Source: Deltaproteobacteria bacterium RBG_16_64_85 (GTDB taxonomy: Bacteria > Desulfobacterota > Deferrimicrobia > Deferrimicrobiales > Deferrimicrobiaceae). From it: a stretch of DNA of 33,154 bases. Shown one piece after another: positions 1 through 33,154 of the stretch (within the stretch, counting starts at the first letter, position 1; each line of letters begins with the position of its first letter). A program made the position numbers and the translations under genes. Where the stretch lies: contig MGQW01000031.1 in the NCBI GenBank assembly GCA_001798885.1, positions 1 through 33,154 of the forward strand, given 5' to 3'. A model generated the notes under the pieces. That model did no database searches and was not told the DNA's origin. It saw nothing but the letters and a program-made list of their open reading frames with translations.

Positions 1-1
1 T

Positions 2-40
2 TCCATTGGTGCTGGAGTTATATTAATCACAGGAATTTAA
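2..40 (+). CDS. possible 3' end of a hexapeptide-repeat acyltransferase (partial)
   Basis: The last 12 codons of an open frame cut by the window edge read SIGAGVILITGI before TAA. An I-G-x-G-x-x-x-x run just before the C-terminus is what the last coils of left-handed beta-helix acyltransferases usually look like, and such enzymes are common beside O-unit genes. Only 12 residues are visible, so this is a weak call; the upstream sequence would decide it. Confidence 0.25.
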   Translation, partial: SIGAGVILITGI

Positions 41-93
41 GTAGCAGTTGGCAAAAATATATTTTTTGGGAATAAAATGTTTTTTCACTTAAC

Positions 94-1344
94 ATGAAAA
101 AAGATCTGTTTATTACCTTTTTAACGCAAGTGCTGGTACTGATTTGTGGTTTGTTGGTTTATAGAGCAGCAAACCAACAGCTTGGATACGAAGGGTTTGC
201 CATATATGCTTTATGTCGACGTACTAATTCTTTTCTATTCCCTGCACTTGCGGTTGGTTGTAGTGTAGCTATTCCGCGCTACATTGCCTTTAGTAGAACA
301 AAAAACAAACAAATGTCTGACAGTTATTTTAAGGGAGGCATGTTTATTGTTAGCATTACAGTTTTTATTTTTACATTAATTGTTAACATGTTTCCAGAGG
401 TGGCAGCGAAGCTCCTATTTAGCAATAGTAAATATTCAAATCTTGCTGCCCCTATCAGTATGATGATGGTTGGTTATATGTTGCACTCAATCAGTTATGC
501 CTACTACAGAGGACATACCCGGATGGTAGCCTGTAATCTTCTTCAAATTATAAATATTGCAATCATACCGGTGGTGGCGGCCTATACTACCAAAACTCCA
601 GAGGCCATGCTTGGCTGGACGGGCGTTGGTTGGGTTTTTACAGGAGGTTGCGTGTTTGCTATGTCCATATTGCCTAAACTGACAGGGTCGTTATCATGTA
701 TGTCTTTGAAGGAGGTGTTCGTTTTTGGTATACAAAGAATGCCATCAGATTTTGGTTTTGCCACTTTGTTCGGGCTTCCAGCGACTCTAACAGCTCATAG
801 TGCTGGGGTAATTGCCGGCGGACATGTGGCATTTGGCATTTCATTACTAAATATGTGCGGATCAGTTTTCGGGCCTATCGGCCTCGTACTTCTTCCAAGA
901 GCAAGCGCTGCAATAGCGTGCAATGACTCAGCATTCATTAATAAATATATTAAGCTCGCTCTTATTGGGACTTCGGTTTTATCTTTTACAATATTTTTGA
1001 TATTTGAGTTCGCTGCCGAGCCAATATTGAAGTTGTATCTCGGCAGTAATCTATCTCCATCGCTTGTTTCTACCACTAGAATCGTAATGCTTGCGTCAGT
1101 ACCATATTCTATATATGTTGCATCCCGTAGCATGATCGATGCATTCTTTGTGATTGGGATTAATACCATTAATGTTTTATTGGCATTGGGACTATTCATG
1201 ATACTTGTAAATTGTACCAAGCTTGAATTTAACTATGCCGTATCACCTTTATCGGCTTTAGTAGCTTCTCTATTTCTTCTAACCACTGCGACATTAATGA
1301 CTTGTTATTATATCGTAAGAAATAATAAAACTAATTTCCATTAA
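94..1344 (+). CDS. Wzx-like polysaccharide flippase (MATE/MOP superfamily)
   Basis: A 416-residue, highly hydrophobic protein with about a dozen membrane segments, the usual length of oligosaccharide flippases. It starts MKKDLFITFLTQVLVLICGL and continues with a G-Y-E-G-F-A-I-Y-A segment, the typical first-helix region of the MOP exporter superfamily. Its expected job is to flip undecaprenyl-linked repeat units across the inner membrane. The ATG at 94 is the first start after an in-frame TAA at 73. The gene is clearly AT-rich compared with the core genes after 6.4 kb, as is common for variable O-unit genes acquired by transfer. It is followed 30 bp later by a polymerase-like gene, consistent with a Wzx/Wzy pair. 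The family call is from overall character and context; the transported glycan cannot be read from the sequence. Confidence 0.75.
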   Translation: MKKDLFITFLTQVLVLICGLLVYRAANQQLGYEGFAIYALCRRTNSFLFPALAVGCSVAIPRYIAFSRTKNKQMSDSYFKGGMFIVSITVFIFTLIVNMFPEVAAKLLFSNSKYSNLAAPISMMMVGYMLHSISYAYYRGHTRMVACNLLQIINIAIIPVVAAYTTKTPEAMLGWTGVGWVFTGGCVFAMSILPKLTGSLSCMSLKEVFVFGIQRMPSDFGFATLFGLPATLTAHSAGVIAGGHVAFGISLLNMCGSVFGPIGLVLLPRASAAIACNDSAFINKYIKLALIGTSVLSFTIFLIFEFAAEPILKLYLGSNLSPSLVSTTRIVMLASVPYSIYVASRSMIDAFFVIGINTINVLLALGLFMILVNCTKLEFNYAVSPLSALVASLFLLTTATLMTCYYIVRNNKTNFH

Positions 1345-1374
1345 CACTTCATTGCAATTGTTTTTAATAGCCTG

Positions 1375-2616
1375 ATGACCGATTCAATATTTCCATCAAA
1401 AAAATACCTGCGATTTATCGCAGAGGCCGGTTTTTTCATCCTTTTTCCAGGTTTCTTTTTTTACCACCTTTGTGTTGCAGTTAAATTGATCACACCATTT
1501 GCCGCAGGTCTATTCGGTCCAACAACAGTATTGCTATGCGTTCTTTTCTCAATGGTTTTTGTTTCCATCTTCAGAACATTTTTATATTCCAATAAATATG
1601 TTTCTGTCTTGTTTGCGGTATTACTTACATTTGTGGTTAGTTGGACGTTTGTCCACTATTTTTTTGGAACCGGTATTGAAAGCGGCGAAGGCCCTTTGAA
1701 TCAAAGTCTCACGACATTGTTCTCATGGGTTGCACTGTTTTTGGTAGGTGTCTATCTTCCAATACGCCAAGATAGATTGAGAATTATTTTAACATGCTGT
1801 TTTATTGCAATGTTTATTATTGCGATATGTTTGTTTGATAAAAACACAATGATGCTTAATGTTAGAACACAGTTTATTGCAGAAGATAAAATTGCAACGT
1901 ATCAAGGTTTTGCACGTAGCGCATTAATTGTAGCCGTTTATCTGTTAATTACTTATGAATCGATCTATGTTAGATCGATGTTGATAGCATCAAGTATTAT
2001 ACTTATATTTTTACTAGGCGGACGCTCTGAATTTTATGGCTTTATAGCATTGTTTATAGCATTTACCGTCATATTAGTCCTTAAATCATGGCGATACATT
2101 TTGAGTTCGATATTGCTTCTTTTTGTATTAGGCTTAGGTTTGGCAGGATTTATTGATGATTTACATTTACATAGGCAATTGAATCCATCCAGGCAGATGC
2201 AGGTTTTAGATCTGGATAAAGCATCATCTTGGGTGGGCAGGAAGAAATTACAGCGTATCGCGATCGACCAAGTGATGGAAAACCCTATTACTGGTAAGTA
2301 TGCAGGTAACTTTTATGCGGGGAGACCTGGCGGATATGCGCATAATGTGCTTTCCGCATGGGTTAGTTTTGGTTTTATCGGATTTTGTATTTATTTGGGG
2401 CTGATAATTTATTGTTTCGCTGTCTCATTGTTTTCGGTGAAAAATAGAGATGGAAACGCAAACGAATGGGGTTTGGCACTTGCGATAAATTTTTTATCTT
2501 TACTGTTGGTTTTAACGGCCAAATCTGTTTTTTGGCCAATTCCAGCCTTGGGCTGGGGTTTAACTGTAAACGCAACTTTAAAAGGCGAAGCGAAAAACAA
2601 AAACAATATTATCTAA
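1375..2616 (+). CDS. Wzy-like O-antigen polymerase/ligase membrane protein
   Basis: A 413-residue polytopic membrane protein with ten or more hydrophobic stretches. Around residues 300-345 it has a large polar loop (NPITGKYAGNF, then GGYAHNVLSAWVSFGFIG) leading into a membrane helix. The H-N followed by a membrane helix starting G-F-I-G is characteristic of the O-antigen ligase/polymerase (Wzy_C/WaaL) superfamily. It probably polymerises the repeat unit at the periplasmic face. The ATG at 1375 has no clear Shine-Dalgarno sequence. It shares the low GC of the flippase gene before it. Ligase and polymerase cannot be told apart by sequence inspection; the flippase beside it favours polymerase. 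Confidence 0.7.
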   Translation: MTDSIFPSKKYLRFIAEAGFFILFPGFFFYHLCVAVKLITPFAAGLFGPTTVLLCVLFSMVFVSIFRTFLYSNKYVSVLFAVLLTFVVSWTFVHYFFGTGIESGEGPLNQSLTTLFSWVALFLVGVYLPIRQDRLRIILTCCFIAMFIIAICLFDKNTMMLNVRTQFIAEDKIATYQGFARSALIVAVYLLITYESIYVRSMLIASSIILIFLLGGRSEFYGFIALFIAFTVILVLKSWRYILSSILLLFVLGLGLAGFIDDLHLHRQLNPSRQMQVLDLDKASSWVGRKKLQRIAIDQVMENPITGKYAGNFYAGRPGGYAHNVLSAWVSFGFIGFCIYLGLIIYCFAVSLFSVKNRDGNANEWGLALAINFLSLLLVLTAKSVFWPIPALGWGLTVNATLKGEAKNKNNII

Positions 2617-2644
2617 ATATCGAAAACAAATTCAGTCTTTATCT

Positions 2645-3769
2645 ATCAAAAAAATTATTCATCTCACCACTCTTCACCCCCGCACTGACGCTCGTATCTT
2701 CGTCAAACAGGTCCAGACGCTCAATAAAGCAATACCGTATGAAGTGGCGTTAGTAGTGGCGGATGGAATTGGTAATGAGTTATCAGAGGAGAAGCCTTAC
2801 ATATATGACTTGGGAAGTCTGAGAATATGGCGTTTTTGTCGTGCCCTAGTGGGTCCAGCGCGTGCTATTCGTTTCATTTTCAAGAAGAAACCAGTTCTAA
2901 TTCATTTCCACGACCCGGAATTAATCCCTTTGGGATTATTGCTAAAAATGCTTGGACATAAGGTTCTCTATGATGTCCATGAAGATGTGCCGCTCCAAGT
3001 ACTGAATAAGTATTGGATACCCGAAGTTCTCCGGCGCCCTGTTGCATTGTCTATGAGTACGCTGGAGTGGCTTGCTGCAAGGTTCTTTGATGCGATTGTG
3101 CCCGCGACGCCAAAAATCGCGAAGCGTTTCCCCTCATATAAAACAGTTGTGGTGCAAAACTTCCCCATCAAGTCTGAACTGCTCCTGTCTGCTTCAACAC
3201 CTTATGCTCGGCGACCGCTGAAGTTCGCTTATCTAGGGCGGATTGCGAAAAATCGCGGTGCGCGGGAGATGGTCCACGCGTTGGGGTCTCTTCGACACTT
3301 GCCGAATGTAAGGCTGGAGATGGCGGGCAGATTTGATCCTGAGGCTTTGAAGGATGAGCTATGTATATTGCCCTCTTGGTCGGCAGTTAATTATCACGGA
3401 CTTATGACCCGTCCGGAAGTTGCAGGCTTGTTGGGTAATGTGAGGGCAGGACTTGTAGTTCTATCCCCGACGCAGAATTACGTTGATGCTTATCCTGTAA
3501 AAATGTTCGAGTACATGGCCGCTGGCTTGCCGGTAATCGCCTCTGATTTTCCATTGTGGCGGCAAATTGTTGGTGGCGCAGGCTGTGGCTTGCTGGTAGA
3601 TCCAATGAATCCAAAAGCAATTGCAGATGCAATGATCTGGATACTTGAATACCCGGCTGAAGCCGAGGCAATGGGACAGCGCGGCAAAAAAATTGTGGAC
3701 GAAATTTATAATTGGGACACGGAAGCAGCCAAACTGATTAATTTGTATCGCAAGCTTATTCCTTCGTAG
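2645..3769 (+). CDS. GT4-family glycosyltransferase with a non-canonical (ATC?) start
   Basis: This is a GT-B fold glycosyltransferase of family 4, expected to add a sugar to the lipid-linked unit at the cytoplasmic face. The C-terminal half carries the donor-binding motif around PVKMFEYMAAGLPVIASDF, preceded by FAYLGRIAKNRGAREM. The first canonical start is GTG at 2744, but the frame is open back to 2582. The residues before that GTG read I-K-K-I-I-H-L-T-T-L-H-P-R-T-D-A-R-I-F, which is the normal N-terminus of this family (usually MKKIIHLTT.HPR). No ATG, GTG or TTG lies in frame between 2582 and 2744. ATC at 2645 sits exactly where ATG is expected, so I annotate from there (374 aa). From GTG 2744 the protein would be 341 aa and lack the first Rossmann strand. 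Base composition is intermediate between the AT-rich genes before it and the GC-rich core. Confidence 0.75.
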   Translation: MKKIIHLTTLHPRTDARIFVKQVQTLNKAIPYEVALVVADGIGNELSEEKPYIYDLGSLRIWRFCRALVGPARAIRFIFKKKPVLIHFHDPELIPLGLLLKMLGHKVLYDVHEDVPLQVLNKYWIPEVLRRPVALSMSTLEWLAARFFDAIVPATPKIAKRFPSYKTVVVQNFPIKSELLLSASTPYARRPLKFAYLGRIAKNRGAREMVHALGSLRHLPNVRLEMAGRFDPEALKDELCILPSWSAVNYHGLMTRPEVAGLLGNVRAGLVVLSPTQNYVDAYPVKMFEYMAAGLPVIASDFPLWRQIVGGAGCGLLVDPMNPKAIADAMIWILEYPAEAEAMGQRGKKIVDEIYNWDTEAAKLINLYRKLIPS

Positions 3770-3865
3770 GGGACGAACAACTTATAACAGATGTTTTCGC
3801 TATCGAATTTGTCGTATCCCCATAAACAAAAGACATCACGATCGTTTTTTGGGGAGATGACCTGA

Positions 3866-5194
3866 ATGTCAGCCAAGCGAGATCGGAAAACAAAACGCCT
3901 TATTTACTTGTGTGATACCGCTTCGGATGGTGAGTCGGCAGGCGTAATTCGCCCTCTCGCTTTGGCTGACCTTGCCAGGCGTGGTGGGTACCGGCCCCTG
4001 ATCGTTTCTTCGACGGTGAGTAATAAGTCAATGGTTCGCAGTCCCGCCGGAATTAGACGGATAGGCAGTGTTCCATTTCTGAGGCTGGAAGGGCTCTTTG
4101 TCGCGGCAAAGGGGCTGCGGAGAGCACTGAATATGGCAGTCTTTTTTGTGCGATCGACGTTTCTCCTTTGGCGACTGCATCGGAAGCCTGGTATTAAAGT
4201 GGTGGTTACATCTTCGACTGGTTTGCTGGACTCATTTGCGGGCTGGATGGCAAAAAAGTTTTTCGGATTTAGTTGGCTTCTCGAAGTGCGCGATATCTGG
4301 CCGGACGCGCCGAAGCAGTTGCGCCCCGAGCTGCGTTCCTACGGGTTTTATGCCTTGACAGGATCAGCGTTGAAAACAGCCCTAAATAATGCTGATGCGA
4401 TATTATCGCCCCTGAAGCGGCTACAGGCGTATGCCGAGCAGCGAGGTGTGCCTGCCCGGGTGCCGTTCTTACATATTCCAAATTGCATTTATGCTCTTAA
4501 TAAAAAAGTGTGCACCAGTAACGAACCTTCGACGAATGCTCCTTCAAGCGTGTGGCAAGCAATTGAGGAATTGCGTCAGCAAGCCAAACCGATCGTTGCT
4601 TATTTTGGTTCGATGAACACGGCGAACGGGGTTGAGCGGTTGTTTGACCTTTTTGGTCGAATCCCTGAACACGAGGCCAGTTTCTTGTTTGTCGGGGACG
4701 GTCCTGCTCTGCCCTATTTAAAGACTTTGGCGATAGGGAAAAAACATGTGAGGGTTTGTGATGGTGTTCCACAGGCGGCGTGTCGGGCACTGATGGGCCA
4801 TGTTGATATTCTGGCTTTCGGGGTGCCACCGATTCCTGTGTATGCCTATGGACTCAGTCCGATAAAGCTTTCGGAATACCTTCATGCAGGTAAGCCAATC
4901 TTCTACTGGGGAGCACCTATTGATGGGTGCGATGTCCCTGAAGATGCCCCGGCTATAGTTTCAGTGGATAGTTCTGATCCGAACATAGCCGCTCGGTCTT
5001 TGTTGAACCTGGTTCAAGAATCACCTGAAACAAGAAGGTTTCGAAGCGAATGCGCCAGTAGGCTAGGAGCTAAACGTTTTCGATATGCGGCTTATGAACG
5101 GCAACTCTGCACCCTGTTGGCATCGATTACGGGACAAATCCTTCAGTCCGAGCATGAAGATTCCCTTCCTTCAACAGTCATGAGTTATAAGTAG
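3866..5194 (+). CDS. GT4-like glycosyltransferase (WbuB type)
   Basis: A 442-residue GT-B glycosyltransferase. The N-terminal domain contains the EVRDIWPD motif, highly typical of the WbuB/WcaI-like branch, followed by ADAILSPLKR and the start of the second domain (AYFGSMNTANGVERLF). The nucleotide-sugar site follows at FLFVGDGPALPYLK and at YGLSPIKLSEYLHAGKPIF. It would transfer a sugar to the undecaprenyl-linked intermediate in the cytoplasm. ATG 3866 has a GGGGAG site 9 bp upstream; an ATG at 3857 in the same frame runs into TGA at once, so 3866 is the start. The acceptor and the sugar cannot be inferred. Confidence 0.82.
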   Translation: MSAKRDRKTKRLIYLCDTASDGESAGVIRPLALADLARRGGYRPLIVSSTVSNKSMVRSPAGIRRIGSVPFLRLEGLFVAAKGLRRALNMAVFFVRSTFLLWRLHRKPGIKVVVTSSTGLLDSFAGWMAKKFFGFSWLLEVRDIWPDAPKQLRPELRSYGFYALTGSALKTALNNADAILSPLKRLQAYAEQRGVPARVPFLHIPNCIYALNKKVCTSNEPSTNAPSSVWQAIEELRQQAKPIVAYFGSMNTANGVERLFDLFGRIPEHEASFLFVGDGPALPYLKTLAIGKKHVRVCDGVPQAACRALMGHVDILAFGVPPIPVYAYGLSPIKLSEYLHAGKPIFYWGAPIDGCDVPEDAPAIVSVDSSDPNIAARSLLNLVQESPETRRFRSECASRLGAKRFRYAAYERQLCTLLASITGQILQSEHEDSLPSTVMSYK

Positions 5195-5228
5195 AAATCT
5201 ACAGACGGGCTGGAGGTCGAGACGGTTC

Positions 5229-6383
5229 ATGAAAGATTGTTCGAGGGCTCTTCTTGTTAATTTTATTCTTCTGGTTTTGGCATGTGTGACTCCCCCGGGG
5301 GTGTTTGCAGCGAAACTTGTATCCTCAAGTACCCGGGATGAACTAGTTGATAAATTCGACGCGATGGACCAGGCGATCAACAAAGGGGAAGGATACAGCA
5401 GGTCAACGAATGATAATAGTGTGCTTGCTTGGGCGGAAAGTTATCTTCTCGAAGCCTACCTGGACATGTTCGAAGCCACTCGGAATGCTAAATACCTTGC
5501 TTCTTTCGTCCGGCATGCCGACCGCGTAGTTGGCAATACCGACCTGAAACGTGGCATTACCGATTACGGAGGCCGCTCAGTTGTCGGTTGGAACTCGACC
5601 CACTACAGCAGGAATGGTGAGAGGCTCGTGTGGTTGGTGCATTCAGGAATGATTACCTACCCGTTGGCCCGTTTTGCGTGGTTAGTTGATAATTGCATGG
5701 TGGTCAGTTACCGATCTCAGGCCCTAACTTATACCAATGTGGCGAAGTCAGCATTGGCGGTTTTTGAAAAAAACTGGAACTATGATGCTTCAACAGGCAG
5801 AGGCTACTATCAGTTTTTTGCCGATGAACCTCATTCCGCCAATTCTCCAAATCCCCCCGTGCCGCTGCCCTTCAACCAGCAGTTGGCTGCCGGTCGTACC
5901 TTAATAATGCTACACAAGGTGACCGGAAACAACGAGTATCGGGAAAAAGCCGAGGCCCTGGCAAGGCATTTTCGCAGCAATTTGAAGGGGAACAAGGGGC
6001 CGTATATTTGGACGTATTGGTATGGTAAGGGATTAGACCGATCAAAAACGATCGAAGATATCTCCCATGGAGCGATAGACCTCGATTTCGCTATACTTGC
6101 TTATCGTTCAGGTATCGTTTTTAACCGTGAAGACCTGTCAAGATTCCAGGAGACTTATGAAAAGAATATCCATAAGAGCGGGACGGTAGCCAATACGGTA
6201 GATGGTAGAGGAGAGGGTAGATACAAGAATGCAATCGGTCGGTGGCTGGAACTGGCTGAATTCAGTTGCGTTCCGTGGAAGGACTTTTATGCATTTTACT
6301 TGTTGGGGGACCTCGGTCGGCATCCAGAAGTAATGCTTGGAACGGCGAAACTGGTTAAGTACTTTGATAAGTGCTTCAAGTGA
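5229..6383 (+). CDS. secreted alpha/alpha-toroid protein, putative glycan-modifying enzyme
   Basis: A 384-residue protein with an N-terminal signal peptide (hydrophobic residues about 8-26, then a V-F-A-A cleavage region). The rest is mainly helical. It has repeating helix pairs and patterns such as FNQQLAAGRTLIMLHKVTGN and E-D-I-S-H-G-A-I-D-L-D-F, which resemble six-hairpin (alpha/alpha)6 barrels of the glucuronyl C5-epimerase, polysaccharide lyase and glycosidase group. I cannot name the reaction. In an exopolysaccharide locus a periplasmic enzyme acting on the nascent polymer (lyase, hydrolase or epimerase) is likely. It follows a glycosyltransferase by 34 bp and has a GGAGG site near 5212. 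There is no PEP-CTERM-like tail. Confidence 0.6.
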   Translation: MKDCSRALLVNFILLVLACVTPPGVFAAKLVSSSTRDELVDKFDAMDQAINKGEGYSRSTNDNSVLAWAESYLLEAYLDMFEATRNAKYLASFVRHADRVVGNTDLKRGITDYGGRSVVGWNSTHYSRNGERLVWLVHSGMITYPLARFAWLVDNCMVVSYRSQALTYTNVAKSALAVFEKNWNYDASTGRGYYQFFADEPHSANSPNPPVPLPFNQQLAAGRTLIMLHKVTGNNEYREKAEALARHFRSNLKGNKGPYIWTYWYGKGLDRSKTIEDISHGAIDLDFAILAYRSGIVFNREDLSRFQETYEKNIHKSGTVANTVDGRGEGRYKNAIGRWLELAEFSCVPWKDFYAFYLLGDLGRHPEVMLGTAKLVKYFDKCFK

Positions 6384-6441
6384 AGTATCCGGTCTGGCAA
6401 TAGAGAGGGCGGGATTGTTGCCTGGGATGATTGGTGGTTGA

Positions 6442-7977
6442 TTGAGAACTGGGTTTATTGAAAAAGCTGCAAGGTTGAGTGCGGTTTTTGTATATATACT
6501 GCTCGGGGCGGTGCTATACCGTACGTCGGTTCACACCCTGCTCAGAATGTGGCAGCGGGAAGACTTCACCTACGGCTACATTATTCCCCCGATAGTCCTC
6601 TACCTCCTCTGGGATAAACGGGATGAGCTGAAGAGAATTCCGCCGGAACCCTCCTGGGGAGGGTTCTTTCCGCTCGGGGCGGGAATCGGTCTTTACGTGC
6701 TGGGCGAACTGGGGGGGGAATACACCGCGCTGTTCCTGTCGCTCTGGCTGGTTGTGGTCGGTCTTTGTTGGCTGCATCTCGGTTGGCGAAAATTGAAGGT
6801 CATCGCCTTTCCCCTGGCCTTCCTGCTCGTGATGTTCCCTCCGCCGAATCTCATCTACAGCAATGTCTCCCTGAAGTTGAAGCTCCTCTCCTCCCGGATC
6901 GGTGTGCATATGCTGCAGTTCCTCGGGATGAGCGCCTACCGGGAAGGGAACATCATCGACCTGGGCTTTTCCAAGTTGCAGGTGGTGGACGCATGCAGCG
7001 GCCTGCGCTACCTCATTCCCCTGGTGGCGCTCGGGTTCCTGCTCGCGTACCATTACCGGCTTTCGTTCCGGAAAGGTGCGATCCTTGTCCTTTCGGCGAT
7101 ACCGGTGACGATCGTAACCAACAGCCTGCGCCTTGCGTCCGTCGGGGTTCTCTACCCGATCTGGGGCCCCCGCGTGGCGGAAGGGATCTTTCACGACTTT
7201 TCCGGATGGCTGATCTTCATGGTCAGTCTCGCCATTCTCCTTCTGGAAGTGTGGGCGTTGAATCGATGGTTTCCGGGGAGGCGCCTTGAACCCTCCATTC
7301 CCCTGGAGGAAGTAAAACCCGTGGTGGGAAGCATGCCCCAATCCGTCGTCGCGATCCTTCTCCTTGGGGGGACGTTGGCGATCTTCCAGGGGGTGAATTT
7401 TCGGGAGAAGGTGCCCTTGACCAAATCCCTCGTTCAGTTTCCCTTGGCGGTCAGCGAGTGGGGCGGCACCCGCTCTTCGATGGAACCGATGGTCCTGGAC
7501 GTCCTCAAGCCAAGCGACTATGCACTCATCGACTACAAAGACCGGCATGGAAAAGAGGTCAACGTCTACGTCGCCTATAACGAAAGCCAGCGGAAAGGGG
7601 AGTCGAGCCACTCGCCCGACTCCTGTCTTCCGGGAAGCGGCTGGGTGTTCCGGGATTCCGGAACGATCGCCTTGCCGGTAAAGAACGGCGACGGGAGCCC
7701 GATGCGGGTGAGCCGGGCCTTCGTGGAGAAAAGCGGCGTCCGCCAGCTTACCTACTACTGGTTCCCGCAGCGCGGGCGGGTCCTCACGAACATGTACCAG
7801 TTGAAGATCTACGCCTTCTGGGACGCCCTCACGCGGCGGCGGACCGACGGCGCCCTGATCCGGCTGATCACCCCGGTGTACGAATCGGAGCAGCTTGGGG
7901 ACGCCGAGGCGAGGCTTCAGGAATTCACCCGGCAGATCGTGCCTGTCCTGGATACGTTTCTTCCGGGGGCGGGATAG
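6442..7977 (+). CDS. exosortase fused to an EpsI (DUF3485) domain
   Basis: A 511-residue fusion. Residues about 1-280 are a multi-spanning exosortase with all three active-site positions: Cys185 in VVDACSGLRYL, Arg230 in TNSLRLASVG and His251 in EGIFHDFSGW. Residues about 290-511 are a periplasmic EpsI domain with HSPDSCLPGSGW and the tail YYWFPQRGR. Exosortases cut the C-terminal sorting signal of PEP-CTERM-type proteins at the inner membrane, and EpsI partners are tied to exopolysaccharide loci. The single-chain architecture is known for XrtA- and XrtD-type enzymes; I cannot decide the subtype. TTG 6442 directly follows an in-frame TGA and is the first possible start; a TTG at 6475 is an alternative. 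This gene opens the GC-rich core. No substrate protein with a sorting signal is visible in the window. Confidence 0.9.
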   Translation: MRTGFIEKAARLSAVFVYILLGAVLYRTSVHTLLRMWQREDFTYGYIIPPIVLYLLWDKRDELKRIPPEPSWGGFFPLGAGIGLYVLGELGGEYTALFLSLWLVVVGLCWLHLGWRKLKVIAFPLAFLLVMFPPPNLIYSNVSLKLKLLSSRIGVHMLQFLGMSAYREGNIIDLGFSKLQVVDACSGLRYLIPLVALGFLLAYHYRLSFRKGAILVLSAIPVTIVTNSLRLASVGVLYPIWGPRVAEGIFHDFSGWLIFMVSLAILLLEVWALNRWFPGRRLEPSIPLEEVKPVVGSMPQSVVAILLLGGTLAIFQGVNFREKVPLTKSLVQFPLAVSEWGGTRSSMEPMVLDVLKPSDYALIDYKDRHGKEVNVYVAYNESQRKGESSHSPDSCLPGSGWVFRDSGTIALPVKNGDGSPMRVSRAFVEKSGVRQLTYYWFPQRGRVLTNMYQLKIYAFWDALTRRRTDGALIRLITPVYESEQLGDAEARLQEFTRQIVPVLDTFLPGAG

Positions 7978-7979
7978 CG

Positions 7980-9620
7980 TTGATCTTCCTCTACACACTG
8001 CTCGTGTCCCTTCTGACGACCATCGCCCTGATTCCGGCGTTGAGCGCCGTGGCGAAACGGTTCCATGTGGTGGACCTCCCGGGCGAACGGAAGGTCCACG
8101 AGCGGCCCATCCCCCGGATCGGCGGGATCGCGATGGCGGCGGGGGCGCTCCTCCCCGTGCTTCTCTGGGCGCGCGGCGAACATTTCATCTGGGCCTGGCT
8201 GGCCGGCGCGGCGATCGTGGTTGGTTTCGGCATCGTCGACGATTGCAGGGATATCAGCCCGAAATGGAAGTTCCTCGGGCAGTTCCTTGCGGCCCTTGTC
8301 GTTGTCGTCCTCGGGAAGATCAAGATCCACACGCTGGGGATGCTCCTTCCGGGGGAGGACGACCTGCCCGGCTGGGTCGCCCTCTCGTTGACCGTCCTGG
8401 CGATCATGGGAGTGACCAACGCCATCAACCTCGCGGACGGCCTGGACGGCCTGGCCGGCGGCATCTGCCTGCTCATCTTCTGCTGCATCGGGTACCTCGC
8501 CTACCTGGAAGGAGACCTTCTCATAGGGCTTGTCTGCCTGGCGATGGCCGGCGCGATCTTCGGCTTCCTGCGCTACAACACCCACCCCGCCACGGTGTTC
8601 ATGGGGGACACGGGGAGCCAGCTGCTCGGATTTACGGCGGTGACCCTTTCGCTCGCTCTCACGCAGGGGGACACGGCGGTAAGCCCCGTCCTCCCCCTCC
8701 TCCTCCTGGGGATCCCGGTCCTGGACACGTTGTCGGTGATGACCATCCGCGTGATGAAGGGCAGGTCCCCCTTCTCCGCGGACAAGAACCACATCCATCA
8801 CAACCTCATGGCCCTCGGGCTGCATCACGGGGAGTCCGTGATGGCGATTTACGCCTGCCAGACATTTCTGGTGGTCGCCGCCTTCCTGTTCCGCTTCCAC
8901 TCGGACTGGCTGCTGCTGGGAGGGTACCTCGTGTTCTCGGTCGCCTCCCTCTCCCTGTTGATGGTGGCCGGCCGGAACGGGTGGCACTCGATACCCGCCA
9001 CGCACATCCCCCGTTTTTCCGGGTTCCGGTATCTGAAACGATTGAAGGAGGAAGGGGAGTTCATCAAGCCCGTCTTCCGGGCGCTTCGGATCGGGCTCCC
9101 CCTGCTCCTGGCTCTGACCTGCCTGCTACCGGGGAAATTGCCCGCCTACGCCCCGTACTGCGCCCTGGGGTTTTCCGGGCTGATCGCGGCGGCCTGGCGC
9201 TTCAAGCGCGACCGGCTGGGAGAGGCTCTGCGGCTGACCCTTTACCTTCTCATCCCGTTCGTCGTGTACGAGAGCTCGCAGTCGACCGGCGGCTGGATCA
9301 AGGGGGTGCCGCTTCGGGTCTACAACGCGGCGTTCTTCCTGCTGGCGGTGCTCGACATTCTGGTATCGAAATTCTCGAAGCGCAGGGAAGGGTTCAAATC
9401 CACCCCGCTCGATTTCCTGATCTTCTTCCTGGCCCTGGTGGTCCCCAACCTGCCCGAGCAGCACCTGCAGGCGACCCACCTCGGGCAGGTGGCGGCGAAG
9501 ATCGTGATTTTCTATTTCAGTTGCGAAGTGCTGATGGCCGAGTTGCGGAAGAACCTGGACGGGCTTGTCGCCGGCACGCTGACGGCGCTCCTGGTCCTGT
9601 CCATAAAGGGGTTCGTCTGA
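7980..9620 (+). CDS. WecA/MraY-type undecaprenyl-phosphate sugar-1-phosphate transferase with C-terminal membrane extension
   Basis: This protein starts the lipid-linked glycan by moving a HexNAc-1-phosphate from a UDP-sugar to undecaprenyl phosphate in the inner membrane. Motifs in order are KVHERPIPRIGG near residue 40, the Asp pair in the segment FGIVDDCRDISPKW, NAINLADGLDGLAGG near residue 145, TVFMGDTGSQLLG near 205 and the HIHH histidine box near 265. The family core ends at about residue 335. A further 200 residues follow with about six hydrophobic segments, giving 546 aa against roughly 340-370 for plain family members. TTG 7980 begins 2 bp after the exosortase stop, so the two genes are probably translationally coupled. 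In this locus type an initiating transferase is expected, and no other candidate is present. Confidence 0.88.
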   Translation: MIFLYTLLVSLLTTIALIPALSAVAKRFHVVDLPGERKVHERPIPRIGGIAMAAGALLPVLLWARGEHFIWAWLAGAAIVVGFGIVDDCRDISPKWKFLGQFLAALVVVVLGKIKIHTLGMLLPGEDDLPGWVALSLTVLAIMGVTNAINLADGLDGLAGGICLLIFCCIGYLAYLEGDLLIGLVCLAMAGAIFGFLRYNTHPATVFMGDTGSQLLGFTAVTLSLALTQGDTAVSPVLPLLLLGIPVLDTLSVMTIRVMKGRSPFSADKNHIHHNLMALGLHHGESVMAIYACQTFLVVAAFLFRFHSDWLLLGGYLVFSVASLSLLMVAGRNGWHSIPATHIPRFSGFRYLKRLKEEGEFIKPVFRALRIGLPLLLALTCLLPGKLPAYAPYCALGFSGLIAAAWRFKRDRLGEALRLTLYLLIPFVVYESSQSTGGWIKGVPLRVYNAAFFLLAVLDILVSKFSKRREGFKSTPLDFLIFFLALVVPNLPEQHLQATHLGQVAAKIVIFYFSCEVLMAELRKNLDGLVAGTLTALLVLSIKGFV

Positions 9621-9625
9621 AAGAT

Positions 9626-9688
9626 AATCCGTTGACCATCCGGAGGTTCGAACCGATGCGATACCGGTGCGCGGCTGTATGCCTGGTT
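9626..9688 (+). repeat. 63-bp imperfect direct repeat, left copy (matches 11024-11086)
   Basis: Position 9626 aligns with 11024 without gaps over 63 bp with 6 mismatches: three just before the start codon and three within the coding part. The repeat contains a CGGAGG ribosome-binding site and the start ATGCGATACCGGTGCGCGG of the prsT-like lipoprotein gene. The two copies flank the AAA ATPase gene. Confidence 0.9.
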
Positions 9689-9724
9689 TGCCCTAAACGG
9701 ATGATCTGCCTTGATATTCCATGA
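9655..9724 (+). pseudogene. truncated duplicate of the 5' end of the prsT-like gene
   Basis: From ATG 9655 the frame reads MRYRCAAVCLV and then leaves the family sequence, ending at TGA after 22 codons. The intact gene downstream begins MRYRCAGVCLV. The ribosome-binding site CGGAGG at 9641-9646 is also kept. This is either the left end of a duplication made when the ATPase cassette entered, or all that remains of a tandem paralogue. It may still be translated as a short peptide. Confidence 0.7.
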
Positions 9725-9748
9725 AAGTATGATTATCATGCTTTCATG
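9720..9748. promoter_or_regulatory. 29-bp palindrome overlapping the ATPase start codon
   Basis: The left arm CATGAAAG-TATGAT and right arm ATCATG-CTTTCATG pair with only two mismatched positions besides the centre base. The start codon of the ATPase (9746-9748) is the last triplet of the palindrome. This placement suggests an operator covering the translation start or a leaderless start, so expression is probably controlled by a dimeric DNA-binding protein. A smaller palindrome with the same TGAAA/TTTCA outer half-sites lies upstream of the second ATPase of this family at 26692-26712. Confidence 0.6.
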
Positions 9749-10990
9749 AGGAACCAGGTGGCTCCATCCTTTTTACCCCGCGTTGCCGCGGCTGCTATGG
9801 AGCGCGCCCTGCGCGCGTCGCCTGTCGTCGTGCTGCTCGGCGCAAGACAGACGGGTAAGACCACTCTCGTCCGCTCCCTGCCGCAGCTCGCCGACCGGCC
9901 CTACCTCACGCTCGACGATTTCGACCTGCGCGCCCAGGCGGATGCCGACCCGGAAAGCGTGGTCCGGCGGGCGCCCACCCTGGTGCTCGACGAGGTCCAG
10001 CGCAGCCGCGATCTTTTGATCGCCGTCAAACGCCTCGTGGATGATGACGCGGCGCGCACCCCGGGCCGCTTCGTCCTCACCGGCTCGGCCAACCTGCTCA
10101 TGCTGGAGCGCGTGTCGGAGACCCTGGCCGGACGGGCGGTGTACGTCACACTTTGGCCCTTCACCCGGCGCGAACGCCTTGGATTTGGGCGCACGGGCAT
10201 GTGGAGCGAACTGTTTGCCGTGCCATTTGGACACTGGCGCGATCTACTTGCCGCGGACACCGGCCCGGAGGAAGATTGGCGGGCCGCCGCGCGTTTAGGC
10301 GGGATGCCCGTGCCGGCGCACGATCTGCCGGATGACGAAGCGCGTTCTCTCTGGTTCTCCGGCTACGTCCAGACCTATCTCGAACGCGACCTGCAGACGT
10401 TGCGTGCGGTGGAGAACCTCCCGGACTTCCGCCGCCTCATGCGGGCAGCCTGTTTGCGCATCGGCGGCCTGCTGAACCAGACCGAGACAGGGCGGGACGT
10501 GGGGATTGCGCAACCCCAGGTGCATCGGTTCCTGAATCTGATGGAAGCCAGCTACCAGGTCATCCGTCTTCCCGCGTTCTCCGTCAACCGCACCCGTCGG
10601 CTGATCAAAGCTCCGAAGCTTTACTGGAGCGACACCGCGCTGGCCCTGTTTCTCGCCGGGGAGGCCGAACCGCGCGGGGCCCATCTCGAGAATCTCGTGC
10701 TCATGGACCTGCTGGCTTGGCGCGACGTGCAGCCGCGACGCCCGGAGGTGCAGTACTGGCGCACCGCCACCGGCACCGAGGTGGACTTCGTGATCGAGAC
10801 GCCGCAACGGGTCCTGCCCATCGAGGTCAAGGCGGTCGCGCGGGTCGGGCCGTCCGACGCCAAGGGGCTTGAGTCCTTTCTGGACGAGTATCCCGACCTT
10901 GCCGACGGCGCCCTCCTGCTCCACGGCGGAACCGGGACCTTTCCACTGACCCGTCGTGTGCTCGCCGCGCCGTGGTGGCAGGTGTGCTGA
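9746..10990 (+). CDS. AAA ATPase with DUF4143 domain
   Basis: A 414-residue ATPase of the AAA_14/DUF4143 family. Walker A is GARQTGKTT at residues 32-40 and Walker B is LVLDEVQ near residue 75. The C-terminal DUF4143 part includes a TEVDFVIE...LPIEVKAVA segment resembling a PD-(D/E)XK nuclease core. Family members are common, mobile-looking orphan genes whose role is poorly known; DNA interaction is suspected from the nuclease-like domain. It sits in the same orientation inside the exopolysaccharide operon, between the WecA-like and PrsT-like genes, where it has no obvious role. Flanking 63-bp repeats suggest insertion or duplication. ATG 9746 lies at the end of a palindrome and has no Shine-Dalgarno site. 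Confidence 0.88.
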   Translation: MRNQVAPSFLPRVAAAAMERALRASPVVVLLGARQTGKTTLVRSLPQLADRPYLTLDDFDLRAQADADPESVVRRAPTLVLDEVQRSRDLLIAVKRLVDDDAARTPGRFVLTGSANLLMLERVSETLAGRAVYVTLWPFTRRERLGFGRTGMWSELFAVPFGHWRDLLAADTGPEEDWRAAARLGGMPVPAHDLPDDEARSLWFSGYVQTYLERDLQTLRAVENLPDFRRLMRAACLRIGGLLNQTETGRDVGIAQPQVHRFLNLMEASYQVIRLPAFSVNRTRRLIKAPKLYWSDTALALFLAGEAEPRGAHLENLVLMDLLAWRDVQPRRPEVQYWRTATGTEVDFVIETPQRVLPIEVKAVARVGPSDAKGLESFLDEYPDLADGALLLHGGTGTFPLTRRVLAAPWWQVC

Positions 10991-11023
10991 GCGTCTGGTA
11001 TATAACCCCGACGACCTGATAAA

Positions 11024-11086
11024 AATCCGTTGACCATCCGGAGGTTCGGTACGATGCGATACCGGTGCGCGGGCGTGTGCCTGGTT
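11024..11086 (+). repeat. 63-bp imperfect direct repeat, right copy (matches 9626-9688)
   Basis: 57 of 63 positions match the copy at 9626-9688. This copy drives the intact lipoprotein gene: it carries CGGAGG at 11039-11044 and ATG at 11054. Confidence 0.9.
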
Positions 11087-13138
11087 CTCGCGAGTGCGTT
11101 CCTTCTCGCCTGCAGCGGCCCGGAGGCGAAGAAGATGAAGTTCTACGACAAGGGGAAGGCCCTGGTCGCGAAGGGGGACTACGTCAAGGCCGGCCTCGAG
11201 TTTAAAAACGCTATCCAGATCGACCCGAAGTTCGCCGACGCCTTCTTCCAGTTGGGGATGGTCCAGATGATGCGGGGCGACTTGGGCGGGGCCTATCGCT
11301 CGATCCTGCGCGCCACGGAGCTCGACCCGAAGAACCTTCCGGCCCAGGTCCAGGCGGGCAAGCTCCTGCTGGTCGGCGGGGAGAAGGAGAAGGCGATGGA
11401 GAAGGCCGAACTCGTCCTGGCGCAGGACCCGGGCAACGAGGAGGCGCGGCTCCTGAAAGGTGCGGTCTACGTGGCCGGCAAGGAGGACGCGAAGGCGATC
11501 TCCCACCTGGAGGGGATGATCGCCAAGGGGATGGCGAACCCGGAGCTGTATCTGCTCCTGGCCAGGGTCCACCTGCAAGAGAAAGAATTCCGGGGGGCGG
11601 AGGAGGCCTTGGCAAAAGGGATCGCGCTGAACCCGAAATCGCTCCCCTTGCACCGCGCCATGGCCGACGTGTACGCGGCCTCAGGGAAAACCGGGCCCGC
11701 CGCCGAAGAGGTGAAGAAGGTCATCGAACTGGAGCCCGAAAACTACGGCAACCGGGTCACTCTGGCGGGCCTGTACTGGGGGACGGGGGAGAAGGGGAAG
11801 GCCCGGGAACTGTTGCAGACCCTCCTGGAGGCGAGGCCGTCCGACGAGGCGTGCCGGCTGGACGTGGCCGGGTTCTTCGTTTCCCGGGGGGGATTCGGGG
11901 AGGCGGAAAAGGTCCTTACGGCGGGGATCGACCGGGACGCGAAGAGCTTCCCGCTGCGCCTGGCGCTGGGGGACCTCTACGGGAACACCGGCAGGATGGA
12001 CAACGCGGCCACCGTTTTCCGAGAGTGCCTGGCGCTGGACAAGAACCCCGACCGGCCGGAGATCCTCCAGGCGAAGAACTCTCTGGCGCGGATCCACCTG
12101 GCGCGGCAGGAGGCCGACAAGGCGAAGGGGTACGTGGAGGAAGTGATCAAGGCGAGCCCCAACAACGGGGACGCCCACCTGACGAGAGGGAATCTTTTCC
12201 TGCTCGAACGGGACGGCGCGGGGGCGGTGGCCGAGTTCCGCACGGTCGTGCGCGAGAAACCCCGTTTCCTCCCGGGATACCTGCTCCTGTCCGAGGCGCA
12301 CCTGATGAAAAATGAGACGGGCCTGGCGCTGGAAGCCCTGCAGAACGGTCTGAAGGCCGATCCCGGCTCGCGGGACGTGCTGCGGGCGCTGGCGCGCTTC
12401 CACGCCATGCAGAAGGATTTCAAGGAGGCGGAGAAACCGCTTGCCAAGGTCCTGGAAAAGAATCCCGATGATCTCGAGGTGCGGGCCGATCTGGCCGACC
12501 TGTTCACGGTATCCGGGGATCTCAAGCGCGCCGAGGCCGGGTACGCCGACATCAAGCGGCGGGCCCCGAAGCACCCGCTGGGGTACGTGAAAACGGGCCA
12601 GTACTATCTGACCCGGCAGGAATTGGGGAAGGCGGCCGCCGAGTTCGAGCAGGCGGTTGCGATCGTCCCGGAGAGCATGGAGATCCAATCGCTTCTGGGG
12701 AAGCTCTACGCCGCGCAGAAGGAGTACGGGAAGGCCGCCCGGGTATACGAGAGGGTGCTTGAGCGGCATCCGGACTATTGGCCCGCGGCGAACGACTTGG
12801 CGTTTCTGCTCTGCGATCGCGACGGCTCGGCCGGGGACCTGGACAAGGCGCTCTCGCTGGCACAGAACGCGCTCAACCGGCGCCCCGGGGAGGCGGTCAT
12901 CCTCGATACGCTGGGGTGGATCTACCACAAGAAGGGCGATGTGGACCGGGCGGTCGACCTTCTCCGGCAGGCCCAGGGGAAGCTCCCGGAACATCCCGAA
13001 GTCAACTACCACCTGGGAATGGCCCTCGTCCGGGCGGGGAAAAAGGAGCAGGCGAAGGAGCCCCTCCGCAAGAGCATCGCCTTCAAGGGGGATTTCCCCG
13101 GGAAAGAGGAGGCCGCGAAAGTGCTGGCGGGGATATGA
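11054..13138 (+). CDS. PrsT-like TPR-repeat lipoprotein of exosortase/EPS loci
   Basis: A 694-residue protein made of TPR repeats from about residue 30 to the end (helical pairs with the A/G-x-x-x-L-x-x-A-x-x-x-x-P-x pattern, more than a dozen units). The N-terminus from ATG 11054 is MRYRCAGVCLVLASAFLLAC, a lipoprotein signal with lipobox LLAC followed by SG, so it should be lipid-anchored in an outer or inner membrane facing the periplasm. An open TTG at 11030 is eight codons further up but would spoil the signal and lies before the CGGAGG site at 11039, so 11054 is the start. Such TPR proteins accompany PEP-CTERM/exosortase exopolysaccharide loci and are thought to scaffold assembly or export. 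It is shorter than the roughly 900 aa I recall for the family. Confidence 0.85.
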   Translation: MRYRCAGVCLVLASAFLLACSGPEAKKMKFYDKGKALVAKGDYVKAGLEFKNAIQIDPKFADAFFQLGMVQMMRGDLGGAYRSILRATELDPKNLPAQVQAGKLLLVGGEKEKAMEKAELVLAQDPGNEEARLLKGAVYVAGKEDAKAISHLEGMIAKGMANPELYLLLARVHLQEKEFRGAEEALAKGIALNPKSLPLHRAMADVYAASGKTGPAAEEVKKVIELEPENYGNRVTLAGLYWGTGEKGKARELLQTLLEARPSDEACRLDVAGFFVSRGGFGEAEKVLTAGIDRDAKSFPLRLALGDLYGNTGRMDNAATVFRECLALDKNPDRPEILQAKNSLARIHLARQEADKAKGYVEEVIKASPNNGDAHLTRGNLFLLERDGAGAVAEFRTVVREKPRFLPGYLLLSEAHLMKNETGLALEALQNGLKADPGSRDVLRALARFHAMQKDFKEAEKPLAKVLEKNPDDLEVRADLADLFTVSGDLKRAEAGYADIKRRAPKHPLGYVKTGQYYLTRQELGKAAAEFEQAVAIVPESMEIQSLLGKLYAAQKEYGKAARVYERVLERHPDYWPAANDLAFLLCDRDGSAGDLDKALSLAQNALNRRPGEAVILDTLGWIYHKKGDVDRAVDLLRQAQGKLPEHPEVNYHLGMALVRAGKKEQAKEPLRKSIAFKGDFPGKEEAAKVLAGI

Positions 13139-13173
13139 AATCACTTCGGGTGCGAAAGGAAGGGAAAGAATCC

Positions 13174-13770
13174 ATGAACCGAAAAATTTCCTGTCTGGTC
13201 GTGTTCCTGGTCCTTTCGGCGGGCGCGTCGTCCTTAGGTGTAGCCGAGGACGCCCAGGCCCCCCCCGTTCCGGCGGCGGGGCTTGGGTCCGACTACATCA
13301 TCGGCCCAGGGGACCTGCTGAACATCGAGGTCTGGAAGGACCCGGTGCTGACCCGGCAGGTCGTTGTCCTTCCGGACGGCAAGATCGCCTACCCCCTGAT
13401 CGGCGAGATGGCGGCCGGGGGGAAGACGGTCGCCCAGCTCAAAAAGGAGATCGAGCAGAAGATCGCCCGGTACGTGCCGGAGGCCTTCTTGACCGTGGAA
13501 GTGAGGCAGTTGAACAGCATGCACATCTACGTGCTCGGGCGGGTACAGGCGCCCGGCCGGACCACCTTGAACGCCAACATCAACGTCCTGCAGGCGCTGG
13601 CGATCGCCGGCGGCCCCACCCCGTACGCGAACCGGTCGAAGATCCGGATCTTCCGGTACGAAGGGGAGAAGACGAAGGTCTTCTCCTTCGACTACGACGA
13701 CGTTACTGCAGGCAAGGAACTGCACACGAACATCGAGCTCAAAAGAGGCGACGTGGTCTATGTCCCCTGA
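13174..13770 (+). CDS. Wza-type polysaccharide export protein (periplasmic/outer membrane)
   Basis: A 198-residue protein with a signal peptide (residues 1-25, ending near V-A-E-D). It has the poly-export domain starting DYIIGPGDLLNIEVWKDP and containing VVVLPDGKIAYPLIGEM, followed by a SLBB-like part with HIYVLGRVQAPGRTTLN. The family forms the outer-membrane polysaccharide channel or its periplasmic section. There is no lipobox cysteine and no long C-terminal helix, so this is the short form used in exosortase loci. ATG 13174 has AGGAAGG 9 bp upstream. An in-frame ATG at 13135 overlaps the previous stop but lacks such a site. The 3' end overlaps the next gene by 11 bp. Confidence 0.88.
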   Translation: MNRKISCLVVFLVLSAGASSLGVAEDAQAPPVPAAGLGSDYIIGPGDLLNIEVWKDPVLTRQVVVLPDGKIAYPLIGEMAAGGKTVAQLKKEIEQKIARYVPEAFLTVEVRQLNSMHIYVLGRVQAPGRTTLNANINVLQALAIAGGPTPYANRSKIRIFRYEGEKTKVFSFDYDDVTAGKELHTNIELKRGDVVYVP

Positions 13771-14938
13771 CCGTTCCCCGGCGGTTGCAACGGTACTGCT
13801 CCTTTTTGCCGCGGCACTGTTCCCCCCGGTTGCCGGTGGGGACGAGACCCGGGTCGTTCCGTCGCTCGCGCTCAAAGGCGAATACAACAACAACCCCTTC
13901 TTCACGGAGAAAAACCCGAAGGAGTCGTACGTCGGCACCGTTTCCCCTGGCCTAAAACTTTCCAGAAGGACCGAGCGGCTGGATGCGGTCCTCTCCTCCG
14001 TGGTGGACGGGGTCTACTACTCCGCGGAAGAAAATCTCGACTCGTGGAACCCGAGGGGGCAGGGGAAGCTGGGGTACCGGTTCACGCCGGCCTTCCGGCT
14101 GTCCGCCGACGCTTCGTTGCGCGCCGACAAGCGCCCCGAACACGAGATCGAGACATCCGGGCTGGTGGTAACCACCCGGACCCGCCAGCAGGATTACGCC
14201 CTGGGGGCCGAGATCTCGATGAGCGAGAAGTCGGCCGCGGGCCTCTCCTACGGGTATAACCGGGTCGACTATCCCGACCAGCCGCTGCAGGACAGCGAGA
14301 CCCACTCGGGAAGCGTGAACCTGGTGGTCGACCTGGGGCAGCGGTTCACCGAGACGAAGGGGCGGGCCGGCTTTTCGTACGCGAGCAACCGGTTCACGGG
14401 CCTGACGGTTGAGAATTACGCCTTCACCGTCGGGGTGCAGAAGGGGGCCACGGAGCTGTGGAGCGTCCAGGCGGATATCGGGGGGCGGTACACCCGGTCG
14501 GAATTCGACTTCCTGTTCGGGAAGGAGAAGACCGACAACTGGGGGTGGGTGGCCAACGTCTCCCTTTTCTACAAGGGGGAACGGGGGAACGGGAGTTTGG
14601 GGTACGGTCGGTCGGTGACGGCCGCCTCGGGGCGGGGGGGCGCCGCGGAACGGAACGCCGTGGTGCTCGATCTGGCGCGCCGCTTCCTGTACGAACTTTC
14701 CGGAACCTTCTCGGCTGGTTACTACCGGAACTTCTCCGACGCGGGGGAGTTCTCCCTCCAGGGGATCGACGAGCAGACCGTGCGGGCGCGTCCCGGGCTG
14801 CGGTACGATTTCACGAAGGACATCTCGGTAGAGGCAGCTTACCAGTACACCCGGCTGCGCAACAGGATCTCGTCGGAAACGGCGGAGCAGCATGCCGGCA
14901 CCCTCCGCTTCGCCGTGCGATACCCCCTGTACGAATAG
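13760..14938 (+). CDS. outer-membrane beta-barrel protein of exosortase/EPS loci
   Basis: A 392-residue protein with a signal peptide (hydrophobic residues about 8-24, then G-G-D-E) and alternating-pattern beta strands to the end, for example LSADASLRADKR, SGSVNLVVDLGQRFTE and FSAGYYRNFSDAGEF. It looks like a 14-18-strand barrel of the PEP-CTERM-associated TIGR03016-like type. It overlaps the export-protein gene by 11 bp, suggesting coupled translation and a shared export function. The C-terminal residues are RYPLYE rather than the usual final Phe, so the last strand is unusual or the barrel ends slightly earlier. It may be the secretion pore or an accessory porin, as in Pel/Alg-type systems. 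Confidence 0.75.
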   Translation: MSPDRSPAVATVLLLFAAALFPPVAGGDETRVVPSLALKGEYNNNPFFTEKNPKESYVGTVSPGLKLSRRTERLDAVLSSVVDGVYYSAEENLDSWNPRGQGKLGYRFTPAFRLSADASLRADKRPEHEIETSGLVVTTRTRQQDYALGAEISMSEKSAAGLSYGYNRVDYPDQPLQDSETHSGSVNLVVDLGQRFTETKGRAGFSYASNRFTGLTVENYAFTVGVQKGATELWSVQADIGGRYTRSEFDFLFGKEKTDNWGWVANVSLFYKGERGNGSLGYGRSVTAASGRGGAAERNAVVLDLARRFLYELSGTFSAGYYRNFSDAGEFSLQGIDEQTVRARPGLRYDFTKDISVEAAYQYTRLRNRISSETAEQHAGTLRFAVRYPLYE

Positions 14939-14989
14939 GATTCTTCCGCGGAATACAATAATACGGTTTCTGGAAGGAGGCGTGCGCGG

Positions 14990-16570
14990 ATGATGGAAAA
15001 GACAAGGATGGAACAGGACGTCAAGACGGTCGGCGATCTCCTGGGAATCCTCAAGCGCCGGAAGGGGTCGCTCGCCGTTCCCGCGGGCGCCGTCTTCCTG
15101 CTGGCGATCGTCCTTGCCGCCGCCCTTCCCAGGAGCTACAAGGCCGCCACGACGATCCTGATCGAGGAGCAGGAGATCCCGCGGGAATACGTGACGGCCA
15201 ACATCACGAGTTTCGCCGACCAGCGGCTCCAGTCGATCAACCAGCGGATCATGAGCGCCACGAACCTTCTGGAGGTGATCAACCGGTTCCGCCTTTACCC
15301 GGAGATGCGGGAGAAGGACCCGGTCGAAGAGATCATCGAGAAGATGCGGAAGGACATCAAGTTCAACACGATCAGCGCCGACGTGATCGACCCGCGGACC
15401 GGGCGTCCGGCCCAGGCCACCATCGCCTTCAGCATCACTTACGAGGGGCGGGATCCGGAGACGGTTTTGAAGGTCGCCAACGAGCTGGCCTCCCTCTACC
15501 TGGGGGAGAACCTGAAAACCCGGGAGAAGCAGTCGTCGGAGACCTCCAAGTTCATGGATGCGGAGATGAAGGAGGTGCAGGCCCGGCTGGCGACGGTCGA
15601 CAACGGGATCGCGGCCTACAAGGAGAAGCACTTGACCTCCCTGCCCGAGCTCTCCCAGGTCAATCTGCAGGCGCTCGACCAGGTGGAGCGGGAGATCACC
15701 CGCCTGAACGACCAGCTCCGCTCCCTGCGAGAGCGGAAAGGGTACCTACAGGAGCAGTTGGCCAGCATCCCCCCGGATTCCACGAGCCAGGAGAAGGAGA
15801 GCCTTAAAGAGCTGCGGACCCGGCTGGTGGAGCTGAAAACCCGCTTTTCCGACGAGTACCCCGACGTGATCAAGACGAAGGCCGCCATCCAGGAGCTGGA
15901 GAGGCGGCAGAAGGAGTTCGGGCGCGACCCGAGCGGCTCCAAGCCGGACAACCCGGCCTACATCACCCTGGCGTCGCAGCTGGCGGGGGTGCAGTCGGAG
16001 ATCGAATCGGTCAAGCGGCAGGTCAGGGCCTCCCAGGGGAAGCGGAACGACTATACCCGCCGGATCGAGACGGCGCCGCGGGTGGAGGAGGGGTACCGGG
16101 CGCTGGTCGTCGAACGGAACAACCTGCAGGCGAAATACGACGAGCTGACGAGGAAGGCGATGGACGCCCGGGTGGCGCACGGGCTGGAGAAGGAGCAGCT
16201 CGCGGAGCGGTTCTCCATCATCGACGCGGCGCGGCTGCCGGAAAAGCCCTCCAGCCCGAACATCCCGGCCATCCTGCTGATCGGGCTGGTGCTGGGGATG
16301 GGCTCCGGGGTCGGGGCGGCGGCGTTGAAGGAGAGCACCGACGATGCCGTGCGCACTCCCGAGGCGCTGGCCCGGGCCACCTCGTTCCCCGTGCTGGCCG
16401 GGATCCCGGAGATCGTGACCGGGGAGGACATCGCAAGGCGAAAAAAACGGCGGGAGCTCCTGCTGGCGGGCGCCGCCGTCGCCTTCGTGCTGTTCGTGAT
16501 GCTTTTCCACTTCGTCGTGATGGATCTGGACGTGTTGTGGGCCAAGGTGATGCGCAGGTTGCCCCTGTGA
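14990..16570 (+). CDS. Wzz/GumC-type polysaccharide chain-length determinant
   Basis: A 526-residue polysaccharide co-polymerase. Residues about 28-48 are the first membrane helix, followed by a large periplasmic part with long coiled coils between about 180 and 400 (LDQVEREITRLNDQLRSLRE and others). A membrane helix lies near residue 430 (A-I-L-L-I-G-L-V-L-G-M-G) and another near 495. It sets polymer length together with the tyrosine kinase encoded next. ATG 14990 has a strong GGAAGGAGG site at 14972-14980. The region after the coiled coil keeps the EKPSSPN segment typical of the family before the returning helix. The third hydrophobic segment close to the C-terminus is a feature of the exosortase-associated branch. 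Confidence 0.9.
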   Translation: MMEKTRMEQDVKTVGDLLGILKRRKGSLAVPAGAVFLLAIVLAAALPRSYKAATTILIEEQEIPREYVTANITSFADQRLQSINQRIMSATNLLEVINRFRLYPEMREKDPVEEIIEKMRKDIKFNTISADVIDPRTGRPAQATIAFSITYEGRDPETVLKVANELASLYLGENLKTREKQSSETSKFMDAEMKEVQARLATVDNGIAAYKEKHLTSLPELSQVNLQALDQVEREITRLNDQLRSLRERKGYLQEQLASIPPDSTSQEKESLKELRTRLVELKTRFSDEYPDVIKTKAAIQELERRQKEFGRDPSGSKPDNPAYITLASQLAGVQSEIESVKRQVRASQGKRNDYTRRIETAPRVEEGYRALVVERNNLQAKYDELTRKAMDARVAHGLEKEQLAERFSIIDAARLPEKPSSPNIPAILLIGLVLGMGSGVGAAALKESTDDAVRTPEALARATSFPVLAGIPEIVTGEDIARRKKRRELLLAGAAVAFVLFVMLFHFVVMDLDVLWAKVMRRLPL

Positions 16571-16590
16571 GCCCGGAATCGAGGGAGACG

Positions 16591-17643
16591 ATGCCGAACG
16601 GAAACGGTTCCGCCGTGGCGTTGTTTGTCGTCTGCAAGGAGTGCCGGTCCGGTTTCCGCCTGGACGAGTCGCGGATCCGGGGGGCCTGGGGGGCCCGCGT
16701 CCGTTGCCGCAAGTGCGGCAGTTTCATCGACGTCCGGAACCCGAATTACTCCCCGGAGCAGGAGAACGGGAATTCGGCTCCCTCCCCGAAGCCCGGACCG
16801 GTCGATGCGGATGCCCCGGAGAAGGGAACCGTGAGGGGATCCGGGGCGGCGGCGCCCGCGCGGGAGGAAGGAACGGTTTCCGCGCCGGAGCAGAAGAAAA
16901 CGGGTTGGGTGTCGCCCCGGTACAGCAAATCGCGGCCCGTCCGTCTCCATTCGGAAAAGATCGTCGAAAACCGGTGCGTCGCCTTCCACGCCGACGGGCC
17001 GGAGGTCGAATCCTACCGGATGTTGCGGACCAACATCCTGCAACGGACGGACAGGTCGGGCGGCACCACGGTGATGGTCACCAGCGCGATCCCCGGGGAG
17101 GGGAAGACCCTCACGGCGATCAACCTTGCGTTGACGTTCGCAAAAGCGTTCAGCCAGACGGTGCTCCTGGTCGACGCCGACCTGAGGCAGCAGCGGATCT
17201 ACGAAGTCCTGGGCTTTCCGAGCAAGAAGGGGTTGACGGATTATCTTCTGGACGGCTGCCCGGTGTCCGACCTGATGGTCTGGCCGGGGATCGAGAAGCT
17301 GACCCTCATCTCGGGGGGGCGCACGATCGCCGGAAGCAGCGAGCTGCTCGGCTCGCCCCGGATGATCAAGCTGGTGGAGGAGATGAAGCACCGGTACCCG
17401 AACCGGTACGTGCTGTTCGACGTCCCGCCGGTCCTGACCGGCGCGGACGCGATGGCCTTCGCCCCGCTGGTCGATTTCATCGTACTGGTCGTCCAGGCGG
17501 GCAAGACCTCCATCCAGGATGTAGAGAAAGCGCTCGCGATGCTCCCGAAGGAGAAGATCCTGGGCCTGGTGCTGAACCGCCACACGGCCCCTGTCCCCAC
17601 CTACCCCAGGAAGCAGCAACCGCAAACCCAGGGACGTTCTTAG
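16591..17643 (+). CDS. CpsD/BY-type tyrosine kinase with N-terminal MJ0042-like zinc ribbon
   Basis: A 350-residue cytoplasmic protein. Residues 10-45 form a zinc ribbon with C15-x2-C18 and C39-x2-C42. A linker rich in Pro, Ala and Glu follows. From about residue 130 comes a BY-kinase/MinD-like ATPase with Walker A AIPGEGKT, Walker A' LLVDADLRQQRI and Walker B YVLFDVPP. It should autophosphorylate and regulate the Wzz-like partner encoded upstream. The C-terminus has a single Tyr in PVPTYPRKQ instead of the usual tyrosine cluster. ATG 16591 follows GAGG at 16581 with 6 bp spacing; GTG 16567, overlapping the Wzz stop, is an alternative start. The zinc ribbon on a kinase of this family is unusual in my experience, and a similar ribbon occurs in the nearby gene at 18475-18945. 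Confidence 0.85.
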   Translation: MPNGNGSAVALFVVCKECRSGFRLDESRIRGAWGARVRCRKCGSFIDVRNPNYSPEQENGNSAPSPKPGPVDADAPEKGTVRGSGAAAPAREEGTVSAPEQKKTGWVSPRYSKSRPVRLHSEKIVENRCVAFHADGPEVESYRMLRTNILQRTDRSGGTTVMVTSAIPGEGKTLTAINLALTFAKAFSQTVLLVDADLRQQRIYEVLGFPSKKGLTDYLLDGCPVSDLMVWPGIEKLTLISGGRTIAGSSELLGSPRMIKLVEEMKHRYPNRYVLFDVPPVLTGADAMAFAPLVDFIVLVVQAGKTSIQDVEKALAMLPKEKILGLVLNRHTAPVPTYPRKQQPQTQGRS

Positions 17644-17667
17644 AAAGTAAAAGAAGTCAGCGCCGAA

Positions 17668-17708
17668 GAGGGCGGAGCTGGTTTATCCGGCTCCGCCCTC
17701 TCGCGTTT
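17668..17708. terminator. bidirectional intrinsic terminator after the EPS operon
   Basis: A perfect 11-bp stem (GAGGGCGGAGC at 17668-17678 with GCTCCGCCCTC at 17690-17700) encloses an 11-nt loop, followed by TCGCGTTTTATC. It lies 24 bp after the kinase stop and just past the end of the convergent vapC gene, so it can serve both strands, although the T-run is short. Confidence 0.8.
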
Positions 17709-18124
17709 TATCGGTGGCCTGAAGATGTAAGCCAGTTCGCAAGCCGCAAGCCCCGGATTCGCCGGAATTCCCGACTGTTGGCCGTGACCAGCGTTACGCT
17801 GAGGCTGACCGCGTGGGCGCCGATGAGAAGATCCATCGAACCGATCGGTGTTCCCGCTTTTTCCAGAGCCGCCCGGATTTCGCCGTAGGCCGCCGCTGCG
17901 GACTCGTCAAACGGAGCGATTTCGAACGGCACCAGGAACCCTGCGAGCGCCTCCCGGTTTTTTACGGGATCGCCGCTCTTGGCGACCCCGAACCAGAGTT
18001 CGGCGGTCGTGATCGAAGAAAGCCCGACCTCGCCCGGTTGGCACTTTGTGAGGCGTTTGATCAGCCTCGGGGGCTTTCGACGGATCAGCTCGATGCAGCC
18101 GTCGGTGTCCAGAAGGTATTTCAT
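17708..18124 (-). CDS. vapC: VapC-like PIN-domain toxin ribonuclease
   Basis: A 138-residue PIN protein beginning MKYLLDTDGCIELIRR. The acidic metal site is visible as D6, E42 (TTAELWFG) and D98 (GSMDLLIGAHA), followed by the conserved TANSREF segment at 114-120. It should cleave a specific RNA, probably tRNA or rRNA, when not neutralised by the antitoxin. The ATG at 18124 overlaps the antitoxin stop by four bases (ATGA), which marks translational coupling. Longer in-frame starts up to 18220 would run inside the antitoxin gene and are not convincing. Confidence 0.9.
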   Translation of the reverse strand: MKYLLDTDGCIELIRRKPPRLIKRLTKCQPGEVGLSSITTAELWFGVAKSGDPVKNREALAGFLVPFEIAPFDESAAAAYGEIRAALEKAGTPIGSMDLLIGAHAVSLSVTLVTANSREFRRIRGLRLANWLTSSGHR

Positions 18125-18354
18125 TCCGGGAAAGCTTTCCGCCGTTGCGTGGGCAGTTGCACCCGGTCCTCGAAGAAATCGGGCGTGAAGCGCGAAAGAC
18201 TGTCGACGAGTCCATCCCACGACCCCGACGGCGGGATCAGGAGCACGATGTTGCCCGCTTTCTTCACGAAGACGTGATCGCCTTCGAACCGCATTTCGCG
18301 CGGCAATCGTACCGCCTGGCTTTGCCCGTTTCGAAACAGTTTGGCGCTTTTCAT
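18121..18354 (-). CDS. vapB: VapB-like antitoxin (AbrB/SpoVT fold)
   Basis: A 77-residue protein starting MKSAKLFRNGQSQAVRLP, the swapped-hairpin AbrB-type DNA-binding start of VapB antitoxins (K-x-F-x-N-G-x-S-Q-A-V-R-L-P). The C-terminal part (SRFTPDFFEDR) is the usual toxin-binding tail. It represses its own operon and neutralises VapC. ATG 18354 has GGAG 8 bp upstream on the - strand; an ORF extension to 18393 would run through the operator and is rejected. The operator at 18366-18388 lies directly upstream. Confidence 0.9.
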   Translation of the reverse strand: MKSAKLFRNGQSQAVRLPREMRFEGDHVFVKKAGNIVLLIPPSGSWDGLVDSLSRFTPDFFEDRVQLPTQRRKAFPE

Positions 18355-18365
18355 GGCCGGCTCCA

Positions 18366-18388
18366 AGTATATATTATGAATATATACT
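18366..18388. promoter_or_regulatory. inverted-repeat operator of vapBC
   Basis: Two perfect 10-bp arms (AGTATATATT and AATATATACT) are separated by 3 bases, 12 bp upstream of vapB. Position and symmetry are as expected for VapBC autorepression, and the AT-rich arms probably include the -10 region. Confidence 0.8.
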
Positions 18389-18474
18389 ACCAACCCGGGT
18401 CCCGTTTGTCACGAAAGGAAAAGGACAAAGACCTGGCGGCCCTGCTTTCCGGGGCAGGAAAGGGAGGAGGGTCG

Positions 18475-18945
18475 TCACCGCCGCCACATCGATTGCACGG
18501 CGGAGACGACGGTCGCGAGCGCCTTCTGGCCTGAAGATGTGAAGGTGATGAATCCTGCGATCCCGACGAGCAGGAGGGCGAGAACCGCGAGGGCGACGAC
18601 GGGAGGATGCAGGAACCATGGGGGCTGGGCCGGCAACAGAAATACCGGCCTCTTGGGGATTTCCTTCGGTGCGGCCAGTTCCGGGAAGGAAAGGGAGCCG
18701 GGGTCCGATGCAGGGGGAGGAGCAGGCGGCACCTCCTTCGGAAGGTTTCTCTCCGGCTCCGGCCTGGGGTCGGACGCTTGTGCCGCCTTCGGCTCCTTGG
18801 TGGAAAGGGTGGCTACCTCCGAGCTCAGGACGATGATCGCGGCGCCGCACTTGCGGCAAGCGACGCGGATTCCGTGCCCCTTGACCAGGGCGAGGTCCAG
18901 CCGGTAGCGCGAGTTGCAGGAATCGCATTCGATGACCAGTGACAT
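18475..18945 (-). CDS. membrane protein with N-terminal MJ0042-type zinc ribbon
   Basis: A 156-residue protein. The zinc ribbon at residues 5-38 has C7-x2-C10 and C30-x2-C33 with the VACRKCGAAI pattern. A Pro/Glu-rich linker spans residues about 50-105. One membrane helix (about 113-135, VVALAVLALLLVGIAGFITF) leads to a short basic tail. Such proteins often carry a DUF3426 domain after the helix; here it is missing, while a DUF3426-like remnant lies at 21561-21900. The ribbon resembles that of the tyrosine kinase encoded 0.8 kb away on the other strand (V-x-C-R-K-C-G-[SA]-x-I in both). The function is not known. It is transcribed towards vapBC with an 86-bp gap before the vapBC operator. Confidence 0.75.
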   Translation of the reverse strand: MSLVIECDSCNSRYRLDLALVKGHGIRVACRKCGAAIIVLSSEVATLSTKEPKAAQASDPRPEPERNLPKEVPPAPPPASDPGSLSFPELAAPKEIPKRPVFLLPAQPPWFLHPPVVALAVLALLLVGIAGFITFTSSGQKALATVVSAVQSMWRR

Positions 18946-19014
18946 CCCCTGTCCCGTCGCTCCGATATGCCCCCATTATCCGAACCGGGTGCGGGAAAGG
19001 CAAGGTCGGCAGGT

Positions 19015-19305
19015 TTAACGTATTTCCCTTTTCAGGAGCCGGTACGTTTCCTCGTAGATCCGTTCGCGCGGACCGATCGCGACGATTTCGACGACGCTCC
19101 TCATGATACGATAAATGATCCTGAAGGTTCCCACCCTGAAGCTTCGCAGTCCGACAAGCTCGTCCTTCAGCGCCTTTCCCGACAAGGGATCGGCAAGAAT
19201 CGCCTTCATGGACGCCCTGGTCTTTCTCTTCAGGTCCGGATGCATGCGGCGGACAAGCTCAGCGATCTCGTCTGGAACCCTGAGCCTGCGAAGAGGCCGT
19301 TTCAT
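19015..19305 (-). CDS. RelE/ParE-family toxin
   Basis: A 96-residue basic protein with the RelE/ParE fold pattern: helices (DEIAELVRRMHPDLKRKTRASMKAI), then DPLSGKALKDELVGLRSFRVGTFRIIYRI and a final beta strand VEIVAIGPRERIYEE. The R-S-F-R-V-G-x-x-R-I-I-Y core is diagnostic for this superfamily, whose members cleave mRNA on the ribosome or poison gyrase. It lies 9 bp after the Phd-like antitoxin gene in the same operon. Confidence 0.88.
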   Translation of the reverse strand: MKRPLRRLRVPDEIAELVRRMHPDLKRKTRASMKAILADPLSGKALKDELVGLRSFRVGTFRIIYRIMRSVVEIVAIGPRERIYEETYRLLKREIR

Positions 19306-19314
19306 GACAGGCCG

Positions 19315-19575
19315 CTATCGAAACAATTCGTCGAGCGTGTACAGTCGCGCCTTTTTCTCCTTCAGCGACCGTAATCCCTTCCGGATTTCCTCCGCCAGCG
19401 CGGCGTCGGATCGGACTGCGATGGTCTCCTTCAGGCTTTCGAATTCCCCGAGGCTGATCAGCACGGCGGCCGGGGCTCCGTTTTTCGTGATGACGATCTC
19501 CTCGTCGGTATCGCTGACGGCCTGCACGAGCCCGCTCAGCTTCATCTTGGCTTCCGAGAGGGACAGCGTTTTCAT
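19315..19575 (-). CDS. Phd/YefM-family antitoxin
   Basis: An 86-residue protein starting MKTLSLSEAKMKLSGLVQAV and continuing EEIVITKNGAPAAVLISLGEF, the standard Phd/YefM N-terminal DNA-binding fold. The C-terminal half (IRKGLRSLKEKKARLYTLDELF) is the toxin-wrapping tail. ATG 19575 has GGAGG 7 bp upstream. It forms an operon with the RelE/ParE toxin and probably represses it through the site at 19617-19635. Confidence 0.9.
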   Translation of the reverse strand: MKTLSLSEAKMKLSGLVQAVSDTDEEIVITKNGAPAAVLISLGEFESLKETIAVRSDAALAEEIRKGLRSLKEKKARLYTLDELFR

Positions 19576-19609
19576 GATCTGACCTCCATTAGGGTTGACC
19601 AGAATAAAG

Positions 19610-19636
19610 ACTATAATGACAGGGAGGCGCTGTCAA
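19610..19636 (-). promoter_or_regulatory. promoter with embedded operator for the phd-relE operon
   Basis: On the - strand TTGACA (complement of 19631-19636) is followed 15 bp later by TATAGT (19615-19610); a TAGTCT placed 17 bp after TTGACA is an alternative -10. An inverted repeat with perfect 6-bp arms TGACAG and CTGTCA (19617-19635, 7-bp spacer) covers the space between the boxes, as expected for antitoxin autorepression. This promoter faces away from the RHH/PIN promoter next to it. Confidence 0.6.
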
Positions 19637-19674
19637 TAGGAGCCGAGGGCGTGGACATACAGGTCGCGCCGGAT

Positions 19675-19703
19675 TTGACGATGCAATGCAAATGCGGTAG
19701 TAT
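19675..19703 (+). promoter_or_regulatory. sigma-70 promoter of the RHH/PIN operon
   Basis: TTGACG at 19675-19680, a 17-bp spacer and TAGTAT at 19698-19703 form a close match to a housekeeping promoter, 41 bp before the antitoxin start at 19744. Confidence 0.7.
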
Positions 19704-19712
19704 TGCATTGCA
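19682..19712. promoter_or_regulatory. inverted-repeat operator of the RHH/PIN operon
   Basis: Perfect 10-bp arms TGCAATGCAA (19682-19691) and TTGCATTGCA (19703-19712) are separated by 11 bp. They lie over the spacer and -10 box of the promoter at 19675-19703, exactly where a ribbon-helix-helix autorepressor would block polymerase. Confidence 0.8.
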
Positions 19713-19743
19713 CGAGGCCGGATGGAACGAAGGAGGAAACGGT

Positions 19744-19998
19744 ATGCCGGGCCAACTGACCGTACGTTTGACGTCGGAACTGGAAGAGGGGATCGAAGCG
19801 CTTTCGCGGCGCTCCCGTCGTCGCCGCTCGGAGATCGTCCGGCTAGCGCTCGAGCGCTATCTCCGGGAAGAAGCGGGGGAAGGAACGCCCTCCCCGTACG
19901 GCGGGGTGAAAAACCTCATCGGGAAGGTGGAAAGCGGCATCCCCGACCTCGGGGAAGCGCACCGTGAACATCTGCGCCGCCGGATCCGGCGTGGCTGA
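19744..19998 (+). CDS. ribbon-helix-helix (CopG-type) antitoxin
   Basis: An 84-residue protein starting MPGQLTVRLTSELEEGIEAL and continuing SRRSRRRRSEIVRLALERYL, a typical RHH domain (beta strand LTVRLT, two helices). The C-terminal half should bind the PIN toxin. ATG 19744 has an AAGGAGG site about 8 bp upstream. An ORF extension to 19651 would cross the operator and promoter and is rejected. It ends overlapping the toxin gene start. Confidence 0.88.
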   Translation: MPGQLTVRLTSELEEGIEALSRRSRRRRSEIVRLALERYLREEAGEGTPSPYGGVKNLIGKVESGIPDLGEAHREHLRRRIRRG

Positions 19999-20407
19999 TC
20001 TGCTGCTGGACACCGGCCCGTTCGTCGCACTGCTCGATCGGAGCGAGCGGAATCACGAGCGGTGCGTCGCGTTTTTCCGGAATGTCCGGGGACGGCTGAT
20101 CACGACCGAGCCGGTGCTGACCGAGGCGGTCTTTCTGCTCGGCCCGTCGTTTTCCCGCCAGAAACCGGCGCTTGATTTTGTCCTTGCGGGTGGGGCCGAA
20201 CTGGTTCCCATGGTGCCGGCGCTTCTCAAACGCTGCGACCGTCTGATGTCGAAATATTCCGACGTCCCCATGGATTACGCGGATGCGACTTTGGTTGCCG
20301 TCGCCGAGGCACTCGGCATCCGGGACGTTTTGACGCTGGACCGCAGGGGTTTTTCCGTTTACCGGTATGCGTCGAGGGGGTCTTTCCGTATCTTTCCCGA
20401 TACGTAA
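19991..20407 (+). CDS. PIN-domain toxin ribonuclease
   Basis: A 138-residue PIN protein starting at GTG 19991 as (V)ADLLLDTGPFVALLDRSE. Metal-site acids are D7, E45 (TEPVLTEAVFLL) and the pair in MDYADATLVAVAE, followed by VLTLDRRGF. It is the ribonuclease partner of the RHH antitoxin, overlapping its stop codon by 8 bases. GTG 19964 gives nine extra residues without family support. This D-T-G-P-F-V-A-L-L-D group is distinct from the VapC at 17708-18124. Confidence 0.88.
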   Translation: MADLLLDTGPFVALLDRSERNHERCVAFFRNVRGRLITTEPVLTEAVFLLGPSFSRQKPALDFVLAGGAELVPMVPALLKRCDRLMSKYSDVPMDYADATLVAVAEALGIRDVLTLDRRGFSVYRYASRGSFRIFPDT

Positions 20408-20422
20408 CAGGACGGCACCGCC

Positions 20423-21436
20423 ATGAAGATCGGCAGAAACGATCCCTGTCCCTGCGGCAGCGGCCGGAAGTATAAGAATTGCTGCCTTGAAGGCCAGGGC
20501 CCGGGTTTGTCTCCCGAAGGCCCGGCGGGCGTGTTCGCGGAGATCCGTCAGGCGCTGCAGGGGCGGCAATTCTCCTCGTTGGAGGAGGTCCAGTCTTTTA
20601 CGGACCGCTTCATGCGGCAGCGCAACCAGGCCCCCATGGCGGATTTCCACGGCCTGTCGCCGGATCAGATGCACCGGATTCTCCATTTTCCATTCGATTC
20701 TCCGAATCTGGTGACCTATGCGACGGTTGTTGCCGGCGAACCGAGAGCGCCGATCCTTACGCTCTTCCACCTGCTGGCGGAGGCCATCGGCGAGCAGGGG
20801 CTGAAGCCGACCGCCACCGGCAACCTGCCGCGCAACGTCTGCCGGGAGGCGGCGTCCGTGTATTGGGGAGATGAAACGATTCGAAAAGATGGGCGGTTCG
20901 TACACATCAACAAGGAAGAAGATTTTTCCCCCCTGCATGTGACACGGCTGGTTGCCGGGCTGTCCGGGCTGATCCGAAAGTCCCGGGGCCGCTTCATCCT
21001 CAGCCGTGAATGCCGCACGTTGCTAGCCGATCATGGCTTGGCTGGCGTCTACCCCAGGCTTTTTCACTCCTATGTCCGTGATTTCAACTGGGCCTACAGG
21101 GACGGGTTTCCGGACTTGGGATTCATCCAGCGTTCCTTTCTCTTCTCGCTCTATCTGCTGGATCTGCACGGCGGGGAGTGGCTGCCCGGCGTCTTTTATG
21201 AAGACGCTTTCCTGGGGGCTTTCCCACGGGTGTTGGGCGAGGTGACGCCAACCCCGTATTCCACGCCGGAAAAAACCGTGCGCTCCTGCTATAACTGGCG
21301 CGTTCTGGTGAATTTCGCTGCCTTTCTGGGCTTGGCCGAGGTGGAGCCGACCACCAAAGAACGGTATGACGGGTTCTCCCGGGTGAGAAAACGACCGCTG
21401 CTGGCCGACGCCGTTCGTTTCCACATTCCGAGGTAA
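20423..21436 (+). CDS. SEC-C motif protein of unknown function
   Basis: A 337-residue protein. Residues 1-22 form a SEC-C zinc-binding motif (C9-x-C11-x8-C20-C21 in [16 protein letters not shown]), normally found at the end of SecA and in many orphan proteins. Here it is N-terminal. The remaining 310 residues are largely helical with no motif that I recognise. The gene follows the PIN toxin gene by 15 bp in the same direction, and the toxin operon promoter could read into it. ATG 20423 has only a weak upstream AGGA. Function unknown. Confidence 0.75.
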
Positions 21437-21560
21437 CGAGACCTGATCCAGCAGTGCTCACTCAATACAACCCGATGCGAGAGCGCCGAAAGGGGGATTT
21501 GCCTTTCCCGGGGCATCTCCGGGGAATAGACACTCCTTTTCCACGGGAGACGGCGTCGTC

Positions 21561-21900
21561 ATGGCCATGGTCGTCACAGGTGAATCGTGCGGGTCCCGGT
21601 TTCGCATGAGGATGGCGCTGCCACCCTCCATGCTCGCACTCCTCATCATCTCCGTGCCGTGGGTCTTCCTGCTGGCCGGGACCACGCTCTACTTCGGGAC
21701 CGCGAAGCCGGGGCAAGAGCGACTGGGCCAGCTGTTCACGGGTTTGGGGATCGGGACGAACGAGGAGCGCCCTGGAGAGACCGGTCTACGACATCCGGGA
21801 CGTGAAGTGGTACGTCGATAAGAGTTCCTCCGGCGGGAGCCTCTTCGTCATCAAAGGGTCCGTCGCGAATGTCGGGAAAGTCCCGAGGATTCGTCTTTGC
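21561..21900 (+). pseudogene. remnant of a zinc-ribbon/DUF3426-type membrane protein
   Basis: One frame gives a membrane helix (PPSMLALLIISVPWVFLLAG, about 21618-21680) and then GTAKPGQERLGQLF. A neighbouring frame then reads PVYDIRDVKWYVDKSSSGG followed by SLFVIKGSVANVGKVPR up to about 21890. The L-F-V-I-x-G-x-V-x-N motif after a W-Y is typical of the DUF3426 domain that follows the helix in MJ0042 zinc-ribbon proteins. A frameshift lies near 21770-21785, the N-terminal zinc ribbon is missing, and the sequence stops resembling the family just before the convergent DUF1343 gene. No separate gene is seen at 21437-21560. Confidence 0.5.
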
Positions 21901-21908
21901 CCCGCCCT

Positions 21909-23135
21909 TCACGGTTCGTACCGAAGGTGCCGGGTCCGCCGCTTCGCGAATGCCCGTTCCTCGCGCGCCCACGCTGCCGTGAGGTCGCGCCACCCCTGGC
22001 CGCCCTCCAGCGCCTCGCGTTCGCGAGCCGAGCCGCACAGGAGGTCGAAGGCGGGAACGTCCTTCACGAACTCGTAGGGCTCGGTCCGCCATCGGAAATG
22101 TCCGGGGTCCTGGGCGCGGGCCGAGGCGACACAGGCCACGCCGGTGCGGAAGGGACGAAACATCTCGCGGTTATCGACGATGACTTCGACGCCGTGGCAG
22201 AGTACCCCGGCATGCTTGTCCCAGGTCGGCACGAAGCCGATCGGCCGGAACCGCACCCCCGGCAGATGCGAAGCCGCAAGCGCCTCCGCCAGCCGGCCGG
22301 CATCGAGCCACGGCGCCCCGAACAATTCGAACGGCCGCGTGGTGCCGCGGCCCTCGCTTACGTTCGTGCCCTCAAGAAGGCACATCCCGGGATAGACGAG
22401 CGCCGTCTCCGGCGTCGGCATGTTGGGCGACGGAAAGACCCACGGAAGCCCGGTGTCGCGCTGGTGCATCCCCCGCCGCCAGCCGCGGCAGGGAATCACC
22501 GTGAGCGCAAGGTCGAGATCCCGCTCCTCCCGGTACAACGCGGCCAGCTCGCCGACGGTGAGGCCGTGGCGGACCGCCACGTTGTGCACGCCGCAGAAGC
22601 TCTCGAAGCCGGGGCGAAGCGCCGGCCCTTCCACGGCGCGCCCCCCGATCGGGTTCGGCCGGTCGAGGACGAAGAAGGGGAGCTTCGCGCGGGCCGCGGC
22701 CTCCATGCAGAAGAGCATGGTGGCCTGGTACGTGTAGTAGCGCGCGCCGACGTCCTGGATGTCGAAGACCAGCGCATCGAGTCCGCGCAGTTGCCGGTTG
22801 TCGGGCCGGAGCGATTCGGCGCTGCTTCCGTACAGCGAGTGGACCGGCACCCCGGTCCGCCGGTCACGCTCGTCCCCCACGGCAGCCATGTACTGCGTGT
22901 CGCCGCGGACGCCGTGTTCCGGGCCGAAGAGGGCGGCGAGCCGGACGTCCCGCGCCGCATGGAGCAGGTCCGCGGCATGGCGCAGCCGCCTGTCCACCGA
23001 GGTGAGGTTGCAGATCAGCCCCACCGCAAGCCCCCGCAGGGGGGCGAAGCGCTCCTCGACGAGCACGTCGAGCCCGGAGGCGATCCTCTCCGTGCGGCTC
23101 CTGGCTACGGTTCCCATGATCGAGGAAGATACCAC
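21909..23135 (-). CDS. namZ: NamZ-like DUF1343 exo-beta-N-acetylmuramidase
   Basis: A 408-residue protein of the DUF1343 family, full length. Conserved blocks include SLYGSSAESLRPD, LVFDIQDVGARYYTY, FFVLDRPNPIGG, VRHGLTVGELAALY, LPWVFPSPNMPTPET and EGTNVSEGRGTTRPFE. Characterised members remove terminal MurNAc from peptidoglycan fragments. No signal peptide is obvious, so the protein may be cytoplasmic or its start may be wrong: GTG 23135 is the first start, ATG 23117 is an alternative, and neither has a good ribosome-binding site. A 101-bp near-identical piece of this gene occurs again at 25151-25251. It is the last gene of a - strand run with two flavoproteins. Confidence 0.88.
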   Translation of the reverse strand: MVSSSIMGTVARSRTERIASGLDVLVEERFAPLRGLAVGLICNLTSVDRRLRHAADLLHAARDVRLAALFGPEHGVRGDTQYMAAVGDERDRRTGVPVHSLYGSSAESLRPDNRQLRGLDALVFDIQDVGARYYTYQATMLFCMEAAARAKLPFFVLDRPNPIGGRAVEGPALRPGFESFCGVHNVAVRHGLTVGELAALYREERDLDLALTVIPCRGWRRGMHQRDTGLPWVFPSPNMPTPETALVYPGMCLLEGTNVSEGRGTTRPFELFGAPWLDAGRLAEALAASHLPGVRFRPIGFVPTWDKHAGVLCHGVEVIVDNREMFRPFRTGVACVASARAQDPGHFRWRTEPYEFVKDVPAFDLLCGSAREREALEGGQGWRDLTAAWAREERAFAKRRTRHLRYEP

Positions 23136-23203
23136 ATCTCCAGCGGCTCCGCCTGGGTCTCACGTCCGCCGTAAGGGAGCTGCGAGATTGCGGGCCGGAA
23201 GCG

Positions 23204-23872
23204 TTATCCCTGCGAATAAGGCCTGTACGCCATCGGTCGCCGCGCCTTGTGTTTCCGCATTTGGATGCGCCATCCCAGGTTGCCGACCAGGAGATACATC
23301 CATCGCGGCATGAGCGGCTTGGCGAAGAGCACCGTTGCCTCCCCTGGGACGTCGCCGCCGCTCGCGAGCGATTTCGACGCCATGGCGATCGCGTCGAGGA
23401 TGTTTTTCCCTCCTCCGGGCAGTTTCTTGAAATCTTCACCGAGTGATCCCCCCATGCCCATCGCAAGCGCACCGGCCCAGCGCATGCCGGTGCGCTCCGC
23501 AAACAAGCGGCAGATCCCGACGGCCGTATCGCATTGGTGCGACTCGGGAAATCCACACTGAACGAGGACTGCGAGTCGCGGGGTCCCCCAGGGGGCGAAG
23601 CGGCCACGACGCTCGGCGACAAGTTCGAGCAACCGTGTGAGCGGCGCCGGGAGCGAATCGACATAAAGCGGAAAAGCGAACACGACGAGATCGGCTGAAT
23701 CGAGGGCATCGAGCAGCCGTGTGGTTCCTTCCTCCGAGCGCAGTTCCTGATGCACCATCCTGTCGATGACAGCGGCGCCGTGCTCCCGCAAGCCTTCGGC
23801 CAGCTTCGAGCCCAAAACGTAGGACGCTGATTTGCGGCCCTTCGGGCTTCCGGTCAGGAGGATAACGTTCAT
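23204..23872 (-). CDS. flavodoxin-fold NAD(P)H-dependent FMN reductase family protein
   Basis: A 222-residue protein starting MNVILLTGSPKGRKSASYVL, the FMN phosphate-binding loop (T-G-S-P-x-x-x-S-x-S) of the flavodoxin-like reductase superfamily. ADLVVFAFPLYVDSLPAPL is the second flavin-contact segment. The C-terminal part (MPRWMYLLVGNLGWRIQMRKH) is basic and partly hydrophobic, possibly membrane-associated. ATG 23872 has GGAGGT 5 bp upstream and overlaps the stop of the preceding flavoprotein gene by four bases. An ORF extension to 24304 runs inside that gene and is not real. Electron donor and substrate are unknown. Confidence 0.82.
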   Translation of the reverse strand: MNVILLTGSPKGRKSASYVLGSKLAEGLREHGAAVIDRMVHQELRSEEGTTRLLDALDSADLVVFAFPLYVDSLPAPLTRLLELVAERRGRFAPWGTPRLAVLVQCGFPESHQCDTAVGICRLFAERTGMRWAGALAMGMGGSLGEDFKKLPGGGKNILDAIAMASKSLASGGDVPGEATVLFAKPLMPRWMYLLVGNLGWRIQMRKHKARRPMAYRPYSQG

Positions 23873-24441
23873 ACCGTCACCTCCGCCCGATCGAGAAGAC
23901 GATCCGCGAAGGACCGCGCCGATGCGGGATTCGTCACTCCCACGATAACCCCCGCTTCGACGGTTTGATGGACGTTGAGGCCGTTTCGGGCCACCAAATT
24001 CAGGAATAAGCGCTCGGCATCGGGGTCTGGTGACGGTAGCGTCCCGAGACCGATCGTCTTGGGGTACCGGCAGTACCGAAGGCGGTGATGGACTTCGCTG
24101 CCCAAGACGATGAACCGCGGGTCCAGCACGGGGATGAAACGGTCGAGCATTTTCTTCAGTTGGGAGGAGTAGCCGCCGAACGTTACCGGCGTCACGTACA
24201 CCACGATATCGGACGCGACATAGGAGCGCAGGACATCGCGCGAGGCGTCCACGAAGACACACTCGCCCGGCGTGCGCGTCCAGCATCCGAAGCACCCTGC
24301 GCACGGCGCGATGGCGAGCTCGCGCAGTTTCACCAGCTCGGCGTCGGCAGCACGCCCGGCAAGCGCGGAAGCCATCCCCTGTATCGCAACCGGGGTGAGG
24401 GAGTCACCCTCCAGGCTTCCGTCAAGGATCAATGCCTTCAT
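23869..24441 (-). CDS. iron-sulfur flavoprotein-like FMN reductase family protein
   Basis: A 190-residue flavodoxin-fold protein starting MKALILDGSLEGDSLTP. It has a compact cysteine motif C47-x2-C50-x2-C53-x7-C61, which matches the [4Fe-4S]-binding spacing of archaeal-type iron-sulfur flavoproteins. VYVTPVTFGGYSSQLKKMLDR is the usual FMN-contact segment. It would shuttle electrons between reduced carriers and an unknown acceptor. It overlaps the next flavoprotein gene by ATGA, so the two are made together and may form a heteromeric pair. It follows the crotonase-like gene by 26 bp. Confidence 0.8.
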   Translation of the reverse strand: MKALILDGSLEGDSLTPVAIQGMASALAGRAADAELVKLRELAIAPCAGCFGCWTRTPGECVFVDASRDVLRSYVASDIVVYVTPVTFGGYSSQLKKMLDRFIPVLDPRFIVLGSEVHHRLRYCRYPKTIGLGTLPSPDPDAERLFLNLVARNGLNVHQTVEAGVIVGVTNPASARSFADRLLDRAEVTV

Positions 24442-24467
24442 GTCATGCCCCCGGCTTGCGCCATCGT

Positions 24468-25037
24468 CTACTTTCTCCCGAGCCCTTTTCTTGCTCGTGG
24501 AAGCAGAATATCCCGGAATGCCTGGTCGTGCTCGGTCCGGAAGGACTCCTCGAAATCCCTTCCCCCTGAAGATGAAAGACCGGTTTTGACGAACCTGAGG
24601 GTCTCGGGGAGCGCTTCAAGGATAACCTTTGCGATTCGTAACGCCTCTTCCATCAGCCGGTCCGCGCTTACGATCCCGCTGACGAGACCGATCCGGAACG
24701 CTTCTTCGGCGCCGATGGCTCGGCCGGTCAGCACGAGGTCCCGGGCCAGGCCGTCGCCGATGATCCAGCGAAGTGGAGTGAAGAGCGGGGGAGCGCCGAA
24801 TTTGATTTCCGGATGCCCGAACGAGGCGGATGGAGTGCAGATCCGGAGGTCGCAAAGGGTGGCCAGATCGAAGCCCCCGCCCAACGAAGAGCCGTTTACC
24901 GCGGCGATGAGGGATTTGGAAAAACTCCGGACCTTGCGCCGGATGGAAATGGCATTTCGCTTTTCGGGTCGGTTCAGCGTGAGGATGCCGATGCCGTCTT
25001 CCTTCACCTCCGCTCGAATCGTTTCGTAGTTCGTCAT
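24468..25037 (-). CDS. enoyl-CoA hydratase/isomerase family protein with internal deletion
   Basis: A 189-residue crotonase-family protein; members usually have about 255-260 residues. The N-terminus runs to LTLNRPEKRNAIS and then jumps within about 14 residues to SLIAAVNGSSLGGGFDLATLCDLR. Between these blocks the family normally has some 75 residues that include the first oxyanion-hole segment (A-G-A-D-L), so about 60-70 residues are missing in frame. The second oxyanion segment (LGGGFDLA) and the C-terminal helices (FRIGLVSGIVSADRL, ALPETLRFVKTGL) are present. ATG 25037 has GGAGG just upstream. The reading frame is intact, but the product probably lacks activity; it may be a young pseudogene. 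Confidence 0.7.
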   Translation of the reverse strand: MTNYETIRAEVKEDGIGILTLNRPEKRNAISIRRKVRSFSKSLIAAVNGSSLGGGFDLATLCDLRICTPSASFGHPEIKFGAPPLFTPLRWIIGDGLARDLVLTGRAIGAEEAFRIGLVSGIVSADRLMEEALRIAKVILEALPETLRFVKTGLSSSGGRDFEESFRTEHDQAFRDILLPRARKGLGRK

Positions 25038-25150
25038 GGCCCCTCCGTTTCTCCTCAAATCCCCGGATCGCACTCAACGATCATGGCGCGACCGGCAGTC
25101 AGCGGAGATAAATCGACCTGGTTCGGATCGAACTTCCGCATCGCAGCCTG

Positions 25151-25251
25151 CCAGCCGCGGCAGGGAATCACCGTGAGCGCAAGGTCGAGACCCCGCTCTT
25201 CCCGGTACAACCCGGCCAGCTCGCCGACGTCCTGGATGTCGAAGACCAGCG
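25151..25251 (-). pseudogene. 101-bp second copy of DUF1343 gene segments with internal deletion
   Basis: Positions 25151-25229 match 22479-22557 of the intact DUF1343 gene with 3 mismatches, and 25230-25251 match 22753-22774 exactly. The two parent segments are 195 bp apart in the intact gene. The join lies in CGCCGACG, an 8-base word present at both parental edges (22550-22557 and 22745-22752). The fragment reads LVFDIQDVG joined in frame to ELAGLYREERGLDL and then ALTVIPCRGW. Up to about 25060 the frame stays open, with only weak similarity (GWQAAMRKFD against GWRRGMHQRD). Confidence 0.85.
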
Positions 25252-25389
25252 TTATGCCGGTTCGGATGCGAAATCGATTTCGGTCTTCGACTTCGTCCGC
25301 CAGAAATGAGCCTGTGCTCCGCTCCAGCGCAGGATCTTCCCCGCCTGGTCCGCAAGCGTTTTCACCAGTTGTCCGTAGGCCAGGATAAT
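25252..25389 (-). pseudogene. fragment of a DUF4143 (AAA ATPase) C-terminal domain
   Basis: On the - strand from 25389 the sequence reads IILAYGQLVKTLADQAGKIL and then AHFWRTKSKTEIDFASEPA before TAA at 25254-25252. F-W-R-x-K-x-x-x-E-I-D-F is the nuclease-like signature of DUF4143; compare LYFWRDQTGHEIDLLVD in the neighbouring ATPase. An in-frame TGA at 25392-25390 precedes it and there is no start. The fragment abuts the DUF1343 piece exactly. It differs from both intact ATPases of the window, so it marks a third member. Confidence 0.6.
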
Positions 25390-25463
25390 TCATTAAGTAA
25401 AGTTCAAATATGGCATACCGCAAACTACCCCGTATCGATTGCGACGAGCCGTTCCTTGCGAGC

Positions 25464-26657
25464 CTACGAGCAAGCGTGCCAGGCCTTTACGTGGAATCCT
25501 TCCCTTTCGTAACTCTCGTTTCCGCCGTACACGAGCATTCCATCCTTTGCCGCGTTCCCCTTGAGGGACATCCAGTACCTGAGCCCGTTGAAAAAGTCCC
25601 CCGCGACGGTCTTGCCCGATTTTATCTCCACCGGCAGCAGAGTCCGTCCGTAATCGACGAGCAGATCGATCTCGTGACCCGTCTGATCCCGCCAGAAATA
25701 GAGGGGCGGTTCTTCACCCGAGTGGGCGAAGACCTTGTAGATCTCGGAGAGGATGAACGTCTCGAAGATGCTCCCGCGCAAGGGGTGGGCCGCCAGGTCT
25801 TCTTCGTTTCGGAGATGAAGGAGGTAGCACAACAGCCCGCAGTCCAGGAAGTACAGTTTCGGCGTCTTGATGATGCGTTTCGAAAAGTTCCTGAAATGGG
25901 GGCGCAAAAGGTGTACGAGAGAGCTGGCCTCGAGGACGGAGATCCACGCCCTTGCGGTCGGGTGCGTGATGCCGCAGTCCGCGGCCAGGGAGGACAGGTT
26001 CAGCAACCGGCCGGTCCTCCCGGCGCACAAACGGACGAAATTCTGGAACGCGCTCAAGTCCCCGATCCGCAGCACATCGCGGACGTCCCGCTCCACATAG
26101 GTTCGAAGGTAGCTCCCGTACCACTCGCGGGCATTGAGATTCCCGGCGTGGATTGCCGGGTACATCCCGGTAAAAAGGACATTTTCGGGATCGGTGCCCG
26201 GCGGACCCGCGCTGCCGTGATGCAGGAGCCGATCCGGGTTCAAGGGCGTGGTTCCCCTGAGTTCAGAGAGGGACAGGGGATGGAGCCGAAGGAGGGCGAT
26301 CCTTCCGGCAAGGCTCTGGCTCACCTTCGAGAGCATCAGGAACTGCTGGGAGCCGGTAAGGATGAACCTGCCGGCTTTCCCTTCGAGATCGACGATCGTC
26401 TGGATATAGGAAAACAGCTCCGGGACCCGTTGCGCTTCGTCGATAATGACGCCGCCCTTGAGCCCCCCGAGAAACCCTCTTGCATCCCGGCTTGCATATT
26501 CCCTCTGTTCCGGGTCCTCAAGTGAAACATAGCGATAGTCGGGAAAGACCAGGCGCGTCAGGGTCGTCTTCCCCGATTGGCGTGGGCCGGATACGGACAC
26601 TACAGGAAATTGCGTCGAGAGCTGCCTTAATTTGCTTGCGAGGGCTCTCTTAAACAT
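25464..26657 (-). CDS. AAA ATPase with DUF4143 domain (second copy)
   Basis: A 397-residue ATPase from ATG 26657 (MFKRALASKLRQL). Walker A is GPRQSGKTT near residue 24, Walker B is GVIIDEAQRV, and the sensor-like FILTGSQQFLML follows. The C-terminal DUF4143 domain carries FWRDQTGHEIDLLVD and LLPVEIKSGKT, a PD-(D/E)XK-like core. It shares the architecture of the gene at 9746-10990 but the two proteins are only distantly similar. A TTG at 26711 would extend the frame by 18 residues, but that stretch covers the palindrome at 26692-26712, so ATG 26657 is preferred. Role unknown; it is flanked by fragments of a related ATPase and of a PIN toxin. Confidence 0.87.
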   Translation of the reverse strand: MFKRALASKLRQLSTQFPVVSVSGPRQSGKTTLTRLVFPDYRYVSLEDPEQREYASRDARGFLGGLKGGVIIDEAQRVPELFSYIQTIVDLEGKAGRFILTGSQQFLMLSKVSQSLAGRIALLRLHPLSLSELRGTTPLNPDRLLHHGSAGPPGTDPENVLFTGMYPAIHAGNLNAREWYGSYLRTYVERDVRDVLRIGDLSAFQNFVRLCAGRTGRLLNLSSLAADCGITHPTARAWISVLEASSLVHLLRPHFRNFSKRIIKTPKLYFLDCGLLCYLLHLRNEEDLAAHPLRGSIFETFILSEIYKVFAHSGEEPPLYFWRDQTGHEIDLLVDYGRTLLPVEIKSGKTVAGDFFNGLRYWMSLKGNAAKDGMLVYGGNESYEREGFHVKAWHACS

Positions 26658-26691
26658 ACGATATTCATAAAAGATCTTTTCGTTTGTGTCA

Positions 26692-26712
26692 ATTGAAAAT
26701 TCAATTTTCAAT
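26692..26712. promoter_or_regulatory. 21-bp perfect palindrome upstream of the second DUF4143 ATPase
   Basis: Arms ATTGAAAATT and AATTTTCAAT pair perfectly around one central base, 35 bp before the ATG at 26657 (- strand). It is AT-rich in a GC-rich setting and shares outer TGAAA/TTTCA half-sites with the palindrome at the first ATPase. Probably an operator; it also borders a PIN remnant on the other side. Confidence 0.65.
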
Positions 26713-26739
26713 CACCATAAAACACCGCCTGGCTCACTG

Positions 26740-26897
26740 TTCGTTCTGGAATTCGACGACAAGCTGCTGGCCGTTATCAAGCAGGCGATCCGGAAGCATG
26801 CAATCCGGGGCGCGGATTCCGTTCACCTGGCCTCGGCGATATGGCTCCGCTCGATGCGGCGCGCGCGGAACGGCTCGTGGCGTTCCGTCCCGAGTAA
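26740..26897 (+). pseudogene. 3' remnant of a PIN-domain toxin gene
   Basis: One frame reads LEFDDKLLAVIKQAIRKHAI and then RGADSVHLASAIW, the C-terminal helices of PIN toxins (compare A-D-A-x-H-L-A-S-A). The adjacent frame continues MAPLDAARAERLVAFRPE with TAA at 26895-26897, matching the usual toxin tail (A-A-R-A-E-G-L). The N-terminal half is missing and a frame-changing deletion lies at about 26835-26845. It could be the leftover of a toxin-antitoxin operon. Confidence 0.6.
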
Positions 26898-26902
26898 ACC
26901 GG

Positions 26903-28369
26903 CTACCTTCTTCCGCTGAGGATGGAGCCCAGGACCCCACGGATGATCTGGCGCCCGATCTGGCTGCCGATGGCGTGCGCGGCGCTTTTTGCCGCCGCCG
27001 CGAGCAGGTCGACGGCCCCGGAGCGCTGAGCGGAGGGTCGTCCTCCAGGCGCGGAGGGAGCTTCCCCTTCCGGGGCCTCCCGGTCGGCCCTCGCTTTGAG
27101 GGTTTCGTAGGCCGACTCCCGGTCCACCGTGCGCTCGTAGTGCCCCGCGAGCACGGAATCCCGGAGGATCTTGGCGCGCTCCTCCCCGGTGAGGGGCGCG
27201 AGCCGGCTCATCGGAGGGTACACCAGCGCTCTCTCCACGACGGTGGGGGTTCCCTTCTCGTCCAATACGGAGACGAGCGCTTCCCCGACCGACAGCTCCG
27301 TGATCGCCTTCACCGCATCCAGCTTGGGATTCTGGCGGAAGGTCTCCGCCGCGGTCTTCACTGCGCGCTGGTCCTTCGGGGTGAACGCCCGGAGGGCGTG
27401 CTGGACCCGGTTGCCGAGCTGCCCCAGGACGGTTTCCGGAAGGTCCAGCGGGTACTGGGTCACGAAGTAAACCCCCACCCCCTTCGACCGGATGAGCCGG
27501 ATGACCTGCTCGATCTTGTCCGTGAGCGCCTTCGACGCGTCCTCGAAGAGCAGATGCGCCTCGTCGAAGAAGAAGACGAGCGTCGGCTTCTGGGGATCGC
27601 CCACCTCCGGGAGATTCTCGAAGAGTTCCGACAGGAGGAAGAGGAGGAAGGTGGCGTACAGCTTCGGCGACTGCATCAGCTTGTCCGCGGCGAGGAGGTT
27701 GACCACCCCATTCCCGGAAGCGTCCGTCTGCAGGAAATCCTTCAGTTGGATCGCCGGTTCGCCGAAGAATTTGTCCCCGCCCTGCTGTTCCAGGGTGAGG
27801 AGGTTCCGCTGGATCGCGCCGATGCTCGCCGCCGAGATGTTCCCGTATCCCGTCTGGAAGCGCTCCGCGTTCTCCCCGGCGAACTGGACCATGGACCGGA
27901 GGTCCTTCAGGTCCAGCAGGAGGAGCCCGTTGTCGTCCGCGATCTTGAAAACGAGGGAGAGGACACCCGACTGGATCTCGTTCAGGTTCAGGATCCGCCC
28001 GAGGAGGAGGGGGCCCATTTCGGAGACCGTAGCCCGGACGGGGTGTCCCTGCTCCCCGAACAGGTCCCAGAAAGCGACGGGACGGCCTTCGTATCCGAAT
28101 CCGGCAAGTCCTAACGCCTTGACCCGCTCCGCCACCTTGGGGTGGTCCCCCCCGGGGTGCGGGATTCCGGAGAGGTCCCCCTTGACGTCCGCGAGGAAAA
28201 CGGGGACTCCGATGCCGCTCAGCCGTTCGGCGATCACCCGCAGCGTGACGGTTTTTCCCGTTCCGGTTGCCCCCGCGATGAGGCCGTGGCGGTTCGCCAT
28301 TCCCGGAAGCAGGCCGATGTCGGCCTTCTTCCCCCTGGCGATCGGGAGTGGTTCGACTTTATTTCCCAC
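26903..28369 (-). CDS. HerA-like DUF853 ATPase
   Basis: A 488-residue P-loop ATPase of the bacterial HerA-like/DUF853 family. Walker A is AGATGTGKT near residue 35 and Walker B is [32 protein letters not shown] corresponds to the usual sensor region, and [19 protein letters not shown] to the arginine-bearing segment. The C-terminal tail has A-S-P-rich and helical parts ending ILSGRR. HerA proteins are hexameric DNA translocases, but the role of the DUF853 branch is not established. GTG 28369 fits the family N-terminus ([13 protein letters not shown]); the frame stays open further upstream only as a shadow of rubrerythrin. It begins 11 bp after the rubrerythrin stop, so the two are cotranscribed. 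Confidence 0.88.
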
Positions 28370-28380
28370 TTCCGGAGTTC

Positions 28381-28881
28381 CTACTGGACCTTCGTGAACT
28401 TCGTCTTCGGGACGCCGCAGACCGGGCACTTGTCCGGCGCGTGCCCGTACACCGTATTGCCGCAGACCTCGCAGACGAAGATGTCCTGTTTGGCAAGGTC
28501 CTTCCCCTTCTTCAGGCTCGCCATCGCCTCCGAATAGAGGTTGAAGTGGATCTTCTCCACGGCCAGGGCGTTCCGGAAGGAAACCGCGGCGGCGGCGTTC
28601 TTTTCCGTTTCCGCCTCGGAAAGGAATGCCGGGTACATCTCCCGGCATTCGTACCCTTCCCCGTTGATGGCGGTCTGGAGGTTTCCCGCCGTGTCCTTGA
28701 CGCCCCCCATCACGCGGAAATGGGCGTGCGCGTGCACCGTTTCCGCCGCGGCCGCTGCGCGGAACAGCTTCGCGATCTGGGGATATCCCTCCGACTCCGC
28801 CTTCTGCGCGAAGGCCAGGTACATCCGGTTGGCCTGGCTCTCACCCGCAAACGCCTCTTTCAGATTCTTCTCCGTCGCCAT
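28381..28881 (-). CDS. rbr: rubrerythrin
   Basis: A 166-residue protein. The N-terminal four-helix domain has the diiron ligands in the F-A-G-E-S-Q-A-N motif, E-T-V-H-A-H and A-V-E-K-I-H-F. The C-terminal rubredoxin-like domain has [12 protein letters not shown] and [13 protein letters not shown], two C-x2-C pairs for one iron. Rubrerythrin reduces hydrogen peroxide in anaerobes and microaerophiles, which suggests an oxygen-sensitive lifestyle. ATG 28881 has a GGAGGG site upstream. It is the first gene of an operon with the HerA-like ATPase. Confidence 0.95.
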
Positions 28882-29076
28882 TTTTCCCTCCTTGCCCGCG
28901 TTGGTCCCAGCGTACAGGAAGAAGAAAAGCCGCGCAAGAAATCGATATTGCCCACAAAAACATCCTGGTTGCGCTGGACGTCAAGCTGTGCGAAACCTTA
29001 GTGGTGCCTGTCGCCAGGTGCGGGAATCGCTTCCCGCGGGCCGCGAATCCAACGAGGAGACTTCAAGGAGGACGGT
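28882..29076. other. intergenic leader between rubrerythrin and the AIR synthase-thiE-thiD operon
   Basis: This 195-bp divergent region holds the promoters of both operons, though no convincing -35/-10 pair stands out. Near its right end is a hairpin with a perfect 7-bp stem and TCGC loop (GCGGGAA at 29020-29026, TTCCCGC at 29031-29037), preceded by a weaker one around 29007-29018. There is no T-run after it. The CTGAGA and ACCTGA boxes of a thiamine pyrophosphate riboswitch are absent. Confidence 0.4.
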
Positions 29077-30138
29077 ATGAAGCGGGAATTGCCCGCCATC
29101 GGCAAGGTATCCTCGGAAATATTCGACGAGGTCATCCTCCCCCGGTTGGGCCGGAAACACCCGGAGATCCTGGTGGGTCCCCGGCACGGGGTGGACGTGG
29201 GGGTCGTCGATCTGGGGAACGGACAGGTGATGGTGACGACGACCGATCCGATTTTCGTGGTGCCCCCCTACGGGTGGGAGCGTTCCGGCTGGTTCGCCGT
29301 CCACATCCTGGCTTCCGACGCGGTTACGTCGGGTATCCGGCCGCGTTACATCACCATGGATCTGAATCTCCCCCTGTCCATCACCCGGGAGAGCTTCGAA
29401 GCGTTGTGGTCGGTGATGCACCGGGAGTGCGAGAAAATCGGCATGGCCATCCTGTCCGGACACACCGGCCGCTACGAAGGGTGCGAATATCCCATGATCG
29501 GGGGCGCCACCGTGATCGGCATCGGGCCCAAAGACCGGTATGTCACCCCCGAGATGGCGCGGCCGGGGGACGTCGTCATCATCACGAAGGGGGCGGCCAT
29601 CGAGGCGGCCGGGTTGTTCGCCGTCACCTTTCCCCGACGGGTGGCGGAACGATACGGGGAGACGGCGGCGCGGGAGGCCGAGGAGATCTTCTGGCAGATG
29701 TCCGTCGTGGAGGATGCCCTCACCGCGGTGGAAGCGGGGGTGAGGGAAAACGGCGTCACCTCCATGCACGATGCCACCGAGTGCGGCGTTTGGGGCGGCC
29801 TTTTCGAGGTCGCCCAGGCGTCGGGAGTCGGCATGACGATCGACAAGGACAAGATCATCGTGCAGGACGCCGTGCGGAAGGTGTGCGACCTCTTCGGCAT
29901 CGATCCGTATTCGTCGATCAGCGAGGGGACGCTCATCATCACCTGCCGGCCGCACAGGGCAGAGGAAGTGGTCCGGCGATTGGGCGACAAGGGAATCCCG
30001 GCCGGCATGGCGGGGGAGATCGTGGAATCGCGGCAGGGAATGCGGGTTTTTGAACACGGGACGTCGCAGGAACTGGTTCATCCCAAAGTGGATCCCTTTT
30101 GGGGCGCCTTCGGGAAGGCGGCGTCACAGGGCGGCTGA
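29077..30138 (+). CDS. AIR synthase/HypE-like protein (PurM superfamily)
   Basis: A 353-residue protein of the PurM/HypE/ThiL/SelD superfamily. The N-terminal domain has VDVGVVDLGNGQVMVTTTDP, corresponding to the G-x-G-D-D-A-A-V nucleotide-binding strand, then VHILASDAVTSGIRPRYITM and GHTGRYEGCEYPMIGGATVI. The C-terminal domain contains SMHDATECGVWGGLFEVAQA, the second conserved block (compare H-D-x-T-x-G-G). It probably binds ATP and activates a carboxyl, phosphate or carbamoyl group. It is closer to HypE-like proteins than to ThiL by eye, but stands directly in front of thiE with zero gap, so a role in thiamine synthesis is possible. ATG 29077 has AAGGAGG upstream. Confidence 0.8.
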   Translation: MKRELPAIGKVSSEIFDEVILPRLGRKHPEILVGPRHGVDVGVVDLGNGQVMVTTTDPIFVVPPYGWERSGWFAVHILASDAVTSGIRPRYITMDLNLPLSITRESFEALWSVMHRECEKIGMAILSGHTGRYEGCEYPMIGGATVIGIGPKDRYVTPEMARPGDVVIITKGAAIEAAGLFAVTFPRRVAERYGETAAREAEEIFWQMSVVEDALTAVEAGVRENGVTSMHDATECGVWGGLFEVAQASGVGMTIDKDKIIVQDAVRKVCDLFGIDPYSSISEGTLIITCRPHRAEEVVRRLGDKGIPAGMAGEIVESRQGMRVFEHGTSQELVHPKVDPFWGAFGKAASQGG

Positions 30139-30801
30139 ATGGGCGATCGAATCTCTCCCCGCCGGTGGCGGCTTTACGTCATCACCGACGAGCGGCTGGG
30201 CCGGGGCCGGTCCCATCTCCAGATCGCGGAAGCCGCCCTCAGGGGCGGAGCCGATGTCCTTCAGCTGCGGGACAAGGAAGCCTCCGGCAGCCGGCTTTAC
30301 CGGGCGGCGCTGGAGCTGCGGAAGCTCACCCGCGATGCGAACGTTCCGTTCATCGTGAACGACCGCCTCGACGTCGCCCTGGCCGTCGACGCCGACGGGG
30401 TCCATGTCGGCCGGCAGGATCTGCCCGCTTCCGTGGTGCGCGGATTCCTGGGACCCGGCAAGATCCTGGGGGTCTCCGCGGAGACGGTGGAGGAGGCCGT
30501 CCGGGCGGAAGAAGAGGGGGCGGATTACCTGGGGGTGGGACCGGTTTTCGAGGCCCGGGAGACCAAGGCGGATGCGGGAGAGCCGCTGGGCCTCGACCTC
30601 ATCGCGCAAGTCCGCCTTCGTTGCCGGCTCCCGATCGTCGCGATCGGAGGGATCCGTGCCGAAAACGCCCGGAAGGTGAAGGAAGCGGGGGCGGATGCCG
30701 TGGCCGTGATTTCCGCGGTCGTGGCGGCGGAGGATATCGCGCAGGCCGCCAGGCGGTTGAAGCACCTGCTCTGCGCCGCGGAGGAAGACCCCGGAAAATG
30801 A
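30139..30801 (+). CDS. thiE: thiamine-phosphate synthase
   Basis: A 220-residue TIM-barrel enzyme joining HMP-pyrophosphate and thiazole phosphate. Motifs in order are DVLQLRDKEASG (substrate-binding Arg/Asp/Lys), FIVNDRLDVALAVDADGVHVG with RQDLP, GVSAETVEEA, ADYLGVGPVFEARETKADAG and LPIVAIGGI with ISAVV. Length is normal. The ATG lies directly after the AIR-synthase-like stop and the 3' end overlaps thiD by ATGA, so three genes form one translation-coupled unit. Confidence 0.95.
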   Translation: MGDRISPRRWRLYVITDERLGRGRSHLQIAEAALRGGADVLQLRDKEASGSRLYRAALELRKLTRDANVPFIVNDRLDVALAVDADGVHVGRQDLPASVVRGFLGPGKILGVSAETVEEAVRAEEEGADYLGVGPVFEARETKADAGEPLGLDLIAQVRLRCRLPIVAIGGIRAENARKVKEAGADAVAVISAVVAAEDIAQAARRLKHLLCAAEEDPGK

Positions 30802-31595
30802 AAAAAGCGCTTACCATCGCCGGTTCCGACAGCGGGGGAGGGGCCGGCATTCAGGCGGACCTGAAGACCTTCATGGCCTTCGGTGTCTATGGGATGTCCG
30901 CCGTCACCGCCCTCACCGCCCAGAATACAGTGGGCGTGCAGGGGATTTTCGACATTTCGCCCGAATTCGTCCGGGAGCAGATCCAAAGCGTCATGACCGA
31001 TATCGGCGCCGATGCCGTCAAGACCGGGATGCTGTCCAATGCGGCCATCGTCCGGACGGTGGCGGAAGCGGTCCGCGATTTCCGGATCGCCAACCTGGTC
31101 GTGGACCCGGTGATGGTCGCCAAGAGCGGCGATTCCCTGCTGGCGCCGGAAGCCCGGCGGGCGGTCCGGGAGGAGTTGCTGCCGCTTGCCACGATCGTCA
31201 CCCCGAACATTTTCGAGGCCGAAATGCTTCTGGAGCGCAGGATCGAAGGCCTGGACGCCATGCGGGCTGCGGCCCAGGAGCTGAAAACCTTCGGGTGTCC
31301 CTGGGTGGTCTTGAAGGGAGGGCACCTGGACATCGAAGGCGAGTCGATCGACGTGCTCTGCGGCGGGGGGGAGCTCCGGTTCCTGCGGTCGCCACGGTTG
31401 GATTCCGGAAATACCCACGGTACCGGCTGCACCTTCGCCTCCGCCATCGCCGCCGGGCTGGCCATCGGGCGGACGCCGCCGGAGGCCGTCCGGCTGGCCA
31501 AGGAGTACGTTACCGAGGCGATCCGAAGCGGTCTTTCGATGGGAAGCGGTCGCGGCCCCACGAACCATCTGACCGGCGTCCGCAGCAGGTGGTGA
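30798..31595 (+). CDS. thiD: hydroxymethylpyrimidine/phosphomethylpyrimidine kinase
   Basis: A 265-residue ribokinase-fold kinase that phosphorylates HMP and HMP-P for ThiE. It begins MKKALTIAGSDSGGGAGIQA; VYGMSAVTALTAQNTVGVQ, LVVDPVMVAKSGDSLL, TPNIFEAEMLL and VVLKGGHL follow, and SGNTHGTGCTFASAIAAGLA carries the catalytic GTGC. ATG 30798 overlaps the thiE stop. An ORF extension back to 30099 is a shadow of thiE. The 3' flank is a broken glycosylase gene on the other strand. Confidence 0.95.
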   Translation: MKKALTIAGSDSGGGAGIQADLKTFMAFGVYGMSAVTALTAQNTVGVQGIFDISPEFVREQIQSVMTDIGADAVKTGMLSNAAIVRTVAEAVRDFRIANLVVDPVMVAKSGDSLLAPEARRAVREELLPLATIVTPNIFEAEMLLERRIEGLDAMRAAAQELKTFGCPWVVLKGGHLDIEGESIDVLCGGGELRFLRSPRLDSGNTHGTGCTFASAIAAGLAIGRTPPEAVRLAKEYVTEAIRSGLSMGSGRGPTNHLTGVRSRW

Positions 31596-31611
31596 CGCGA
31601 CGGCAAGTGTT

Positions 31612-31761
31612 GCCTTCGGCTTTCCCCCCACGAACCGCCAGATGTAGTCGTCGAACGTCCCGAACTTGCCGCGTACGTCGAGGAACCGGCGGGTGTTCCC
31701 GATCGCCGTCATGGGATCGGCGCATCAGCGGATCGCTGTCCGCCCACCCGCACCGCTCCAT
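31612..31761 (-). pseudogene. tag: broken DNA-3-methyladenine glycosylase I gene (tag)
   Basis: From ATG 31761 (- strand) the sequence reads MERCGWADSDPLMRRSHD, the start of Tag (compare R-C-G-W and the later H-D). It then jumps, with a frame change, to AIGNTRRFLDVRGKFGTF and DDYIWRFVGGKP, which belong about 75 residues further on in the family. The C-terminal 70 or so residues with the zinc ligands are missing; thiD ends at 31595 on the other strand. An internal deletion and a 3' truncation have therefore destroyed the gene. Confidence 0.7.
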
Positions 31762-31788
31762 CACGGACCTCAAGGGATCGGCCGCTCC

Positions 31789-32307
31789 TTACTTCTTCCT
31801 CTCGAGCGTGAAGGTTTCGATTTTTTCCTTCCCCTTCTCCCTCCACGTCCATTCCTGGACGATGCGGTCCCGGTCCTCGAAGGTCATGACGAGCCGGTGC
31901 ATATGGCCGGCGTCGGGAGAGGCCAGGTTGGTCGCGTCCACGAAATCGAAGGCGATCCGCCGGCTCTCCGGCGAAACCTTCCCGGCGCGCATTCGCGGTT
32001 GGTTGTGGGCGGAGCAATAGTGCGTCATCATCAGGCTGTCCCCGTCCGGATGATAGAGGGTGACCATGTCGGATTCGTGGGGCATCCCGATCTTCTCCAT
32101 CATGGCAGAGCCATTCGAAACGAGCGCATAGGAGATCGTCACCGGCTTGCCGTCCCTGGACTTCCCCGTCCATTCCCCGACGAGGGACTTCATCTTTTCG
32201 AACCCGGCGACGGGCGGCGCCGTGGTCGGGACCGGATCCGCCAGCCCCGATCCGCCGACGAACGCCAGGAGCGAGCATGCGACCGCAAGCGACCGAATCG
32301 TTTTCAT
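31789..32307 (-). CDS. secreted DUF1579-like protein
   Basis: A 172-residue protein with a signal peptide (MKTIRSLAVACSLLAFVGGS, cleavage near L-A-D). The mature part looks like a lipocalin-type beta barrel: FEKMKSLVGEWTGKSRDGKP, NGSAMMEKIGMPHESDM, HPDGDSLMMTHYCSAHNQPR and ERIVQEWTW-like strands with a final E-T-F-T-L-E-R-K-K. Such proteins are annotated as DUF1579 or conserved hypothetical; no ligand is known. ATG 32307 has GGGAGGAA upstream. The ORF continues upstream to 32484 only as a shadow. It lies 28 bp after the NmrA-like gene in the same direction. Confidence 0.7.
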   Translation of the reverse strand: MKTIRSLAVACSLLAFVGGSGLADPVPTTAPPVAGFEKMKSLVGEWTGKSRDGKPVTISYALVSNGSAMMEKIGMPHESDMVTLYHPDGDSLMMTHYCSAHNQPRMRAGKVSPESRRIAFDFVDATNLASPDAGHMHRLVMTFEDRDRIVQEWTWREKGKEKIETFTLERKK

Positions 32308-32335
32308 GAAAAGGTTCCTCCCTTCAATTCCATAA

Positions 32336-33154
32336 TTACGCCACGGCACGGTACGCGTTGGCGAAGACGGTCTTCGCGAATTCCTCCAGGGTCGTAGGCG
32401 TTGTGTTCTCCGCATTCCGTCCCTGGGTGGAGCGGATCTTTCCCGCGTTGAAGCCGCGCTCCATCTCGAGCATCGCCTCGACAACGCTCCGGGACATCCC
32501 CATCCCGATCATCGCCTTGCGCGCTTCCTCCTCGGGGAACTGGACGTACGTGAGACCCGGGGTTCCGACCGCCTCGCCGAGGATGCGGGTGGCCTCGGAC
32601 ATCGTCAGGTCCCGGGGACCGAGCAGATAGCGGACCGAACGTCCGGTGAAGGACCCCTCGTGGAGCAGCCGGGCCGCCGCATCCGCGATGTCCTTCGTCG
32701 CGACCATGGGGATCGGAACGTCGGGCCGCACTGGGCTCCCGTTGACCCCCTGTGTCCGGATGACGGGGATGCTCCAGAGGTGGTTCTCCATGAAATATGC
32801 CGGCCGCAGGTGTACCACGCCCGCTTCCATGAGCGTTTCGAGCTTCGACTCCAGGTCGTGCAGGCCCAGGATCGGGCCCGTTCCCTCGGACAGGTGCGCT
32901 CCGGTGCTGCTCAAGGTCACGACGCGCGGCACGCGGGCCTTGGAAAGGGCCGAAACGAGGGAATCTCCGACCCGGTTCTGATACCCACGGATGTCGGGGG
33001 CGTCGTGTTTCGGGGGGATCAGGACGAACGCGCCCCGGACCCCCGCGAAGGCCTTCGCGAGAAAGGCCTCGTCCCCGAGGTCGCCCGGCCACGACTCCGC
33101 TCCATTCGAGGCCAGGGGCCCGAGGTGGACCCGGTCCCTCCCGATGACGCGAAC
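32336..33154 (-). CDS. NmrA-type NAD(P)-binding protein (5' end outside the window)
   Basis: 272 residues visible, open through the window edge. The first visible residues VRVIGRDRVHLGPLASNGAE, followed by WPGDLGDEAFLAKAFAGVRG and AFVLIPP, are the second and later strands of the NmrA/atypical short-chain dehydrogenase Rossmann fold; the G-x-x-G-x-x-G loop should lie just beyond the edge. VVTLSSTGAH and VHLRPAYFMEN are further family blocks. Such proteins act as NAD(P)H-dependent quinone or aldehyde reductases or as redox sensors. The GTG at 32932 is internal, not the start. Confidence 0.82.
   Translation of the reverse strand, partial: VRVIGRDRVHLGPLASNGAESWPGDLGDEAFLAKAFAGVRGAFVLIPPKHDAPDIRGYQNRVGDSLVSALSKARVPRVVTLSSTGAHLSEGTGPILGLHDLESKLETLMEAGVVHLRPAYFMENHLWSIPVIRTQGVNGSPVRPDVPIPMVATKDIADAAARLLHEGSFTGRSVRYLLGPRDLTMSEATRILGEAVGTPGLTYVQFPEEEARKAMIGMGMSRSVVEAMLEMERGFNAGKIRSTQGRNAENTTPTTLEEFAKTVFANAYRAVA

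Follow-up and report, generated by a model that had tools for sequence, protein, structure and literature searches.

A one-gene AAA_14-DUF4143 ATPase cassette probably inserted with a 63-bp target duplication at a wecA-prsT junction

The window analyzed here, a stretch of 33,154 nucleotides from Deltaproteobacteria bacterium RBG_16_64_85 (contig MGQW01000031.1), carries an AAA_14-DUF4143 ATPase gene between a wecA-like gene and prsT, flanked by two copies of the prsT start. The gene probably entered this junction as a one-gene cassette, through a generic process for which the ATPase was not needed and which left about 63 bp of the target in duplicate. The locus illustrates how an operon, here a polysaccharide/protein-sorting one, can take up a solitary defence-type gene and stay unbroken.

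The final gene before the insertion encodes a WecA-like glycosyl-1-phosphate transferase (PF00953 family match and ORF; 7980..9620, forward strand) and is preceded by an exosortase gene whose score exceeds the XrtD cut-off. On the other side lies prsT (11054..13138, forward strand), which encodes a TPR lipoprotein of the PEP-CTERM/exosortase system and scored 342.3 bits against TIGR02917 (XrtA/PEP-CTERM PrsT; curated cut-off 312.2). Downstream of the operon, at 17708-20407 of the window, lies a cluster of small genes that by eye resemble toxin-antitoxin genes (VapBC-, RelBE- and PIN-like).

The direct repeat, D1, was characterized by repeat alignment, BLAST and ORF translation. Its left copy (9626..9688, forward strand) lies right after the wecA-like gene, the ancestral position of the prsT start, and its right copy (11024..11086, forward strand) is part of the intact prsT gene. 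The copies align over 63 nt without gaps and are identical at 57/63 positions (flank against flank, BLAST E 6.9e-22); each contains an RBS-like GGAGG, an ATG (9656 in the left copy, 11054 in the right) and 11 codons of prsT, translated as MRYRCAAVCLV on the left and MRYRCAGVCLV on the right. The six mismatches fall into three clusters (AAC/GTA 5' of the ATG, CT/GC and A/G). A 24-nt core occurs twice in the whole window, both times in a D1 copy (chance expectation 0.00), and the D1 match score of 45 compares with a best swapped-pair score of 12 among 57 loci, so the repeat is not a chance match. An assembly artefact was rejected by the reasoning that an exact k-mer join predicts identical copies, whereas 90% identity was observed. 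The left copy continues into a 22-codon dead-end ORF, MRYRCAAVCLVCPKRMICLDIP, with its stop at 9722-9724. The original prediction, that the left flank of the ATPase duplicates the ribosome-binding site and opening 11 codons of the lipoprotein gene and that this operon gene retained an intact start, is borne out in both parts.

In seven distant orthologous loci (L059, L060, L065, L066, L068, L072 and L074) the wecA-like gene directly abuts a single prsT, with neither the ATPase nor a second start, so that the ATPase is an insertion; the absence of the insert in relatives is seen at gene-order level only. The comparison with close relatives proposed in the original prediction thus gave the expected single prsT in distant relatives, but no close ATPase-free relative was found. 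Within the host's family the best matches to the WecA-like protein reached 31-39%, with no close relative of the operon, and a search for PrsT at E 1e-80 among 395 phylum genomes returned no other member of the host's family (best orthologue 49% identical). A nucleotide-level empty site for the wecA-prsT locus was found in none of the family, the genome contigs and about 400 phylum genomes.

The inserted unit delimited by comparison of the flanks (9689..11023, forward strand) is 1335 bp long, and its sole gene is the AAA_14-DUF4143 ATPase (9746..10990, forward strand). It contains no transposase or integrase gene, and the combination of terminal inverted repeats and transposase that marks a DNA transposon or IS element is absent from it. 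The protein matches the PADLOC PDC-S01 models along its full length (1.2e-102, residues 8-411) and combines an ATPase with a PD-(D/E)XK nuclease motif; Walker A/B and E..EVD..ExK are near-invariant across 117 homologues. According to PMC12988326, PDC-S01 ranks fourth in frequency among prokaryotic defence systems, and experimental validation of most PDCs is reported as pending. Purifying selection acts on the ATPase (dN/dS 0.115 against the cassette of the same-genus genome G001; range 0.115 to 0.161). An AlphaFold model (mean pLDDT 43.6) was not used, and an Rfam search of the region gave no match. A second AAA_14-DUF4143 gene, 31% identical, is located at 25464-26711 (reverse strand) of the window with its own upstream palindrome, ATTGAAAATTGAATTTTCAAT, at 26692-26712; the 2.2-Mb source genome has eight AAA_14-DUF4143 genes.

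The same cassette occurs elsewhere in relatives. A core at 9704..10993 (forward strand) is common to G001 (89% nucleotide identity), where it lies at the junction of prsK- and prsR-like genes, and 9727-10990 (forward strand) is common to G006, a genome of another genus (81%), where it lies near tRNA-Arg. In both relatives the left border of the shared block coincides with the start-site palindrome or falls slightly 5' of it, and the right border is the stop codon. About ten further DUF4143 pairs at different loci likewise share a block whose left end is near the start-site palindrome or -35 box and whose right end is at, or not far from, the stop codon. The prsK-prsR junction is unoccupied in G002 (TAAGCGATGG; occupied form, TGAGCGATGG), and closely related Thermus megaplasmids show the pxpA|CRISPR junction in both states, with a cassette and without one. 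HB27 (L264) carries a 95%-identical cassette at another locus, its gene being followed on the 3' side by a degenerate CRISPR repeat. The copies in G001 and G006, the shared-block pairs and the Thermus junctions together indicate that DUF4143 genes travel as single-gene cassettes, and the proposed insertion of the ATPase between the wecA-like gene and prsT agrees with this. Two candidate empty sites were discarded: HB5018 (L265), considered for HB27, has an internal deletion of the ATPase instead, and the neighbouring gene of L146 is located elsewhere in its genus. A search of the available literature on DUF4143 mobility or palindromes returned nothing. The G001 cassette (L010, 1477-2791) is also in an exosortase-associated setting, and its left flank has the REP-like GGGACGTTCTTAG and GGGACAGACTTAAAT. 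Two different DUF4143 genes, at L126 (G012) and L255 (G002), lie in opposite orientation at a shared promoter region that precedes a nucleotide-sugar epimerase/reductase-like gene; this suggests an insertion hotspot.

A promoter-like TTGATA-17-TATCAT (9711..9739, forward strand) ends 6 nt 5' of the ATPase ATG, a position from which a leaderless mRNA might be transcribed. A near-perfect 29-bp palindrome, CATGAAAGTATGATTATCATGCTTTCATG (9720..9748), spans the -10 box and the start codon. Its core GTATGATTATCATAC is present in the G001 and G006 cassettes, and ATGATTATCAT in a Thermus cassette too; the palindrome sequence varies between lineages. At a threshold score of 7 or more, palindromes across the start region were found in 47/114 DUF4143 genes, versus 9/114 upstream windows and 5/114 coding windows of the same genes and versus 8/68 Fic genes (p = 2e-5); with dinucleotide-keeping shuffles, 24 of 59 had p < 0.05. 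On the simplest reading the palindrome would be a putative operator for autoregulation of the ATPase. The start-codon palindrome of PDC-S01 genes, mostly absent from Fic genes, is a separate lead to their regulation.

Flanking direct repeats, scored as the best ungapped match of 16 or more between 250-nt flanks, were detected at 14/116 DUF4143 genes of the phylum versus 0/159 size-matched random genes (p 3.5e-6); the flank structure that the original prediction proposed to look for around other family members does therefore recur. The repeats are about 20-240 bp long, and several are ends of a neighbouring gene (gene names at DUF4143 and Fic loci were assigned by eye): the duplicated sequence is the 3' end of an upstream response-regulator-like gene at L146 (64/65), of an upstream helicase-like gene at L165 (121/133) and of the upstream gene at L213 (67/87, with gaps), and a promoter region at L126. 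At L152 a 25-bp repeat resembles a tRNA 3' end, but tRNA integration was rejected there because ARAGORN finds no tRNA. Several flanking repeats, at DUF4143 and Fic genes alike, are REP-like or other dispersed elements and not target duplications; GGGAC-type REP-like repeats adjoin the DUF4143 cassettes L007, L117, L142, L169, L191 and L193, where REP-associated transposases might play a part.

An insertion mechanism specific to the ATPase, as 14/116 against 0/159 seemed to support strongly, was overturned by the Fic control. Fic genes of the same phylum have flanking repeats in 7/68 cases (p = 0.81 against DUF4143), including 3' ends of UvrC-like and HsdM-like neighbour genes. Pooled, single accessory genes reach 21/184 versus 0/159 for random genes (p 1.2e-6), the comparison sets being one gene family (Fic) and random genes. 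Since the two rates are equal, the duplication is a generic footprint: it belongs to the insertion of single accessory genes, not specifically to the AAA_14-DUF4143 ATPase. The flanking repeat is missing from the majority of DUF4143 copies, among them the two nearest relatives of the window copy (in G001 and G006), and the best resolved occupied/empty pair, from Thermus, has no long duplication; the long-duplication footprint is thus a minority outcome of insertion. On both counts, the targeted mechanism suggested earlier is not supported as a property of the ATPase. In this phylum, about a tenth of single-gene defence-type loci carry such duplicated gene ends and direct repeats.

In the generic insertion favoured here, a self-contained cassette (promoter/palindrome plus AAA_14-DUF4143 ATPase of the PDC-S01 type) would have entered the wecA-prsT junction just inside prsT, likely at a staggered double-strand break or at two distant nicks in the target. 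Both ends would have been filled in and then joined to the linear cassette, yielding the target duplication of ~63 bp; this chemistry is inferred. The right copy, still fused to prsT, would have been retained by selection, and the left copy would be a relic that drifted to 90% identity.

Campbell-type integration, in which a circle or fragment with the ATPase and a homologue of the prsT start recombined at the 63-bp homology, is an unlikely alternative; the 10% difference would then be divergence between donor and recipient and not age. The clustering of the D1 differences fits it, for transposed Arabidopsis genes a comparable insertion of circles, giving chimeric repeats, was proposed (PMC2869330), and a Thermus cassette apparently brought 3' flanking sequence, the degenerate CRISPR repeat, along when it reached a second locus. 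However, it requires a donor with the cassette already beside prsT, and no such donor was found; at other copies the duplicated ends come from unrelated neighbours and differ by 0-23%, which is easier to explain by target duplications of different age.

Slightly less likely again is transposition driven by the ATPase, with the AAA+/PD-(D/E)XK protein nicking strands tens of bases apart and inserting its own gene with long target duplications. In about ten pairs the two ends of the cassette coincide with the palindrome and the stop codon of its gene; this, the near-invariant nuclease motif and the excess of flanking repeats over random genes speak for such transposition. Against it, the footprint is equally frequent at genes of the unrelated Fic family and absent from most DUF4143 copies, and terminal inverted repeats are not the rule (inverted matches of at least 16 at 5/116 DUF4143 loci, the window copy not among them). 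The broader proposition that PDC-S01 ATPases are self-moving single-gene elements, which would bind their own start-site palindrome and make distant nicks that give long target duplications, is more doubtful still; if true, a gene that ranks among the commonest defence candidates in prokaryotes would be a transposon of a new type. The replacement of the body of a tandem prsT paralogue by the ATPase, raised in the original prediction, would account for a gene start left behind at the ancestral position but is very improbable, given that none of the relatives examined has tandem prsT genes, that paralogue starts with 90% likeness over the RBS and signal peptide, yet broken off at codon 11, would be a coincidence, and that the same type of remnant, duplicated neighbour-gene ends, lies beside single-gene inserts of unrelated function.

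If the generic insertion is accepted, the six D1 differences would reflect its age, and the divergence of such footprints allows rough dating of an insertion. The difference clusters of 3, 2 and 1 are a moderate fit to simple drift. Assuming free drift of the left copy, 6/63 corresponds to about 0.10 per site on one branch; dS against the G001 cassette is 0.353, or about 0.18 per lineage. Because the former is smaller than the latter, the insertion may postdate the split of the window and G001 cassettes, a rough sign that rests on six differences and carries an uncertainty of about twofold. Copies at 90% identity also uphold the earlier view that six differences in 63 bp speak against a very recent event.

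The window locus is probably a member of the long-target-duplication kind already described in H. pylori; its empty allele is known from gene order alone. 'Insertion with long target duplication' was described by Nobusato, Uchiyama, Ohashi and Kobayashi (2000, Gene 259:99-108), as cited in PMC2869330 and PMC3077401; as far as these citing papers describe it, the two cases share a gene inserted without its own transposase and a long direct target repeat on its flanks, whereas the present insert consists of a single AAA_14-DUF4143 gene that brings its own promoter, between copies at 90% identity. With PDC-S01, a phage-defence candidate (PADLOC; PMC12988326), the predicted protein shares an ATPase fused to PD-(D/E)XK and a patchy, multi-copy, single-gene system; an antiviral activity of the window copy would be putative, and cassette borders, start-site palindrome and insertion footprints are not mentioned in the available text of that description. 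Transposed Arabidopsis genes (PMC2869330) are likewise single genes at new sites with direct repeats of mostly genic sequence, flanking repeats occurring at 17% versus 5.9% of control genes; unlike the window locus they are eukaryotic, and a circle-insertion model was preferred for them. IS elements and integrase-borne islands are also discrete inserts with direct repeats, whereas the window unit has no transposase, integrase or terminal inverted repeats, and its kind of repeat is long and variable in length.
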